Source: Candidatus Jettenia sp. | GTDB lineage: Bacteria > Planctomycetota > Brocadiia > Brocadiales > Brocadiaceae | Reading direction: 5' to 3' | Assembly: GCA_021650895.1 (NCBI GenBank) | Contig: CP091278.1 | Coordinates: 3,625,659 to 3,689,658 of the forward strand | DNA length: 64,000 nt | Part shown: positions 1 to 64,000 of the stretch, in pieces | Layout: the number at the start of each line of letters is the position of its first letter | Numbering within the stretch: position 1 is the stretch's first letter | The notes under the pieces: generated by a model | Told to the model about the DNA's origin: nothing | The model's input: only the letters and a program-made list of their open reading frames with translations | Database searches by the model: none | Program-made: the position numbers and the translations under genes

Positions 1-132
1 GATTTGGCAACTGCGGAAGGTAATGCGGCAAAAGCAATTGTCGATTATGAGATATCTCTCGGTAATTTAGAGAAGGCTAAAGGAACGATCCTCGATGCTT
101 ATAATATCATGTTGGAAGAAGAAACTATGTAA
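1..132 (+). CDS. C-terminal end of a TolC-like outer membrane efflux protein (partial)
   Basis: The window opens inside this gene; only the last 43 codons are visible, ending in TAA at 130-132. The residues include AIVDYEISLGNLEKAKGT, which resembles the end of TolC-family outer membrane factors (alanine-rich helix, DY, then L..A.GT). That family forms trimeric channels for efflux or type I secretion. The match is short, so the family call is tentative, but the reading frame is open and is closed by a strong hairpin. Confidence 0.45.
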   Translation, partial: DLATAEGNAAKAIVDYEISLGNLEKAKGTILDAYNIMLEEETM

Positions 133-160
133 ATCTCACCAGGGAGATTTACATAGTTTC
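121..160 (+). terminator. Perfect 17-bp hairpin overlapping the stop codon of the TolC-like gene
   Basis: Bases 121-137 and 144-160 are perfect reverse complements with a 6-base loop. A short T run (TTTG) follows. The left arm contains the last three sense codons and the TAA of the gene, so the hairpin would fold in the mRNA 3' end. An intrinsic terminator is the likely role. Confidence 0.7.
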
Positions 161-458
161 TTTGTGGCAAGAATTCCGGAAAAGATTACCACGATAGACA
201 ACTTAAAGAGAAACACTCCTGGCTATTGTTCTCTCATTTACAGTCTCTTCTCATGAAAAAACAGGAGTTGATGTAGGACAAAGCTTCACAGGTTGTCCGA
301 GAATGCAGCATGCTGGTTTTCTCCATTTTAGTCATAAAAAATGGGTCAAAAATGGTTGCGTAACAGAAGTACAAAGATATAATAAAACTCTATGAAATCT
401 CTCCAGCAAAACCACACCAAGCAGTTACATGATATGCAAGAAAACAGGATAAGTATTC
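161..458. other. About 300 bp with no recognisable gene
   Basis: No open frame with a family resemblance, no RNA gene and no repeat shared with the rest of the window was seen between the hairpin and the integrase remnant. Confidence 0.5.
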
Positions 459-996
459 ATGCTCAATATCCCACCCGCTTTATTTACTAAATACAGCAAA
501 TTGTTGAATAAAAAAAGTAAGGCATTATTCCCCGAAGACATTGAGATCGTATTCTACATGGGTACGGAAGTTCCAAGCCTTTACAAAAAGCAAGAAACCT
601 TCTGATTTGAATCCATCCGATGTGAAGGATTTTATACGCTTTCTGGCTGTACAATGCCGCGTCTCGGCTTCCTCCCAGAACCAGGCGTTTAATGCCATTT
701 TGTTTTTATACAGGCAAGTATTAAAAACCGATTTTGGCGACCAGAGCGATAATGTGAGGGCCAGGCAGACCAAATATATACCTGTTGTGCTGTCTCGGGA
801 GGAAGTGAATTCGGTAATAAGCAACCTTAATTATCCTTATGGCCTTGTTGTTAGGCTTTTGTACGGTTGCGGCCTCCGGTTGTTTGAGTGCATGAAGCTC
901 AGGCTGCACAATTTCAATTCCACTAAGGACGTTATTATTTTATCAGAAAATATCATTGAAATAATTTATTGTGCTTTTTATACTTCTGATAAATAG
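459..996 (+). pseudogene. Integron-type tyrosine integrase remnant, frameshifted and truncated
   Basis: An ATG at 459 opens a frame reading LNIPPALFTKYSKLLNKK, like the N terminus of integron-type integrases. Near 540 the similarity moves one frame and continues as a SAM-like N-terminal domain (WVRKFQAFTKSKKPSDLN), then PVVLSREEV and LLYGCGLRLFECMKLRLHNFN, which contains the first catalytic Arg region (box 1). After about position 925 the likeness stops. The later catalytic Lys, His-X-X-Arg and Tyr are absent. The gene is therefore dead from both a frameshift and loss of its C-terminal half. No attI/attC cassette array was recognised nearby. Confidence 0.75.
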
Positions 997-1111
997 TAAT
1001 CTGAAATAAATGTTACTATTGAAAATTTTTCAAAATTTTTATTCTTTTAGCCCTTTAGCGCTGAGCAATTTACCTGCAATGCAATTGTATTAATTTTTTT
1101 AGGGGTTTATC

Positions 1112-1366
1112 ATGAAAATTAAAACAATCTACGAAGAAGAAATTTTAAAAGAAATACAAGATTTGTCAGAATCCATGCAGGAAAAATTAGTCAAAATTAT
1201 GCATTTCCTAAAAAAAGAAATTATCCATCCCGAATTAAGCGAAAAGAATGCAACCGATGAATTTCTCTCTGTATGTGGAACATGGGAAGACGACAGAACC
1301 ATTAACGAACAGTTAAAGGATATTTATTCAAGCAGAAAATCAACCACAGAGATGGAGAACGTATGA
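1112..1366 (+). CDS. Small antitoxin-like protein
   Basis: An 84-residue, charged, helical protein whose C-terminal part (FLSVCGTWEDDRTINEQLKD) has the W-x-D-x-R-T layout seen at the tails of many DUF2281/VapB-type antitoxins. It overlaps the next gene by 4 bases (ATGA), so the pair is translationally coupled. No toxin of a known family follows directly, so the antitoxin role is inferred from size, tail motif and pairing. Base composition is AT-rich like the rest of the scar region. Confidence 0.5.
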   Translation: MKIKTIYEEEILKEIQDLSESMQEKLVKIMHFLKKEIIHPELSEKNATDEFLSVCGTWEDDRTINEQLKDIYSSRKSTTEMENV

Positions 1367-1674
1367 AAACAGAAAAAATTCTTAATCAGTTAATTAAGCC
1401 TTTAGTACTTTCCGGGGTATATAAGGACGAAACTGTCGCACTGAAAGATATTGTAGCCACTCAGATAGAGAAGAAAATAAAGTCCTACGACAGAACTGTA
1501 AAAAACTTAAAAAAAAAATATAGAAAGGATTTTGATGTATTCTCAAAAGACTTGGAAAACAAGGCAACTCCTGAATTAGAAGACGACTGGATGGAATGGA
1601 AGGGAGCAATAGAAATGAAAGAGTCCTGGAATGAGGCATTAAAAGAGGTTATTGATAGTGAAATATCAGTTTAA
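1363..1674 (+). CDS. Hypothetical protein coupled to an antitoxin-like gene
   Basis: A 103-residue, Lys/Glu-rich, predicted all-helical protein with no signal peptide or membrane segment. Its start overlaps the stop of the preceding antitoxin-like gene by 4 bases. It holds a coiled-coil-like stretch around residues 30-65 and a Trp-rich segment near the end (DDWMEWKGAIEMKESWNEAL). I do not recognise the family. Its place suggests it is part of a small toxin-antitoxin-like operon, either as the second partner or as a regulatory protein. Confidence 0.5.
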   Translation: MKTEKILNQLIKPLVLSGVYKDETVALKDIVATQIEKKIKSYDRTVKNLKKKYRKDFDVFSKDLENKATPELEDDWMEWKGAIEMKESWNEALKEVIDSEISV

Positions 1675-1774
1675 TTTTCTTGAAGTGATTTCATTACTAA
1701 AAGAAAATGAACTTATATCAAAGATAGAAATAAAAACTATTGATGAAATTTATGGCTGTATAATTTTTGTATAG
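1658..1774 (+). CDS. Possible 38-aa third gene of the toxin-antitoxin-like operon
   Basis: A GTG at 1658, inside the end of the preceding gene, opens a frame of 38 codons (VKYQFNFLEVISLLKENEL at the start, ending YGCIIFV). The 17-base overlap fits operon coupling. It may be the start of a toxin gene cut short by the TAG at 1772, because the following bases still read plausibly in another frame. No family is recognised. Confidence 0.25.
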   Translation: MKYQFNFLEVISLLKENELISKIEIKTIDEIYGCIIFV

Positions 1775-1892
1775 TAGACAATAAAAAACAAGGGATAACA
1801 TCCTATAAGATACTATCCCTTAAAGTCATACTTTTCCGGTAAAATCAAGCATTAGAGAATATTATGTAAAAGCACTAATCTCCATTAAAAAG

Positions 1893-1938
1893 AATGGGGT
1901 TCAAGAGGTCGTGGGTTCAAATCCCGCCACCCCGACCA
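1893..1938 (+). other. 3' half of a tRNA-Pro, with encoded CCA (attachment-site remnant)
   Basis: Positions 1911-1927 form a T arm (GTGGG, loop TTCAAAT, CCCGC), followed by acceptor strand CACCCCG, discriminator A and CCA at 1936-1938. Similarity to bacterial tRNA-Pro extends back into the anticodon loop (GGG near 1896), but the 5' half is missing, so it is not a functional tRNA. A tyrosine integrase remnant ends 44 bp downstream. A 3' tRNA fragment beside an integrase is the classic scar of island integration at a tRNA gene. Confidence 0.75.
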
Positions 1939-1981
1939 ATAAATTCAAGGGTTTCACGAATTTGCCACATCTCGCTTTTCC

Positions 1982-2235
1982 TCAATTGTAGTCAGCCTCA
2001 AGAATTTGTACCCCATCTTTCAAACTATCGGGACAATGGTGTGAATAACGTTGAGTCATTCTAATATCCTGATGCCCTAATAGTTTTGATATTTTGTAAA
2101 TATCTATCCCTTTTTGTGCTAATCTCGTAGCAAAGGATTATATTCTTAAGCCATGCTGGAGAATTCTCAAGGAATCTCTTTTCTTCATCCCTTATTAATT
2201 AACGGTCTCTTTCATTATCTTTCTTCTTGAATTTG
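1982..2235 (-). pseudogene. Tyrosine integrase remnant with internal deletion, beside the tRNA-Pro scar
   Basis: Read on the minus strand, the C-terminal part is clear: FATRLAQKGIDIYKISKLLG, then HQDIRMTQRYSHH with the Tyr nucleophile, ending at a TGA whose complement is 1982-1984. Upstream, another frame shows the middle of an integrase (EEKRFLENSPAWLKNII), interrupted by a stop a few codons earlier. The segment between these two parts, which should hold the catalytic Arg and His-X-X-Arg boxes, is deleted. This is a dead phage- or island-type integrase, distinct from the integron-type remnant at 459-996. Confidence 0.8.
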
Positions 2236-4721
<2,486 letters not shown>

Positions 4722-4722
4722 C

Positions 4723-5031
4723 ATGGTTAAGAATAAAAAAGAAAAATATAGTCATGGAGAAGAATTTAGCAAAAAGGTAGGAATAAAAGAATCGCGCAGG
4801 ATAAAGGCCCGGCAGAAGAAAGGGTTTAGTATTATCTATGGATTAAGTATGTTTGGTATGGTTGGTTGGTCGGTAACTATTCCAACCATAATTCTTACAT
4901 TAATTGGAATCTGGCTGGATAGAGAGTGGCCTGGCAGATTCTCATGGACCCTTACGCTCATTGTCATTGGAGTAATTCTTGGATGTTTGAATGCATGGTA
5001 TTGGGTAAGAAAGGAGAGTCGGGGCGATTGA
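4723..5031 (+). CDS. atpQ: AtpQ (AtpI-like membrane protein of N-ATPases)
   Basis: 102 residues: a basic N-terminal tail of about 35 residues, then two hydrophobic segments (about 38-62 and 74-95), with GIWLDREWPGRFSW between them and LGCLNAWYWV near the end. This matches the AtpQ/AtpI-type gene found only after atpC in N-ATPase operons. AtpI-type proteins are thought to help c-ring assembly or metal supply. The gene begins one base after the atpC stop. Confidence 0.88.
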   Translation: MVKNKKEKYSHGEEFSKKVGIKESRRIKARQKKGFSIIYGLSMFGMVGWSVTIPTIILTLIGIWLDREWPGRFSWTLTLIVIGVILGCLNAWYWVRKESRGD

Positions 5032-5079
5032 GTTTATATAGATAACTTTATCAGAATTATGGTATAGCCTAATTTAACG

Positions 5080-5146
5080 TTGAGGAATTTCAATTATGTA
5101 GGGCAACCCTTTAGGGTTGCCTGGCAAGGCTAAAGCCTCGCCCTAC
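5080..5146 (+). repeat. R1 palindromic repeat between atpQ and atpR
   Basis: Two adjacent hairpins: GGGCAACCCTTTAGGGTTGCC and GGCAAGGCTAAAGCCTCGCC, within a GTAGGG...CCCTAC frame (core 5098-5146). A flank GTTGAGGAATTTCAATT precedes it. The same unit with the same flank recurs at 38986-39076 and, on the other strand and interrupted, at 8942-9548. It would form stable structure in the atp mRNA. Confidence 0.85.
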
Positions 5147-5173
5147 AGTAGAAAATGTAAAGAAGGCACAGGT

Positions 5174-5482
5174 ATGGCAAATGATATTATTTTTATCGTA
5201 TTGTCTCTTGCCAATGGTATTGGACTGAGCATACTGTATTTTGGAGGTCTTTGGTTAACGGTACAGGTTCTCCCTGTATCGAGTCGCCCTGCATTTTTTA
5301 TGGCAGGTAGTTTCCTTATGCGTATTGCAGCTACCTTATGTGGTCTTTATTTTATTATTGCTCATGGTGAATGGAAATCTTTATTAGCTTTCATGCTGGG
5401 GTTTCTATTCACGCGGATTGTTTTGATCCAACGATTACAATCACGGCATATTAATTTTAGACTTTTACTAAAGAAAAGATAA
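5174..5482 (+). CDS. atpR: N-ATPase subunit AtpR
   Basis: 102 residues from the ATG at 5174, with three hydrophobic segments. AtpR is specific to N-ATPase operons and is thought to help c-subunit assembly through conserved Arg residues in the membrane; RIAATLCGLYF and FLFTRIVL carry such residues. An earlier in-frame ATG at 5117 lies inside the R1 repeat and would add 19 unrelated residues, so the later start is chosen. It precedes atpB by 2 bases. Confidence 0.88.
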   Translation: MANDIIFIVLSLANGIGLSILYFGGLWLTVQVLPVSSRPAFFMAGSFLMRIAATLCGLYFIIAHGEWKSLLAFMLGFLFTRIVLIQRLQSRHINFRLLLKKR

Positions 5483-5484
5483 TT

Positions 5485-6162
5485 ATGGAAATAAGTCCTG
5501 ACTCTGTCATGATTTTTACCTGGGGATATTTTCATATCAACGCCACCATCGTATATACCTGGGTAGTAATGGCCTTATTGATCATCGTTTCCCTCTTAGT
5601 AACTCAGCATCTTTCTGCAGGATTTGCGTTATCTCGCTGGCAGAACTTTCTCGAGACCATGGTAGATTCTATGAGGAACCAGATTCGTGAAATTATTCTC
5701 CAGAGACCGGAGCCATACTTATCTTTCATAGGCACATTGTTTCTGTTTATCTCTATTTCAAACTTTCTCAGCATTGTGCCTGGATATTATCCTCCAACAA
5801 GTTCGTTTTCGACTACAGCAGCATTAGCTATTTGTGTATTTTTTGCGGTTCCCTTTTTCAGTATTACCCAATCAGGACTTGCAGGATATCTGAAGTATTA
5901 TGTAAAACCTTCAATGTTCATGCTTCCCTTTAATATTCTCGGGGTAATTTCACATACGCTGACACTCGCAATACGGCTATTCGGGAACATAATGAGCGGA
6001 ACCTTAATCGGTGCAATATTGATTTCAGTTATACCTTTTTTTGTTCCGGCAGTGATGGAGGTATTAGAGTTATTAATCGGACAAATTCAAGCCTATATCT
6101 TTGCTATCCTTGCTGCTGTATATATTGCATCTGCGACCCGTGCTGGCCGCAATGAGGAATGA
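5485..6162 (+). CDS. atpB: N-type ATPase subunit a
   Basis: A 225-residue integral membrane stator subunit with five to six hydrophobic segments. The conserved ion-path helix is seen as LTLAIRLFGNIMSGTLIG with the essential Arg, and the last helix as LLIGQIQAYIFAILAAVYIASA with the Q.Y.F pattern. It provides the two half-channels that pass the coupling ion to the c ring. Confidence 0.95.
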   Translation: MEISPDSVMIFTWGYFHINATIVYTWVVMALLIIVSLLVTQHLSAGFALSRWQNFLETMVDSMRNQIREIILQRPEPYLSFIGTLFLFISISNFLSIVPGYYPPTSSFSTTAALAICVFFAVPFFSITQSGLAGYLKYYVKPSMFMLPFNILGVISHTLTLAIRLFGNIMSGTLIGAILISVIPFFVPAVMEVLELLIGQIQAYIFAILAAVYIASATRAGRNEE

Positions 6163-6195
6163 TCAGGAAGGATTAAACAGAAAGGAGATCGTAAC

Positions 6196-6474
6196 ATGGA
6201 AATGAAAGATATTGTCAGTTTAGCTTCAATCATTATTGCAGGACTCACTATTGCTATTGGTTCAATCGGTCCTGCACTGGGGGAAGGACGGGCTTTAGCT
6301 CAGGCATTGAGTTCCATTGCGCAACAACCGGACGAGGCTAGTACCATTACCCGAACGTTATTTGTTGGTTTGGCAATGATAGAATCCGTTGCTATTTATT
6401 GTTTTGTTATTTCTATAATTCTTATTTTTGCCAACCCATTTTGGAACCATATAGTCTCGCAGGCGGGAAAATAG
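6196..6474 (+). CDS. atpE: N-type ATPase subunit c (rotor ring)
   Basis: A 92-residue two-helix hairpin with a clean Shine-Dalgarno (AAAGGAG) before the ATG. Helix 1 has SIGPALGEGRALAQAL with a membrane Glu (GEG); the polar loop is AQQPDEAS; helix 2 has MIESVAIYCF. Glu, the adjacent Ser and the Tyr five residues on are the positions of ligands known from Na-binding rings, but the usual helix 1 Gln is replaced by Glu. Two carboxylates per hairpin are typical of N-type rings, and at least one such ring has been reported to be proton-specific, so ion choice cannot be read from sequence alone. Confidence 0.94.
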   Translation: MEMKDIVSLASIIIAGLTIAIGSIGPALGEGRALAQALSSIAQQPDEASTITRTLFVGLAMIESVAIYCFVISIILIFANPFWNHIVSQAGK

Positions 6475-6477
6475 CCT

Positions 6478-7302
6478 ATGCAGATTGATGTACTCACGTT
6501 AATAGCGCAAATAATTAATTTTGTAATACTGGTGGTTCTGCTCAAGTACTTTCTGTATAACCGGATTGTTAAGGTTATGGATGAACGTAAAGAGAAAATT
6601 GTTTCGCAGTTAAAAGATGCAGACCAGAAGAAACAAGAGGCAGAGCAGGAAGCAGAATCTTATCGGAAAAAACTCAAAGAGCTAGATGATAAATACGAAG
6701 AAATGCTTTCAAACGCTCATGAAGAGGTAGAATCTCAGCGAAAAGAATTGCTGAAAAAGGCCCATGGTGAGATAAGGGAAGTCCAGGCTAAGTGGTATGA
6801 GGCAATCCAGCATGAGAGACAATTATTCATGAACGACATCCGCCAACAAGCGGGTAAAGAGGTTTATGCTGTTGCGCGTCGCGCCCTGGCAGATTTGGCA
6901 GATGCCGATCTTGGGCGACAGATAATCGACTTCTTTATCAAAAAAATCCAAAGGTTAGATGAACAGGAAATAGATAATCTGAGAAGATCTATACAGGGAT
7001 CGAAAAGATATGAAATTGATATAAACAGTGCATTTGAGATTCCACAGGAAATGCGCCAAAAAATGATACATGAAATACAAAAACAAATTACCAGTAATAT
7101 TAATGTGCGGTTTACGACATTGCCTAACCTGATCTGTGGAATAGAACTAAAAGTGAATGGGCGTAAAATTTCCTGGAATCTGGAGAATTACTTACGTGAT
7201 CTGGAAGATAATGTAACCAATGCCATCGAAAGAAAAATGAGGGAAAATCAAGAAAATATTTATCAGGAAAAGCAAAATGGAAAACGCCAGAAAAAAGAAT
7301 AA
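6478..7302 (+). CDS. atpF: N-type ATPase subunit b with delta-like C-terminal extension
   Basis: 274 residues against about 160 for ordinary b. A single N-terminal membrane segment (about 8-26) precedes a long charged coiled coil (about 35-150), the peripheral stalk. From about 185 to 255 it resembles the C-terminal part of subunit delta (PNLICGIELKVNGRKISWNL, compare the L.GG..L......D.S of delta). The operon has no separate delta gene, so this b is likely to replace delta in joining stalk and headpiece, as proposed for N-ATPases. Confidence 0.92.
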   Translation: MQIDVLTLIAQIINFVILVVLLKYFLYNRIVKVMDERKEKIVSQLKDADQKKQEAEQEAESYRKKLKELDDKYEEMLSNAHEEVESQRKELLKKAHGEIREVQAKWYEAIQHERQLFMNDIRQQAGKEVYAVARRALADLADADLGRQIIDFFIKKIQRLDEQEIDNLRRSIQGSKRYEIDINSAFEIPQEMRQKMIHEIQKQITSNINVRFTTLPNLICGIELKVNGRKISWNLENYLRDLEDNVTNAIERKMRENQENIYQEKQNGKRQKKE

Positions 7303-7351
7303 TTGCAGGAGGGAAAAAGATTCTTTCAGATGAAGGAGATGAAAAACGAAG

Positions 7352-8896
7352 ATGGTGAACACGGAGAAGGATAAGAGAGAGTTGAAAACTGTTCTAGATG
7401 ATACTTTTAAGGTTCTTAACAGGACACTTCGGGAGCATAAGGCCAAACTCGAATCTCGGGAGACAGGTACCGTATATTTTATTGGTGAAGGCATTGCCCG
7501 GGTGAAAGGGTTACCGGATGTTAAACTTAACGAACTCATTCGTTTTTCAGATAATAAAACAGGAATTGCATTCAATCTCGATCCGGACGAAATTGGCATT
7601 GTTTTATTGGATGAAGCGCAGACTTTAAAAGCTGGTAGTGAAGTTTATCGTACCGGCAGAGTTTTGGATACACCAGTAGGTGATGCCCTCCTTGGCCGTG
7701 TCGTTGATTCACTGGGTCGTCCCCTGGATGAACGGGGACCATTACATGCTTCACAACGGCAGCCTATTGAACGGGAAGCCCCGGGAATTCTAGACCGTGC
7801 GCCAGTAAGTGTTCCTCTTCAAACAGGAATTCTGGTAATTGATGCTCTGATTCCTATTGGAAGAGGTCAACGGGAATTAATTCTTGGCGATAGGCAAACT
7901 GGCAAAACCTCCATTGCAGTTAATGCTATAATCAATCAGAGGGATAAAGATGTTATTTGTGTTTATTGTTCAATAGGGCAGAAAATTTCCGGAGTCGCAA
8001 AGGTAATTGATGATTTACGTAAATACGGGGCAATGAAAAAATGTATTGTAGTAGTAGCGACCGGAGAGGATTCTCCAGGACTAAGATTTGCTGCTCCGTA
8101 CGCTGCTACCTCTATGGCAGAATACTTTATGGAACAAGGGAAAGATGTCTTAATCGTATATGATGATTTATCCCATCATGCGCGTACGTATCGGGAGATC
8201 TCTTTGCTTCTTCGTAGACCTCCTGCCAGAGAGGCGTACCCTGGCGATATATTCTATATTCACTCGCGATTGCTTGAGCGTTCTACTCATCTGAGTAAGG
8301 AGTATGGTGGCGGTTCTCTTACTGCTTTGCCTATTGTTGAGACAGAAGCACAAAATATATCAGCATATATTCCAACGAATCTTATTTCTATTACTGATGG
8401 CCAAATTTATCTTTCTCCTGAGCTATTTCAAAAAGGTATTTTGCCTGCTCTTGATGTTGGGAAATCAGTTTCCCGCGTGGGAGGAAAGGCGCAATTATCA
8501 GCATACCATGAAATTGCCGGTAATTCTCGCTTGTCTTATTCTCAGTTTGAAGAATTAGAATCATTTGCGCGTTTTGGAACACGACTTGATGAAAGAACTC
8601 GAAAGATACTTGCGCGTGGTCAGCATATCCGTGAGATTTTGAAACAATCGCCGTATGATTTACTATCGGCTCCTGAGCAGGTTGCTATCCTCTTGTCGGT
8701 GACACAAGGCCTCTTTGATAATGTCCCAATTGGTAAGATGAATGAGGTTAAAAAGGCTGTTCGAAAGGTGACTTTAGAAAAGCTGTCCGATATAGGCAAA
8801 CGGATTCTGGCAGATGAAAAACTGAATGATGATGACAAAAAAGCAATACTCGGTACTGTAGAAAAGGCCATACAATCAGGTAATTATTCAAAATAA
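7352..8896 (+). CDS. atpA: N-type ATPase subunit alpha
   Basis: A 514-residue non-catalytic nucleotide-binding subunit. The beta-barrel domain ([19 protein letters not shown]) is followed by the P-loop GDRQTGKT and the [20 protein letters not shown] stretch. The start at 7352 has GAAGGAG ten bases upstream. It is the last gene of the compact part of the operon; atpG lies 687 bp further on, beyond a block of repeats. Confidence 0.96.
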
Positions 8897-8961
8897 GACG
8901 CAGAACTGATGATGGAGAAGACGTATCATAAGTCTTTCTGTGTAGGGCGAGGCTTTGGCCT

Positions 8962-9485
8962 CATATGCATCAAGCTAACATGTGGAAACGGTGAAGAACA
9001 TAATCCCCCTTAGTCCCCCTTTAGAAAACTTATCCTTACCCACAAGTTAGGTAGGGAGCGAAGGTAGAAGCAAGGTAAACCACGAAGTACACGAAGAAAG
9101 AAGAACGTAGAGAAGCAAGATTTTGCGCCTTTACAATTGAGGTAGGGGTGTGTTGCTTCGCCTCAAGAAGGGATCGATCATAAAAAGAATTTATTGAGAT
9201 TTGGAACTCTCTTATTCTTCGTGTACTTCGTGTTCTTTGTGGTATTTAAAGATGTGGGTAAGGACAAGTTTAGAAAAGGGAGAAAAGTTTGATATTGTTG
9301 ATCAGGCAAACTTTTCTCAAGAGAAAATCCTTCCTTCTTTCTCCCCTTTTCTAAACTTATCCTTCTTTCCCCCTTTTTTAAAGGGGGGTTAGGGGGGATT
9401 AGAGGGGAATATGGGCACACATTGTTCTCTTTCCAAGGAGATACCTCCTTTTTTATGGAACACTATTCTTAGCTTGATGCGTATG
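8962..9485 (-). mobile_element. M2 non-autonomous mobile element, copy A (524 bp)
   Basis: The left end CATATGCATCAAGCTAA (8962-8978) and right end TTAGCTTGATGCGTATG (9469-9485) are inverted repeats with one mismatch. The 11 bases outside are duplicated: GGCTTTGGCCT (8951-8961) and GGCTTTAGCCT (9486-9496), one mismatch. Inside are C-rich/G-rich stretches (CCCCCTTTTCTAAAGGGGG type) and an M3 module. No coding frame resembles a transposase. Orientation is opposite to copies B and C. It separates atpA from atpG. Confidence 0.82.
9026..9271 (+). repeat. M3 inner module nested in M2 copy A
   Basis: 246 bp bounded by AAACTTATCCTTACCCACA and its near-complement TGTGGGTAAGGACAAGTTT. It contains inverted CACGAAGTACACGAAG motifs. 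A second copy in opposite internal orientation is at 54658-54904, and a relic lies near 24405-24450. Confidence 0.7.
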
Positions 9486-9582
9486 GGCTTTAGCCTTGCC
9501 AGGCAATCCTAAAGGGTTGCCCTACGGAATTGAAATTTCTCAACATTAAACTTCAGGTCTGAAAAAGGGAAAGAGATCGGGA

Positions 9583-10470
9583 ATGGAAACGTATGAGTCG
9601 TTGCGGGGTAAATTGAGAAGCGCGCAAGAATTAAAGTCTATCGTCAGGACTATGAAGACTATAGCTGCAGTTGCTATCCGGCAATATGAGAGGGCTGTAG
9701 AATCGCTTTCCGAGTATAACCGGGCCGTTGAATTGGGATTTCAATTTCTTTTGAAAAAAGAACCTGAGAGGGTGATGGAACGAGGCCAAATGTCTGGTGG
9801 CAATCTTTGTGCAATAGTCTTTGGTTCAGATCAGGGCATGTGTGGACAGTTTAATGATCGAATCGTATCGTTTGCAATTGATAACATGAATAGGATTCAA
9901 AAACCGGAAAGCAGGATACTTTTGGGTATTGGTGTACGGGTAGCTACGCGCCTTGAAGGGGAAAAGCAGCCCGTGGAAGAACAATTTTCTGTTCCCGGAT
10001 CAGTTGAAGGCATCATTCCCATGGTACAAAAGGTATTGATTAGGATAGAGGATTTACGCTCCAATAAGAGGATTGATCAAATTGTCATATTTTACCATAA
10101 GCGGCTATCAGGCTCAACATACAAACCTCGTATGGCATATCTTCTTCCTTTAAATACAAAGTGGCTTCGGGGTTTGGAAAAAAGGGAATGGCCTACACGT
10201 GTTCTTCCCCTATACACTATGGATTGGAACCAATTATTCTCAGCATTAATCCGTCAATACCTGTTCTTTTTACTATACCGCGCATCTGCGGAATCTCTGG
10301 CCAGTGAGAATGCCAGTCGTTTATCATCAATGCAGGCTGCGGAGAAAAACATTGAGGATCGTCTGGAAGAACTCAGGAACCAATTTAATCAGCAACGCCA
10401 GGATTCAATTACTGCCGAAATGATGGATATTGTGGCCGGCTTTGAGACATTAACTAGCAAGAGAATATAG
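9583..10470 (+). CDS. atpG: N-type ATPase subunit gamma
   Basis: A 295-residue rotor shaft subunit. The N-terminal helix carries the conserved pattern LRSAQELKSIVRTMKTIAAV, the centre has VFGSDQGMCGQFND, and the C-terminal helix ends in ENASRLSSMQAAEKNIEDRL...RQDSITAEMMDIVAGFE, which pairs with the N-terminal helix as a coiled coil. It completes the operon order atpDCQRBEFAG. Its distance from atpA comes entirely from inserted repeats; whether it has its own promoter in that block cannot be seen. Confidence 0.94.
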   Translation: METYESLRGKLRSAQELKSIVRTMKTIAAVAIRQYERAVESLSEYNRAVELGFQFLLKKEPERVMERGQMSGGNLCAIVFGSDQGMCGQFNDRIVSFAIDNMNRIQKPESRILLGIGVRVATRLEGEKQPVEEQFSVPGSVEGIIPMVQKVLIRIEDLRSNKRIDQIVIFYHKRLSGSTYKPRMAYLLPLNTKWLRGLEKREWPTRVLPLYTMDWNQLFSALIRQYLFFLLYRASAESLASENASRLSSMQAAEKNIEDRLEELRNQFNQQRQDSITAEMMDIVAGFETLTSKRI

Positions 10471-10500
10471 GAGCAATTTTCTTGAGAAAGCAGAGAAGAT

Positions 10501-11436
10501 ATGCAGATTATTACCCTGACGATGAACCCTACGATTGATACGAGTTGCAGCGTAGATCATGTTATTGCTGAGAAAAAATTGCGCGGTAAATCCCCCCGCC
10601 ATGAGCCGGGAGGCGGCGGTATCAATGTTTCTCGCGCAATAAAAAAATTAGGTGGAGAGTCGATAGCTCTGTATACTTCAGGAGGACCAATAGGGCAGAT
10701 GCTGCAAATCCTGCTTAATCAGGAGAAGATCGATCACCAGCCAATTGAAATCGAAGAAATGACACGTGAAAATTTTATCGTATTAGAAGAGTCTACACGG
10801 CGGCAATTCCGTTTTGGTATGCCAGGACCAACGTTATATGACAGGGAATGGCAGCAATGCTTAGATAGTATATCTCGTATCACACCGAGTCCAGAGTATA
10901 TTGTTGCAAGTGGAAGCCTTCCGCCTGGAGCACCTGGTGATTTCTATGCACAGGTGGCACAGAGAGCAAAAAAGCTTGGCAGCCGAATATGTATTGATAC
11001 ATCAGGTGAAGCATTGCGTTTAGCGGCAGATGTGCATGTATATTTGCTCAAGCCCAATATGAGTGAACTCCAGTACCTTGCAGGGGAAAAAATTAAAAAT
11101 GAATCACACATGAAGGAAGTTGCAAAGAAGATTATTGAAAGAGGAAAAAGCGAAGTTATTGTTATTTCTCTCGGTGCGGCAGGTGCCTTCCTGGTATCAA
11201 AGGATGGGTATGAGAGCATACGGGCACCTGTAGTGCCAATAGAGAGTAAGGTTGGTGCTGGTGACAGCATGATGGCTGGTATAGTAGTAAGCCTGGCAAA
11301 GGGAAGTTCGCTGCGGGATGCTGTCCGTTTCGGTATAGCGGCTGGATCTGCTGCGGTAATGACTCCTGGTACCGAATTGTGCCGCCGGGAGGATGCAGAG
11401 TACTTATATCAGCAGATGATTTCAGGAATTGCATAA
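10501..11436 (+). CDS. pfkB: 6-phosphofructokinase, PfkB family
   Basis: A 311-residue ribokinase-fold sugar kinase. It follows E. coli PfkB closely in layout: TLTMNPTIDTSC at the start, EPGGGGINVSRAIKKLGG for sugar binding, FRFGMPGPTL, VASGSLPPGAP, KPNMSEL, and the catalytic GAGDS (about 252-256) with its base Asp. It would phosphorylate fructose 6-phosphate; 1-phosphofructokinase or tagatose-6-phosphate kinase activity is a less likely alternative. It begins 30 bp after atpG. Confidence 0.9.
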   Translation: MQIITLTMNPTIDTSCSVDHVIAEKKLRGKSPRHEPGGGGINVSRAIKKLGGESIALYTSGGPIGQMLQILLNQEKIDHQPIEIEEMTRENFIVLEESTRRQFRFGMPGPTLYDREWQQCLDSISRITPSPEYIVASGSLPPGAPGDFYAQVAQRAKKLGSRICIDTSGEALRLAADVHVYLLKPNMSELQYLAGEKIKNESHMKEVAKKIIERGKSEVIVISLGAAGAFLVSKDGYESIRAPVVPIESKVGAGDSMMAGIVVSLAKGSSLRDAVRFGIAAGSAAVMTPGTELCRREDAEYLYQQMISGIA

Positions 11437-11458
11437 GATTTCGAAGAGGTATTAAACA

Positions 11459-12688
11459 ATGGAGGATAGCAGACTCGTTAAGGTTGAAGACTATGAAGTG
11501 ATTGTTGGTAGTGAGAAAGTTGAACGGGTGAGAGAAAAAGCTAAGCTACTTCAGGATCTTCATGTTGTTCATATAAATTCAACATATTATGGCGGAGGTG
11601 TAGCTGAGATATTATCGTCGTTGATACTTTTGATGAACAGTACGGGTATTAAGACTGGATGGAGAGTGATTCAGGGATCTCCCGATTTTTTTACTATTAC
11701 GAAAAAGATACACAATGCTTTGCAGGGTGGGGATATTAATCTTACCGACCGTAAATTGAAGATTTATGAGGATGTTGTGTATGAGAATGTTATTCGAAAT
11801 CACCTGGATCACGATATGGTTATTATTCACGATCCTCAACCCCTTCCGATGATCAGGCATTATAAAAGGAAATGTCCCTGGATATGGCGTTGCCATATCG
11901 ATTTGACGAATCCAAACAGGGAACTATGGAATTACTTGTCTCCGCTTATAGAAAGATATGATGCTGTAATCTTCAGTATCAGGGAATATCAGCAGAAATT
12001 GAAGACGCCACAATTATTTTTCCTGCCGGCAATCAACCCCTTTTCAATTAAGAATCGGGATATGGCAGAAGAAGAAATACAAGAACGTTTGGTACATTAT
12101 ACTATCCCAACAGACCTTCCCTTAGTGGTGCAGATTTCCCGATTTGACCGATGGAAAGATCCTGAAGGTGTTATTAGGGCATTCAAAATAGCAAGAAAGG
12201 AAATTGATTGTACTCTTGTATTGTTAGGCAATATTGCAACAGATGACCCGGAAGGTGAAAAGGTGTATGATGCCCTCATTAAAAATAGAGAGGAACGTAT
12301 CATTATTCTCTCCCATCAGGATACGGCGCTGGTTAATGCACTTCAGAGAAGAGCGACTGTTGTAATGCAAAAGTCAATTCGTGAGGGCTTTGGTTTGACC
12401 GTAGCAGAAGCCATGTGGAAAGGTGCTGCTGTTATTGGCGGAAATGTTGGTGGTATACGATATCAGATTGAGGACGGGGTAAATGGGTTCCTCGTATCAT
12501 CTGTAGAGGAAGCAGCAGACAGGCTTATTCGGTTACTTAAAAATAAGAAATTGCGGGAAGAAATGGGGCAAAGGGCAAGAGAAACGGTACGAGAGAAGTT
12601 TCTCCTGATCCGTCTTTTGGATCAATATCTTGACCTGTTCGGGTCTTTTGAGACTCTTTATTTACTGAGAGGGTCAATAGTTGTCTAA
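11459..12688 (+). CDS. treT: Trehalose synthase, TreT-type GT4 glycosyltransferase
   Basis: A 409-residue GT-B enzyme. The N-terminal INSTYYGGGVAEIL and IIHDPQPLP and the C-terminal SRFDRWKDPEGVI, IREGFGLTVAEAMWKG and GGIRYQIEDGVNGFLV are typical of TreT, which makes trehalose from an NDP-glucose and glucose. It lies 22 bp after pfkB and is probably cotranscribed. Trehalose as a compatible solute would fit the stress-related neighbours. Another GT4 specificity is possible. Confidence 0.8.
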   Translation: MEDSRLVKVEDYEVIVGSEKVERVREKAKLLQDLHVVHINSTYYGGGVAEILSSLILLMNSTGIKTGWRVIQGSPDFFTITKKIHNALQGGDINLTDRKLKIYEDVVYENVIRNHLDHDMVIIHDPQPLPMIRHYKRKCPWIWRCHIDLTNPNRELWNYLSPLIERYDAVIFSIREYQQKLKTPQLFFLPAINPFSIKNRDMAEEEIQERLVHYTIPTDLPLVVQISRFDRWKDPEGVIRAFKIARKEIDCTLVLLGNIATDDPEGEKVYDALIKNREERIIILSHQDTALVNALQRRATVVMQKSIREGFGLTVAEAMWKGAAVIGGNVGGIRYQIEDGVNGFLVSSVEEAADRLIRLLKNKKLREEMGQRARETVREKFLLIRLLDQYLDLFGSFETLYLLRGSIVV

Positions 12689-12794
12689 CTCTTTCCTCAT
12701 AGAGCACAACCTTAGGAGATGCAGTAGAAAGATGGGAATCTTTTTTCCTCAATACAATCTAAAATTCTCGTAACAATACTTTGGGAGGTGTCCT

Positions 12795-13934
12795 ATGTTT
12801 GGGAATCGAATTACATTATTTAAGTTGTTTGGTTTTGAGGTAAAGATTGATATTAGCTGGCTGATCCTTGCAGTACTCATCACCTTTACCTTAGCCAGGG
12901 GATTTTTTCCCCATTATTATAAGGGTTTGCCACTGTTAACGTATTGGTGGATGGGGTTAAGCGGCGCTTTAGGTTTTTTTGCCTCGATCATTTTCCATGA
13001 ATTCTGGCACTCCTTTGTCGCAAGGAGATATGGGTTGCCGATGAAAGGGATTACCCTATTCATTTTTGGCGGTGTAGCGGAAATGGGAGATGAGCCTCCC
13101 AACGCAAAAACTGAGTTCCTGATGGCAATTGCTGGCCCTCTTTCAAGTATTTTCCTTGGATTTGGATTCTTTGGGATAAATCTGCTCATTCCCAGGAGCG
13201 ACCCATTACTGCCAATGAAAGGTGTAATCGGTTATCTTGCGTATATTAATCTCATTCTGGCAGCATTCAATCTGTTGCCTGCTTTTCCCCTTGATGGGGG
13301 ACGTATCCTCCGGTCAGCCATTTGGAAATGGACTGACAATATTCGTCGGGCAACGAGGGTAGCATCATGGACCGGCTCTTTTTTCGGCATAGCGCTTATG
13401 ATTTTAGGGATTCTTAGCATTTTCCAGGGAAATTTTATTGGCGGAATATGGTTCTTTGTGATAGGTATGTTTGTGAAAAATGCGGCTCAAATATCGTATC
13501 AGCAAGTGCTGCTCCGTAATGTGCTCGCAGGTAAAAAGGTAGGTTATTTTACGAAAGTAGATCCTGTTTTTGTACCACCTTCAATATCGATAGAGCAGTT
13601 TGTGGAAGAGTATTTCTATAAATACCACTTCAAAATGTTTCCTGTCGTGGAGAATACAAACATCGTAGGGTGTATCAACATTGCTCAGGTGAAAGATATT
13701 CCCCGGAATGAATGGAACCAGCGTACGGTGAGAGAACTTGCAAAAAAATGTTTGCCTGAAAATACCATTTCTCCGGAAGCTGACACGCTGAAAGCCCTTT
13801 CTTTAATGAAACAGAATGGCAATACTAAACTTATGGTTGTTGAAGACCGTAAGTTAATCGGTATTGTTACTCTCAAAGATATTTTACAGTATTTTTCCGC
13901 CAGAATGGATATGGAAGAATACTCTGGAAAATAA
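12795..13934 (+). CDS. Site-2 protease-like M50 metalloprotease with CBS domains
   Basis: 379 residues. The membrane part (about 1-225) has several hydrophobic segments, the zinc-binding HEFWH at 68-72, and NLLPAFPLDGGRILRS with the third zinc ligand Asp near 176. Two CBS domains follow (about 250-370). The CBS-fused group of intramembrane proteases cleaves membrane proteins, with CBS pairs probably sensing nucleotides. A good Shine-Dalgarno (GGGAGG) precedes the ATG. The substrate is unknown; no anti-sigma factor gene lies nearby. Confidence 0.88.
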   Translation: MFGNRITLFKLFGFEVKIDISWLILAVLITFTLARGFFPHYYKGLPLLTYWWMGLSGALGFFASIIFHEFWHSFVARRYGLPMKGITLFIFGGVAEMGDEPPNAKTEFLMAIAGPLSSIFLGFGFFGINLLIPRSDPLLPMKGVIGYLAYINLILAAFNLLPAFPLDGGRILRSAIWKWTDNIRRATRVASWTGSFFGIALMILGILSIFQGNFIGGIWFFVIGMFVKNAAQISYQQVLLRNVLAGKKVGYFTKVDPVFVPPSISIEQFVEEYFYKYHFKMFPVVENTNIVGCINIAQVKDIPRNEWNQRTVRELAKKCLPENTISPEADTLKALSLMKQNGNTKLMVVEDRKLIGIVTLKDILQYFSARMDMEEYSGK

Positions 13935-14107
13935 CATGCAATAGCACATGCTATCAATTTTATTAGTGAAACACGGACGACAAAAAATATTCATCAACAG
14001 GGAAATGTTGATAGTATTTTACCCTGTGTTTACCGGTAATTACTTTAAGCCGGATTGAAGATATTTTCTTTATCTCTTCATTCCGGAATCTGAGAAAGGA
14101 GTTACCT

Positions 14108-15460
14108 ATGAGAACAGCAAAATTACGATTTACTGATTTAATTATTGGAAGAATAATGTCTTTCCGATGGAATCAAGGTGTAATGAAGATTCTCCTCGTG
14201 GTTTGCGTATGCATACCTATTTTGATTCATACCACATCTTCACCTATCTGTGCACAAAATCAATACATGAAGGATAGCTATATTCCATTTGCTATAGAGG
14301 CCAAATTGTTAGCTGATGAAGTGACATCCCGCCATTTGATAAATATCCGGACAAAAGACGGTGTTGTTACCCTTTCAGGGTACGTGGATAATCCTCGAGA
14401 TTGTGAACGAGTAATTGAGATGGTAGAAGCGATGAGTGATATTCAATCTGTTATTAACAACATTTCTGTAACTCGTATTGTCCGGTCTGATAATCAAATT
14501 ATTTTCGGCAGGAAAAAGAATTCTGATTTAACTCATGCACGGGATTTTCAAAAGATCGATATGAATTTCAAGAAAAGAATACTACCTATATCTTATGGCA
14601 ACTTTATTGCCGGAGCTTCTCCTATAGACCCTACAGCTTTTGAGATTAAAAGAGAAATACCTGATACACTACACGAGGATGAACGTGGAAATAAATCTGA
14701 CGAGGAAATTAAAAGAGCAGTGAGAGATGCTATTTTTCATAACCCAAAGGTAGTTTCAATCAATATACAGGTAGAGGTAAAAGAAGGAGTAGTTGTTTTG
14801 ACTGGTGCAGTAGATAACCCCGAAGCGAAAAATGCTGCTGAGGAAGAGGCGAAGAATACGACAGGTGTATTCATGGTTAAAAATTATTTGAGAATACGGC
14901 CCGGGATGTTACCCGGTTACTCTACAACTGCTGAGAGGGTTCGTGATATGTTATCAAGAAATTCCCTAACAATGCATCTGGATATTGATACTGAAGTCCA
15001 AAATGGCAAAGTATATCTCTACGGTGCCGTTAATACCCTTTTTGAGAAACAACATGCCGGAGAAATAGCATCACAGGTGACTGGTGTAGTAAGTGTTATT
15101 AATAAACTGAATATTAATTCCCGATGGTTGCCAAAAACTGATAAAGAGATTAAAGAAAAAGTTGAAACAGAACTTATTTTTAGCGTTTTTGTCCATAGCC
15201 CTGAGATTTCTGTAAATGTGAAAAATGGTGTAGCATATCTTACCGGCTCAGTTCATACCCGGCAAGAGGCTCTTGCAGCTATAGAAAATGCATATGATGG
15301 AGGGGCAAGAGTCGTAAGAGACTTATTAGAGATCCGTGAAGAAGCAGATGAGGAACTAAAACAGTTAAGGGAGAAAGATCCCTTTTACCTTGAAATAGAT
15401 TATCCCGGTTATTTCGAAGATTTTTATTTTAAGCCCTATTACTATTATCTGTATCCGTAA
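14108..15460 (+). CDS. Secreted protein with four BON domains
   Basis: 450 residues. A basic stretch and hydrophobic segment (about 26-45, ending SSPICAQ) form a signal peptide. BON domains are seen at about 57-122, 196-265, 275-338 and 342-410, each with the (D/G)GVV.L.G.V pattern. A linker at about 125-190 looks like decayed BON sequence. The tail is Tyr-rich (YFKPYYYYLYP). BON domains bind phospholipid in periplasmic proteins such as OsmY. It is a close paralogue of the next gene and seems to be a shortened version of it. Confidence 0.88.
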   Translation: MRTAKLRFTDLIIGRIMSFRWNQGVMKILLVVCVCIPILIHTTSSPICAQNQYMKDSYIPFAIEAKLLADEVTSRHLINIRTKDGVVTLSGYVDNPRDCERVIEMVEAMSDIQSVINNISVTRIVRSDNQIIFGRKKNSDLTHARDFQKIDMNFKKRILPISYGNFIAGASPIDPTAFEIKREIPDTLHEDERGNKSDEEIKRAVRDAIFHNPKVVSINIQVEVKEGVVVLTGAVDNPEAKNAAEEEAKNTTGVFMVKNYLRIRPGMLPGYSTTAERVRDMLSRNSLTMHLDIDTEVQNGKVYLYGAVNTLFEKQHAGEIASQVTGVVSVINKLNINSRWLPKTDKEIKEKVETELIFSVFVHSPEISVNVKNGVAYLTGSVHTRQEALAAIENAYDGGARVVRDLLEIREEADEELKQLREKDPFYLEIDYPGYFEDFYFKPYYYYLYP

Positions 15461-15544
15461 GATTGTTCCTTTGGGAAATGATGATCAAAATATGTTTATT
15501 TCCATTTCTCGCCTTGTTTTGAATAATTACAGGAGAGGTACGAT

Positions 15545-17173
15545 ATGAGGATAAAGAAATTGCATGCTCATGATCCGCCTATCAAAAGAATATTGTCTTT
15601 AGATTTCCGAAGAAACCTGTTTACCACGGGCATCCTTTTGATAAGTATTTTCTGTGTTGATGGTTTAGGAGATGCTATATTTTCCTGTGTGTATGCACAA
15701 GATAAGGAGATCAGGGATAGGGAAATTGCATTTGCTGTTGAAATGGAGTTGCTTAACGATGAAGCTGTGCCAGCTCATCTGATAAACGCCGAGGCAAACA
15801 ACGGTATTGTTACCCTTTCTGGATCAGTAGATAATCTTCTTGCCAGAGACCGGGCATCCAGAATTGCTGAAACGGTAAAAGGTGTTCGGTCTGTTATCAA
15901 TACTATTTCTGTAATTCCGGTTATCAGATCTGATACCCAAATCATTATCGATGTGGAAAAAGCCTTAGCAATTGATCCCGTTACAGATTTCTACGAAATT
16001 GATACAAAAGTTGATAAGGGAATTGTTGTGTTGTATGGTACTGTGGAATCATGGGCAGAGAAACAACTTGCTGAGCAGGTTGTCAAGGGAGTTCTGGGGG
16101 TTAAGGGCATTAGAAATAAAATGATGATTGATTATGGAAAACAACGTCCCGATTCAGAGATAAAAGCAGATATCAAAGGGCGCCTCAGTTCAGATGTGTA
16201 TATCGATGATACGTTACTCGATGTTGTGGTAAAAGATGGGAAGGTAACCTTACATGGAACGGTAGGAAGTGCAGCAGAAAAATCCAGGGCCTTCTATGAT
16301 GCCTGGGTATCCGGGGTCACCGCAGTGGATAACAGTGGATTAGAAGTTAAATGGTGGATGCGTGATGAGTTGCGTCGTAAGGTCAAGTATGTGGATAAAT
16401 CTGATGAAGAGGTCAGGAAGGCCGTTGAAGATACCTTTTTTTATGACCCACGGGTAGCCTCTTTCAATATACATATTGAAGTAAAAGACGGTGTAGTAAC
16501 TCTGTCCGGTATGGTAGATAATCTTCATGCAAAAAGAGTTGCGGAACAAGATGCAAAGAATACAATTGGGATGCGTGTGGTCAAGAATTTTCTGAAGGTA
16601 CGTCCTGGAAAACTGTCCACTAACCTGACCGCTATGAGAGACCCGGCTATTGTTGAGAACGTTCATGATGCATTATCAAGGAACCCGATAACTGATCGGC
16701 TTGATATCACTGTTGAATCACAAAACAAAAAGGTATATCTGTATGGTGGGGTTAATACCTTCTATGAAAAACGGCTTGCTGAGGATGTCGTATCCCGGAT
16801 ACCCGGAGTAATAGATGTGGTGAATAAACTCGAGGTTAATTACCGATGGCCGTGGAAAAGCGATGAAGAAATTAAGAATGATATCGAAAGCCAGTGGTAC
16901 TGGGATGTTTTTGTTAATAGTGATGATATTTCAGTAAAAGTACATAATGGCGTAGCCACTATTTACGGCATAGTTGATAATCAGAAAGATTCCCTTGTTG
17001 TGGTAAAAGATGCATTTGAGGGTGGAGCAAAAATAGTACGAAGCTTCCTGGAGTTTCGCGGGAATGAAAAAGATAAGCAAAAACATACAAAGGATAAAAC
17101 GCCTCGTTATTATTATCCCGAGTATTTCTACGATTTTTACTCGAGTCCGTATTATATTATCCCACGGGTATAA
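15545..17173 (+). CDS. Secreted protein with six BON domains
   Basis: 542 residues. The signal peptide is around 28-52 (ILLISIFCVDGLGDAIFSCVYAQ). Six BON units follow in tandem, each about 65-70 residues with V.L.G.V cores; units 1, 4, 5 and 6 align with the four units of the preceding protein. The tail again is aromatic (RYYYPEYFYDFYSSPYYI). It is likely a periplasmic or outer-membrane-associated envelope stress protein. The 84-bp gap to the preceding gene and a Shine-Dalgarno (AGGAGAGG) suggest one operon. Confidence 0.88.
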   Translation: MRIKKLHAHDPPIKRILSLDFRRNLFTTGILLISIFCVDGLGDAIFSCVYAQDKEIRDREIAFAVEMELLNDEAVPAHLINAEANNGIVTLSGSVDNLLARDRASRIAETVKGVRSVINTISVIPVIRSDTQIIIDVEKALAIDPVTDFYEIDTKVDKGIVVLYGTVESWAEKQLAEQVVKGVLGVKGIRNKMMIDYGKQRPDSEIKADIKGRLSSDVYIDDTLLDVVVKDGKVTLHGTVGSAAEKSRAFYDAWVSGVTAVDNSGLEVKWWMRDELRRKVKYVDKSDEEVRKAVEDTFFYDPRVASFNIHIEVKDGVVTLSGMVDNLHAKRVAEQDAKNTIGMRVVKNFLKVRPGKLSTNLTAMRDPAIVENVHDALSRNPITDRLDITVESQNKKVYLYGGVNTFYEKRLAEDVVSRIPGVIDVVNKLEVNYRWPWKSDEEIKNDIESQWYWDVFVNSDDISVKVHNGVATIYGIVDNQKDSLVVVKDAFEGGAKIVRSFLEFRGNEKDKQKHTKDKTPRYYYPEYFYDFYSSPYYIIPRV

Positions 17174-17276
17174 GAGACTGTCTGAAAAGTCCATATACAT
17201 GTCCGGTATCCAGGTGGTGGATTCAGCGCAAAAGACAGCGCTTTAATCCACCCTACTTATTATAGAATTACCGATA
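17173..17276 (+). repeat. R7 palindromic repeat
   Basis: It starts AGAGACTGTCTGAAAAGTCC and continues into GGTGGATTCAGCGC...GCGCTTTAATCCACC, an imperfect hairpin. A second copy with the same start is at 54239-54314 and the hairpin alone at 53365-53394. Confidence 0.65.
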
Positions 17277-17287
17277 GGGTAGATTCA

Positions 17288-17790
17288 TATATGCATCAAG
17301 CTAAGAATGGTGTTCCATAAAAAAGGAGGTATCTCCCTGGAAAGAGAACAACGTATGTCCATGTTCCCCTCTAATCCCCCCTAACCCCCTTTAGAAAAGG
17401 GGGAGAAAGAAGGATAAGTTTAGAAAAGCAGGGTGGCACGGACAAACCATGTCCCCGTACGCTTTGAACGGGGACATGGTTTGTCTGTGGTGTTCGAATA
17501 CACCCGTGGATAGGGAATATACCACACTGACAAACAGAGTTTGTCAGTGCCACCCAGGAAGAGGCTTACAGAGCATAACAATTTCTCGAGAGACGCCCCC
17601 GGCGAGATGTCTCTATATTCTAAAGATGTGGGTAAGGATAAGTTTAGAAAAGGGGGAAAAGAAGGAAGGATTTTCTCCTGAGAAAAGTTTGCCTGATCAA
17701 AAATATCAAACTTTTCCCCCTTTTCTAAAGGGGGATTAAGGGGGATTATGTTATTCTCCACCATTTCCATATTTTAGCTTGATGCATATG
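17288..17790 (+). mobile_element. M2 non-autonomous mobile element, copy B (503 bp)
   Basis: The left end is TATATGCATCAAGCTAA and the right end TTAGCTTGATGCATATG. The 11-bp duplications outside are GGGTAGATTCA (17277-17287) and GGGTGGATTCA (17791-17801), one mismatch, so the element landed in an R7-type repeat. It carries G-rich stretches and an inner insert (about 17430-17625) containing R3 sequence (GGCACGGACAAACCATG) and ending GTGGGTAAGGATAAGTTT. No transposase frame was seen. Confidence 0.82.
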
Positions 17791-17864
17791 GGGTGGATTC
17801 AGCGGAGCGAATCCACCATAGCATCTTTTCAAACAATCTCAAGATCTAAAAAGGAGGAATACAG

Positions 17865-18575
17865 ATGTTGATAAGTATAAAATCCCTGTATGGGTACAAG
17901 ATTCATGCCGTAGATGATGATATTGGAGAGGTATATGAGTTTCTGTTCGATGATAAGTCATGGACTATCAGATATCTTGTGGTTGACACCAGTAGCTGGC
18001 TGCCCGGCAGGAAAGTCCTTATCTCTCCTGTCGTTTTTAAACAACCGGATTTAGCATCAGAAAAATTTCCTGTGGCACTTACCAGGGAAGAAGTAAAAAA
18101 CAGTCCTGATATCGCAGCGGATAAGCCAGTTTCCCTGCAGCATCAAATAGAATTATACAAGTATTACGGACCTCTTAACCGGCCTGCTGAGGGCTATTAT
18201 AATGTTCTCCCTTTTCCTCCTCCTGAGAAGGAAGGTGACCCGCACCTCAGGAGTACGAGAGAGGTGAGCGGCTATCGTGCTCATGCCATTGATGGTGATA
18301 TTGGTCATGTGGACGATTTTATTTTAGATATGGAAGATTGGGTTATCCGTCATATGGTGATAGATACCGGGAGTTGGTTGCCTGGCAAAAAAGTGTTGAT
18401 TCCTCCTGACTGGGTTACGAGGATAAGCTGGCGCAATGAAAAGGTCTATGTAGATATTCCCAAAGATACCATTAAGGATAGCCCCGAGTATGATCCGTCT
18501 GCTCCGGTGAACCGGCAGTATGAGATTCGCCTCTACGATTATTATGGCCGCCCGAAGTATTGGAGTGGTGGTTAA
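17865..18575 (+). CDS. Protein with two PRC-barrel domains
   Basis: 236 residues with no signal peptide. Two related halves: about 1-100 and 130-225, each with GY..HA.D.DIG.V.DF..D...W.IR..V.DT..WLPG.KVLI, the PRC-barrel pattern. The halves are joined by a Pro-rich linker. PRC barrels occur in RNA-processing and photosynthetic proteins; the function of soluble two-domain forms is unknown, though they often sit beside BON-domain and other stress genes, as here. A Shine-Dalgarno (AAGGAGG) precedes the ATG. Confidence 0.85.
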   Translation: MLISIKSLYGYKIHAVDDDIGEVYEFLFDDKSWTIRYLVVDTSSWLPGRKVLISPVVFKQPDLASEKFPVALTREEVKNSPDIAADKPVSLQHQIELYKYYGPLNRPAEGYYNVLPFPPPEKEGDPHLRSTREVSGYRAHAIDGDIGHVDDFILDMEDWVIRHMVIDTGSWLPGKKVLIPPDWVTRISWRNEKVYVDIPKDTIKDSPEYDPSAPVNRQYEIRLYDYYGRPKYWSGG

Positions 18576-18638
18576 CGGGTCTATCTTATGCTTATCAGAA
18601 GAAAAGATTATGCGGGGAGTTGAGAAAGGGGTGAGATT

Positions 18639-19637
18639 ATGGCAAAGGTAGCAATTAATGGTATGGGGAGAATAGGAAGAGCGGCTTTTAAAATTATTCT
18701 TGATAGGCCGGAATTGGAGCTTGTAGCAATTAATGATTTAATTCCGCCAGATGGTCTTGCGTATTTACTACAGTATGATACTTGTTACGGGCGGTATGAG
18801 AAAAAAGTGGAAAGTGATGACAATGGTCTGGCTGTCGATGGTGTCAAATATAAGGTTGTAAGCGAAAAAGACCCTACAAAACTTCCCTGGAGAGATTTAG
18901 GGGTTGATATTGTTTTTGAATGTACGGGTATCTTTACCAAAAAGGAGGACTTGGAGAAACACATCAGGGCAGGTGCAAAACACGTCATTTTATCAGCTCC
19001 ATCAAAGAGTGCAGAGATCGTTACGGTTGTCTACGGTGTCAATAAATCGGAATCACCAGTCCAGGTCATATCCTGTGCCAGTTGTACTACAAACTGTATT
19101 ACCCCTGTTGTTGAAATTATGGGAAGGAGAATAGGAATAAAAAAAGCCATAATGACGACGGTGCACGCTTATACTTCTACCCAAAGCCTTGTAGATGGGT
19201 TTAGTAAAGAGATACGAAGAGGAAGGTCCGGGGCAGTAAATTTAGTGCCAAGTTCAACAGGTGCAGCTATAGCAACTACCAAATCCCTCCCGCAGTATGA
19301 TGGAAAATTTGATGGAGTAGCTATACGAGCCCCGCTTCCTGTAGGTTCCATTGCGGACATTGTTTTCCTTACCGAAAGAGAGACGACGGTAGAAGAAGTG
19401 AATCGTATATTTGTGGAAGAATCGAAAAGCGATAGGTACAGAGATGTATTGGGGGTTGCAGAAGCTCCATTCGTCTCTTCAGATATCATAAAAGACCCTC
19501 GTGCTTCTGTTGTCGATCTGGAGCTTACTCAGGTGGTGGATAAAGATCTTGTTAAGGTTATGAGCTGGTATGATAACGAATGGGGTTATACGAACCAGAT
19601 GATACGGGAAGGTGTACGGATAGCTAAGGGAGTGTAA
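18639..19637 (+). CDS. gap: Glyceraldehyde-3-phosphate dehydrogenase, type I
   Basis: 332 residues, full length. The Rossmann start AINGMGRIGRAAF, the catalytic SCASCTTNCITP with the active Cys, TVHAYTSTQ, RRGRSGAVNLVPSSTGAA and the C-terminal WYDNEWGYTNQM are all present. It interconverts glyceraldehyde 3-phosphate and 1,3-bisphosphoglycerate; the residues after the second strand (AINDL) fit NAD use. It is placed between the PRC protein and PEP synthase. Confidence 0.97.
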   Translation: MAKVAINGMGRIGRAAFKIILDRPELELVAINDLIPPDGLAYLLQYDTCYGRYEKKVESDDNGLAVDGVKYKVVSEKDPTKLPWRDLGVDIVFECTGIFTKKEDLEKHIRAGAKHVILSAPSKSAEIVTVVYGVNKSESPVQVISCASCTTNCITPVVEIMGRRIGIKKAIMTTVHAYTSTQSLVDGFSKEIRRGRSGAVNLVPSSTGAAIATTKSLPQYDGKFDGVAIRAPLPVGSIADIVFLTERETTVEEVNRIFVEESKSDRYRDVLGVAEAPFVSSDIIKDPRASVVDLELTQVVDKDLVKVMSWYDNEWGYTNQMIREGVRIAKGV

Positions 19638-19865
19638 TTCTGTTGTAGGAAATGTATTTCCCTAATACATAAATCGATAGGAAATGCCGGTAAAGAACAG
19701 ATTCAAAAGGTAAGAAACATAACTCCGTTAGTCCTTATTAAAAATTCCAGCAAAGGTAGTAAATTCCAACCCGTAATATATGTCCTTATTGTGTAAATTC
19801 TTGTACGGGTATTGCAGGAGAGACTGCATATCTCTTCTGCAAATATTTTAGTATGGAGGATACCT

Positions 19866-22259
19866 ATGATGAATAACAAATACATTCGCTGGTTTGAGAA
19901 TGTAAGTTCTCAGGACGTACCACTCGTAGGAGGAAAAAATGCATCTTTGGGAGAAATGATCAGTATGCTCAAAGATGAGGGAATTCGTGTACCTGATGGA
20001 TTTGCCACGACATCTGATGCTTATTGGGAATTTGTAAAGCAGAACAATTTGAGAGAAAAGATACAAACCAATCTTGATGATTTTAAGCGCGGAAGTAAAC
20101 AACTTGAGGATACGGGAAAATCGATACGCCGGTTCTTTCTTCATGGCACATTTCCCGATGATATTACTCAAAATATTCGGGATGCCTACAGAGAACTCTG
20201 TAAGCGATACCGGATGGATGAGGTAGATGTTGCCGTAAGAAGCAGCGCAACAGCGGAGGATTTACCCGAAGCGAGTTTTGCGGGACAACAGGAGACGTTT
20301 TTGAATGTGACAGGTGAAGAAGAACTTTTGGATGCTTGCCGGAAATGCTACGCCTCTCTCTTCACCGACCGGGCGATTGCATATCGTGAAGAATGGGGAT
20401 TTGAGCATACGAAGGTTGCTTTATCCATTGGAGTGCAAAAGATGGTGCGTTCTGACAAAGCCGGTGCAGGAGTTATGTTCTCTGTTGATACCGAAACTGG
20501 GTTTCAAAATGTTGTTATCATTAACGCTTCATGGGGATTGGGTGAAAACGTTGTTCAGGGCGCTGTGACACCGGATGAATATATGGTTTTTAAACCGTTA
20601 CTCGACCGTAAGAAACTGAAGCCAATATTGGAGAAGGAATTAGGCGCAAAAGAAAAAAAGATGATCTATGTAAAGGGGAGGAGTGGTAATACCAAGAATG
20701 TTAATACGACGAGAGACGAGCGTTTATCTTTTGTTCTGAAAGATGATGAAATTCTGAAATTAGCCCGATGGGCCTGTGTTATTGAGAAACACTACGGCAG
20801 ACCGATGGATATGGAATGGGCTAAGGATGGAGAAACCGGAGAGCTATTTATCGTACAGGCGCGCCCGGAAACGGTACAATCCCGAAGAATAGCCGCAGAG
20901 TTCAAGACATACAAGCTGAAAGAAAGTGGCAAACGGCTGCTTACCGGTCTTGCTATTGGTGAGGCCATAGCCACCGGCAAAGCTTGTATAATCAAGAGTT
21001 CTGATGAGATAGGAGGATTCAAAGAAGGAACCATTTTAGTGACGGGAATGACTGACCCCGACTGGGTACCGATTATGAAGAAGGCAAAGGGTATTGTTAC
21101 TGACTATGGTGGACGTACCTCCCATGCGGCTATTGTAAGCAGAGAATTAGGCGTTCCAGCTATTGTAGGTACAGGAGATGCGACAAAATTCTTAAAAGAT
21201 GGCCAGGAGATAACCATCTCCTGCGCTGAGGGTGATCATGGTTATATCTATGAGGGTGTCCTTCAGTTTGAAGAATCAGAGATAAGTTTGAAAGATATTC
21301 CTGATACGAAAACCCAGATCATGATGAATATTGCCAGTCCGGAAGCATCTTTCCGGTGGTGGCGCTTGCCCTGTAAAGGGATTGGACTGGCTCGTATGGA
21401 GTTTATTATCAATAATATTATCAAGATTCATCCTATGGCTCTTATTCATTTCAGTAAGGTAGAAGATAGAATAGCCCGTGAACACATTGAGGAACTTACT
21501 CAAGGATATAAGGATAAAACAGAATATTTTGTGGAGATTTTAGCACGGGGCATTGCAAAAATTGCTGCTCCCCAATATCCTCATGATGTGATTGTCCGGA
21601 TGAGTGATTTTAAGACTAACGAATATGCAAATCTTATCGGAGGCAGGCAGTTCGAACCCAGAGAGGAAAACCCTATGCTTGGTTTTCGTGGGGCTTCACG
21701 ATATTACAATGCTCGTTATCGTGAGGGATTTGCATTGGAATGCCGGGCAATTAAACAGGTTCGCGAGGAGATGGGCATGGCCAATGTTATTATCATGATA
21801 CCGTTCTGCCGAACCCTTGAGGAAGCAGATCGGGTGCTTGATGTGCTGGCAGAGAACGGATTAAAGAGACATGAGAACGGTCTTCAAATCTATGTTATGA
21901 GTGAAGTCCCGTCAAATGTGATATTAGCAGAAAGATTTGCAGAGCGTTTTGACGGCTTTTCCATCGGGTCTAATGATCTTACCCAACTTATTCTTGGAAT
22001 AGACCGCGATTCAGCAGAGCTGGCTGAACTTTTTGATGAACGTAATGAGGCCGTTAAGCATATGATACAAAAACAGATTGAGGATGCACATAAAACTCAT
22101 ACAAAGGTTGGCATCTGTGGACAAGCGCCGAGTGATTACCCTGATTTTGCCGAGTTTTTGATTAAGGCTGGCATCGACTCTCTATCTCTGAATCCAGACA
22201 GCGTAATCGAAACAAAACGACACGTTGCTGAAATTGAAAAAAGAAGAATCGGCAAATGA
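19866..22259 (+). CDS. ppsA: Phosphoenolpyruvate synthase
   Basis: 797 residues from the ATG at 19866, which has GGAGG upstream; a longer reading from 19812 adds unrelated residues. The N-terminal ATP-grasp domain has RSSATAEDLPEASFAGQQETFLN split by normal sequence, the swivel domain has GGRTSHAAIVSRELGVPA with the phospho-His, and the TIM barrel ends with GICGQAPSDYP carrying the catalytic Cys. It makes PEP from pyruvate and ATP, for gluconeogenesis and for refilling from C2/C3 units. It has the usual three-domain order. Confidence 0.96.
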   Translation: MMNNKYIRWFENVSSQDVPLVGGKNASLGEMISMLKDEGIRVPDGFATTSDAYWEFVKQNNLREKIQTNLDDFKRGSKQLEDTGKSIRRFFLHGTFPDDITQNIRDAYRELCKRYRMDEVDVAVRSSATAEDLPEASFAGQQETFLNVTGEEELLDACRKCYASLFTDRAIAYREEWGFEHTKVALSIGVQKMVRSDKAGAGVMFSVDTETGFQNVVIINASWGLGENVVQGAVTPDEYMVFKPLLDRKKLKPILEKELGAKEKKMIYVKGRSGNTKNVNTTRDERLSFVLKDDEILKLARWACVIEKHYGRPMDMEWAKDGETGELFIVQARPETVQSRRIAAEFKTYKLKESGKRLLTGLAIGEAIATGKACIIKSSDEIGGFKEGTILVTGMTDPDWVPIMKKAKGIVTDYGGRTSHAAIVSRELGVPAIVGTGDATKFLKDGQEITISCAEGDHGYIYEGVLQFEESEISLKDIPDTKTQIMMNIASPEASFRWWRLPCKGIGLARMEFIINNIIKIHPMALIHFSKVEDRIAREHIEELTQGYKDKTEYFVEILARGIAKIAAPQYPHDVIVRMSDFKTNEYANLIGGRQFEPREENPMLGFRGASRYYNARYREGFALECRAIKQVREEMGMANVIIMIPFCRTLEEADRVLDVLAENGLKRHENGLQIYVMSEVPSNVILAERFAERFDGFSIGSNDLTQLILGIDRDSAELAELFDERNEAVKHMIQKQIEDAHKTHTKVGICGQAPSDYPDFAEFLIKAGIDSLSLNPDSVIETKRHVAEIEKRRIGK

Positions 22260-22299
22260 TTTTCCTGCTACAAAACAAATAGTGTGGAGGATGGTATTG

Positions 22300-23736
22300 A
22301 TGAAGAGAATATTTCTTAATTGTACCTCGTGTGTTTTTATGCTTATTGTATTCTCAGGAATTTTTGTATGCCTTCAGACTGGTTGCACAAATAAGAGAAA
22401 CGATACTGTTCAGATAATTGGCTTCCCACAATCGTATGCAGATCTTGCAGAGAAGGTGAGACCCGCAGTAGTCAATATCAGTGCTGTAACCACAGTTACT
22501 ATCCCTGGCAATCCTTTCAGACAGTTTTTCGGGCAGGACCAGGGTGGACCTCTTGAGGAATTCTTCCGGAGATTTTTTGGCGATGTGCCGGACAGGGAAT
22601 TGCGGCAGAGGAGTCTTGGCTCAGGATTCATTATTGATGAGGATGGTTATATTGTAACCAATAATCATGTTGTAGAAAGAGCGGATGAGATTAGTGTTAA
22701 ATTAGCTGACGGAAGAGAATACAAGGCAAAGGTTATAGGGAGAGACTCAAAGACTGACATTGCCCTTATTAAGATCTCATCGTTATTTACCCACCTTCCA
22801 TTCCTTTCTCTTGGCGATTCAGATGCGATGAGAGTAGGAGATTGGGTACTTGCTATTGGAAACCCTTTTGGGCTGGAACATACGGTAACACAAGGAATTA
22901 TTAGCGCCACAGGACGGGTAATCGGCGCCGGCCCGTATGATAATTTTCTTCAAACCGATGCGCCCATCAATCCTGGCAATAGTGGAGGTCCCCTTGTTAA
23001 TTTACAAGGAGAAGTTATTGGAATCAATACTGCAATCGTTGCTGCAGGACAGGGGATTGGTTTTGCTATTCCTATTAACCTGGCAAAATCAATTGTCTCA
23101 CAACTGAAAGAAAAAGGCAGTGTTGTCCGTGGGTGGATTGGGGTATCTGTTCAAACAGTAACACCTGAGATAGCAGACTTCTTTAAATTGAAAGGACCAA
23201 AAGGTGTGCTTGTTGGAGATATCATACCTGGAGGGCCGGCAGATAAAGCAGGGATAAAGAGAGGAGATATTATTATTAATTTTGATGGAAAGGAGATTAA
23301 GGATGTATCAGACCTTCCGCGCTTAGTGGCTGGGACACCGGTCGGAAAGGATGTGAATGTTATGGTAATAAGGGGAGGTGATGAGATATCTGTTACGCTA
23401 AAAGTAGAGGAGTTAAAGGAAGAAAGAATCCTTTCTCAGGCGCAGACACCAGAGTCAAAGCTGGGTATGAGGGTAGACAATATAAATCGGCGCTGGCAAA
23501 TGGAGTTTGGAATTACGGATGAATCCGGAGTTGTCGTAATTGATGTAGCGCCCAATAGCCAGGCTGATCTTGCGGGTATGCTGGTAGGCGATGTGATAAC
23601 GGAAATTAATCGAAAACCCATCGAAGATACAAGCGACTACAAATCCGCTATGGAACAAGCGGAACGAGGCAAACCTCTTCTTTTCCTGGTAAATAGAAGA
23701 GGACAGGCTTTTTATGTAACAATAAATATTTCATGA
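22300..23736 (+). CDS. HtrA/DegP-like serine protease, predicted lipoprotein
   Basis: 478 residues from the ATG at 22300, 40 bp after ppsA. The N terminus has a signal with a lipobox-like LQTGC, so the protein is probably lipid-anchored in the periplasm. The trypsin-like domain shows the triad: His in TNNHVV, Asp in SKTDIALIK, Ser in NPGNSGGPL. Two PDZ domains follow (about 265-360 and 380-475). This is the periplasmic protein-quality-control family. An in-frame start at 22225 inside ppsA is less likely. Confidence 0.93.
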   Translation: MKRIFLNCTSCVFMLIVFSGIFVCLQTGCTNKRNDTVQIIGFPQSYADLAEKVRPAVVNISAVTTVTIPGNPFRQFFGQDQGGPLEEFFRRFFGDVPDRELRQRSLGSGFIIDEDGYIVTNNHVVERADEISVKLADGREYKAKVIGRDSKTDIALIKISSLFTHLPFLSLGDSDAMRVGDWVLAIGNPFGLEHTVTQGIISATGRVIGAGPYDNFLQTDAPINPGNSGGPLVNLQGEVIGINTAIVAAGQGIGFAIPINLAKSIVSQLKEKGSVVRGWIGVSVQTVTPEIADFFKLKGPKGVLVGDIIPGGPADKAGIKRGDIIINFDGKEIKDVSDLPRLVAGTPVGKDVNVMVIRGGDEISVTLKVEELKEERILSQAQTPESKLGMRVDNINRRWQMEFGITDESGVVVIDVAPNSQADLAGMLVGDVITEINRKPIEDTSDYKSAMEQAERGKPLLFLVNRRGQAFYVTINIS

Positions 23737-23748
23737 AAGGAGAATACT

Positions 23749-24162
23749 ATGAATTATGATGAATTTACAGGACAAGTTCAAAGTCGTGCCCGGCTTGCCT
23801 CAACCGATGAAGCAATAAGGGCAATTCGTGCCACTTTGGAGACGCTCGGAGAACGTTTATTCGGGAACGAAGCAGATGATCTTGCTTCTCAACTCCCAAC
23901 AGAGCTTAAGCCATATCTTCTGCAAGCAAAAAGTAAAGAAGGCTTTGATCTGAATGAATTTTTCAGACGGGTCTGCCAGAAAGAAGGTGGAGGTATCGAG
24001 CTTCCAGATGCCGTTTATCATGCTCGTGCTGTTGTCTCAGTATTATGTGATGCTGTTTCACCGGGTGAGCTGAATGATATTCTTGCACAACTTCCGCCAG
24101 ATTACGATGATCTTTTTGAAGCAGGGAGTGAAGGAACTATGCAGAGACAGAAAGACAGATAA
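23749..24162 (+). CDS. DUF2267 domain protein
   Basis: 137 residues, 12 bp after the HtrA gene, with AAAGGAG before the ATG. It reads as one DUF2267 unit: FTGQVQSRARLASTDEAIRA at the start and LASQLPTELKPYL in the middle, then a second helical half ending LNDILAQLPPDYDDLF. Function is unknown; the family is often found among stress genes and with BON/PRC proteins. It ends just before a six-base tandem repeat. Confidence 0.88.
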   Translation: MNYDEFTGQVQSRARLASTDEAIRAIRATLETLGERLFGNEADDLASQLPTELKPYLLQAKSKEGFDLNEFFRRVCQKEGGGIELPDAVYHARAVVSVLCDAVSPGELNDILAQLPPDYDDLFEAGSEGTMQRQKDR

Positions 24163-24170
24163 GACGCAGA

Positions 24171-24229
24171 AAGGACAAGGACAAGGACAAGGACAAGGAC
24201 AAGGACAAGGACAAGGACAAGGACAAGGA
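24171..24229 (+). repeat. Tandem hexanucleotide repeat (AAGGAC)n
   Basis: About 9.7 copies of a 6-bp unit, with no interruption, 9 bp after the DUF2267 stop. Copy number is probably variable by slippage. In one frame it would encode Lys-Asp or Gly-Gln-type dipeptides, but no gene runs through it. Confidence 0.95.
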
Positions 24230-24236
24230 TCCACTT

Positions 24237-24352
24237 TATAACTATAGTAATCCTAAAATGAAACTGAACATAATGAGTCAGGGTTTGATTCCATGAGCAT
24301 GGATAAACCATCCCTGTTCAAGACCTACAGGGAAAAGGTTTGTCCGTGCCAC
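24237..24352 (+). repeat. R3 repeat copy (diverged)
   Basis: It shares AATGAGTCAGGGTTTGATT with the region upstream of the sigma-54 activator at 49 kb and continues with GGATAAACCATCCCTGTTC and GGTTTGTCCGTGCCACC, the arms of a hairpin seen in all R3 copies. Confidence 0.65.
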
Positions 24353-24463
24353 CACCTTATCTTGATGTAGAGGAAATGCAAAGTTTTTCATGATGTCGTT
24401 AACACACCCCTAACCTCAATTGTTGAGGCGTAAGATTCTGCATCTCTACAGGGGAATGAACCC

Positions 24464-24723
24464 CATATGCATCAAGCTAAGAGTAGTGTTTCATAAAAAA
24501 GAAGGTATTCCCCTGGAAAAAGAGCACTGTATGTTCATATTTCCTTCTAATCCCCCCTAACCCCCCTTTAAAAAAGGGGGGAAAGAGGGATAAGTTTAGA
24601 AAAGGGGGAACGAAGGATTTCCCCCTTTTCTAAAACACCCATATATTTCCCCCTTTTCTAAAGGGGGATTAAGGGGGATTATGTCATTCTTCACCGTTTC
24701 CACATGTTAGCTTGATGCATATG
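24464..24723 (+). mobile_element. M2 non-autonomous mobile element, copy C (260 bp, cleanest)
   Basis: The ends CATATGCATCAAGCTAA (24464-24480) and TTAGCTTGATGCATATG (24707-24723) are perfect 17-bp inverted repeats. The flanks GGAATGAACCC (24453-24463) and GGAATGAACCC (24724-24734) are a perfect 11-bp target duplication. The interior is only G/C-run hairpins (AAAAGGGGG, CCCCCTTTT). It lacks the inner inserts of copies A and B, so it may be near the minimal unit. The sequence just left (24405-24460) is a relic of the M3 module. Confidence 0.88.
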
Positions 24724-24731
24724 GGAATGAA

Positions 24732-24977
24732 CCCACCCCTAACCCCTCCCAAGAGGGGAATAAAAACTAGTCCTCGACCCGATCGGGGAAAGTCCCCTCT
24801 CGGGAGGGGATTGAGGGGTGGGTAAAAAAGAACAGCCGTTGAGTTTTGCCTTTTAAAACCCAACCTAATTTAATGTTTAGGACTTTCAAAGTATTTTGTT
24901 TTTCCATGTCATTCCCACGAAAGTGGGAATCCAGGCACTGTTTGAGGAATCTGGATTCCCGTTTACACGGGAATGAC
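24732..24977. repeat. Two further hairpin repeats between DUF2267 and the kinase gene
   Basis: The first (24732-24822) has CCCACCCCT and CCCCTCCC arms matching GGGAGGGG and AGGGGTGGG. The second (24908-24977) pairs GTCATTCCCACG and CGGGAATGAC around TGGGAATCCAG and CTGGATTCCC; relatives lie at 33296-33370 and 54556-54586. No gene is seen between 24163 and 25039. Confidence 0.7.
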
Positions 24978-25048
24978 AAAATAACATACAGTTATTTTCC
25001 TTGATTAAAAGATACAAAAACACATGAAACCGAAAATAGGTGTTTCTT

Positions 25049-25624
25049 ATGAAGGTTATTGGCGCTGTTGGGCTTAACGGCTCCGGAAAGGATGAACTTG
25101 TCAATTATCTTTCCCGGAGATATGGCATTCCCGTGCTGTCAGCAGGAGATGTTGTCAGAGATATTGCGCAGGAAGAAGGTATCGCTCCAACGAGGGATAA
25201 TCTGCATGATATATCCAGGCGATACCATGCCCAATGGGGAAATGATATCTTTATGAGAAAATTGATCGAAAAGATTGAGGAGTGTCAATGGAAAGTTGTT
25301 GGGATTACCGGGATCAGAACATCGACAGATGCAGCAACCCTCCGGAACCATTTTGGCCAAAATTTCATTCTTGTCCATGTTGAAGTATCTCAACCATCTA
25401 TACGCTATGAGCGCACGAGGAAACGTGGTGAAGCAAGAGATCCTCAAACCTTTGAAGAGTTTTTAATACAGGATAAGACAGAAGAAGAGATCTTCAAGAT
25501 AAGCGAGACGATTCATTCCGCGGATGTAACGATTAATAACGATGGTACTCGCAAGGACTTTTATAGAAAAATAGAAGAGTTTTTAGTGCAACGGAAGATA
25601 TGTGATGAGGTGCAGACACTATAA
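25049..25624 (+). CDS. P-loop kinase, archaeal dephospho-CoA kinase / UPF0200-like
   Basis: 191 residues from ATG 25049 (GTG at 25040 is an alternative). The P-loop GLNGSGKDEL is at residues 7-16. YGIPVLSAGDVVRDI and the LHDISRRYHAQWGNDIF region resemble the UPF0200 nucleoside-kinase-like family, some archaeal members of which phosphorylate dephospho-CoA. An Arg-rich lid (RYERTRKRGEARDP) follows. The substrate is uncertain. It sits 19 bp before the P-type ATPase gene. Confidence 0.7.
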   Translation: MKVIGAVGLNGSGKDELVNYLSRRYGIPVLSAGDVVRDIAQEEGIAPTRDNLHDISRRYHAQWGNDIFMRKLIEKIEECQWKVVGITGIRTSTDAATLRNHFGQNFILVHVEVSQPSIRYERTRKRGEARDPQTFEEFLIQDKTEEEIFKISETIHSADVTINNDGTRKDFYRKIEEFLVQRKICDEVQTL

Positions 25625-25643
25625 ACAGGCTAAGGAGTAATGC

Positions 25644-28337
25644 ATGGTAGAATTGCCAATTGCACCATGGACACTTCCATGGCAAGACGTCATTCAGGAT
25701 CTTCGTGTTTCCCCGAACCAGGGACTCAATACTGTGGAAGTGAAAAAAAGGTATAAGAAATTTGGTTCAAACCGCCTTCAGAAAGTGAGAAAGAAGAGTG
25801 TCTGGATAATTCTTATTAATCAGCTAAAAAGCCTTATTATTTTACTTCTTGGAGTTACCACTATCGTATCATTCGTATTTGGAGAATGGGTTGAAGGCAT
25901 GGCGATAGGAGTTGTTATTGTTATTAATACCGCTATTGGCTTTTTTACGGAGCTGAAAGCGGTTCGCTCAATGGAGGCCTTGCGTAAGCTGGGGAGTGTA
26001 ACGACTAAGGTTATTCGCAATAGCCAACTCAGAGAGATACCTGCCGATGAACTTGTTCCTGGAGATATAGTAGTGTTCGAGGGTGGTGATGTCGTTCCTG
26101 CGGATCTTCGTCTCTTAGAGGCATCAAAGCTCCAGGCTGATGAGTCTGCCCTGACGGGAGAATCTACTCCTGTTAGCAAGGGGGTAGAGCATCTTGAAGA
26201 AGGCATACCACTAGCTGAACGGATAAATATGCTGTTTAAAGGAACATCGGTTACCCGCGGGTCGGCCAAAGGTGTTACTGTGGCTACCGGGATGAAGACA
26301 GAACTGGGTAAAATCTCTTCTCTTGTTGAAAGCGCCAAAGAGGAAATAACTCCATTGGAGAAGCGGCTTAATAAACTGGGCAATAAGCTCATCTGGGTAA
26401 CTTTAGCCGTTGCACCGGCAATAGCAACAGCCGGCATTATTACGGGTGAGGATATACTTCTTATGATTAAGATATCGATCGCCCTTGCTGTGGCAACCAT
26501 ACCAGAAGGGTTGCCAATTGTAGCTACTCTTGCGCTGGCGAGGGGAATGTGGCGCATGGCAAAACGGAATGCCTTAATCAACCGGCTCTCCTCGGTTGAA
26601 ACCCTTGGCGCAACAAGCATTATTTGTACCGATAAGACAGGTACGCTGACTGAAAACAAGATGACAGTTACCCGAATTATCCTTGATTCAGGCGAAATAA
26701 AGATCAGCGGGGAAGGACTTAATACAGAAGGTGAATTCAGGAAAAAAGGAGAATCTTTTGATCCTTTACGTGAAAAAACCCTGCAGGAGCTGTTACATGC
26801 AGGTGTACTCTGTAATAATGCATCTATAGAACCAGAAGAAAAGGATGCCGGGAAAAAGGCTGTTGGTGATCCTATGGAAGTTGCGCTCCTGGTTGCTGCT
26901 ATAAAAGCGGGAATTGACCGTAATAAACTTCTTGCAAAGATGCCTGAAGTGCGTGAAGAAGCCTTCGATTCCGAAGTAAAAATGATGGCAACTTTTCATG
27001 CGGAGAATAACCAATATCTTGTTGCTGTAAAAGGCGCTGCAGAAGCACTCCTGAAGGTTTGTTCTCATCGTATGACTGAAGAAGGTAAAAAGGAGATGAG
27101 AAGTGAGGATCGTAAATGGTGGCTGGAAAGGGGCAACCATATGGCCAGAGATGGCCTCCGTGTTCTTGCCGTTGCTGAAAAATCAGTTACTGCAAGCAAC
27201 TCCAATCCGTATGGACAATTGACATTTCTTGGCATAGTCGGATTTCTTGATCCACCACGCAGTGATGTTGCCCCTGCACTCGCCTTATGCCGGGATGCCG
27301 GTATAAAGGTAGTCATGGTTACGGGAGACCAGCCCGTTACTGCACGGAATATTGCATTAGCTGTTGGACTGATTCATGAGGGTGAAACAGAAGTGGTCCA
27401 CGGTAAAGATTTAAAAAAGCCTGAAGAATTATCAGAAGAAGACCTTCAGCATATCTTGCGGGTGTCTATCTTTGCAAGGGTCGATCCAAAACAGAAGCTT
27501 GATTTAACTGCTCTATATCAAAAGAATGGGTTTGTTGTTGCAATGACAGGTGATGGAGTAAACGATGCGCCTGCATTGAAAAAAGCCGATATTGGAATTG
27601 CTATGGGACAACGCGGTACTCAAGTTGCGCGTGAAGCGGCTGATATGATTCTTAAGGATGATAATTTCTCCACAATTGTTGCTGCTATTGAACAAGGCCG
27701 TGTTATTTTTAATAATATCCGAAAGTTTGCTCTCTATCTTCTCTCATGTAATATCAGTGAAATTATGGTAATTGTTCTCTATTCGTTCATTGATATGCCA
27801 ATGCCAATTCTTCCGCTCCAGATCCTGTTCCTTAATCTTGTTACGGATGTATTTCCAGCGCTTGCTCTTGGCATAGGCGAAGGAGACCCTCATAGCATGA
27901 AGTACCCGCCGCGCAATATTAAGGAACCCATTTTAACCTGGTATCATTTGCTTGCTATTGGTATATACGGTATGGTAATAACTGCATCAGTCTTTGGGGC
28001 TTATGAACTGGCATTGAAATGGGAAGGGATTGATAAGAGACAGGCTGTATCTATTCCGTTTATTACCCTTGCATTTGCCCAACTCTGGCATGTTTTTAAT
28101 ATGCGTGATAGCAACTCATCCTTTTTCCGGAATGAAATAACCCGTAACCCTTTCATCTGGGGGGCGCTTGCACTCTGTACAGGACTTCTTATGATTGCCA
28201 TCTATGTGCCTGGCCTTGCCACTATATTAAAGATTGTGAATCCAGGAGTTCATGGTTTAATCCTGGCACTGTTGATGAGTATAATACCGTGGGTAACAGG
28301 GCAGATAGTAAAAATATTCAGGACTACATTTTTATAA
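25644..28337 (+). CDS. P-type cation ATPase, Ca2+ (SERCA-like, type II)
   Basis: 897 residues. Present in order: N-terminal cation ATPase domain, actuator motif TGES (ADESALTGES), TM4 PEGLP, phosphorylation site DKTGTLT, hinge TGDGVNDAPALK, and C-terminal membrane helices. The Ca-ligand positions of SERCA are matched: Glu in PEGLP, N..E in TM5 (SCNISEI) and N..TD in TM6 (LNLVTD). Ca2+ export is therefore likely; a broader cation role is possible. Confidence 0.92.
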   Translation: MVELPIAPWTLPWQDVIQDLRVSPNQGLNTVEVKKRYKKFGSNRLQKVRKKSVWIILINQLKSLIILLLGVTTIVSFVFGEWVEGMAIGVVIVINTAIGFFTELKAVRSMEALRKLGSVTTKVIRNSQLREIPADELVPGDIVVFEGGDVVPADLRLLEASKLQADESALTGESTPVSKGVEHLEEGIPLAERINMLFKGTSVTRGSAKGVTVATGMKTELGKISSLVESAKEEITPLEKRLNKLGNKLIWVTLAVAPAIATAGIITGEDILLMIKISIALAVATIPEGLPIVATLALARGMWRMAKRNALINRLSSVETLGATSIICTDKTGTLTENKMTVTRIILDSGEIKISGEGLNTEGEFRKKGESFDPLREKTLQELLHAGVLCNNASIEPEEKDAGKKAVGDPMEVALLVAAIKAGIDRNKLLAKMPEVREEAFDSEVKMMATFHAENNQYLVAVKGAAEALLKVCSHRMTEEGKKEMRSEDRKWWLERGNHMARDGLRVLAVAEKSVTASNSNPYGQLTFLGIVGFLDPPRSDVAPALALCRDAGIKVVMVTGDQPVTARNIALAVGLIHEGETEVVHGKDLKKPEELSEEDLQHILRVSIFARVDPKQKLDLTALYQKNGFVVAMTGDGVNDAPALKKADIGIAMGQRGTQVAREAADMILKDDNFSTIVAAIEQGRVIFNNIRKFALYLLSCNISEIMVIVLYSFIDMPMPILPLQILFLNLVTDVFPALALGIGEGDPHSMKYPPRNIKEPILTWYHLLAIGIYGMVITASVFGAYELALKWEGIDKRQAVSIPFITLAFAQLWHVFNMRDSNSSFFRNEITRNPFIWGALALCTGLLMIAIYVPGLATILKIVNPGVHGLILALLMSIIPWVTGQIVKIFRTTFL

Positions 28338-28353
28338 GATGAGGTAGTTGTTC

Positions 28354-29352
28354 ATGAATGAGAGCGAAATACGCCAAAATAAGATAACAAAACAATGGGT
28401 TATCTATGCACCCGCAAGAAGAAAAAGACCAAAGGATTTTGAAAAGCCAGAGCATGAAAAAGTGCACGTACCTCTTTATGATAAAGAATGTCCTTTCTGT
28501 CCGGGTAATGATCATATGATTACCTCGATCATTACGGAGATAAAAGAAGGCGAAGATTCCTGGAAGATTCGGCTGATACCCAATAAATTTCCCGCTCTAA
28601 TTCCGAAAAACAACATCCGTAGATACAATAAGGGAATTTATCTGGCTATGAAAGGATATGGTCATCATGAAGTTGTTATTGAAACCCCGTATCATAATCA
28701 GGAGATCGCCCAGATGTCCTTAAAAGAAGTAGAGCTTATTATAGAAGTTTATCACAAACGCTATAGAGAACTTATTAAGGAGGATGAGAACATGATGGTT
28801 ATCATATTTCGCAATCATGGATTACGGGCAGGTACCTCCCTGATTCATCCTCATTCACAAATTATATCAACTGGTATGGTTCCAGGCTATATACGGTGGC
28901 GTGAGGAGATGGCACTACACTATTTTGATGAGTGGGGGCACTGTGTATATTGTGAGGTCCTGGCGTATGAAATGAAAGACAGAAGACGTGTTGTTTACGA
29001 AAATGATTTATTTGTTGCGTTTGTTCCATTTGCAGCCGAAGTTCCCTTCGAAATCCTCATTATGCCCAAGATGCACAAAGCAAATTTCGGTGATATATCA
29101 GATAATGAGAAATCAAGTTTCGCCCTTGCATTGAAAAATATTTTAGAACGATTGAGAAGGAAGTTGAACGACCCGGACTACAATTATACCATTAATACCT
29201 CAGTGCGATATAGAGCGGAAGAGCCACAGTTGCATTGGCATTTGCTTATAAGACCCCGGCTTACGACCCAGGCTGGTTTTGAGATTGGCTCAGGCATACA
29301 TATCAATCCTTCGATACCTGAAGAAGATGCCAGATTTTTAAAACATGAATAA
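28354..29352 (+). CDS. galT: Galactose-1-phosphate uridylyltransferase-like (GalT/HIT family)
   Basis: 332 residues from the ATG at 28354 with GAGGT upstream. GalT-type marks: zinc-site CPFC near residue 45, NKFPAL, RNHGLRAGTSLIHPHSQ with the catalytic HPH, CVYC, then FVPFAAEVPFE and the second-half LHWHLLIRPR. GalT swaps UMP between UDP-glucose and galactose 1-phosphate, but short prokaryotic members also include ADP/UDP-glucose phosphorylases, so the exact nucleotide sugar is open. It would supply or draw on the NDP-glucose pool used by TreT. Confidence 0.82.
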   Translation: MNESEIRQNKITKQWVIYAPARRKRPKDFEKPEHEKVHVPLYDKECPFCPGNDHMITSIITEIKEGEDSWKIRLIPNKFPALIPKNNIRRYNKGIYLAMKGYGHHEVVIETPYHNQEIAQMSLKEVELIIEVYHKRYRELIKEDENMMVIIFRNHGLRAGTSLIHPHSQIISTGMVPGYIRWREEMALHYFDEWGHCVYCEVLAYEMKDRRRVVYENDLFVAFVPFAAEVPFEILIMPKMHKANFGDISDNEKSSFALALKNILERLRRKLNDPDYNYTINTSVRYRAEEPQLHWHLLIRPRLTTQAGFEIGSGIHINPSIPEEDARFLKHE

Positions 29353-29391
29353 AAGAGCTTACCCGAGAATAAAAATCCTTATAGATGGACA

Positions 29392-29430
29392 AAAACCCCA
29401 ATATCCTTTTACGGATACTGGGGTTTTATT
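29392..29430 (+). terminator. Intrinsic terminator after galT
   Basis: A 15-bp stem with one mismatch (AAAACCCCAATATCC / GGATACTGGGGTTTT), 6-base loop and T-rich 3' arm, 40 bp after the galT stop. It closes the plus-strand run. Confidence 0.85.
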
Positions 29431-29546
29431 ATCGTAATTATAAAATATAATTTATACGTGATTACTCCATATTTATAATTTGTGTAACATCTTATCTATT
29501 GAAATCAATTATACATTAAAATATAAGAGTACGCTTTTCAATAAAG

Positions 29547-29747
29547 TTATAATTTGACGACATTTGAGGCCTTGTAGCCCTTGTTGTCTTTTACGATTTC
29601 AAATTCGACCTTATCCCCTTCGGCCAGGGTTCTAAACCCTTCGGTCTGAATCGATGTTTGATGTACAAAAACATCCTGTCCATTTTCCTGTGAAATAAAA
29701 CCAAATCCCTTCTGGTCATTAAACCACTTCACTGTTCCAGTTGCCAT
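29547..29747 (-). CDS. cspA: Cold shock protein CspA family
   Basis: A 66-residue single cold-shock domain from the ATG at 29747, which has the strong Shine-Dalgarno AAAGGGGGTGA. RNP1 (KGFGFI) and RNP2 (VFVHQ) motifs are intact, as is the start TGTVKWFN. It binds single-stranded RNA/DNA as an RNA chaperone. It is a lone gene. Its leader carries a terminator-like hairpin, which suggests control by attenuation or antitermination. Confidence 0.95.
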
Positions 29748-29780
29748 TCTCAATCACCCCCTTTCATAGGCAATTTAAAG

Positions 29781-29821
29781 TTACAAAAAAAAAGCTACAA
29801 GGTTGTAACCCTTGTAGCTTT
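29781..29821 (-). promoter_or_regulatory. Terminator-like hairpin in the cspA leader (possible attenuator)
   Basis: On the minus strand a perfect 12-bp stem (AAAGCTACAAGG / CCTTGTAGCTTT, positions 29810-29821 and 29791-29802, 7-base loop) is followed by an unbroken T run, 35-45 bp before the cspA start. It could be the terminator of an unseen upstream transcript, but no gene precedes it on that strand, so an attenuator in the cspA leader is the better reading. Confidence 0.6.
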
Positions 29822-30577
29822 AATATTATCACAATATATAATACTATTTACAATACAACAACCGAACGACACAATAAAACAATACCAAAAGGTATGCATG
29901 AAAGCAAGAAAAAATATATAATAAATTTTCATTATATCCTCACGAGAGAATTTTACGAATACCAAATAGAGAGGAGGGATGGTACATGCAACTTGTCAAT
30001 AGTTTATCAAGAACTGAGAGATTACGGCATTATTGCCGCTTAAATTTGTCTGAACTGTTGCAAATACGAGTGTATGCAATTTGAAATCCCGTGTATGTTT
30101 TTACAAAAGTATACATAAGTCCCGAAAAACTACTGTGTTATTAAATATGAGGCCTATGAGAATTGTATATATTTACATGCATACATACATAAAAGAGAAT
30201 CATTCTTATGTAATAAAAAATGGTGTAAGAGAAAAGCTAAAATTGACATTCGAGGGGTTTTTATTGCTCAATTAATTAAATCATTAAATAACAAAAACTT
30301 ACAATAAACCCTCCCGAATCGAATGTCAGCTAAAATGCCTATTGAGAAATAAAAATGGCTAAGTATTACACTTTCTCAGTATAAATTTCATTCCAGAATT
30401 CCCTTGGCAAGCATATTGCGAAAAATAAATTTCGCAGTCTTACCCTGGTAAGTATCAAATATTAACATTTTTGAAAACTCAAGAATACACTACAGATATG
30501 CAATTTGTTAATTAAAACTGAAATGTAAAGTTGATCTATTAGACATAATATGGGGAATAAACGAAAGGAGAAGGATC
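29822..30577. other. AT-rich intergenic region, no supported gene
   Basis: Short frames here have no family resemblance. An imperfect inverted repeat pairs TTGACATTCGAGGGG near 30243 with CGAATCGAATGTCAGC near 30320. Otherwise nothing is recognised. Confidence 0.5.
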
Positions 30578-31645
30578 ATGGAGAAGATGCTTGCAACTGA
30601 AGAAGAAATCGCTTTGCGGGCATACAACAGACAGTACCTATGCGCAGAAATGGGAGGCGGAAGAGAATTAGTAGCCAACAGAAATGAAGCTCATGAATGG
30701 GAGACTTTTCAACTGATTGGATTGGGTAATGGAAGTGTAGCGCTTAAAGCCCATAACGGACAGTATGTATGTGCGGAAATGGGAGGAGGAAGAGAGCTAG
30801 TTGCTAACAGAAATGAAATTCACGAGTGGGAGACTTTTGAATTAATAGGATTAGGAAATGGAAAAGTAGCGTTTAAAGCCCATAATGGACAGTATGTATG
30901 TGCAGAAATGGGAGGCGGCAGAGAAGTAGTTGCCAACAGAAATGAAATTCATGAATGGGAGACTTTTGAATTGATTGAATTAGAGGAGGTTAAAACACCT
31001 GATCAACCTGGTCTACCTAAGAAAGGCAAACTTCTTGATATAGGAACAAGAATTTGCGTAGACCAAAAAGAGAAAAAGGCAAATATCCGGATAACTGCCC
31101 ATATTTTCACTAATAATTATAAAGTTTATGATGACATAGGAGCAAGTACCAGGTTAGAATTGGAGAAAAAGCGACCTATTTCGCAAAAAGCATGGTGGTG
31201 GAATATTGATGGCCATAATAGTGTGAGAGCTTTCTTCACTATAAATGATGATTTGGGCCAAAGTATAGTATGTCATGAAGCCCACAATTATCAATTTGAT
31301 AATTATGTTTCTGCAAGAGCTATACGTTTTGGAATCCAGATTGGCGGAGAGGTAGGAAAGATACTTGATCCTACGCAATATAATTTTAAAATGGATGGTT
31401 TTAATTTAGATCTTAGATTCTGGGAAAAAGATTGGAAAGGCATTCTAGCTGATAATAAGTTTAAATTTCCGATAAAAATAAATTTCCCTAAAGATAAGGC
31501 CAGACAATTTAATGGAGTTATTGCCTTTCATGCGGCTTCCAGCAAGGGACAGGAATTCCGTATAGTAACCAGTTGGAATGTGACTAATAAAATAGTAGTT
31601 CCTGAGCAATTTAGAAATGTATTTGATTATTATATTAAGTGGTAA
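30578..31645 (+). CDS. Fascin-like beta-trefoil protein with unknown C-terminal domain
   Basis: 355 residues, start supported by AAAGGAGAAGG. Residues 11-131 hold three nearly identical lobes of about 42 residues, each with A.NGQYVCAEMGGGRE and ANRNEIHEWETFELI; three such lobes make one beta-trefoil of the fascin/ricin-like kind. A Pro-rich linker follows (about 136-146), then about 210 residues I do not recognise. No signal peptide is seen. The lobes are also very alike in DNA, pointing to recent internal duplication. Binding of sugar or protein is a guess from fold. A broken relative is at 36925-37441. Confidence 0.75.
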   Translation: MEKMLATEEEIALRAYNRQYLCAEMGGGRELVANRNEAHEWETFQLIGLGNGSVALKAHNGQYVCAEMGGGRELVANRNEIHEWETFELIGLGNGKVAFKAHNGQYVCAEMGGGREVVANRNEIHEWETFELIELEEVKTPDQPGLPKKGKLLDIGTRICVDQKEKKANIRITAHIFTNNYKVYDDIGASTRLELEKKRPISQKAWWWNIDGHNSVRAFFTINDDLGQSIVCHEAHNYQFDNYVSARAIRFGIQIGGEVGKILDPTQYNFKMDGFNLDLRFWEKDWKGILADNKFKFPIKINFPKDKARQFNGVIAFHAASSKGQEFRIVTSWNVTNKIVVPEQFRNVFDYYIKW

Positions 31646-31662
31646 GATATTAATATACCATC

Positions 31663-31849
31663 TAGTACACTGTCAATATAATTCATGATAATACGGTTTG
31701 TATCGGTTCAACTGCATGCTGTGTCATTGCGAGGGTATTGTCCGAAGCAATCTCCTGGATATTTCAAAAGAGATTGCTTCGGGAAAATACCCCTCGCAAT
31801 GACACATACGAGAGAGTCTATTATGATAAATTAAGTTGACAATGTACTA
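31663..31849 (+). mobile_element. M1 MITE, copy 1 (about 187 bp)
   Basis: The ends GTACACTGTCAA and TTGACAATGTAC are inverted repeats flanked by TA on both sides. The centre is a long near-perfect hairpin (GTGTCATTGCGAGGGTATT with its complement, enclosing AGCAATCTC/GAGATTGCT). There is no coding frame. TA duplication fits the IS630/Tc1-mariner style. It lies 17 bp after the fascin-like gene. Confidence 0.88.
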
Positions 31850-32757
31850 CGATATATTTATTGCAAAACTTGATAGTAAGCTTTCTGCAATAGCAAATAT
31901 TTTGCCCATTGCCAACGCTGGAACTGACCAGACAGTCCATGTGGGGACTACGGTTTCCCTCGATGGAAGTGGAAGTTCAGACCCTGATGGCAATATACCG
32001 CTACCTACCAGTGGACATTTGTCTCTATCCCATCAGGAAGTGATGCAACGACTGCTACGCCCACATTTACCGCAGATGTACGGGGCGATTATGAAATACA
32101 ACTTATCGTAGCGACTCATTAAGCCAAAGTGAGCCTGATATGGTACTGGTAGGTTTTGAGAATATAAAACCGGTAGCCAATGCAGGGACCAGTCAATCGG
32201 TTGAGATTCATACGACCGTAACCCTTGACGGAAGTGGAAGCACAGATGCTAATGGCGATGCCTTAAGTTATCAATGGAGCCTGATTTCGGTTCCTGAAGG
32301 AAGTGCATCGACGATAACCAATCCTAGTGCAAAGATAACAACCTTTATTCCTGACAAGCCGGGGACCTATGTCGTGCAACTTATCGTAAACGATGGTACG
32401 GTAGGCAGCGACCCCAGTACGGTACAGATACAGGTAATAACGGCAGAGACAGCGGCAATCCTTGCTATCCAAAGTTGTGAAACCGACATTGCATCATTAG
32501 ACCCCGGTGTGTTCAAGAACAGTAACATGCAAAATACCCTCATCAACAAGTTACATGCAGTGATAGCCAGTATCGAGGCAGGGGATTATAACGAGGCACT
32601 GGGACAACTCAAAAATGACATCCTGGGTAAGACCGATGGATGTGCTAAGTCAGGAGAACCAGATAAGAATGACTGGATTCTTGAGTGTGAAGCACAGAAC
32701 ACCGTTTACCAATGTATTCAGAATGCCATTACAGAGGTAGAAGATCTCCTATAACTA
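31850..32757 (+). pseudogene. SBBP/PKD surface protein remnant (C-terminal part, frameshifted)
   Basis: It begins right at the M1 end with YDIFIAKLDS, a typical SBBP beta-propeller motif, so the 5' part has been lost. A PKD domain (PIANAGTDQTVHVGTTVSLD) breaks near 31995 and continues in another frame (WTFVSIPSGSDATTATPTFT), then stops at 32119. A second PKD domain follows from 32164 (PVANAGTSQSVEI) and a C-terminal module of about 100 residues with VFKNSNMQNTLINKLHAVIA and four Cys. This tail is also on the 34-36 kb protein. Extracellular location is inferred from the domains. Confidence 0.75.
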
Positions 32758-32857
32758 ACATTCGAGAGGTCCTCTTTAATGCGATGAAATTTATTAATGC
32801 GATGGAATTCATTTGAGTTTTGAATCCTCTGTTCATCTTTTACTAAACAAGATATCT

Positions 32858-32887
32858 TGTAGTGGCAAGGCGTGCCTTGCCACTACA
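32858..32887. repeat. Perfect 14-bp palindrome
   Basis: TGTAGTGGCAAGGC, two bases, then its exact complement. Another G/C-rich REP-like hairpin, outside any gene, resembling half of R1. Confidence 0.7.
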
Positions 32888-32924
32888 CGAGTGGTTGTCC
32901 ACCTTCTCCTGGCCAATCTTTCTT

Positions 32925-33040
32925 TTGTCCGTGTTGTTTGAATAGATACGTGGATAGGGAATATACCACACTGACAAACGATCCCTGTTGAAGACATACA
33001 GGGACATGGTTTGTCAGTGCCACTCAGAAATAGACTTAAG
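32925..33040 (+). repeat. R3 repeat copy
   Basis: It contains GGATAGGGAATATACCACAC, also in the insert of M2 copy B at 17.5 kb, then GACAAACGATCCCTGTTGAAG and GGTTTGTCAGTGCCACTC, the R3 hairpin arms. Confidence 0.65.
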
Positions 33041-33061
33041 TAGAATAAAAATTTCTATACG

Positions 33062-33258
33062 CGGGGTGAAGAAATGCACTTACAAGGGAAGAATACCCGA
33101 TACCGGGCAAGACGATGGGTGGTAGAGAGAACCCATTCCTGGACGAATCGATTTTGCCGTCTGTTGATTCGATGGAAAAAAAAGCTGAAAATTACTTGGC
33201 TTTCCTTGAACCGGCTTGTGCCTTTATCTCTTCTCGTGCTGCTCTGGTTTTCGGATAG
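33062..33258 (+). pseudogene. IS5-family transposase, C-terminal remnant
   Basis: ARRWVVERTHSWTNRF and LLIRWKKK match the last catalytic block (with the DDE Glu in VVERTHSW) of IS5-family transposases. After the A-run near 33180 the similarity continues one frame over as AENYLAFLEPACAFISSRAA, ending at a TAG at 33256-33258. Only about 65 residues survive, so it cannot be active. Confidence 0.85.
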
Positions 33259-33773
33259 GCTCTATACACAGCGTCATTAATCAGATACGAATCTCCGCTT
33301 TCACGAGGATAAACTCCAGCGGGAATCCAGAAAAATACTGGATTCCGGGTCAAGCTCGGAATGACAGACGCTTGTCCTCGAATGTAGTTATCGGGGAGTT
33401 GTAAACTTATGTCGCTATTATAATACCCAAATAGTCACACAACTATTCATCATATGTGACATGTCTCATTTATTGTTGTTACATCTTTGTGACAAATCAC
33501 ACATTAATCTGTAACTATCAATAAAACCTATTTTAACGCTTAAATAATTTTACGATCCAGAATAGAAAAATCAATCCCTTGTAATTCAACAGGTTATCCA
33601 TTTCTTTCCCATTTTTCCACGCTATTCAAAATAAATCAAAAACAAGAAGGTCTTACCTGGTGGTATATTTTTTGCCATTCTCCACTACAGTCCCTTATTA
33701 ATCATCTTTATAGCTTCGTTATACTTTAAGTAACAACAGTTAATCTCTTTATAACCTTTCGAAAGGAGTTTAC
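33259..33773. other. Intergenic region with one hairpin repeat
   Basis: 33296-33370 is an inverted repeat (GGGAATCCAG / CTGGATTCC, ending CGGAATGAC) related to those at 24.9 and 54.6 kb. 33459-33510 holds GTGACATGTCTCA and TTTGTGACAAATCACAC motifs, like those near 2.3 kb. No gene is seen. Confidence 0.5.
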
Positions 33774-36392
33774 ATGTTACCGAAGATACTACCATCTGTT
33801 CTGGCCATGCCGTTTGCTGTTGTTTTCGCTTCTTTGTTATTTGTTGTGAACCTTGCCACTGCCGCCCTCCCAAGCTATGATTTGCAAATATACAAGCAAG
33901 GCACATGGTACACGGGTATAGCGATGGAGGATATTGACAACGATGGTGGTTTGGAAATTATCATTGGCAACCGAAACACGAGTTCCGCCGAGATCTGGAA
34001 ATATAACGTAAGCACTCAGACGCTCAATCAAACGGCATCAATTAGTTTCCCCTATCACATACACGATATTGTTGCCGTTGATGTTGACCATGATGGGCAA
34101 AAGGAGATCATCGTCGGACTACGATCTTATGGCCTCTACATGGCGCGCTTTAGTGGCGGTGCATGGAACGTAACGCAAATTGCTGGCGGCAGATTTCAAT
34201 GGTGATGGTCATGTGGACATTTGCCAGGGGTTAGATCATGCCTATATTCGGATTTTTTACGGCAATGGTGTTGGTGGATTCACCCTCGGGTCTTCACCGC
34301 CCCTTGAAAGACAGCTCGGTAATGGATGGGGTATGAATGCCATCGATCTGAATTCTGACGGCAGACTCGACCTTATTGGTGTCGTTCCGCAGTGGCCTGA
34401 AGGCAGCGGGACTGGTTATTTTCTTCGTGCGCATCTGAACCTCGACTCTGGGGGTCAGGTGACATGGAACTCCGTTGGTCCTATCGCACCCTTGAGCGGT
34501 GATCCAAATCGGGCCCAAGCCTTTCTTAGTAATTCAGCCGCTGACATAGACGGAAATGGATATATTGATCAGGCTGTATTTTTCGCTAACGGGAGAGTAT
34601 CGATCTATATGGGAAGCAGTTCTGGTGGACAGCTGGTGTGGACAGAGCAGCAGATAGCGCAACTCCCCACTACCGATTTTATCGATCAGCCTAGCATCGG
34701 CTTTCGGACGTGAACAACGACGGCTTTTTGGACGTACATGTCGATGGTAGCGCGGACTTCAACGGCATGGTTGTGTTTCTCGGCGATGGAACAGGGATGT
34801 ATCAGCAAGAAACCTTGATTCTCGACCATGGTATTGGTGGGTTCTTGAATTCAACGAGATTCGGTGACATCAACGGCGATGGCTACACCGATATCTGTGC
34901 CGTCCGGTTTATGGGAAACAACTATGCAGGATTTGACGTTTTGTATCAAACCCCTCCATCGAATCTACCGCCCGTTGCTAACGCCGGCTCCGATCAATCG
35001 GTACATGTTGGGAATACGGTTATGCTGAACGGGAGTGGAAGCTCAGACCCGGACGGTGATTTGTTAACGTACAACTGGTCATTTATCTCCAAGCCCGGAG
35101 GAAGCTCTGCAACTTTGAGCGATTCGACCCTGGTGAATCCAACATTTACTGTAGATAAGGCAGGGACATATAAAGTAAGCCTTGTAGTGAATGATGGTAC
35201 GGTAGACAGTATAGCTGATACGGTATTGATCAGTACCATGAATGTTAAACCCGTTGCCAATGCAGGGGATGACCAATCTGTATATGTGGGGAGCCTCGTT
35301 ACCCTGGATGGAAGTGGCAGTTCAGACCCGGATGAGGATCAAGTGACATATAACTGGACATTCCAGTCAAAACCACAGAACAGTTCAGCAACCCTCAACA
35401 ATCCCACATCGGCCAGTCCAACCTTTACCGTTGATAAAGCCGGCACCTATGTGGTGAAACTTATCGTTAATGATGGGGCACTCAATAGTGACCCGGATAC
35501 AGTAACGATCAGCAATATTAATGTTGCCCCGGTAGCCGATGCCGGCGATGATCAGGCGATAACCGTTATAGGGACTACCGTGCAGCTCGATGGTACTCAG
35601 AGTTACGATCCGGATGGTGACCCAATTACCTATCAGTGGGCATTTACTTCAATACCCGATGAAAGTGGTGCATCCCTTGCAGATGCCAATACTGCTACAC
35701 CAACATTTACTGCTGATGTACACGGCGAATATGTAGTGCAGTTGGTAGTAAAAGACACTTCATTACTGAGTGCTCAGGATACGGTAGTTATAAGCTTTAC
35801 CAACATAAAACCGGTAGCGAATGCCGGAACGAGTCAGTCTGCTGTTGTTGGTGATACGGTAACGATAAACGGGAGTGGAAGTACGGATGGGAATGGAGAT
35901 AATCTGACCTATCAATGGTCATTTTCATCAGTTCCTGATGGAAGCCTTGCTGGGATAGCCAATCCAACGGCAATAACAACGACCTTTGTTCCTGATAAGG
36001 CAGGTACCTATGTTGTTCAGCTTGTGGTAAACGATGGTATTGTTGATAGTGATCCAAGCACTGTTCAGGTGCAGGTAATAGATGAACAGACAGCAGCAAT
36101 ACAGGCTATTCAGGATTGTGAGCAAGTGATTGCATCACTCAATCCCAATGTATTCAAAAATGCCAATATGCAGAACACCCTGATTAATAAGCTCAATGCG
36201 GTGATTGCAAATATAGAGGCAGGTAACTATGAGGATGCTCTGGGACAGCTCAAGAACGATGTTCTTGGAAAGACAGACGGTTGTGCGGATAGTGGTAGTC
36301 CGGACAAGAACGATTGGATTAAGGATTGTGCTGCACAGGGGTCAGTGTATCCATGCATCCAGCATTCTATTGTGGTAGTGGAAGGGCTGTAG
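33774..36392 (+). pseudogene. Secreted FG-GAP/PKD surface protein, two frameshifts
   Basis: A good start (AAAGGAG, ATG at 33774) opens a signal peptide (ending about residue 30, NLATAA). FG-GAP/VCBS-like repeats follow (DIDNDGGLEI, DVDHDGQKEI). The frame changes near 34190 (resuming LAADFNGDGHVDI) and again near 34705 (resuming VNNDGFLDV). The last part (to 36392) is intact: more FG-GAP, four PKD domains of about 90 residues each beginning PVANAG.DQ, and the Cys-containing C-terminal module. Joined, it would be about 870 residues. The two shifts could be real decay or assembly errors. Confidence 0.75.
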
Positions 36393-36457
36393 GAAGGTAA
36401 TTGAGTGGAATAATAAACCTCAGATTGTTTGTGCCTGGTGTATAGAAATCTCACATT

Positions 36458-36485
36458 GTAGGGGTTGAAAATCTTCAACCCCTAC
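36458..36485 (+). terminator. Hairpin after the PKD gene
   Basis: A perfect 12-bp stem (GTAGGGGTTGAA / TTCAACCCCTAC) with a 4-base loop, 66 bp after the stop. There is only a weak T tract, so terminator or REP-like element are both possible. Confidence 0.55.
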
Positions 36486-36730
36486 TTCAATTGCTTTCGT
36501 TGATTTAAAGAGATGGGCAAAATAACCCTGGATCTTCAGGTATTCTTCCACAGGTCAGAAATATTATGCGTATATTAATTTACTACCTTTTGGCTGAGGG
36601 ATTGGGTCTTTAAATTCTTTTGCTGTATCAATCCATAATTGAATCGCTTCGCGTCGTCTACATCCTTAACGGGAAGGATATGGCCGAAGGCAGATGTGCA
36701 GGCTTCCTTTATGGTGCGAGACGGTACAGC

Positions 36731-36920
36731 TACTGCACTGTCAATATAATTCATGATAATACGATTTGTATCCGCTCAACTGCATGGGGCTGTGTCATTG
36801 CGAGGGTATTGTCCGAAGCAATCTCCTGGATATTTCACAAGAGATTGCTTCGGGAAAATACCCCTCGCAATGACACATACGAGAGAGCCTATTATGATAA
36901 ATTAAGTTGACAGTGTACTA
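36731..36920 (+). mobile_element. M1 MITE, copy 2 (about 190 bp)
   Basis: Same structure as the copy at 31.7 kb, with left end CTGCACTGTCAA (two changes) and right end TTGACAGTGTAC, flanked by TA. The internal hairpin is the same. It sits at the 5' side of the broken fascin-like gene and may have cut it. Confidence 0.88.
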
Positions 36921-36924
36921 CAAC

Positions 36925-37441
36925 TACAACTACGTTTGCGCTGAATTCTCATTCAATGATTATGCGGCAAATCACATGATAGGATGTACGCAACTTTGAT
37001 ATCAGCCTTTCAACAAGCGGAAGGTAACGGTCTGCGCTTGATTCCACTAATCCAGTTGAGCGGGTTTAGCGCTGGCCATTGGGAGATATTCGTTGTGACA
37101 TGCCTCAATGGTGGGCTTCTCGAAAGCGGGACCAGTGAACGTCGTGCTGGATGGAACAACACCCACTATGTCGTCGATGAGCGGTGGGGAGAACGTCAGC
37201 TCAATGTCGATCGACCGAGCCCCGGAATGTGGGAAACATTCAGATTGAGGCTGCTCGATGACAATCGGAGTATCGTTGGCGTGAGACTATACACAATATA
37301 TCTAATATCGCCATCGAAACACTTGAGATTCTACCGTACTATGTGGTTACCGAAGGTGGCAGCGGTGACGTAGCTCGCAGCACTGCTATTGGCAATTGGG
37401 AAGTATTCAAAATCCACTACTGTATCTGGGGTATGAATTAG
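36925..37441 (+). pseudogene. Broken fascin-like beta-trefoil gene
   Basis: Three lobe motifs can be read in different frames: NYVCAEFSFNDYAANH just after the M1 end; THYVVDERWGERQLNVDRPS then GMWETFRL in the frame of 36984-37373; and YYVVTEGGSGDVARS...GNWEVFKI to a TAG at 37439-37441 in another frame. The pattern YV.(A/T)E...WE.F is that of the intact gene at 30.6 kb. At least two frameshifts and a missing start mean it is dead. Confidence 0.7.
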
Positions 37442-37467
37442 TTGTAAGTCTTTATGTTGCAGATAAA

Positions 37468-37551
37468 TGCCAGAGGGGGGAGTCGAACCCCCACTTTCTT
37501 ACGAAAACCAGATTTTGAGTCTGGCGTGTCTGCCAATTCCACCACTCTGGC
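37468..37551 (-). tRNA. tRNA-Leu (anticodon CAA)
   Basis: On the minus strand the 84-nt cloverleaf starts GCCAGAGTGGTGG and ends CTCTGGCA. The anticodon arm is CCAGA-CTCAAAA-TCTGG, anticodon CAA. There is a long variable arm typical of tRNA-Leu, and a T arm GTGGGGGTTCGACTCCCCC. The 3' CCA is not encoded. Confidence 0.95.
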
Positions 37552-37624
37552 ATATAATAAATATTGTATCCAAAGTATAGTATTTTCTCTGGAATAATCA
37601 AGAGTTTTTTACCTGTTTTGGAGT

Positions 37625-38938
37625 TTAATCAGCATTGCCTGAGATATTTATTGCCTTGAAGTAAAAGGGGGGTACTTTGGTTGAACCATGCCATTCTGCT
37701 GTATTACCTATTGCTACAATATTGTTAAATACTTCGAAGGCATTTCCTGCAAACATACAATCCTTTACCCTGCCTACAATTTCGCCGTTCTCAATTACAT
37801 AACCAAGGTCGATGTTTACAGAAAATTCACCCGCAAGAATATTGCTCTGACCGCCACCCAATACCTGATCCACCAGCACACCATATTTGATATCTTTGAT
37901 CATGGTCTCAAATGGCATGTTTCCCGGGTCAACAGTTACATTTGAATTACCGGGTGATGGTTGGGAAGAAAAACCACGATTGCCATTTCCTGTAGATTTT
38001 GTTTTCATTATTCCGGCAGTTTGCAAATCGAAGAGGTGATTTTTCAAGATACCCTTTTCAAACAGTACCGTGCGCTGAGCCGGTGTACCCTCTGCATCCC
38101 ACGGATAGCTCGAATCTGCCATATCGATTGTGGCATCATCATAGATATTAATCCTTTCATCGATGATTTTTTCACCCAGTTTATTGGTAAGTGGCGATGC
38201 ACCTTTCTGTACCAGTTTCCCATTACAGCCAGTTTCAAAGGTTGAAAGCAGGTTTCCCATAGCCTTTGCCGTAACCACTACAGGATAAGCCCCAGTTCTT
38301 AGCTTCAGTTCCTTTTCTGCAAGTTTTAAGCCTTTTAACGCCTTATCAACATGTTTATTCAGATCGGTTACAAGACCTTTTGAGCTTTCGCCTTCACCAA
38401 TCCAAAGCAGACTTTGTCCTTTCACTTGTAATATTTCGATACCCATGCTAAAGAATGTTGAAGACAGGGAAAGATTCAGCCCTTTAGAGTTTATGAGTCT
38501 GCGCATCCCGTGCCCTTTCCCTATACCAACACTGCAATCATAACCGGGATTTACCGATAATGATTTTTCGATAGCCTCTTTTCCCATATCTACGCATTTA
38601 TGGATAGGGTAATCTATAACACGCTGATCAAACATAGCAACCGTGAGGAAGGTATCTTTAGAAGGGAAATCGAAGGCAGCGGTTTGTCCAAACTTTGCGC
38701 TTTCTATTGCATTGGCGACCAGTTTCTCAGGTTTTCTGAAATCGGTGGTACTGGAAAATCCAATTCTTCCATCTTTAATGACACGAAGTCCAATTCCACG
38801 AATGGATTTTGTATTTACCGATTTTAGTTTGTTATTTTCAAAATTTACCGATCGTGTTTCACCCTCTTCATAAAGTACCTCTACGGAAGGGGTATGTTTT
38901 AAAGCCAATTCTAATATCTTTTCCTCAATTTTATTCAT
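37625..38938 (-). CDS. tldE: TldE/PmbA-type metalloprotease partner subunit
   Basis: 437 residues of the TldD/PmbA family, lacking the zinc-binding HEXXXH seen in TldD, as TldE subunits do. Family marks are GIGLRVIKDGRIGFSSTTDF at the N terminus and the C-terminal VLGGGQSNILAGEFSVNIDL and GYVIENGEIVGRVKD. With TldD it forms a heterodimeric protease that degrades small unfolded peptides and matures some ribosomal peptides. It is last in the ligA-tldD-pilT-pilT-tldE series, 164 bp after the second pilT gene, with an R1 repeat between. Confidence 0.93.
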   Translation of the reverse strand: MNKIEEKILELALKHTPSVEVLYEEGETRSVNFENNKLKSVNTKSIRGIGLRVIKDGRIGFSSTTDFRKPEKLVANAIESAKFGQTAAFDFPSKDTFLTVAMFDQRVIDYPIHKCVDMGKEAIEKSLSVNPGYDCSVGIGKGHGMRRLINSKGLNLSLSSTFFSMGIEILQVKGQSLLWIGEGESSKGLVTDLNKHVDKALKGLKLAEKELKLRTGAYPVVVTAKAMGNLLSTFETGCNGKLVQKGASPLTNKLGEKIIDERINIYDDATIDMADSSYPWDAEGTPAQRTVLFEKGILKNHLFDLQTAGIMKTKSTGNGNRGFSSQPSPGNSNVTVDPGNMPFETMIKDIKYGVLVDQVLGGGQSNILAGEFSVNIDLGYVIENGEIVGRVKDCMFAGNAFEVFNNIVAIGNTAEWHGSTKVPPFYFKAINISGNAD

Positions 38939-38985
38939 GAATTTAACCTCTCTTTATGGAAATCGGCATTCATTAATTTAATGTA

Positions 38986-39076
38986 TAGGGATTTCAATTC
39001 CATAGGGCAACCCTTGAGGGTTGCTATCCCCGTGCACATATTTAGGCGGGGAGGCAAGGCTAAAGCCTTGCCCTAC
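38986..39076 (+). repeat. R1 palindromic repeat between tldE and the pilT-like gene
   Basis: The flank GGATTTCAATTC, then GGGCAACCCTTGAGGGTTGC, an extra hairpin (CCCCG...CGGGG), and GGCAAGGCTAAAGCCTTGCC to CCCTAC. As in the atp operon, it lies between genes that look cotranscribed. Confidence 0.82.
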
Positions 39077-39102
39077 TTTAATATAGTTGCTGAAGGTCTA
39101 AT

Positions 39103-40209
39103 TTATAATTTTAATTTAAAACGCGCTGTTTTATCCTCTTTTGTCTCATCAGATTTTTCTGCTTTTATCTGTAATCGCAAATCATTGGAACTATCGGCAT
39201 AAGCAATAGCATTTTCGTAGCTGATTCTGTCGTTTTTATAGAGATTGAATAAGGATTGATCAAAGGTTACCATGCCTTCCTGTGTTCCTTTTGACATTGC
39301 TTCTTTTAGTAATTCAATTTGCTTCTTAAGGATAAGGTCTTTAATCCTGGATGTATCAAGCAGTACCTCGAAGGCTGCAACTCGCTTCCCGTCATTTGAT
39401 GGCACTAATCTTTGTGAAATAATAGAGCGCAAATTCAGTGAAAGGAGCAAATAAATTTGCTCATGGCGTTCTGAAGGGAAAAAGTTTATAACCCGTTCAA
39501 TAGCCTGATTGGCATTGTTAGCATGGAGCGTTCCCAGGCAGAGATGGCCTGTTTCTGCAAAGGTAATGGCTGATTCCATAGTTTCCGTGTCACGGATCTC
39601 GCCAACAAGGATAACGTCCGGGGCCTGACGTAAGGTGTTTTTAAGTGCATCATGAAACGATAAAGTGTCGATACCAACCTCCCTTTGTGTGATAACAGAT
39701 TTCTTATGCCGGTGCACAAATTCTAAAGGGTCTTCTATCGTGATTATATGTCCCGAATTATGAGTATTTCTGTAATCAACCATGGCAGCCAGAGTAGTAG
39801 ATTTTCCTGAGCCTGTTGCACCGACGACAAGAATTAATCCTCTTTTCGTCATAGCAAGATCCTTAAAAATGTGAGGGAGATGCAGATTATCAATAGTTTG
39901 AATATTGATTTTTATCTGCCGGATAACAAGACCAATGTTTCTCTGTTGAAAAAATATATTTACCCGAAATCGACCAAGCTCCGGATAATACAAAGCCAGG
40001 TTCATTTCCATTGTTTGATAAAAATCTTTTCTTTGTTTTTCGCTTAACATATCTTCTGCTAAAGTTCTGGTATCTTCAGCAGTTAATTTTTTTGTTCCAA
40101 ACGGGGAGTTAATACCTTCTTTACGGTACATAGGCGGAAGATCAACAGTAAGGTACATATCTGAAGCATCCAGGCGAACCATTTCCTGTAATAGTTCCTT
40201 GATTTCCAT
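39103..40209 (-). CDS. PilT/PilU-type retraction ATPase
   Basis: 368 residues. Walker A GATGSGKST, the Asp box IITIEDPLEFVH, Walker B DVILVGEIRD, and the HLCLGTLHANNANQAIERVINFFP His box are all intact. PilT-type hexamers power retraction of type IV pili. It is a paralogue of the next upstream gene and has a longer C-terminal tail. No other pilus gene lies in the window. Confidence 0.92.
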   Translation of the reverse strand: MEIKELLQEMVRLDASDMYLTVDLPPMYRKEGINSPFGTKKLTAEDTRTLAEDMLSEKQRKDFYQTMEMNLALYYPELGRFRVNIFFQQRNIGLVIRQIKINIQTIDNLHLPHIFKDLAMTKRGLILVVGATGSGKSTTLAAMVDYRNTHNSGHIITIEDPLEFVHRHKKSVITQREVGIDTLSFHDALKNTLRQAPDVILVGEIRDTETMESAITFAETGHLCLGTLHANNANQAIERVINFFPSERHEQIYLLLSLNLRSIISQRLVPSNDGKRVAAFEVLLDTSRIKDLILKKQIELLKEAMSKGTQEGMVTFDQSLFNLYKNDRISYENAIAYADSSNDLRLQIKAEKSDETKEDKTARFKLKL

Positions 40210-40251
40210 TTATCTCCTCATGTAACAGATCAGAATTCTCATGCGATAGTT

Positions 40252-41301
40252 TTATCTTATACCGCTCAGTACACTTGGGTTACTTACCAGTTTTTCAATG
40301 GTCTCTTTCGTAACCGAATCCTTCTGATAGAGTTCGACCATAGCCTGATCCATAGTTTGCATACCGTATTGACGGCCTGTCTGTATAGATGATGGGATTT
40401 GAGCTATCTTGTTTTCTCTGATTAAATTCCGTACTGCTGATGTGCCGATCATAATTTCTAACGCTGCAACACGTCCTTTTCCATCTTTTCTTTTAAGGAG
40501 TTGTTGAGTAAGTACAGCCTGAATAGATTCAGAGAACATGGTGCGCACCTGTTCCTGCTGTTCCGGTGGAAATACATCAATCACCCGATCGACGGTTTTG
40601 GGAGCGCTGGATGTATGTAATGTACCAAAAACCAGGTGGCCAGTCTCAGCAGCAGTAAGCGCTAAGGAAATAGTCTCCAAATCCCTCATTTCGCCTACCA
40701 GGATAACATCAGGGTCTTCACGTAAAGCCGATCTCAAGGCATTGGCAAAACTATGGGTGTGTGGTCCTAATTCCCTTTGGTTAATAAGGCTGTTTTTGGA
40801 CTGATGAATGAATTCGATAGGGTCCTCAATAGTAAGGATGTGACATTTCTCCTCGCGATTGATAAGGTCGATCATTGCTGCTAATGTGGTTGATTTGCCG
40901 CAGCCCGTAGGCCCTGTCACAAGGATAAGTCCTTTTTCCTTTTTCGTCAGATCGCTTACTATTTTTGGCATACCAAGCTGTTCCAGAGTAGGGATAACGG
41001 TAGGTATCGACCTGAATACTATGGATTCTCCTCTGTTTTGTAAAAAAGCATTTACCCGAAATCTTCCGGTATCGCCAAATGCAATAGCAAAATCCAGCTC
41101 ATAGTGTTCCTCGTACATCTTACGCTGTTGATCATTAAGAATATCATAGAGTATCTTGTGTACGTCTTCTTTGTTGAGCGGAGGGACGTCGATCTTCCTT
41201 ATATCCCCATGGATACGAATCATGAGCGGTTCTCCGGAGCTTATGTGAATATCGGAGGCATTCTCTTTTTTTGCGAATAGTAAAAGATCCAGTATGTCCA
41301 T
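40252..41301 (-). CDS. pilT: Twitching motility ATPase PilT
   Basis: 349 residues, the usual length. Walker A GPTGCGKST, ILTIEDPIEFIH, DVILVGEMRDLET, and GTLHTSSAPKTVDRVIDVFP are present; the N-terminal PAS-like domain begins ILDLLLFAKKENASDIHISS. It is 42 bp upstream of its paralogue and 5 bp downstream of tldD, so cotranscription is likely. Confidence 0.95.
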   Translation of the reverse strand: MDILDLLLFAKKENASDIHISSGEPLMIRIHGDIRKIDVPPLNKEDVHKILYDILNDQQRKMYEEHYELDFAIAFGDTGRFRVNAFLQNRGESIVFRSIPTVIPTLEQLGMPKIVSDLTKKEKGLILVTGPTGCGKSTTLAAMIDLINREEKCHILTIEDPIEFIHQSKNSLINQRELGPHTHSFANALRSALREDPDVILVGEMRDLETISLALTAAETGHLVFGTLHTSSAPKTVDRVIDVFPPEQQEQVRTMFSESIQAVLTQQLLKRKDGKGRVAALEIMIGTSAVRNLIRENKIAQIPSSIQTGRQYGMQTMDQAMVELYQKDSVTKETIEKLVSNPSVLSGIR

Positions 41302-41306
41302 TTCCT

Positions 41307-42668
41307 TTATCTTCCGCCAATAACAACGTTTTGTATACGAACATGCGGGCCGCCATCTCCGACCCGGAGAGGCGACTGTCCGCTTTTACCACATCCTCCC
41401 AGCCCTCCATGTATATGAAGGTCGTTCCCAATAGCATCGATATTCATAAGCGTCTCAAACACATTTCCTGTAAGGACTACGTCGCGTATTTTTTCCTGTA
41501 TTTTTCCGTTCTTTATCAGGTAAGCTTCCTCGGCGCTAAAAGTAAACATTTCCATATTTGTTTGTCCACCGAGGGCACCGATAGCGTAAATGCCGTTATC
41601 GACCTCAGAGAGCATCTTCTCAAAAGTGTAATCACGGGGTTCCATATAGGTATTGGTCATACGCACAATAGGTCCATAGGCATAGTTTATAGCACGGGCG
41701 TTACCTGTGGGTTGCTCATGCATTTTAGCTGCTGTTTCTCTTGAATGAAGCCGATTGGTCAAAATACCATTTTTAATAAGATAAGTTTTTTGCGTAGGTG
41801 TACCCTCATGGTCATATTTATTATATCCCGCTTCGCCAGCCATAGAGCCGTCATCTATGATGGAAAGGGCATCAATTCCAAATCGTTTTCCAAGAACCAT
41901 AATTTCCCGCATCTTGGTATTTTCATAAATAAAATCAGCCTCACTGAGATGTCCAAAGGCCTCATGAATAAAGACACCGCAAAGTTTAGGGTCAATAATA
42001 ACGGTATATTTACCACCCGTTACCGGTTTTGCAGTAAGGAGATCAACTGCACGTTTGGTTACTTCTTCTACGTTTTGCTCTAAATTTTGAACATTGCTAA
42101 AACCCTGCAGATCACCTACAGAATAATAAGCTTGTTGTACATTCATACCATCCCTTGCCATGGCAAGGAGAGAAATTCCACAAAAAATAGTTTCTTGTAC
42201 GATAAAGCTGCCATCCGTATTGGCAAAATGTACCGTTCCATGTGAATCTAAATACCGTACGTTGGAGGTTTGTATTTGCCTTGAAGACAGGATCTTGCTG
42301 TTGTACTTGTTACAAATGGCTTGTTTATCAGTTAACGAGATGTCTGCAGGATCTATTCCTACCTTTGCTTTTACATGATCATGTATAACCGGTATCGGAG
42401 CGAGCTGGCTTTCCTGTGTACCAACGAATCGTGCCTGTTCGCAAGCCATTTCTACATATCTCGGAAGGTTCTCGATGTCGTTAAAGGCAACAAATCCCCA
42501 ACCGCCTTTAAACAATGCCCTCACACATCCGCCAAAAATAGTATTCTCGCCGATATTTTCAAGCTCTTTTCCTACATATGCAACGCTCGTATTGACACCT
42601 TCCTGGATTCTTATTTCTGCATAATCTGCTTTTGCTAATTTTAAGGCATTTTTTATCAGTTTTTCCAT
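41307..42668 (-). CDS. tldD: TldD metalloprotease
   Basis: 453 residues. The zinc motif HEAFGH (HEXXXH) lies in VFIHEAFGHLSEADFI, and the second-site region DHEGTPTQKTYLIKNGIL is present. It is the catalytic partner of TldE. The start is at 42668, 42 bp after ligA, and the stop is 5 bp before pilT. The two partners are separated by two pilT genes, which is unusual because tldD and tldE are commonly adjacent or unlinked. Confidence 0.95.
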   Translation of the reverse strand: MEKLIKNALKLAKADYAEIRIQEGVNTSVAYVGKELENIGENTIFGGCVRALFKGGWGFVAFNDIENLPRYVEMACEQARFVGTQESQLAPIPVIHDHVKAKVGIDPADISLTDKQAICNKYNSKILSSRQIQTSNVRYLDSHGTVHFANTDGSFIVQETIFCGISLLAMARDGMNVQQAYYSVGDLQGFSNVQNLEQNVEEVTKRAVDLLTAKPVTGGKYTVIIDPKLCGVFIHEAFGHLSEADFIYENTKMREIMVLGKRFGIDALSIIDDGSMAGEAGYNKYDHEGTPTQKTYLIKNGILTNRLHSRETAAKMHEQPTGNARAINYAYGPIVRMTNTYMEPRDYTFEKMLSEVDNGIYAIGALGGQTNMEMFTFSAEEAYLIKNGKIQEKIRDVVLTGNVFETLMNIDAIGNDLHIHGGLGGCGKSGQSPLRVGDGGPHVRIQNVVIGGR

Positions 42669-42710
42669 TTAGGTTATTCCTTTGAATTTATCTGGTATTA
42701 TCAAATTTTT

Positions 42711-44738
42711 CTATGGGCTTATCATTTTTTCAAATGCTTCTTCATCAAGGACCTGGACATTCAATTCCTTCGCCTTATGTAATTTAGTTCCTGGATCTTC
42801 ACCTGTTATAAGGTAGTTTGTTTTTTTGCTCACGCTCGATGTTACACGTCCACCTAAGTTCTTAATAAGCGTCTCGGCTTCATTGCGGGAGTATTTTTTT
42901 AATATGCCGGTAATAACAAAAGATTTTCCGGAAACTTTTGGATTTTTTCCGGTTTTTTGAGCTACTAATTTTTGGGTATTAACCCCTTGTGCTTTAAGCT
43001 TTTCAATAATTTCCCGTATACGCTTATTTTGAAAAAATTCAGCAATGCTCCTGGCAATAGTGGGACCAATTTCATAAATTGATTCTAATTCATCCTGATT
43101 TGCTTTTGCTAACGCATCGAGGGAATCAAAATGTTCAGCCAAAACTTCTGCGGTATGAGAACCTACATTATTTATCCCCAAAGCAGAGATTAAACGATTT
43201 AAATCGCGATGTTTGCTTTCCTCTATGGCATGGATTAAGTTTAATGCAGATTTCTTACCCATGCGCTCCAGATTTACCAGATCATCATATTGGAGATAAT
43301 AAATATCAGCATAATCTTTTAGTAAATTTTTGTCAACCAATTGTTCAATAAGTGCAGGTCCTAACCCTTCTATATCCATAGCATTTCGATTTGCGAAGTA
43401 TTTGATAAGCCTTTTCGTCTGTGCCGGACATAAGGAATTATAACAGCGCAGGTATACCCCTTCTTTTTTTACCATGCTATTGCAAGAAGGGCAATTTGCC
43501 GGTTCTTGAAAAATTTCTTCAGCTCCATTACGCTTTTCTTTTAAAGCATGTACAACCTGGGGGATAATCTCACCAGCTTTTTGTAATACAATATGGTCTC
43601 CTACCCGTATGTCCTTTCTTTGAATTTCTTCGAAATTATGGAGTGTAGCACGGCAAACAATAGTTCCTGCGAGCTGTACAGGAGCAAGATTGGCGACAGG
43701 GGTAATGGTGCCGCTTTTTCCTACCTGCACGACAATCTCTTCAATTTTTGTAATGGCCTGTTCAGGCTGAAATTTATAGGAGATTACCCAGCGAGGTGAC
43801 TTACTGGTATATCCTAATCGGTTATAAAGGGCGAGAGAATTAACTTTTATAACCATTCCATCGACCATATAATCCAGTTCTCTGCGGCGTTTATCCCATT
43901 CATTACAATACTGAATAACTTCTTCTATATTTTTACGTAATTGATTATAAGGATTTACCGGAAAGCCGAATTTCTGGATAAGTTCCAAACATTCAGCATG
44001 TGTCTTGAGTTCTAAACCTTCGCGGTATGCTATAGTATAGGCAAAGATGCGTAAATTTCTCCGTGCTGTAATGCGCGGGTCAAGAAGTTTAAGCGAGCCA
44101 GCAGCAGCATTTCGGGGATTTGCAAATTGAGGTTCACCTTTTTCTTCTTTTTCCTCGTTAAGTTTTTGAAATTCCTTATTTGACAGATAAACTTCTCCCC
44201 TGATTTCGATTACTGATGGAATTTTCTGTTTTTTATCCGAAAATTCAAATCGCAAAGGTATCTGGCGAATGGTTTTAAGGTTTGCAGTTACATCATCTCC
44301 CCGAAAACCATCTCCCCTGGTAGCTCCTCGTACAAATAAGCCCTGCTCATAAAAAAGAGAAACAGCTACTCCATCAATCTTTAACTCAACTACATATTCA
44401 ATATCGTGATCGTTATCAATCCCCAGTATACGTTTTATGCGCCTGTCAAATTCTTTTAATTCCTCTTTTGAATAAGTATTATCGATACTTAACATAGGAA
44501 TTTTATGCTCTACGGTAGAAAAATGAGTGAGCGGTTCTCCTCCCACCCGTTGGGTAGGAGAGTCGGAGGTAATAAGATTGGGGTGTAATTCCTCGAGATG
44601 TTTCAGTTCCTTTATAAGCTGATCATATTCATAATCGCTAATATCGGGATTATTTTCAACATAATATTTTCTATCATGGCATTGTATAGCATTGCGAAGC
44701 TGTTCAATCTTTTCTTTAATCGATGATGTTATATTCAT
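42711..44738 (-). CDS. ligA: NAD-dependent DNA ligase
   Basis: 675 residues from the ATG at 44738; an upstream in-frame start at 44828 adds 30 residues unlike the family. Domain order is complete: Ia domain (SDYEYDQLIKELKHLEELHP), adenylation site VELKIDGVAVSL with the AMP Lys, OB fold, Cys4 zinc finger (CPSC...CYNSLC), helix-hairpin-helix repeats and a C-terminal BRCT domain (GKSFVITGIL... TNYLITGEDPGTKLHKA). It seals nicks in replication and repair. Confidence 0.97.
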   Translation of the reverse strand: MNITSSIKEKIEQLRNAIQCHDRKYYVENNPDISDYEYDQLIKELKHLEELHPNLITSDSPTQRVGGEPLTHFSTVEHKIPMLSIDNTYSKEELKEFDRRIKRILGIDNDHDIEYVVELKIDGVAVSLFYEQGLFVRGATRGDGFRGDDVTANLKTIRQIPLRFEFSDKKQKIPSVIEIRGEVYLSNKEFQKLNEEKEEKGEPQFANPRNAAAGSLKLLDPRITARRNLRIFAYTIAYREGLELKTHAECLELIQKFGFPVNPYNQLRKNIEEVIQYCNEWDKRRRELDYMVDGMVIKVNSLALYNRLGYTSKSPRWVISYKFQPEQAITKIEEIVVQVGKSGTITPVANLAPVQLAGTIVCRATLHNFEEIQRKDIRVGDHIVLQKAGEIIPQVVHALKEKRNGAEEIFQEPANCPSCNSMVKKEGVYLRCYNSLCPAQTKRLIKYFANRNAMDIEGLGPALIEQLVDKNLLKDYADIYYLQYDDLVNLERMGKKSALNLIHAIEESKHRDLNRLISALGINNVGSHTAEVLAEHFDSLDALAKANQDELESIYEIGPTIARSIAEFFQNKRIREIIEKLKAQGVNTQKLVAQKTGKNPKVSGKSFVITGILKKYSRNEAETLIKNLGGRVTSSVSKKTNYLITGEDPGTKLHKAKELNVQVLDEEAFEKMISP

Positions 44739-45001
44739 AAGATTGAAATTGAGATATAAAGAATTTTTTATACAAGTAAATGCAAGCTTTAGAAAAGGTC
44801 GTATTATATCATACTTTGTATAATTCATATCATAATTTGTACGATCATCAATGTATTTCGTATTTAACGATATAAATCACTTGACTTTATAATGTGTTTA
44901 TTATAGACTCTGAAACGGATGTTGGACACATCGTGATTCGTGTCCTTATTAATAAATTCTTATGAATTTAAATAAAACATCCTCAGGAATGGAGTAAATT
45001 T
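44739..45001. other. Divergent intergenic region
   Basis: 263 bp between minus-strand ligA and the plus-strand SPOR-like gene. Promoters for both must lie here. TTGACTTTATAATGTG near 44880 contains a TTGACT and a TATAAT, but too close together to be one promoter. Confidence 0.4.
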
Positions 45002-45904
45002 ATGACTAAAGGAAATGATTCAAGGGAATTTTTTGAATTATTTAAAGCACCCCAAAATGTGCAAAAGGAACAGGATAAAGAGGTTAAGCCTGTTACAGAA
45101 TCGAAAGATGTAAATCAGGAAAAATCCCCTATACCAGAAGAAAAGGCGGTAAGTAAACCAACGGTTTCTGCCGACCCTTTAGAATGGATTAAAAATACCC
45201 GTAAAGAAGACACTGTTTTTAGGAAAAAACTGGAAACGCCCATAGCGCCGCATACTATCTCCGGTGTGCCTAAAGATGAGCTTATTCCACGCAAAGATGA
45301 AGTAATATTACGGCAAGAGACATTAATTATAGGTGCTATTGCGGCAACTTTTTTATCTATTGCATGTTTTTTTGTTGGACATAAGGTTGGATATAATAAA
45401 GGATTAACAAGCAGGGTAGAGGAATGGGCTGAAACGATAGAATCTGAAGATGTAAAAAGTACTCATTTTGGACAATCCAGGTTTGGAGATGGTGCCCAAA
45501 AGGCTGCTAACAAAGCTGTTTCTCAAAAAGCAGAAAAACAAGCTGAACAGCCCAAACTTACGGAAGTTCCTCAAAAGACTGCAAGCAAAGCAATACAGCA
45601 AAAAGCAGAAAAACAACCAGAACAATCCGGGGCGATCATAAAAGATAAGTGGACAATACGCCTTGTTACGTATAAAAATACGAGTGATAACATTGAAAAA
45701 GCAAAAGAGGTAGCCAGTTTAGTTAAGGATACGCTGGGCTATGATGCTTTTGTCGTAAATGCCGGTAAATCACTTTTTGTTTGTGTAGGTGAATTCGAAA
45801 CGAATGATAGCGCCGATTTAATAAGTACACAAAAGGTGTTAGCTGAATTACAGTATGAGAATAAAAAACAATTTGAGGGATGTTATCCCGTACGTATGAA
45901 GTAG
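45002..45904 (+). CDS. Bitopic membrane protein with SPOR-like C-terminal domain
   Basis: 300 residues: a charged cytoplasmic part of about 105 residues, one membrane segment (about 107-127, TLIIGAIAATFLSIACFFVG), and a Lys/Gln-rich linker with a duplicated stretch of about 20 residues (QKA..KA..QKAEKQ.EQ). Last comes a C-terminal domain (WTIRLVTYKNTSDNIEKA ... GYDAFVVNAGKSLFVCVGEF) of SPOR type, which binds denuded peptidoglycan at division sites. It begins a three-gene plus-strand run. Confidence 0.75.
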   Translation: MTKGNDSREFFELFKAPQNVQKEQDKEVKPVTESKDVNQEKSPIPEEKAVSKPTVSADPLEWIKNTRKEDTVFRKKLETPIAPHTISGVPKDELIPRKDEVILRQETLIIGAIAATFLSIACFFVGHKVGYNKGLTSRVEEWAETIESEDVKSTHFGQSRFGDGAQKAANKAVSQKAEKQAEQPKLTEVPQKTASKAIQQKAEKQPEQSGAIIKDKWTIRLVTYKNTSDNIEKAKEVASLVKDTLGYDAFVVNAGKSLFVCVGEFETNDSADLISTQKVLAELQYENKKQFEGCYPVRMK

Positions 45905-45919
45905 AATTTAGGAGGAAAC

Positions 45920-46177
45920 ATGAGTATTGATAAGAGTTTAAAAACGAAGGGTAAATTGGTAAGGCCAAGGAATGTGCTTACAAGAATAGAGCGGATTAAA
46001 CTGCTTAAGGAGGAAAAAAAATGGGAACCAGCCATGTCTGTTTTTGGTATTCCCAAGGTAAAGGTACTTAAATTAAAACAGAGAGGAAAAGCAGAGAAAA
46101 AAGCTAAGCCAGAGGCAGCTGCTGCTGCAGGCGGAGAAGTAAGTGCAACGGCTGGTAAGGAGAAGGCCAAGAAATAA
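45920..46177 (+). CDS. Small basic protein of the PVC group
   Basis: 85 residues. The start MSIDKSLKTKGKLVRPRNVL and RIERIKLLKEEKKWEP...SVFGIPKVKVLK match the small basic protein family shared by Planctomycetes, Verrucomicrobia and Chlamydiae, thought to be ribosome-associated. The tail is Ala/Lys-rich. It has AGGAGG before the start, and its TAA overlaps the ATG of the aminotransferase by one base. Confidence 0.88.
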   Translation: MSIDKSLKTKGKLVRPRNVLTRIERIKLLKEEKKWEPAMSVFGIPKVKVLKLKQRGKAEKKAKPEAAAAAGGEVSATAGKEKAKK

Positions 46178-47274
46178 TGATTGCCCACAGGATGTCGAAA
46201 CTAGACTCCTCCGGAATCAGAAAGGTCTTTGATCTGGCACAAAAAATGCAAAATCCGGTGAACCTTAGCATTGGTCAACCGGATTTTGATGTTCCTGAGG
46301 AGATTAAAACGGAAGCCATTAAGGCTATCGAGAATGGCGCTAATAAATATACCGTCACCCAAGGTATACCCGAACTTCGTAATGCACTGCTTAAGCAGTT
46401 GCAAAAGAGACGTAAGGTAGATGCAGAGAGTATCATGATCACTTCAGGAGTTTCAGGGGCATTAACGTTAGCCTTTATGGTATTGATTAATCCTGAGGAT
46501 GAAGTTATCATTCCTGACCCTTCATTCGTTAGTTACAAACATTTAACTAATTTTTGTGGTGGGAAGCCGGTATTTGTCGATACGTACCCTGATTTTAAAC
46601 TAACGGTTGAGCGTATTCAGCCTTGCATTACAAAAAGGACAAAGATACTCATTTTAAACAGTCCCGCGAATCCGACAGGAGTAATGTATACTACCCAGGA
46701 AATAAAAGAAATTGCAGAACTTGCAAAAAAGCACAATGTTTTTATTATTTCAGATGAGATATATCATGATTACGATTACAATCATGAATTCGATAGTATT
46801 GGTCGGTACTATAAAAATACCCTAATCCTCGATGGGTTTTCCAAATCCTTTGCTATGACAGGGTGGAGGGTGGGTTTTGCTGCAGGACCAGCCAACATTG
46901 TTAACGAGATGATCAAGCTACAGCAATATACTTTTGTTTGTGCACCTTCTTTTGCTCAGTATGCCATCTCCAAATCCTTAGAGGCCGATTTGAGCAAACA
47001 CATTGCCAGCTATGAGAGGAAAAGGGATTTGATGTATGATGGGTTAAAAGATACATACCAAATGGTAAAACCAGGGGGAGCTTTTTATTTTTTCCCTCAA
47101 GTGCCTTGGGGTACTGATGAAGAATTTGTAACTGCTGCAATTCAAAAGAACCTTCTTATTATCCCTGGCAGTGTCTTTTCCGAGCGTCATACACATTTCC
47201 GAATTTCTTATGCTGCCAGCGAAGAGACTATCAAGCGTGGCATAGATATCCTTAAGAGCCTTGCCAGGCAATAA
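46177..47274 (+). CDS. Class I/II (aspartate-type) aminotransferase
   Basis: 365 residues of fold-type I. The PLP Lys lies in DGFSKSFAMTGWRVGF, with NSPANPTGVMY and ISDEIYHDYDY for cofactor contacts and FRISYA near the end for the carboxylate-binding Arg. The N-terminal SIGQPDFDVPEEI is typical of AspC/AraT-like enzymes. The exact amino acid is uncertain. It is translationally coupled to the small basic protein gene. Confidence 0.92.
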   Translation: MIAHRMSKLDSSGIRKVFDLAQKMQNPVNLSIGQPDFDVPEEIKTEAIKAIENGANKYTVTQGIPELRNALLKQLQKRRKVDAESIMITSGVSGALTLAFMVLINPEDEVIIPDPSFVSYKHLTNFCGGKPVFVDTYPDFKLTVERIQPCITKRTKILILNSPANPTGVMYTTQEIKEIAELAKKHNVFIISDEIYHDYDYNHEFDSIGRYYKNTLILDGFSKSFAMTGWRVGFAAGPANIVNEMIKLQQYTFVCAPSFAQYAISKSLEADLSKHIASYERKRDLMYDGLKDTYQMVKPGGAFYFFPQVPWGTDEEFVTAAIQKNLLIIPGSVFSERHTHFRISYAASEETIKRGIDILKSLARQ

Positions 47275-47575
47275 CATAATAATGTATAAGAATTAAATAT
47301 TTTGATTTAATTGAAGATAACTGAGCTATTGAACTGACATTTCGAAAAGGGGTATTTTTTTATAATTTTTATAACTAACTGGCATTGTGTCTGTTACGAC
47401 TGTAATTGTTTATAGCATAACAACTTACTACACACCTAAAATTCTGGCAGTTCTGTTCTATTCCTCTCAGTTCCGTTGTGTTCGGTCACATTTTGGTCAC
47501 AGTATGGATTTATTGTATTATGGTTAAATCATACCATAGGATTTTAAATTCATATAAGTTCAACTAATTCTTAAA
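47275..47575. other. AT-rich intergenic region, no gene seen
   Basis: About 300 bp between the convergent aminotransferase and PIN-domain genes. No clear terminator hairpin was recognised. Confidence 0.45.
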
Positions 47576-48029
47576 TCTTTAAAATATGTCTTATAAAATC
47601 CGCGATCTCTTGAAAGAAGCAAATCAGCATGTACAAGGGCATGAGCACCTATAATAAAATCGCTGAGAATTCGCTGTCTAAAGGTAATAGGGGAATGGCA
47701 GTTCTGACAAGTAAGGGTTATTCCTTTTCCACATCGAGGACATTGTAACGAGCGTTTCTTATCTTTTGCATATTTGTTCCATCGGTCACCTGCGATACAT
47801 AATGCCTCTTTTCACCAGAATAAACAAGTTCTGTTCCAGTATCAGAAAGAAAAGTTCTTAACTCCTTTTCTGACAAAAACAGAGAGGCAAGTTCGGCATA
47901 TACGATCTCGCTTATGATCAATTGCCCTCTTTCGACATGCTCATCAAGCAACTGTTTTGAATTGAAATAATAATTTTCATCAGGGATAAGGATATCAAGG
48001 AATATATTGGTGTCTACTGCGGTTATCAC
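47576..48029 (-). pseudogene. PIN-domain (VapC-type) toxin with zinc-ribbon-like insert, frameshifted
   Basis: The first 95 codons read as a PIN domain: AVDTNIFLDILIPDENY with the first acidic residues and IISEIVYAELA. The open frame then stops at 47718. In another frame from about 47745 the protein clearly continues: LQCPRCGKGITLTCQNCHSP (two CXXC pairs), RQRILSDFIIGAHALVHADL and LLSRDRGFYKTYF, to a TGA near 47576. Together these give a full-length PIN toxin of about 150 residues with one lost base, unless the shift is an assembly error. The antitoxin gene overlaps its start. Confidence 0.8.
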
Positions 48030-48253
48030 GTTCCTCTCAAGTCCTTAATTATTTCATCAGTTTTTTGCCTTCTATATTTTTTCAGCCTACCTACCCACTT
48101 GTCAAAAGGGGATTTCTTTAAAGATTTTCTAATATAGAATGTACCATTTTTTTCTTCAAAGGCTATGTCTTCTCCTGGCCGAATACCAAGTTTATCCCTA
48201 ATTTCTTTGGGAATAGTTACCTGACCTTTAGAAGTAATTTTTACCGTCAACAT
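48026..48253 (-). CDS. AbrB/MazE-type antitoxin
   Basis: 75 residues. The N-terminal swapped-hairpin DNA-binding domain is plain (VKITSKGQVTIPKEIRDKLG, then GIRPGEDIAFEEKNG). The C-terminal half would wrap the PIN toxin. It overlaps the toxin gene by 4 bases, antitoxin first. Such proteins repress their own operon. AGGAGG lies before the start. It seems intact although its toxin is broken. Confidence 0.9.
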   Translation of the reverse strand: MLTVKITSKGQVTIPKEIRDKLGIRPGEDIAFEEKNGTFYIRKSLKKSPFDKWVGRLKKYRRQKTDEIIKDLRGT

Positions 48254-48358
48254 AAAGCCTCCTATCGAGTTCCATTATTCGTTAATAACAATAGTATATC
48301 AATATCGTAATTTTTTCGTGATTTTATTGAATTACAATTTTATCTTTAACATAATTTC

Positions 48359-48508
48359 AATGAATTTCCAATAAGATTTTCACGGCTTCAAAAATAGGGA
48401 TTTTCTTTTTCTCAGGAAATATTACAAGAACTGCCGATGTCTCCTGCATGCCGGGTTTTCAATCAATCCAATCACCCCATTGTGATACATGCCTTTTATT
48501 GAATTCAT
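48359..48508 (-). pseudogene. Antitoxin-like remnant, frameshifted
   Basis: From the ATG at 48508 the frame reads MNSIKGMYHNGVIGLIE, like the short DUF104-type antitoxins. Near 48455 it shifts to KPGMQETSAVLVIFPEKKKI and runs to a TGA near 48359. It has no toxin partner. Confidence 0.5.
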
Positions 48509-48509
48509 A

Positions 48510-49097
48510 GTTAATTCCTATGTCTTAAGTAAGTACCATCTACATAGCGGGTGGCTTGACTAGTCCTGAAAGGATGAAAGAAGAAAAACTATAAATTCTT
48601 GATTGAGAGTGGTTTCCTGTTTTACCTTGAAAATTAAGGAGTAATCGACATTATATCTATTATATTTGTTTCAATCAATTCTATCTATTCTGATTGAAAC
48701 TAGCACAGTTACTGTCCAACATTATTTAAAGTATACTTAAGATGTTTTTAAATATCATATGAAGATATGAGGCATCTAACGGACGCGCCTTAACGCGTGC
48801 AAAATATAAGAAAATTTCATAAATTATAAGTTTACACTAAGTACCAGAAGATCAAAACCTGTGCACTTTTGCTTTACTGCAGCCGCATTGTATATAGTAT
48901 CATACATAAGTATTTTTAAAATAATCAATCGCTTGAATAAAATTATGGTGACCTAAGTTGTTAACTATTTTAGATTCATCAATCTTCTTCATCTTAATGA
49001 AGATATCTTTTATGTCACATTTAATTTGAGTACTATGTTTAATTATTGCGTTTTCACTTAAATCACTTATTATAGTATCCAACAGATTAAACCGAAC
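48510..49097. other. AT-rich region with possible gene relics
   Basis: On the minus strand 48840-48905 reads YDTIYNAAAVKQKCTGFDLL, which may be the end of another PIN domain, without a supported start. A minus-strand frame of 60 codons (48900-49082) has no family resemblance. Nothing else is seen. Confidence 0.35.
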
Positions 49098-49223
49098 AGC
49101 ACATAATGAAGCTAGACAAAATGAGCCAGGATTTCATTACACCATCACGGACAAACAAGTTTGTCCGTGCCACCCCAAATACTGCCTAAGGTAACGCTTA
49201 TGCCGACTTCCTCCGCTGATCCA
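49098..49223 (+). repeat. R3 repeat forming the upstream region of the sigma-54 activator
   Basis: It contains AATGAGCCAGGATTTCATT (shared with 24.2 kb), a short hairpin CACGGACAAAC-AA-GTTTGTCCGTG (49146-49169), then AAGGTAACGCTTATGCCGAC through GATCCA (49188-49223), which recurs almost exactly at 54414-54450. The ATG in this shared stretch is a candidate start of the regulator. Confidence 0.75.
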
Positions 49224-50912
49224 AATTTTGTAGCATACGAAATATCGTTGAAACCAAATCAATCATTGTTTACACTTGAAGTCATGAATATTGAATTTTT
49301 TCAATCCATTGCCTTGTCAGTAGCCAATGAACGCTCGGTGGAGGTTGTTTTTCGTAATATAGTGCATGGGTTGGCTGACGACCCTGATGTTGTTCTTACC
49401 AGAATTTGGCTTATAGAGCCGGGCGATATATGTCATATCTGCCCCTGGTTGAAAAATTGTCCTGATCAAACTAAATGTTTGCATTTAGTGGCAAGCAATG
49501 GCCTATCGATTCATAATAAACAACGTTACACTTGGCTTAAAGGTCATTATAAACGTTTTCCCCTTTATGCTGTTGAGTCAGATAGCATTACTGCAACAGG
49601 AAAAATAGGCTATATTGGAGGAACTGGTAAGGCTGTTTTACGTAACGATATAATCGAAAATCCAAACTGGTTGCTTGATCCGGCATGGGCAGAGCGAGAA
49701 AAAATAGCCAGTTTTGCCGGTCAACCATTAGTGTTTCGGGATGAAACACTTGGTGTGCTCGCTCTTTTCAGCCGAAAAATGTTGGATCAATCGCACCTGG
49801 TCATGCTTCGAACCTTTGCTTGCAATGCTGCATCGGCTATTGCCAATGCCAGAGCCTTTGAAGAAATTGAACAATTACACCGTAAGTTAGAATTGGAAAA
49901 TGAATATCTCCGCGACAGGGTTCGGGATGTGGATACTTTTGGAAATATTATAGGGCAGAGTTCCGCATTACAAAAGATTCTTCAGCAAATAGAGATGGTA
50001 GCACCTACAGACGCAACTGTTCTTATTCATGGAGAATCCGGGACAGGAAAAGAACTCATCGCCCTGGCAATTCATCAACGAAGCAGGAGAAAGAATCGTC
50101 CCCTCATTAAAGTCAACTGTGCGTCTATCCCACGCGAACTCTTTGAGAGTGAGTTTTTTGGACATGTAAAAGGTTCATTTACTGGAGCGATTAGGGATCG
50201 GATAGGGCGATTTCAGCTTGCAGATGGAGGAACTCTCTTTCTTGATGAGGTGGGAGATATACCCCTTGAACTGCAAAGCAAGTTACTACGTGTGCTTCAG
50301 GAAGGCGAGTACGAAAGGATTGGAGAGGAAAGAACCCGCCGGGTAAATGTGAGGGTAATTGCCGCTACCAATCGAGATCTTAAAAAGGAGTTGGAGGCAA
50401 AACGGTTCCGGCAGGATCTTTACTTTCGGTTAAGCGCTTTTCCACTGGAAATTGTTCCTCTCCGGAACAGGAAGGAAGATATACCTCTTTTAGCAAAAGA
50501 GTTTTTAAAACAGATATGTCAGAGCATGGGACTGAAAGAATTACCTTTGAAAGAAAAACATATTCTTCAACTCCAAAATTATGACTGGCCTGGGAATATA
50601 CGAGAATTGCGAAATGTGATTGAGCGAGCAGTAATTGTATCGAGAGGAAGGGAGTTACGATTAGATTTACCAGAAATTTCCACTGGAAAAGCCTTACCGA
50701 TTGTACCCAATTATGTCAAAAGCATAGAACAATCAGGAGAAATCCTAACGTATGAGGATTTAAAAAACCTGGAAAAAGAAAATATTCTGGCGGCTCTTCG
50801 CCAGGCAAATTGGAAGGTATCTGGCCCTGGTGGAGCGGCGGAACTCCTCGGCATGAAACCTACCACTCTGGCCTCTCAAATAAAGGCCTTCGGAATTCAT
50901 AAACGGCCTTAG
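49200..50912 (+). CDS. Sigma-54-dependent transcriptional activator (GAF, AAA+, Fis HTH)
   Basis: 570 residues from ATG 49200. GAF sensor domain (about 30-215, with WLIEPGDICHICPWLKNCPD holding three Cys), coiled linker, AAA+ domain with Walker A GESGTGKE, sigma-54 contact loop GSFTGA, Walker B GGTLFLDEVGD, and C-terminal Fis-type helix-turn-helix (GGAAELLGMKPTTLASQIK). This is the FhlA/NorR-like layout; the Cys cluster could bind metal or sense redox, which is a guess. Start choice is uncertain: ATG 49284 is possible, and TTG 49161 would lie deeper in the R3 repeat. No -24/-12 promoter was found in the window, so its targets are unknown. Confidence 0.88.
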   Translation: MPTSSADPNFVAYEISLKPNQSLFTLEVMNIEFFQSIALSVANERSVEVVFRNIVHGLADDPDVVLTRIWLIEPGDICHICPWLKNCPDQTKCLHLVASNGLSIHNKQRYTWLKGHYKRFPLYAVESDSITATGKIGYIGGTGKAVLRNDIIENPNWLLDPAWAEREKIASFAGQPLVFRDETLGVLALFSRKMLDQSHLVMLRTFACNAASAIANARAFEEIEQLHRKLELENEYLRDRVRDVDTFGNIIGQSSALQKILQQIEMVAPTDATVLIHGESGTGKELIALAIHQRSRRKNRPLIKVNCASIPRELFESEFFGHVKGSFTGAIRDRIGRFQLADGGTLFLDEVGDIPLELQSKLLRVLQEGEYERIGEERTRRVNVRVIAATNRDLKKELEAKRFRQDLYFRLSAFPLEIVPLRNRKEDIPLLAKEFLKQICQSMGLKELPLKEKHILQLQNYDWPGNIRELRNVIERAVIVSRGRELRLDLPEISTGKALPIVPNYVKSIEQSGEILTYEDLKNLEKENILAALRQANWKVSGPGGAAELLGMKPTTLASQIKAFGIHKRP

Positions 50913-51078
50913 AGAGTCCTTCGCAATACAGAATTAAGAAATCAACATGAAAATACTGGAATGGACTGGATGCATGTCTTCAAATACATAAAGACCCCCG
51001 TAAAATGTTGATTTTTTTGAAAGTATGTATTTGAAATAATCTTTTGCAAAAATACCATGATACATCGAGTTGAATTCA

Positions 51079-51327
51079 TTATGCATGAGAACTCGCATTG
51101 CTGTTTTCGTGTAAAATTGAGCAATAAGTCTCCGGTGATATTTTTTCTTTGTTTTCATCGTGCAGGAAAGTTTTATATCGAAAATAATATATGCTGCTGA
51201 ATAGATATATTATTTTTTCCAGACTGAGTACAATAATGACATAAAGGAAAATTGGTAAGAGAAAAATAACAAATGGTACCAAAAAGAGAGCTGCCAATTT
51301 TCTCAATGGAGAGAGTGCTGTTAACAT
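51079..51327 (-). CDS. Small membrane protein, hypothetical
   Basis: 82 residues from the ATG at 51327 with AAAGGA upstream. One or two hydrophobic segments (about 9-45, LAALFLVPFVIFLLPIFLYVIIVLSL in two runs) are followed by a charged tail of about 35 residues. It lies just downstream of the periplasmic protein gene on the same strand. No family is recognised. Confidence 0.45.
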   Translation of the reverse strand: MLTALSPLRKLAALFLVPFVIFLLPIFLYVIIVLSLEKIIYLFSSIYYFRYKTFLHDENKEKISPETYCSILHENSNASSHA

Positions 51328-51346
51328 TTTTTTATTCCTTTCTCTA

Positions 51347-51389
51347 GCCACAAAGACACCATTACATGAAGCGTTTGTGTCTTTGTGGC
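51347..51389. terminator. 13-bp hairpin between two minus-strand genes
   Basis: GCCACAAAGACAC (51347-51359) and its exact complement (51377-51389), with a 17-base loop. There is no T run on the minus strand, so it may be a weak terminator or a repeat. Confidence 0.4.
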
Positions 51390-51426
51390 TTAATCGTTTA
51401 AGGCCTTAAATCTTAAATAAACGATC

Positions 51427-51876
51427 TTATTTTTCTGATAACAGGGTACCTTCATTGCCATCCGATGTCTCTTCGGATTTCAGGTCATTCCCTACCAAAC
51501 AAATGTCCAGGTATATCTTGCCATTGCTGTCTTTGCTGTATCGGGATTTAATTATGTCTCCAACGCTGACATTAACCGCTTTTATTTTCTGGTCACTGTT
51601 GAATTTTACGGCATGGAATACCCTTTCCATAGGTAGTGATATATCTCCGCTAAAAAATTCTGTGTGCTCACAGAAAAATATTTGTTCATCTGTTCCTTTT
51701 ACATGGAGTACTCCCTTATCGTGATTGATTGAAGTTACTTCACCTTCGATTAAGGCATATTTGTAACTCTTTGTTTCAAAACCCCAATCACCTTTATTCC
51801 CATTTGCCGCAAAAACAGAGGTCGATATAAATGATATAAGAGACAGTACCATTATTCCTAAAATACGAGTTTTCAT
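51427..51876 (-). CDS. Small periplasmic protein, hypothetical
   Basis: 149 residues with a clear signal peptide (about 1-23, ending SVFAA). The mature part is polar and beta-rich (ALIEGEVTSINHDKGVLHVKG, VSVGDIIKSRYSKDSNGKIY), suggesting an OB-like or small beta-barrel fold. No family is recognised. A Shine-Dalgarno-like AGGAGA precedes the ATG. Confidence 0.6.
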   Translation of the reverse strand: MKTRILGIMVLSLISFISTSVFAANGNKGDWGFETKSYKYALIEGEVTSINHDKGVLHVKGTDEQIFFCEHTEFFSGDISLPMERVFHAVKFNSDQKIKAVNVSVGDIIKSRYSKDSNGKIYLDICLVGNDLKSEETSDGNEGTLLSEK

Positions 51877-52177
51877 AGTAATTTCTCCTAAGAATTTTGT
51901 TTTTTAACAGTACATACTATCTATCATCGCCTTCTTACAATCCTTAAACCTTTCTCCAAATCATCGTCTCCTTTCTGAATAATATTGGGATATACAACGC
52001 TATTACATTAATGTTTTCTCGCTTTGTACTTTAAAAAAACAAACCATATGCCAATACCTTTGAACTAAATCTAACAATTTTTATATCAAGCACTTACAAC
52101 TTTATAAATAACCGGTAAATATGCTTACAAAATTAAGGAAAATAACGAAAAATTAGTTTTTACCTACGATATTTCGT
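51877..52177. other. Upstream region of the periplasmic protein gene, no gene seen
   Basis: About 300 bp, AT-rich, between the minus-strand gene and the plus-strand transposase remnant. No repeat shared with the rest of the window was found. Confidence 0.4.
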
Positions 52178-52381
52178 AAAGGAAAAGAGAAGCTGTATTT
52201 CGATACAACCAGTATTAGCCTGTATGGTGATTATGAGCAAGAAGAGGGTAAGGATGACATCCTAGGTTACGTATGGTCATAGTAAGGATAAGAGAGTAGA
52301 CCTCAAGCAGGTGATATTTGGCATGGCGGTTAGTGGAGATGGATGGATTCCCATTACAGACAGGATACATACTCCATGATA
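52178..52381 (+). pseudogene. IS1634/IS4-like transposase remnant
   Basis: KLYFDTTSISLYGDYEQEEG resembles the first DDE Asp block of IS1634-family transposases. One base later in frame it continues VTYGHSKDKRVDLKQVIFGM and AVSGDGWIPITDRIHTP to a stop at 52381. Only a middle piece of about 65 residues remains. Confidence 0.75.
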
Positions 52382-52439
52382 TACAATGCAATTTCAACAC
52401 CCTGCATCGCACATGCTATAGTTCATATCAAAATTGTTC

Positions 52440-52785
52440 ATGTTATTATCTCAAAAGGCCTGATATCCAGTCTGAGGATGAATCTTCTGTAAAAGGATTG
52501 GCGCTAAAGGAAGAGGTCATCGGCGGAAAAGTTGCTCAGGTGAAGGGTGAAGAAAAGGCTGTTGCAAGGGTAAATTATTTTCGAGGGGAAGATGCATCTC
52601 AATGGAAGAGTAATATTTCAACCTATGAGGTGGTAAACCTTGGAGAGGTGTATGAGGGGATAGATCTCCTCACGTGGGTTCAGACCCGTAAGGATGCAAA
52701 GATATGTCAACATGGCAAGAGTAGTACAGAGCCTCATCCCCGAGATGAGAATCTCAGATACATAAGAAGTACTTCACTAAGATAG
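52440..52785 (+). pseudogene. Fragment of an SBBP beta-propeller surface protein (N-terminal part)
   Basis: VARVNYFRGEDASQWKSNIS and TYEVVNLGEVYEGIDL match the conserved region that precedes the SBBP repeats in secreted propeller proteins (usual form VNYF.GND...W...I.TY..V.Y..VYPGIDL). The preceding bases belong to the transposase remnant, and the end (after about 52690) is unrelated. It complements the C-terminal SBBP/PKD remnant at 31.85 kb in domain terms, though nothing shows they were one gene. Confidence 0.6.
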
Positions 52786-52832
52786 TGGAGGGAGTCCGTA
52801 CAGAAATTCGAAACATCAATTCCAAATTCTCT

Positions 52833-53048
52833 TTATGCAAAAATTAATCTGCCTTTTAGCTCAGGAATAGGCCGGCCAAGTTCTTTTGCAGTTTCTATCC
52901 ACTCCTGGATAATAACTTCAGCATTGGCAAGAGCTTCCTGATACGTAGTTCCGTCTGCTGCACATCCGGGTAATTCTGGCACTTCTGCAATAAATGCCTG
53001 ATCTTCTTCACTCCAATAGATTATTATTTCATATTTGTATTTATTCAT
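52833..53048 (-). CDS. hicB: HicB-type antitoxin
   Basis: 71 residues with the HicB partial RNase H-like fold: YEIIIYWSEEDQAFIAEVPE then LPGCAADGTTYQEALANAEV and IIQEWIETAKELGRPIPE. It would neutralise HicA; this short form has no DNA-binding domain. It overlaps the end of the hicA gene by 8 bases. It is intact although the toxin gene has a stop. Confidence 0.9.
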   Translation of the reverse strand: MNKYKYEIIIYWSEEDQAFIAEVPELPGCAADGTTYQEALANAEVIIQEWIETAKELGRPIPELKGRLIFA

Positions 53049-53301
53049 CCCCTTGTTCTCCTAATTTATATTTTACTATTACATTACGAACCTGTTTAGC
53101 CTGATAATGCTTTGATTTATTACTTTTAGGTTGTAAATTAAGTATTTCCACAACATCATCTCTTGTAAATATATGATGACTGCCCTTGATTCTCTCTGTA
53201 AAACCTATATGTTTCAACAAGCTACATAACCCATCAAAAGGAATATTTGCATCCGAAGTTCATCGTAAAATTTGATTCAGAAGTTTCTCATGTTTGCTCA
53301 T
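53041..53301 (-). pseudogene. hicA: HicA toxin with an in-frame TGA
   Basis: From the ATG at 53301 the frame reads MSKHEKLLNQILR, then TGA (complement of 53260-53262), then TSDANIPFDGLCSLLKHIG, FTERIKGSHHIFTRD with the catalytic His, and on to TAA at 53041-53043. Apart from that codon the frame is open for its full 86 codons. Families usually have Gly at this place, so one G-to-T change (GGA to TGA) explains it. HicA is an mRNA interferase with a dsRBD-like fold. Confidence 0.82.
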
Positions 53302-53364
53302 TCAAAAAATTATAATGCATGAAATGGATTTTGTATATCATTCCTACTCGTTACAGAATTATAG

Positions 53365-53394
53365 GTAGGGTGGATTAAACGAAGTGAATCCACC
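53365..53394. repeat. R7 hairpin, short copy
   Basis: GGTGGATTAAACGAAGTGAATCCACC-type hairpin, preceded by GTAG, just downstream of the DUF2442 gene. It may act as its terminator. Confidence 0.55.
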
Positions 53395-53405
53395 ATTTTA
53401 TCCTC

Positions 53406-53705
53406 TTATTTTTGTGTTCTTTTTTTTAGCCATTTTTCAAGAGAACTTTGGCTTTCTCCTGAACGCCGGCCAGCTAATATGCCTTCCATGCTAATATCTT
53501 CGTCAAGGTCTGGCCAATGGATCCCTTCTCCATCTCCAATGAGTTCGTAATTTTCCAATTCTTGTTTCTTGGCGTTAAACAAGCGAGGATACCAGACAAG
53601 AGGTACAGATATACTTCTTCCATCAGTAAGATAAACGATAAAAGAATCTTCTGTAAAAACAACCTTTTGAGCAAGGCATTCATGCTCAAGTACTAAAGTA
53701 CTCAT
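53406..53705 (-). CDS. DUF2442 protein
   Basis: 99 residues. KVVFTEDSFIVYLTDGRSIS, VPLVWYPRLFNAKKQELENY and GEGIHWPDLDEDISMEGIL are the DUF2442 pattern. The family is commonly paired with DUF4160 in a toxin-antitoxin-like unit. Its start overlaps the DUF4160 gene by 20 bases, and that partner is cut by a MITE. Confidence 0.9.
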   Translation of the reverse strand: MSTLVLEHECLAQKVVFTEDSFIVYLTDGRSISVPLVWYPRLFNAKKQELENYELIGDGEGIHWPDLDEDISMEGILAGRRSGESQSSLEKWLKKRTQK

Positions 53706-54100
53706 TCCATTTCTCCAGAAATATATCTTTATTTTCTTCTATTAATTTATGGATTTTTATAAGATCATGATCACTAAATCCTTTAGATTTTTGTAATCGT
53801 ACAGGATTTAACCAAAATTTTGCCGTAAATCTTTCTTGCCTAACATGAATATGGGGTAGTCCGTTCTTATCACTAGTACACTGTCAATATAATTCATGAT
53901 AATACGGTTCAACTGCATGTGGCTGTGTCATTGCGAGGGTATTGTCCGAAGCAATCCCCTGGATATCTCAAAAGAGATTGCTTCGGGAAAATACCCCTCG
54001 CAATGACACATACGAGAGAGTCTATTATGATAAATTAAGTTGACAGTGTACTAGAATAAAAGAAAAAATGATAAGGACCAATATTTGCAACAGTTGGCAT
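53686..54100 (-). pseudogene. DUF4160 gene interrupted by an M1 MITE
   Basis: The 5' part (54100 down to 54052) reads MPTVANIGPYHFFFYS. The 3' part (from about 53877 down to 53686) reads SDKNGLPHIHVRQERFTAKF, WLNPVRLQKSKGFSDHDLIK and on to EKWNEYFST. Removing the MITE and one TA joins the halves in frame as a full DUF4160 protein of about 80 residues with its HIHV motif. This is a direct before/after view of a transposition event. Confidence 0.9.
53874..54053 (+). mobile_element. M1 MITE, copy 3 (180 bp), inside DUF4160
   Basis: Ends GTACACTGTCAA and TTGACAGTGTAC, flanked by TA. It is like copies 1 and 2 but lacks about 10 bases (TTTGTATC region) near the left end. The internal long hairpin is intact. 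Confidence 0.92.
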
Positions 54101-54238
54101 TTTTTAATTAGTAAGCCTAACTATTTTAATCTATAAAATTTATTCCTAAATTTAAAACGTTTTAATTATATGTTATATAGTTAAAATTTAAAAGAAATAT
54201 TCGAATTTCTTGAATTCATAAAAAGTTACCGAAGGCTT

Positions 54239-54450
54239 AGAGACTGCCTGAAGAGTCCATATGTGAGTTGAGAATTATCTATCAGGTGGATTCGCTCCGC
54301 TTAATCCACCCTACTCGTAACTATAACCACATCTCTCAGATTGAACACGGACAAACCATCCATGTTCAAGACATACAGGGATATGGTTTGTCCGTGCCAT
54401 CCCGAATGCTGCTTAAGGTAACGCTTATGCCGACTTCTCCCGTTGATCCA
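54239..54450 (+). repeat. R7 followed by an R3 copy
   Basis: 54239-54314 matches R7 (AGAGACTGCCTGAAGAGTCC, then GGTGGATTCGCTCCGCTTAA, TCCACC). 54346-54450 matches R3: hairpin ACACGGACAAACCAT / ATGGTTTGTCCGTG, then AAGGTAACGCTTATGCCGAC and TTCTCCCGTTGATCCA. The last part equals the start region of the sigma-54 activator at 49.2 kb. A plus-strand frame running through it has no other support as a gene. Confidence 0.75.
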
Positions 54451-54555
54451 GTCCAGAATACGGCGCAAAACCGGAGTAGGAGAGAATCTTGTGTTCGCTC
54501 GGTTATGAAAAAACACACCGGTGTTGGATTTGCATAATCTCCAGTAGTTCTCCCT

Positions 54556-54586
54556 GTCATTCCCGAATGTCTTTATCGGGAATGAC
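54556..54586. repeat. Short hairpin repeat
   Basis: GTCATTCCCGA...TCGGGAATGAC, a 11-bp stem of the same type as those near 24.9 and 33.3 kb. Confidence 0.65.
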
Positions 54587-54639
54587 AAATGGAGAATGGA
54601 AATGGCAGAAAATACGTGAGGATAGCAGGAAAACAGACC

Positions 54640-55014
54640 TTCTTTCCCCCCTTTTTTAAAGCTTGTCCTTACCCACATCTTTAAATACCACAAAGAACAC
54701 GAAGTACACGAAGAATAAGAGAGTTCCAAATCTCAATAAATTCTTTTTATGATCGATCCCTTCTTGAGGCGAAGCAATGCACCCCTACCTCAATTGTAAA
54801 AGCGCAAAATCTTGCTTCTCTACGCCCTTCTTTCTTCGTGTACTTCGTGGTTTACCTTGCTTCTACCTTCACTCTCTACCTAACTTGTGGGTAAGGATAA
54901 GTTTTTAAAGGGGGGTTAGGGGGAATTAGAGGGGAAGCATAGACACACATTGTTCTTTCTCCAGGGGGATAACCTCTTTTTTCATGGAACACTATTCTTA
55001 GCTTGAGGCATATG
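54640..55014 (-). mobile_element. M2 element, copy D (partial; left end missing)
   Basis: The right arm is very close to copy A (CATGGAACACTATTCTTAGC, ending TTGAGGCATATG at 55014). The inner M3 module occupies 54658-54904, inverted relative to copy A. No left terminal repeat or target duplication is found, so it is truncated or rearranged. Confidence 0.7.
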
Positions 55015-55088
55015 GGTGTGTCGCTGCTACATCAAAAATTTATTACCTCAAAAACATGACACGGAGAAAATTATTCCTATCAGATTTC

Positions 55089-55577
55089 TCAATTTTTTAA
55101 TAATTCATTAATCTCATCTTCAAATTCTTTCTCCGATACGTAACCGATATGCCTGTTCACCTCTTTACCATTTTTACCATAGATGATCGTAGAAGGGTAA
55201 GCTCGCAGATCATATGCCTCGGCAACATTATCTCCGTGGAGATAAACAGGATAATTGATACCAGCCTTTTTTATAAACGGCGGAACTACCTCTGATCCAT
55301 TTTCATCAAAGGCAATACCGATAATCTCTACGCCTTTATCCTTGTATTTATTGTAAAGGTTAATAAATCCCGGTATCTCTTTCCTGCAGGGCGGACACCA
55401 GGTTGCCCATAAATCAACAATTATCACTTTACCCTTGTTCTTTTCGAGAATGCTCTTCAGTTCTGTAAAGTTTATCCTCGTAACGGTATTTTCTGCATAA
55501 GAACTCGTTGAAATAGTAAATAAGGTCAAAACGAATAGAAAGCTAAGACATACATGTTTAACTGCCTGTTTATTCAT
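55089..55577 (-). CDS. TlpA-like periplasmic thioredoxin
   Basis: 162 residues: signal peptide (about 1-28, ending SSYAE), then a thioredoxin fold with VIIVDLWATWCPPCRKEIPG (active site CPPC), YPVYLHGDNVAEAYDLRAYP with the cis-Pro, and a C-terminal helix. Such proteins reduce disulfides in the periplasm, often for cytochrome c maturation. Cytochrome-rich anammox metabolism would fit, but no cytochrome gene is close. It lies 132 bp downstream of clpB. Confidence 0.9.
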   Translation of the reverse strand: MNKQAVKHVCLSFLFVLTLFTISTSSYAENTVTRINFTELKSILEKNKGKVIIVDLWATWCPPCRKEIPGFINLYNKYKDKGVEIIGIAFDENGSEVVPPFIKKAGINYPVYLHGDNVAEAYDLRAYPSTIIYGKNGKEVNRHIGYVSEKEFEDEINELLKN

Positions 55578-55709
55578 AGGTACTCCATTTTGTAAAAATT
55601 AACCATGTTATAGTATTAAGATTAAGAGTTTTATTTAATTTGAATTATTCGTTTCCATGACACGGCGATATTTTGTGTATCTTCTCCGCGGTAAACGAAT
55701 ACGTAATCC

Positions 55710-58319
55710 TTATACGGCTGTCGGCTCACTTGTAGTAAAGGTTACTTTCCCATTATTCATATCCACTTTGATTTCTGAGCCTTCCGTTAATTTTCCTTCC
55801 AGAATTTCTATAGAAAGTGGGTTCTCGATCATCTGTTGAATGGTACGCTTCAGTGGTCTGGCACCAAAGTGTGGATCATAGCCTTCCTGCACTAACTTCT
55901 CCTTCACCCCATCGGTTAGTGTTAATTGCAAATTGTACTTGTTCAAGCGTTTTTGGAGTTCTTTCAATTGTATATTGGCAATCTGCTTTATCAGATCTAT
56001 TGACAAACCGTGGAAGATGATTATTTCATCGATACGATTGAGAAATTCAGGTCTGAAGACTTCTTTCAAAGCCTGTTTAATCCGACTTCTTAGTTCATCT
56101 TCATTTTCAGGACCTGTAAGATCTTGTATCCATTGGCTGGCAATGTTTGATGTCATTACAATGATAGTGTTTTTAAAATCTACGGTTCGGCCATGTCCAT
56201 CTGTCAGCCGGCCATCATCAAACACTTGCAGGAGTATATTAAATACATCCCGATGGGCTTTTTCTATTTCGTCAAACAGAATTACAGAATAAGGTCTTCT
56301 CCGAATTGCCTCAGTTAAGCGCCCACCCTCTTCATAACCTACATATCCCGGGGGTGCACCGATAAGCCGTGCTACAGAATGGGATTCCATGAACTCAGAC
56401 ATGTCGATGCGTACCATAGCATTCTCATTATCGAACAGGAAAGCAGCCAGGGCCTTACAAAGTTCTGTTTTTCCAACACCGGTAGGGCCAAGAAATAGAA
56501 ATACACCCATAGGGCGGTTAGGATCCTGAAGTCCTGCACGGGCACGCCGGATACAGTTAGAAACTGCCCTGATAGCCTCTTCCTGACCTACGACTCTTTC
56601 CATAAGACGGTCTTCCATTTTTAAAAGTTTTTCCTTTTCACCCTCCATCATTCGGGTAACGGGAATTCCTGTCCATTTCGATACAACTACGGCGATATCG
56701 TCAGCATCAACCTCCTCTTTGAGAAGGAGTTTATTTTTTTGTAATTCTTGTAATTCCTGATTCTTTTGCTTCAGCTTTTGTTCACATTCCCGGATAATTC
56801 CATAGCGTATCTCGGCCACTTTACCTAAATTCCCTTCTCTTTGTGCAGACTGTTCTTCGATACGCACCTGATCAATCCTCGCATTCAATTCTTGTATTTC
56901 TTTAATAATTTTTTTTTCATTTTCCCATTGCGTACGGAGAACGTTTGATTCTTCTCTCAAATCTGACAACTGTTTTTCGATCTTTTCCATACGTTGTTTT
57001 GATGCAGGATCTGTTTCCTTTTTAAGGGCCTCTTTTTCTATCTCTAATTGCATGATCTTCCGTTCGATTTCATCCAATTCAATAGGCATGCTATCAATTT
57101 CAATCCTTAGTTTCGAAGCCGCCTCATCAATCAAATCGATGGCCTTATCAGGCAAAAACCGGTCGGCAATATATCGATGCGATAATGTAGCCGCGGCAAC
57201 AATCGCTGAATCTTTAATACGCACTCCGTGATGCACCTCATATCGTTCTTTCAGTCCTCTGAGAATCGCAATGGTATCTTCTACCGATGGCTCACCGATA
57301 TATACCTGCTGAAACCGCCTTTCAAGTGCGGCATCCTTTTCAATATATTTTCTATATTCATCGAGGGTAGTAGCTCCAATGCAACGTAATTCACCACGCG
57401 CTAATGCAGGTTTTAATAAATTCGATGCATCGACAGATCCTTCAGCCGCCCCGGCACCTACAACCGTATGCAATTCATCGATGAACAGGATAATTTGACC
57501 TTCTTTTTCAGTTACTTCTTTAATTACTGCCTTAAGGCGATCTTCAAACTCACCCCGGTATTTTGTGCCAGCAATCAGCGCTCCCATATCTAAAGACATA
57601 ACACGTTTATTTTTCAAACCTTCCGGCACGTCTCCATTGACGATGCGTTGTGCCAGGCCTTCTGCAATAGCTGTTTTTCCCACGCCCGGCTCTCCTATCA
57701 GAACAGGGTTGTTTTTTGTTCTGCGCGATAAAACCTGTATTACCCGCCTTATCTCGTCATCCCGTCCAATAACAGGATCCAATTTTCCTTTTCGAGCCAA
57801 TTCAACTAAATCTTTGCTATATCGCTCAAGGGCTTGGTACTTTTCTTCGGGATTTTGATCAGTAATTCTTTGGCCTCCCCTGATCTCCTTCAGTGCCGTA
57901 TAAATAGCTTCTTTTTGAACACCAGCTTCGTTTAATATTTTACCAGCAGTAGTATTTCTTTGTCCCGCCAGTGACAATAACAAATGTTCTGTGCTTAAAT
58001 ATTCATCCTTTAGTTTACTAGCCTCTTCCCATGCCAAATTAAAGGTATCTCGTAATTCTGCACTTACATACGCCTGCCCCGGCGCTCCTGACCCGCTTAC
58101 CTGGGGTAATTTATTAACGGCCTCGATCGTCTTATCGAGAATAGCATTCGTATTGGTTCCCAACTTTTTCAAGAGTGGGGCAACAATTCCCTGATCCTGA
58201 GTGAGAAGAACCTCTAACAGATGGCTTGCTAATATTTGCTGTTGCCTTTTGGATTCTGCTAATTCCTGGGCTTCTTGTACTGCTTCTTGTGCTTTAATAG
58301 TAAATTTATCAAATCTCAT
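55710..58319 (-). CDS. clpB: ClpB disaggregase
   Basis: 869 residues, full length. Two N-terminal Clp repeats, first AAA+ ([33 protein letters not shown]), a long coiled middle domain (about 410-530), and second AAA+ ([26 protein letters not shown]). The M domain identifies ClpB and not ClpA/C. It works with DnaK to dissolve protein aggregates. It is probably heat-regulated, but no clear heat-shock promoter or CIRCE element was recognised in the 220 bp upstream. Confidence 0.97.
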
Positions 58320-58543
58320 AGGTTTGCCCTTTACTCTAAGATAAACTACCTCTGAATACTATAGGTTTTAAATTTAACATAATAGATTGAATCCTGTAGT
58401 TCGTGTACCTTATTTTTATCACACGCAGGATTTCATGGATTGCGCTCTCGTGGTTGGTAATTTTCGGAACTACGTAATTAATCGGTATTACAAGGGTATT
58501 TGTAAAACATTTGACATTGAATACATCCCGGGAGGCTTTTGTG

Positions 58544-59284
58544 CTATAAATTTTGCTGCACGGATGCGCCGCGTACAAAGGTATCTCTTGTATGTGCCTT
58601 GTGGGTAATCTCTATACGTTCTCCTAAACTGCCAAATACGACTGTATGATCGCCTATAACATCTCCACTCCGGATTGCATGTATACCTATCTGGTTTACA
58701 GGTCGTTCACCGGATATACCATGACGGCCATAAATAACGTCTTTACCCGTTTCCCTCCCCGTTGCTTCACAGATCTTCTCAGCAAGCCGCAAGGCTGTAC
58801 CACTGGGGGCATCTTTTTTAAATCTATGGTGTGTTTCCAGAATCTCTATATCAAAATCATTTCCCAGCAGCTTTGCAGCTTTAGCTACAAGATCAAATAT
58901 AACATGAACACCTACACTCATATTGGGTGAAACGAGACACGGAATCTGTTGGGAGATACGGTGTATTTTCTCATAGTGTTGTGTGTTCAACCCTGTGGTA
59001 CCAAGAACGACAGCCGTATTCTTTTTTGCACAAATTTCAGCAATGTTGATCGCTGATTCGGGTGATGAGAAGTCGATTAAGACATGTGCATACGTATCTA
59101 AAAATGGGGTAATTTTGATACCAGTTTCCCCGCATCCTGCAATTGAACCTATATCTTTCCCAAGGGAGGGATGTCCAATCCTTTCCAATGCTCCTACCAA
59201 TTTTAACTCAGGATCCTCAATGACAAGAGTGGCAATTCTTGATCCCATTCTGCCACAAGCACCATTTACAGCAATAGTAATCAT
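58544..59284 (-). CDS. dapB: 4-hydroxy-tetrahydrodipicolinate reductase
   Basis: 246 residues from the ATG at 59284 (an upstream in-frame start adds 22 unlike residues). The NADPH-binding start VNGACGRMGSRI, LIDFSSPESAI, GTTGLN and the substrate site ETHHRFKKDAPSGTALRLAE are all present. It acts in the lysine/diaminopimelate pathway that feeds peptidoglycan and lysine. It lies 31 bp after the rhomboid gene. Confidence 0.96.
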   Translation of the reverse strand: MITIAVNGACGRMGSRIATLVIEDPELKLVGALERIGHPSLGKDIGSIAGCGETGIKITPFLDTYAHVLIDFSSPESAINIAEICAKKNTAVVLGTTGLNTQHYEKIHRISQQIPCLVSPNMSVGVHVIFDLVAKAAKLLGNDFDIEILETHHRFKKDAPSGTALRLAEKICEATGRETGKDVIYGRHGISGERPVNQIGIHAIRSGDVIGDHTVVFGSLGERIEITHKAHTRDTFVRGASVQQNL

Positions 59285-59315
59285 TCTCTCTTTATCCTGT
59301 AACAATCCAATGAAT

Positions 59316-60185
59316 TTAATCCTTATTTTTTTTATACCACTTACTGGCACTTTTAAGAAAGCTGCGTTCCCTGCGTGTTAAATTCTGCAAGCCTTCACGA
59401 TTTACCTTTTCAAGAATTTCATCCACTTTTGCACGCAGTTCCTGTTTTTTTACGATTTCTTTCTCATGCTGATACATCTGCCATTTTTGGAGATATTCCG
59501 TTACCCGATAAGAATATTGAACAAACAAAAATCCATAAACAAGGCCACCCAAATGGGCAAAATGTGCAATATTGTTATTCCTGGGGAGGATGCAGTTAAA
59601 GATCGTGATGCCCGTAAAAATCATGACTAAATATTTTGCTTTTATAGGGAAAAAGTAAAAGATTACCGTGCTGTTGGGAAAATACATTGCAAAAGCTATC
59701 TCAATGGCAAAGATAGCGCCAGAAGCCCCTACCATAGAAGCCCATGGCGTAAATATACAATTGCATATACCGGCAAAGATACCCGCGGTAAAATAGAGCG
59801 TTAAAAACCGACGAGAACCGAGAACCCGCTCAACCTCACTTCCAAACATCCAAAGCACTAACATATTAAAGATCAAATGCCATGGATTTGCTGTACTATG
59901 CAAAAACATGTAGGTAAAAAACTGCCATAGCCATCCATGTCCTAATGCATCAGGTGGATAAAGCCAAAATAATTTTGTAAATGTATCAAAAGCGGGATAA
60001 GACCACTGCTGTACTGGGGTGTACTCCACCTGTGATACTATGGTTTGGGGTGACCACTGAGAACTTACGGTCGAAAATAACAATTGAAGCATAAACACAC
60101 TGGCATTGGCAATGATCAAAACCATGATCACCTGTGTCCATTTGCTTCCAATATTTATTCCAAAAATGAGTCTGTTATTCCGCAT
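59316..60185 (-). CDS. Rhomboid-family intramembrane serine protease
   Basis: 289 residues with six or seven hydrophobic segments. Catalytic Ser in MVGASGAIFAIEIAF (GXSG) and His in NIAHFAHLGGLVYGFLF; HSTANPWHLIFNMLVLWMFG gives the conserved HXXXN region. The C-terminal tail of about 65 residues is charged and cytoplasmic (EKEIVKKQELRAKVDEILEK). The substrate is unknown. Confidence 0.9.
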   Translation of the reverse strand: MRNNRLIFGINIGSKWTQVIMVLIIANASVFMLQLLFSTVSSQWSPQTIVSQVEYTPVQQWSYPAFDTFTKLFWLYPPDALGHGWLWQFFTYMFLHSTANPWHLIFNMLVLWMFGSEVERVLGSRRFLTLYFTAGIFAGICNCIFTPWASMVGASGAIFAIEIAFAMYFPNSTVIFYFFPIKAKYLVMIFTGITIFNCILPRNNNIAHFAHLGGLVYGFLFVQYSYRVTEYLQKWQMYQHEKEIVKKQELRAKVDEILEKVNREGLQNLTRRERSFLKSASKWYKKNKD

Positions 60186-60275
60186 CCTTAATCATTTTTG
60201 TGAAGTACAGAAAATTACTATAGAAATATAGTATCCCTTTTTAGTGAAAAGTCAAGAATGTTATGTAGTAAGTTC

Positions 60276-61883
60276 TTATTTGATAAGGAGCTTTCTGAAA
60301 ATAAACATTCCACCCAGAAAAAGAATAATATCTGCGCCCCATAAGATGGGTATTACCGGCATTGATGTATTTTTTGTCAATGCAATTCCTGTTACTGCCA
60401 ATGGGTAATAGAGGAATAAAATTATCATAAAACTGGCGCCAAGCCCGACCATGAGATTCCCACTACGCAATTTGATGCCGAGTGGGATACCGATAATGAT
60501 GAAAACCAGGCAAGAAAGTGATTGCGATGCCCTTCTATGGATTGTAGTATCATTTTCGCGTATTGATTCTTCTTTGTCAATAATCTCTAAATCATCTTCA
60601 ATAATAGCGCTTTTTTTCAACAATATCTCTTGTTGTGCATCGATTTTAGCAATAGATTGTGAAAGTGAAGTAATGTTTTTCATCTCATCATTCTGTATCT
60701 TTTTGGCTGTGGCTGTATTTTGTTCGATGGCGTAAATCCTTTGCTTCTCCCTCTCAATCGTTTCCTTAATTTGCATGATCTTTTTATCTCTGTCTTCATT
60801 TATAGATGGACTTATCTTGTTTTGCTTCTTTAATCGAATTAAATTCTCATTGGAAACGAGGATGTAATTTTTAGCTATTTTATTCTCATTCTCAAATCCA
60901 TCAATTTTCGATTTTTGTCGTATCAGGTTCTCGTTTGATTGCTCTAATTCTATCATGAGCATTTTGCGTTTCCTCGATAAATCATCGTATTCTTCCTTGC
61001 ATGCAGCAAATTCTATTGCCAGTTTGTTATTATGCCTTTGGGAATTTGATGAGATTTTTGCATCTCTGACAACCTTTTTCAACTTTTTATTATCTTTACA
61101 AAGCTGGAATATTGTCATGTATTTTGTCGAAGAATCCCGTTTCTTTTCCTTTAATGAAATTTCAAAGGTAGTTTCATTAAATTCACCTAAACGAGGAGCT
61201 TCACCTATTTTTTTGTAATTAGGCTTGATAAATTCTCCGCGACGTAATGTAAGGAAGATCTTATTCTCGGCCTCATTCACTTTGATAAATCCCTCTTCAG
61301 CAAGGATAACATTGATTACATAATCATTCGCATATTCAATTACTGCTATGTCCTTATTAACATTATTCTCTACGCTTCCGATGTAGATTTGATAGGGATG
61401 AAGATCTAATTTCTTCTGGAAGGTTGCCAGGCTTCCTGTCAAAATATTATTTATTGCGCGCTCCTGTAATACGATCATTTTATAACATGATCGTGGTAAG
61501 ATCTCTGAGGATAGGGCTAACGTTATTAAGCTAAAGATAATCCCCATTGCTAAAATTGGTGTAATCATTTTATAAATATGAATACCACTTGCCTGGATTG
61601 CAATAATCTCACGATCGGCACTCATCCTTCCATAGGTCATAGCTGTAGCAGTCAATAAGGCTGAAGGTATAGAATAGGGGAAGGCCTGGATAAAGAGATG
61701 GATGATCAGTTCCCTAAGGGCAATAATATCTAGTCCCTTATGCAATAGCTGAATAGCGAATCCCAAAAATATCAGGAACTCAAAACATGCTAAGGATGGC
61801 AAAAACGTATAAAACCACTCTCTAACGAGATACCGTTGTAATGTTTTGTGAGAAAAAAAATTAGGCATTTTTACAGGAGGCAA
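60276..61883 (-). CDS. LptF/LptG-family permease with a large coiled-coil insert
   Basis: 535 residues against about 360-390 for the family. The N-terminal three membrane segments (KTLQRYLVREWFYTFLPSLA; SIPSALLTATAMTYGRMSAD) and the C-terminal three (QSLSCLVFIIIGIPLGIKLR; GNLMVGLGASFMI) match the YjgP/YjgQ permease fold. Between the periplasmic beta-jellyroll part and the last helices lies an extra stretch of about 170 residues (about 260-430), rich in Lys, Glu, Asn and Ile with coiled-coil character. LptFG extracts lipopolysaccharide for export. It begins 4 bp after PEP carboxylase. Confidence 0.85.
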   Translation of the reverse strand: MPPVKMPNFFSHKTLQRYLVREWFYTFLPSLACFEFLIFLGFAIQLLHKGLDIIALRELIIHLFIQAFPYSIPSALLTATAMTYGRMSADREIIAIQASGIHIYKMITPILAMGIIFSLITLALSSEILPRSCYKMIVLQERAINNILTGSLATFQKKLDLHPYQIYIGSVENNVNKDIAVIEYANDYVINVILAEEGFIKVNEAENKIFLTLRRGEFIKPNYKKIGEAPRLGEFNETTFEISLKEKKRDSSTKYMTIFQLCKDNKKLKKVVRDAKISSNSQRHNNKLAIEFAACKEEYDDLSRKRKMLMIELEQSNENLIRQKSKIDGFENENKIAKNYILVSNENLIRLKKQNKISPSINEDRDKKIMQIKETIEREKQRIYAIEQNTATAKKIQNDEMKNITSLSQSIAKIDAQQEILLKKSAIIEDDLEIIDKEESIRENDTTIHRRASQSLSCLVFIIIGIPLGIKLRSGNLMVGLGASFMIILFLYYPLAVTGIALTKNTSMPVIPILWGADIILFLGGMFIFRKLLIK

Positions 61884-61887
61884 ATCT

Positions 61888-63360
61888 TTATCCTAAGAAT
61901 CTTCTTATTTTTCCAGCAGCAATTATATTCTCTGTCATCGTTTCTTCTTTCTTAGCAAGGAAAGCCTCGATAATTTGCGAAGTATATTCACTATGGAGCA
62001 AATTCTCGGTGTATTTTATCATATCTAGTACTTTTTCGATCTCCTTTGCAATTTTTGGGGATATCAATTTTATGACATCTTTGTTATAATACGATGCAGC
62101 AAACGAGATATCTTCTAAAAAGTGCGGATATACCTCCTCAAGAAACAATAAATCTTTTTCCGTGAGATAATGTAATCCCAGGAGTTCTGGCGGCAATCCG
62201 ATTGAGTATAGCGATGCACAGAAAGAGATTACTCGTGGCAAGGTGACTCCTTTTACGTTTCTTGAATAACCGAAAAGGCCAATATGGAGTTTACGCATTC
62301 TCCGGCGTGGAACAAATCTGGCTATGTCATTGATTAAAGGTGCTAGATTGGTAATTTGTTCCCTGTATGCTGCCGCTAGTCTTTCTGTAATATCAAGCGC
62401 CTTTTCTTCCTGTATACCAGGAGGTGCTTTTCTCGTGTGATTGTTGATTTTTTCAATAGCATTTCTCACTTCTCCTTCATCATAATCATACTTGAAGGCC
62501 GATTGAATAGTGAAGGTTTGAACACTAGGGTATTCAGCCAGGCATTCATCCACGCTGAACGGTGTCAGATTACCCCGGAAAGGATTAGAACCTAATCCAA
62601 GAATGGGATAGATAGGTACCTTAATCCTTTCTTGCAATGCATACAATCTCTGGAGAGCAATTTTTACAACTAATATGGCCGGAAGCATACCGTAATTTAG
62701 TGCAGGATCAGAACGGCCGAGAAACACCCTCTGATGCGAGAATTGTTTGTCCTTAAGATAATTCTCTACCATAGTATCTGCAGAAAGCATATAAGGAATA
62801 TCCTCGAACAAAGGGATAACTTCTATCGTTTCAGGTTTAAATTCTCCGATCCATTCCTTTATGTTGATATCACTCTCAAAGCACTTCTTATGTTGTTTAC
62901 CTACAACAAAATCGCGATAATAGTAATATACCCGGTTAATAGATTCTGTGCTGGTGGTCATGGGAAGAATAACTTCTGAGATAGGGGGGATATTATCATT
63001 CCCGTAAAACAAACTTGCGGTATCATATGAACGTGGTGCGCTTTCCAGTGTTTCCAAAAGGATTTTTGCCTCACTTTTTTCAACCATAGGATTAGGTACC
63101 CGTAACGTAATAAAGAGGTCTTTGCCAATCCTGTTGTTTTTGAAAAAATTATCATAACGGGATAACAGTTTTTTTATGACAAACTCATCAACTTCTTTTC
63201 CCTCACAATCCCACATTTGTTCATCACAGTGCAGATGCGAGAACACGTAATATGCCTCCTTTATTTCATCCTCACCCCGAAAGGAAGTTCCCTCCGTAAA
63301 GAACGGCATAGTGACATTATCGGGATGCTGCGTGCTCATGGTTCTTGGTATTTTCTTCAT
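61888..63360 (-). CDS. ppcA: Phosphoenolpyruvate carboxylase, archaeal type
   Basis: 490 residues, close to the archaeal-type enzyme and half the length of the usual bacterial form. The signature MSTQHPDN follows the start; other marks are FLGRSDPALNYGM, GLGSNPFRGNLTP and RNVKGVTLPRVI. It fixes bicarbonate onto PEP to give oxaloacetate. With PEP synthase at 20 kb it can refill C4 acids from acetyl-CoA-derived pyruvate. The lptF-like gene follows after 4 bp. Confidence 0.93.
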   Translation of the reverse strand: MKKIPRTMSTQHPDNVTMPFFTEGTSFRGEDEIKEAYYVFSHLHCDEQMWDCEGKEVDEFVIKKLLSRYDNFFKNNRIGKDLFITLRVPNPMVEKSEAKILLETLESAPRSYDTASLFYGNDNIPPISEVILPMTTSTESINRVYYYYRDFVVGKQHKKCFESDINIKEWIGEFKPETIEVIPLFEDIPYMLSADTMVENYLKDKQFSHQRVFLGRSDPALNYGMLPAILVVKIALQRLYALQERIKVPIYPILGLGSNPFRGNLTPFSVDECLAEYPSVQTFTIQSAFKYDYDEGEVRNAIEKINNHTRKAPPGIQEEKALDITERLAAAYREQITNLAPLINDIARFVPRRRMRKLHIGLFGYSRNVKGVTLPRVISFCASLYSIGLPPELLGLHYLTEKDLLFLEEVYPHFLEDISFAASYYNKDVIKLISPKIAKEIEKVLDMIKYTENLLHSEYTSQIIEAFLAKKEETMTENIIAAGKIRRFLG

Positions 63361-63820
63361 AGGGGTAATTTCTTATCTCAAAGAGATATTTTCATCCAGT
63401 ATGTATTCTTAAAGTAATAACTATAAATTTTAAATTATATAAAAAAAAAAGGTATTTTCATTAAATTAATTTAAAAAATTTTAAATTAATAAGAGATTGT
63501 AAGGCCATTTTCTTTCATTTTCTTCAGACAAAAGATGAAATATTTCTATTGCATTTTTTCACAAAGGATTTGATAATTTCATTTTTTGTAACAACTCATA
63601 GAGTTACTTATAGAATTTTATTGAATTAAGATTATGATTCGGAGATGTAGTTATTGGACTATAGATAAGTCCTAAACTATTACGATTTCTACAATAACCA
63701 TACTGCGTTGTCAAGCTCCAAAACATATTTCTTACTTCCCTTATCCATAAAATGAAGTTATAATTAATTATTGATTTTAACAAAATACTATTTTTACCGT
63801 AACAAAATAGGAGAATGAGC
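63361..63820. other. Very AT-rich divergent intergenic region
   Basis: 460 bp with long A and T tracts between ppcA and the gene at the right edge. No supported gene; a minus-strand frame at 63604-63861 overlaps the start of the plus-strand gene and has no family resemblance. Promoters of both flanking genes are expected here. Confidence 0.5.
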
Positions 63821-64000
63821 ATGTCCAATGAGTATTTTACACATGGGAATAAGCTCGACACCAGCGAACTTATATCTCTTGTTAATACTGAACAATACGA
63901 TAGATTAGAGGAAGTATGGCTGGGAATTATCGAATCGAATAATAAAAATCTCCAAACGCTCTTCGAGGTAGTTGATTTACTTGCAAAACGGGAAGAGAAG
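63821..64000 (+). CDS. Start of a gene running off the window, possibly a long GreA-type protein
   Basis: ATG at 63821 with AGGAG upstream; 60 codons are visible, starting MSNEYFTHGNKLDTSELISL and ending NLQTLFEVVDLLAKREEK. The helical, acidic start recalls the N-terminal extension of long GreA-type transcription factors in spirochaetes and planctomycetes, but this cannot be settled from 60 residues. Confidence 0.5.
   Translation, partial: MSNEYFTHGNKLDTSELISLVNTEQYDRLEEVWLGIIESNNKNLQTLFEVVDLLAKREEK

What the first reader, a model, noticed from the sequence alone, without database searches (positions are those of the whole stretch)
17277..17801. M2 copies seem to prefer other palindromic repeats as targets
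Copy A sits in an R1 palindrome, copy B in an R7-type GGGTGGATTCA repeat, and copy C beside a CCCACCCC hairpin repeat and an M3 relic. Three of three clear insertions lie in repeats, which suggests target choice by hairpin structure, as known for some IS that insert in REP sequences.
Basis: partly seen in the sequence, partly recalled or inferred. Interest (0 to 1): 0.55.

Follow-up and report, generated by a model that had tools for sequence, protein, structure and literature searches.

The report
Small transposon that jumps into repeats
A short non-coding transposon in an anammox bacterium lands about half the time inside other repeated sequences, mostly because those repeats carry the ten- or eleven-letter target it recognises and not because they fold into hairpins.

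Summary
The interval is a 503-bp element with 17-bp inverted ends and an 11-bp target duplication, 17277-17801. The genome is near Candidatus Jettenia and has 214 such ends. Of 67 two-ended elements examined, 49 keep a 10-12 bp duplication. Of these 49, 25 lie in repeats of at least 3 copies, against 130 of 1500 random non-coding positions (odds ratio 11). Twelve of 49 sit in the GTAG-tagged palindrome R1. However, 24 of 49 lie outside such repeats.

A motif learned only from 16 unique-sequence targets (GGG/N5/CCC-like) places all 20 held-out 11-bp repeat-family targets above the 95th percentile of non-coding 11-mers. With that motif accounted for, hairpin strength adds nothing detectable. Membership in a repeat still adds about threefold (p = 0.0007), which I cannot explain.

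The ends match the published IS231-subgroup (IS4 family) signature at all eight conserved positions and the duplication lengths fit. M2 is best read as a MITE mobilised by an IS4/IS231-type transposase. No matching transposase was found in this genome; relatives carry IS4 transposases with such ends, two of them also in palindromes. The hairpin interpretation is not supported; the repeat preference is real and ordinary in kind.

The parts
17277..17287 (.). left target duplication of copy B, GGGTAGATTCA
17288..17790 (+). M2 copy B (503 bp): MITE with 17-bp TIRs TATATGCATCAAGCTAA / TTAGCTTGATGCATATG
   Evidence: empty site in Ca. Jettenia ecosi L117
17791..17801 (.). right target duplication of copy B, GGGTGGATTCA
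17791..17817 (+). rest of the R7-type palindromic repeat hit by copy B (GGGTGGATTCAGCGGAGCGAATCCACC)
   Evidence: target centre about 8.5 nt off the stem axis
8942..8961 (+). left half of the R1 (GTAG-tagged) palindrome interrupted by copy A; TSD 8951-8961 GGCTTTGGCCT
8962..9485 (-). M2 copy A (524 bp), inverted relative to copy B by its internal sequence
9486..9500 (+). right half of R1; TSD 9486-9496 GGCTTTAGCCT
24453..24463 (.). left TSD of copy C, GGAATGAACCC
24464..24723 (+). M2 copy C (260 bp, short form)
24724..24734 (.). right TSD of copy C, GGAATGAACCC, first bases of the CCCACCCC-type long repeat
54650..55014 (-). M2 copy D, one end only (TIR 54998-55014), other end not found; flank without repeat hits

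Best explanation
M2 is a non-autonomous element (MITE) that an IS4-family transposase of the IS231 type moves, or once moved, by cut and paste. The transposase picks 10-11 bp of duplex DNA with G/C runs at both ends and an A/T-rich centre (about GGG-N5-CCC) and duplicates it. Several intergenic repeats of this genome (R1, the CCCACCCC long repeat, GGGGCGAACCT and R7 palindromes, M3, M2 itself) happen to carry high-scoring copies of that target in many places, so M2 is found in them often. Hairpin folding is not needed. Shown: ends, duplications, one empty site, motif, repeat excess, no hairpin effect. Inferred: the transposase and its mode of target reading. A further, roughly threefold pull towards repeats is unexplained; tolerance of insertions in repeats is my first guess.
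For: TIR found 214 times, reversed-pattern control 5. Of 67 two-ended elements 49 have TSDs of 10-12 bp with <=2 mismatches; mispaired flanks give 217 of 4422. Motif from 16 unique sites only: G+C 0.85, 0.81, 0.73 at positions 1-3 and 0.24-0.32 at 4-8; held-out repeat-family sites 20 of 20 above the 95th and 17 of 20 above the 99th percentile of 40045 non-coding 11-mers. Score-weighted motif alone predicts 30% in repeats (bootstrap 21-40%) against 8.7% for random positions; observed 51%. Logistic model: motif p 7e-10, stem p 0.16, energy p 0.97. Twelve R1 insertions carry no two like elements (0 of 66 pairs with >80% mutual coverage), so they are separate events. Ends equal the IS231 signature CAT-------AA--TAA and DR 10-12 bp (Table 1 of PMC2266710, passage). 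IS4 transposases with such ends occur in relatives.
Against: The motif does not account for everything: membership in a repeat keeps an odds ratio of about 3.2 (p 0.0007), and R1 takes 12 of 49 where the motif predicts 6% (bootstrap 0.5-17%). No transposase with these ends was found in the own genome among 9 DDE_Tnp_1 hits. The motif rests on 16 sites, and 2 of the 16 score below the 95th percentile when left out. 18 of 67 two-ended elements lack a clear duplication. Unique sites had somewhat more negative folding energy than motif-matched unique ones (p 0.026); over all sites the energy effect vanished with G+C in the model.
Confidence: 0.75

Rival explanations
1. The transposase (or a host factor) recognises the hairpin or cruciform of palindromic repeats.
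For: 25 of 49 sites in repeats; R1 is hit at its symmetry axis; ISRm22 and ISPsy8 are reported to insert at the symmetry axis of REPs (PMC1525189, passages); residual repeat effect.
Against: No effect of stem or energy beside the motif; off-axis targets in the other repeat families; half of the sites outside repeats; targets not more self-complementary than half-swapped ones. My stem measure looks at 71 bp and loops up to 12 or 20 nt only.
Confidence: 0.1
2. Survival bias: M2 lands wherever the motif is, but insertions in spacer repeats are harmless and persist, while those near genes or promoters are lost. (An addition to the best explanation, offered for the residual excess.)
For: Would explain the residual odds ratio of about 3 after motif matching without any recognition of repeats; repeats lie in intergenic DNA.
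Against: Cannot by itself produce the motif. Not tested directly here: promoter distance and gene orientation were not compared.
Confidence: 0.5
3. Repeats and M2 spread together: one M2-bearing repeat was copied many times, so the sites are not independent.
For: Three sites (737384, 1093027, 1593446) share the same two flanks without a duplication.
Against: 0 of 66 R1 pairs and 0 of 28 long-repeat pairs of elements cover each other by >80%; the three odd sites hold elements in different orientation and sequence.
Confidence: 0.05

Closest known systems
IS231 subgroup of the IS4 family and its MITE-like derivatives (MIC231, recalled)
   Same: Ends fit CAT-------AA--TAA at all 8 conserved positions; duplications 10-12 bp (PMC2266710 Table 1); target like GGG(N)5CCC, which I recall for IS231A (Hallet 1991, 1994: only titles seen, in the reference list).
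   Different: M2 has no transposase; host is an anammox planctomycete; no intact driver found in the same genome.
ISRm22 (IS4 family) in Sinorhizobium meliloti REPs
   Same: IS4-family element whose copies sit in REP palindromes, insertion at the axis (PMC1525189, passages).
   Different: ISRm22: nine of nine copies in REPs of S. meliloti, with 6-bp repeats, as read there; M2: 25 of 49 in several unrelated repeats with 10-12 bp duplications, the rest outside.
GTAG-tagged REP elements (the target R1)
   Same: R1 = GTAGGGCAAGGCTTTAGCCTTGC, tag GTAGGG beside 58 of 68 sampled cores; GTAG repeats are reported in the Planctomycetes group (PMC3733652, passages).
   Different: This anammox family was not named in the passages seen ('Kuenenia' 0 hits there; Jettenia was not searched in that paper).

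Membership tests
IS4 family, IS231 subgroup (as its MITE) | terminal signature CAT-------AA--TAA | tested here: met
   CATATGCATCAAGCTAA matches 8 of 8 conserved positions (signature from PMC2266710)
IS4 family, IS231 subgroup (as its MITE) | target duplication of 10-12 bp | tested here: met
   36 of 11 bp, 11 of 10 bp, 2 of 12 bp among 49; mispaired control 217 of 4422
IS4 family, IS231 subgroup (as its MITE) | transposase with DDE and Y-2-R-3-E-6-K motif moving these ends | tested here: inconclusive
   None with this TIR among 9 DDE_Tnp_1 hits of the own genome. Relatives: IS4 transposase, NF033592 232.7 bits, cut-off 115, beside ends with the same signature; YREK readable by eye in the proteins. 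That it moves M2 is untested.
IS4 family, IS231 subgroup (as its MITE) | target GGG(N)5CCC (recalled for IS231A) | tested here: met
   motif from 16 unique sites
MITE | short, no transposase gene, TIRs, TSDs, many copies, empty sites | tested here: met
   lengths mostly 181-720 bp, 214 TIRs; no long transposase-like ORF in the window copies (longest within copy B 116 aa; not searched against families); empty site for copy B in Ca. Jettenia ecosi
hairpin-targeting element | insertion follows secondary structure independently of sequence | tested here: not met
   stem p 0.16, energy p 0.97 beside the motif; off-axis targets

The most novel reading that the evidence does not exclude
Beyond the 11-bp motif, something about repeat DNA itself (a bound host protein, supercoiling, or breaks made by the REP transposase) draws M2 in about threefold. 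The same has arisen in a second anammox genus on an unrelated palindromic repeat, making repeats a shared safe landing ground for IS231-type MITEs.
Probability: 0.15. Interest if true: 0.55.

Novelty: new member of a known kind. Interest (0 to 1): 0.33.

Why it matters
It separates two ideas that are often merged: that transposons sit in REP palindromes, and that they recognise the hairpin. Here a motif learned from unique sites places repeat targets that were held out of its training, so hairpin reading is not needed. It also gives anammox genomes an IS231-type MITE family with about a hundred copies (estimated from 214 ends), usable as insertion markers between closely related species, and names a clean experiment for the part that the motif leaves open.

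Tried and rejected
Considered the idea that the repeat association is a coincidence of the window: rejected by the genome-wide count. Considered R1-M2 units spreading as a block: rejected for R1. Considered a 2067-bp element in sister genome G016 (L120) as the autonomous parent of M2, since it has M2 ends and an IS4-type transposase (one in-frame stop): rejected, because the transposase lies on a separate 1802-bp IS with its own ends (CTTATCCTTACCCACA type), found also outside M2 in L213; Pfam names it Tn5-type (Dimer_Tnp_Tn5). L146 in G021 has one matching end and an IS4 transposase, but no second end within 4 mismatches. L128 (G009) was dropped as a second-genus example because its flanks equal those of own site 3709492, probably a contaminant contig. 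A solved-structure search for the relative's transposase gave nothing. Literature on IS231 targets: the primary paper asked for is not held; one search gave nothing useful. Rows dropped before counts: 18 of 67 two-ended elements without a clear duplication and the single ends were left out of the main test; counted apart, 13 of 36 and 13 of 36 flanks are in repeats against 53 of 1000 random 60-mers (1 of 37 single ends had no full flank). In the logistic model 5 of 49 sites scoring below 3.5 were left out. About 44 of the 214 ends lie outside the stretches fetched (170 found at <=3 mismatches).

Full report
What is there. The interval 17277-17801 is a target duplication, an element and a second target duplication: GGGTAGATTCA, 503 bp with 17-bp inverted ends, GGGTGGATTCA. 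In the relative Ca. Jettenia ecosi (SULG01000074, L117; the query protein next door is 87% identical) the flanks meet without the element. Copies A and C in the window have the same build, with TSDs GGCTTTGGCCT/GGCTTTAGCCT and GGAATGAACCC twice. A fourth copy has one recognisable end.

Genome-wide sample. The window lies at 3625659-3689658 of a 3.82-Mb one-contig genome. The 17-base end occurs 214 times at <=3 mismatches, the reversed control 5 times. From the 100 places listed, plus matches, I fetched 80 stretches and 20 background samples. They hold 67 two-ended elements and 37 single ends. Of the 67, 49 have a 10-12 bp duplication with at most 2 mismatches (36 of 11 bp, 11 of 10 bp, 2 of 12 bp); mispaired flanks pass in 217 of 4422 cases.

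Are repeats preferred? Empty sites were rebuilt in a script and compared with a background of 264 kb with M2 masked. 25 of 49 overlap a repeat with >=3 other copies; 130 of 1500 random non-coding positions do (odds ratio 11, p 1.3e-13). Non-coding was defined by a simple open-reading-frame mask, not by gene calls. R1 takes 12 of 49; its 11-base core occurs 273 times in the genome, control 1. So the association is real. But 24 of 49 sites are not in such repeats, so it is not exclusive.

Motif or hairpin? A weight matrix from 16 unique 11-bp sites reads GGG-like, A/T-rich centre, CCC-like. All 20 held-out 11-bp sites (repeat-family and R1 sites) exceed the 95th percentile of 40045 non-coding 11-mers, 17 exceed the 99th; 14 of the 16 training sites exceed the 95th when left out. 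Motif-matched non-coding positions lie in repeats in 108 of 501 cases, and the score-weighted expectation is 30% (bootstrap 21-40%), against 51% observed (p 0.002 against the point value, 0.07 against the upper bound). In a logistic model on 44 sites and 501 controls the motif is strong (p 7e-10), repeat membership keeps an odds ratio near 3.2 (p 0.0007), stem length (p 0.16) and folding energy (p 0.97, with G+C) have no effect, and with repeat membership included they stay at p 0.91 and 0.19. The duplicated bases sit at the axis of R1 but off the axis of other repeats. Targets are not more self-complementary than half-swapped targets (1.81 against 2.25 of 5 pairs in the 16 unique sites): some are GGG-N5-GGG in one strand. 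Hairpin reading is thus not supported; reading of a duplex with G/C-rich edges is.

Flanks left out of the main test agree: 13 of 36 flanks of the pairs without duplication and 13 of 36 single-end flanks are in repeats, against 53 of 1000; 29 and 28 of 36 have an adjacent 11-mer above the 95th percentile.

Relatives. The end is common in all three genomes of the genus and in one genome of another genus (G021), rare or absent in the other 29 of 33 genomes of the family. In G016, 26 of 26 element pairs have a flanking 11-mer above the 95th percentile of the own genome's non-coding 11-mers, 20 above the 99th; several sites are shared with the own genome, so they are not all independent. In G021, 10 of 13 pairs have 10-bp duplications with at most 2 mismatches and by eye 8 of 13 lie in another repeat, around CCCTTCATCCCCCTCCGGAGGG. 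An apparently intact IS4-type element there, L140 (1592 bp, 440-aa protein), sits in that same palindrome with duplication GGATGAAGGG; another, L132 in G020, sits in GCAAGGCGTACCTTGC with duplication AGGCGTACCT. Their ends keep CAT-------AA--TAA. The related protein L126 is an IS4 family transposase (NF033592, 232.7 bits; DDE_Tnp_1); L132 is 78% and L140 about 33% identical to the L133 copy of it.

Classification. Table 1 of PMC2266710 (passage) gives CAT-------AA--TAA--- and 10-12 bp for subgroup IS231. M2 meets both. The GGG(N)5CCC target of IS231A is recalled; only titles of those papers were seen. Insertion of an IS4-family member into REPs is in print for ISRm22 (PMC1525189, passages). 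I saw no report of M2 or of REP-targeting MITEs in anammox bacteria in the listings of searches, which cover open-licence papers only. So this is a new member of a known kind.

What stays open. The residual threefold pull to repeats could be survival of harmless insertions, shortcomings of a matrix built on 16 sites, or a property of repeat DNA. The transposase that moved M2 is not identified.

Noticed in passing
window 9029-9268: Inside M2 copy A a second MITE is nested: ends CTTATCCTTACCCACA/TGTGGGTAAGGACAAG and a 9-bp duplication TTTAGAAAA. Its ends match those of a 1802-bp Tn5-type IS in sister genome G016 (L120, L213). Copy D carries a like stretch.
   Followed up: partly
own genome 737384, 1093027, 1593446 (L039, L045, L056): Three M2 elements share the same two flanks (GGGGTTAGGGG / GGGTTCATTCC) of the long repeat without duplication and with one T missing between them, yet differ in orientation and sequence; perhaps two adjacent insertions followed by deletion.
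   Followed up: partly
own genome 3396837-3397188 (L187, L190): A broken Y1-type (REP-associated type) transposase gene has R1 cores on both sides, a possible former driver of R1.
   Followed up: no
G009:C16 (L128): A 7.5-kb contig of a genome of another genus has an M2 with flanks identical to own site 3709492; probably a contaminant contig.
   Followed up: partly
window 30626-31012: Three tandem 129-nt copies (82% and 74% identity to the first) inside the ORF 30578-31645.
   Followed up: no

What the first reader, a model, noticed from the sequence alone, without database searches (positions are those of the whole stretch)
24453..24734. A mobile repeat family (M2) with 17-bp ends and 11-bp target duplications
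Copy C has perfect inverted ends (CATATGCATCAAGCTAA) and a perfect 11-bp duplication GGAATGAACCC. Copies A (8962-9485) and B (17288-17790) have the same ends and 11-bp duplications with one mismatch each; copy D (to 55014) is partial. None encodes a transposase. I do not recognise this family. An 11-bp duplication is within the range made by IS4-type enzymes, so a trans-acting transposase of that kind is a reasonable guess.
Basis: partly seen in the sequence, partly recalled or inferred. Interest (0 to 1): 0.75.

Follow-up and report, generated by a model that had tools for sequence, protein, structure and literature searches.

The report
Hairpin MITE family mobilised by IS4
The repeats are about a hundred transposase-less hairpin insertions (MITEs) in an anammox bacterium, moved in the past by an IS4-family (IS231-type) transposase that this genome no longer carries but whose broken remains survive in a sister species; it is a well-supported new member of a known kind.

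Summary
The 17-bp end occurs about 214 times in the 3.8-Mb genome (5 in the reversed control); 69 inverted pairs, 153-882 bp apart, were extracted. In 36 of 69 the flanks carry a clear 10- or 11-bp duplication, against about 1% with shuffled flanks. The duplicated target has a palindromic consensus, RGGSTTWAASCCY. The sister species G001 has clean empty sites for copy B and for another copy. Copies A and C each fold as one long hairpin; no transposase gene was seen in M2. The 17-mer fits the published IS231-subgroup end (CAT-------AA--TAA, duplications 10-12 bp) exactly. Complete IS4-family elements in Crenothrix, Methylotuvimicrobium and Oscillatoria have the same ends but for one base, a variant also seen in M2 copies, and similar 10-11 bp targets. 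The host genome has no such transposase. The sister species carries two truncated IS copies with this end about 100 bp upstream of an IS4 transposase N-terminus, and two contigs that stop inside that IS. So M2 is a MITE family mobilised in trans by an IS231-type IS4 transposase, apparently orphaned here. New member of a known kind; moderate interest.

The parts
24453..24463 (.). left target-site duplication of copy C (GGAATGAACCC)
   Evidence: perfect repeat of 24724-24734
24464..24723 (+). M2 copy C, 260-bp MITE; 17-bp perfect terminal inverted repeats at 24464-24480 and 24707-24723; folds as one hairpin
   Evidence: RNA MFE -116 kcal/mol, z -11.3; DNA z -9.9
24724..24734 (.). right target-site duplication of copy C
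8951..8961 (.). left target-site duplication of copy A (GGCTTTGGCCT), inside a hairpin repeat
8962..9485 (-). M2 copy A, 524 bp, between the ATPase alpha and gamma genes; hairpin
   Evidence: z -12.1; the block is absent from two related species
9486..9496 (.). right target-site duplication of copy A (GGCTTTAGCCT)
17277..17287 (.). left target-site duplication of copy B (GGGTAGATTCA)
17288..17790 (+). M2 copy B, 503 bp; clean empty site in sister species G001, an M2 element present at the same site in G002
17791..17801 (.). right target-site duplication of copy B (GGGTGGATTCA)
54627..55014 (-). M2 copy D, truncated: right end at 54998-55014 only, left end missing

Best explanation
M2 is a family of MITEs (non-autonomous hairpin transposons) of an anammox bacterium. 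An IS4-family transposase of the IS231 type recognises the 17-bp ends CATAYGCATCAAGCTAA. It excises the element (cut-and-paste, as known for IS4 elements) and inserts it with staggered cuts 10-11 bp apart into a GC-flanked palindromic target (RGGSTTWAASCCY), usually between genes and often in other small hairpin repeats. The transposase worked in trans. Its source IS shares only the ends with M2 and is no longer found in this genome; broken copies remain in a sister species. Shown: ends, duplications, empty sites, target consensus, hairpin fold, related IS with the same ends, IS remnant in the sister species. Inferred: recognition and cleavage of M2 by that transposase, cut-and-paste, loss of the partner.
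For: About 214 ends and 69 pairs; 36 of 69 with 10-11 bp duplications against about 1% by chance. Empty sites in G001 at copy B and at the copy at genome 3230839. The end fits the IS231-subgroup signature CAT-------AA--TAA---, duplications 10-12 bp (PMC2266710 Table 1). Complete IS4 elements with ends CATACGCATCAAGCTAA and 10-11 bp duplications GGTTTAAGCC, GGTTGCAAACC, GGTTTGTAACC, CGGTGTAGCCC; the two transposases scanned (Crenothrix 472 aa, Methylotuvimicrobium 408 aa) match NCBIfam IS4 model NF033592 over cut-off. In sister G001 two truncated IS copies: this end, about 100 bp, then an 85-aa IS4 transposase N-terminus (38-44% identical to IS4 transposases of Crenothrix, a Kuenenia-type genome and Anammoxibacter); two more contigs stop inside this IS. 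No transposase gene in the window copies.
Against: No intact transposase with these ends was found in the host genome: its PF01609 hits that were classified are IS1634, IS701 and IS5 types. M2 and the sister-species IS share only the 17-18 terminal bases. 27 of 69 pairs have no recognisable duplication, and most copies are only 80-90% alike, so much of the family is old. The distant IS with the same ends could be convergent at 17 bp, though target type and duplication length agree.
Confidence: 0.9

Rival explanations
1. M2 is still mobilised today by an intact IS4/IS231-type IS that lies on a plasmid or in part of the population and was not captured in this chromosome.
For: One pair of copies at different sites is 99.2% identical and another 94.4%; copies absent at orthologous sites in the sister species; contigs of G001 end inside the IS, as a multi-copy repeat would cause.
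Against: The host genome is one 3.82-Mb contig, 99.9% complete, in which no such gene was found; most copies are 80-90% alike.
Confidence: 0.25
2. M2 is moved by a different IS4 branch present in relatives (the 1592-bp IS of G005, ends CATACGTGTTAAGCTAAG, or the Kuenenia type, ends CATACGCATCAACCTAAC).
For: These are IS4 elements with 10-bp duplications; the G005 IS sits in the same target sequence, GGATGAAGGG or its complement, as five M2-ended MITEs of that genome.
Against: Their ends differ from M2 at 4 and 2 of 17 bases; neither type was found in this genus, while an IS with an end identical to an M2 variant was.
Confidence: 0.1
3. REP/RAYT-type palindromes, or static hairpins copied by recombination rather than transposition.
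For: Strong hairpins in intergenic regions, and 27 of 69 pairs without duplications.
Against: Long terminal repeats, 10-11 bp target duplications and clean empty sites are not expected of RAYT or of recombination (established knowledge).
Confidence: 0.02

Closest known systems
IS231 subgroup of the IS4 family (PMC2266710)
   Same: End signature CAT-------AA--TAA---, 10-12 bp duplications, insertion specificity; IS231A known for cut-and-paste.
   Different: M2 has no transposase; the host is an anammox planctomycete, while IS231 was described almost only from the Bacillus cereus group. Whether the related anammox, Crenothrix and Methylotuvimicrobium transposases fall in IS231 proper or a neighbouring branch was not resolved by a tree.
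MIC231 mobile insertion cassettes (cited in PMC2266710, refs B2, B3)
   Same: IS231-type ends without a transposase, variable size, modular interior.
   Different: MICs carry passenger genes; the window copies of M2 carry none, only hairpin-forming repeats.
Bacterial MITEs in general
   Same: Short, non-coding, terminal inverted repeats, target duplications, high copy number, hairpin fold, intergenic.
   Different: Unusually variable length (153-882 bp) through changes of the hairpin middle, and often nested in other palindromic repeats.

Membership tests
MITE (non-autonomous IS derivative) | short, no transposase gene, terminal inverted repeats | tested here: met
   153-882 bp, 17-bp ends; no transposase ORF inside the window copies
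MITE (non-autonomous IS derivative) | target-site duplication at many independent loci | tested here: met
   36 of 69 in this genome, 8 of 26 in G002, 5 of 12 in G005; null about 1%
MITE (non-autonomous IS derivative) | empty sites in related genomes | tested here: met
   G001 at copy B and at the copy at genome 3230839
MITE (non-autonomous IS derivative) | an autonomous IS with the same ends | tested here: met
   truncated IS in sister species G001; complete IS with one end difference in Crenothrix, Methylotuvimicrobium, Oscillatoria; none intact found in the host genome
IS4 family, IS231 subgroup | ends CAT-------AA--TAA--- | tested here: met
   CATATGCATCAAGCTAA fits all fixed positions
IS4 family, IS231 subgroup | direct repeats of 10-12 bp | tested here: met
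   10 or 11 bp
IS4 family, IS231 subgroup | own transposase with DDE and YREK motif | tested here: not met
   absent from M2; YREK present in the related IS. M2 is a derivative mobilised in trans, not itself an IS.
IS4 family, IS231 subgroup | target specificity GGG(N)5CCC (from memory for IS231A) | tested here: inconclusive
   M2 consensus RGGSTTWAASCCY is compatible; the IS231A consensus itself was not found in the held papers
Mobile insertion cassette (MIC) | passenger gene between IS ends | tested here: not met
   no credible passenger ORF in the window copies

The most novel reading that the evidence does not exclude
The long hairpins carried by M2, some inside operons (copy A between ATPase alpha and gamma genes), have been put to use as transcript-processing or termination elements, so that an orphaned MITE family is kept by the host rather than merely decaying.
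Probability: 0.08. Interest if true: 0.55.

Novelty: new member of a known kind. Interest (0 to 1): 0.4.

Why it matters
It gives a likely mechanism and partner for an abundant repeat of an anammox genome (about 100 copies; the ends are abundant in only 4 of the 39 genomes checked) and makes the idea testable in an ordinary transposition assay. A MITE that has outlasted its transposase in one species, with the broken IS still present in a sister species, is a good case for how orphan MITEs arise. It also explains insertion differences between species at these sites.

Tried and rejected
Plasmid records: no match. The 1967-bp M2-ended element L139 looked like the autonomous IS but is a MITE interrupted by an IS1182-type element. 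The 1592-bp IS L115 has related but not identical ends. Transposases of the host genome (IS1634, IS701, IS5) have no M2 ends near them. Copy A is not a clean empty-site test, because the whole block with its host repeat is missing in both relatives; copy C is present in G002 and the region is rearranged in G001. Targets are not strictly palindromic beyond the duplicated bases, although they are hairpin-rich. Conservation of the hairpin by compensatory changes was not tested. Papers on MITEs or IS elements in this group: none found to the point.

Full report
What was checked. The three full copies and the partial one are as described. Copy C is 24464-24723 with perfect 17-bp inverted ends and perfect 11-bp repeats GGAATGAACCC; copies A and B have one mismatch in one end and one in the duplication. 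Copy D keeps only its right end. In the window the end occurs 7 times against 0.27 expected.

Whole genome. The window lies in a single 3.82-Mb contig, 99.9% complete. The end is found 214 times at up to 3 mismatches, and 5 times in the reversed control. I took stretches around the listed ends and found 69 inverted pairs 153-882 bp long. Twenty-seven have an 11-bp duplication with at most one mismatch, nine a 10-bp one, six an 11-bp one with two mismatches; the rest have none recognisable. With right flanks shuffled among copies, 1.1% show an 11-bp match with at most one mismatch and 0.3% an exact 10-bp match. G002 (same genus) gives 8 of 26 and G005 (another genus of the family) 5 of 12. Among 39 genomes the ends are abundant only in G000, G001, G002 and G005.

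Target. The 32 distinct 11-bp sites give the symmetric consensus RGGSTTWAASCCY. The element mostly avoids genes: 17% of sites are spanned by an open frame of at least 120 codons, against 68% of random places in the same stretches. Thirteen of 36 sites lie in a dispersed hairpin repeat containing GGCTTTAGCC or GGCTAAAGCC.

Empty sites. In G001 (about 95% identical here) the two flanks of copy B meet with a single target (G001 GGATGGATTCA; window GGGTAGATTCA / GGGTGGATTCA), while G002 carries an M2 element at that place. The copy at genome 3230839 is likewise absent in G001, the two flank alignments overlapping by 14 bp.

Structure. Copies have two different arms, called a and b, of at least 60 bp including the shared ends; 46 of 69 pair an a-arm with a b-arm, and a few other arm types exist. 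The middle is variable and built of direct and inverted AAGGATAAGTTTAGAAAAGGGGG-like units. The element folds as one hairpin: copy C -116 kcal/mol, z -11.3; copy A z -12.1; as DNA copy C z -9.9. Other copies were not folded. Copies with a full-length partner are mostly 80-90% alike; one pair is 99.2% identical.

Partner. Published IS231-subgroup ends are CAT-------AA--TAA--- with direct repeats of 10-12 bp (PMC2266710 Table 1); CATATGCATCAAGCTAA fits every fixed position. A scan of genome contigs with an alignment of IS4 transposases found complete elements whose ends are CATACGCATCAAGCTAA, which is one base from M2 and the same as a variant seen in several M2 copies. They are Crenothrix polyspora, 1542 bp, duplication GGTTTAAGCC; Methylotuvimicrobium buryatense, GGTTGCAAACC and GGTTTGTAACC; and Oscillatoria HE19RPO, CGGTGTAGCCC. 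The Crenothrix and Methylotuvimicrobium transposases match the NCBIfam IS4 model over cut-off and have the YREK motif; in the Oscillatoria element the longest transposase ORF listed is only 260 aa. More distant relatives in anammox genomes have ends CATACGCATCAACCTAAC or CATACGTGTTAAGCTAAG and 10-bp duplications.

The host genome has nine PF01609 hits, none near an M2 end; those classified belong to IS1634, IS701 and IS5, and searches with the Crenothrix, Kuenenia-type and G005 transposases find nothing in it. In the sister species G001 two loci show the end CATACGCATCAAGCTAA, about 100 bp of leader, and then an ATG and about 85 residues of an IS4 transposase; one is joined to unrelated sequence and the other is interrupted by a sequence beginning with an M2-like end. 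The fragment is 38-44% identical to transposases of Anammoxibacter, Crenothrix and a Kuenenia-type genome. Two further G001 contigs end inside the same IS left end, as happens at multi-copy repeats; that an intact IS exists there is an inference.

Reading. M2 is a MITE family mobilised in trans by an IS231-type IS4 transposase. Shown here: ends, duplications, target, empty sites, hairpins, related IS, broken IS in the sister species. Inferred: recognition and cleavage by that transposase, cut-and-paste, and loss of the partner from this genome. The organism is an anammox bacterium of the Brocadiaceae: named records of Loosdrechtia and Kuenenia hertensis correspond to family members in the search. 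The genus Jettenia is my guess only.

Verdict. It is a new member of a known kind, with moderate interest for the documented loss of the autonomous partner and the strong preference for GC-flanked intergenic targets in hairpin repeats.

Noticed in passing
window 2959-10470: ATPase operon in the order beta, epsilon, two small membrane proteins, a, (c), b, alpha, gamma, which resembles the N-ATPase operon atpDCQRBEFAG (naming from memory); M2 copy A lies between alpha and gamma.
   Followed up: no
window 31663-31847, 36736-36918, 53873-54054: A repeat of about 185 bp, 90-94% identical to part of the interior of one M2 copy (genome 3221267), so one repeat is nested in another.
   Followed up: no
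L147:410-3139, L143:521-2992: IS4 elements of 2.5-2.7 kb in anammox genomes carry, beside the transposase, a 310-316 aa gene with a DruA domain (PF14236), a possible defence-related passenger gene. Similar-length elements in L168 and L271 were not scanned for it.
   Followed up: partly
L139:847-2813: An M2-ended MITE in G005 interrupted by an IS1182-type element with a broken transposase.
   Followed up: partly
G005, L115 and L220, L227, L230, L234, L245: Five M2-ended MITEs and the 1592-bp IS4 element of this genome sit in the same target, GGATGAAGGG or its complement, in a G-rich repeat.
   Followed up: no
window 8940-9552 and other sites: A dispersed hairpin repeat of the type GTAGGGCRAGGCTTTAGCCTTGCCCTAC is a frequent landing site of M2.
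   Followed up: partly
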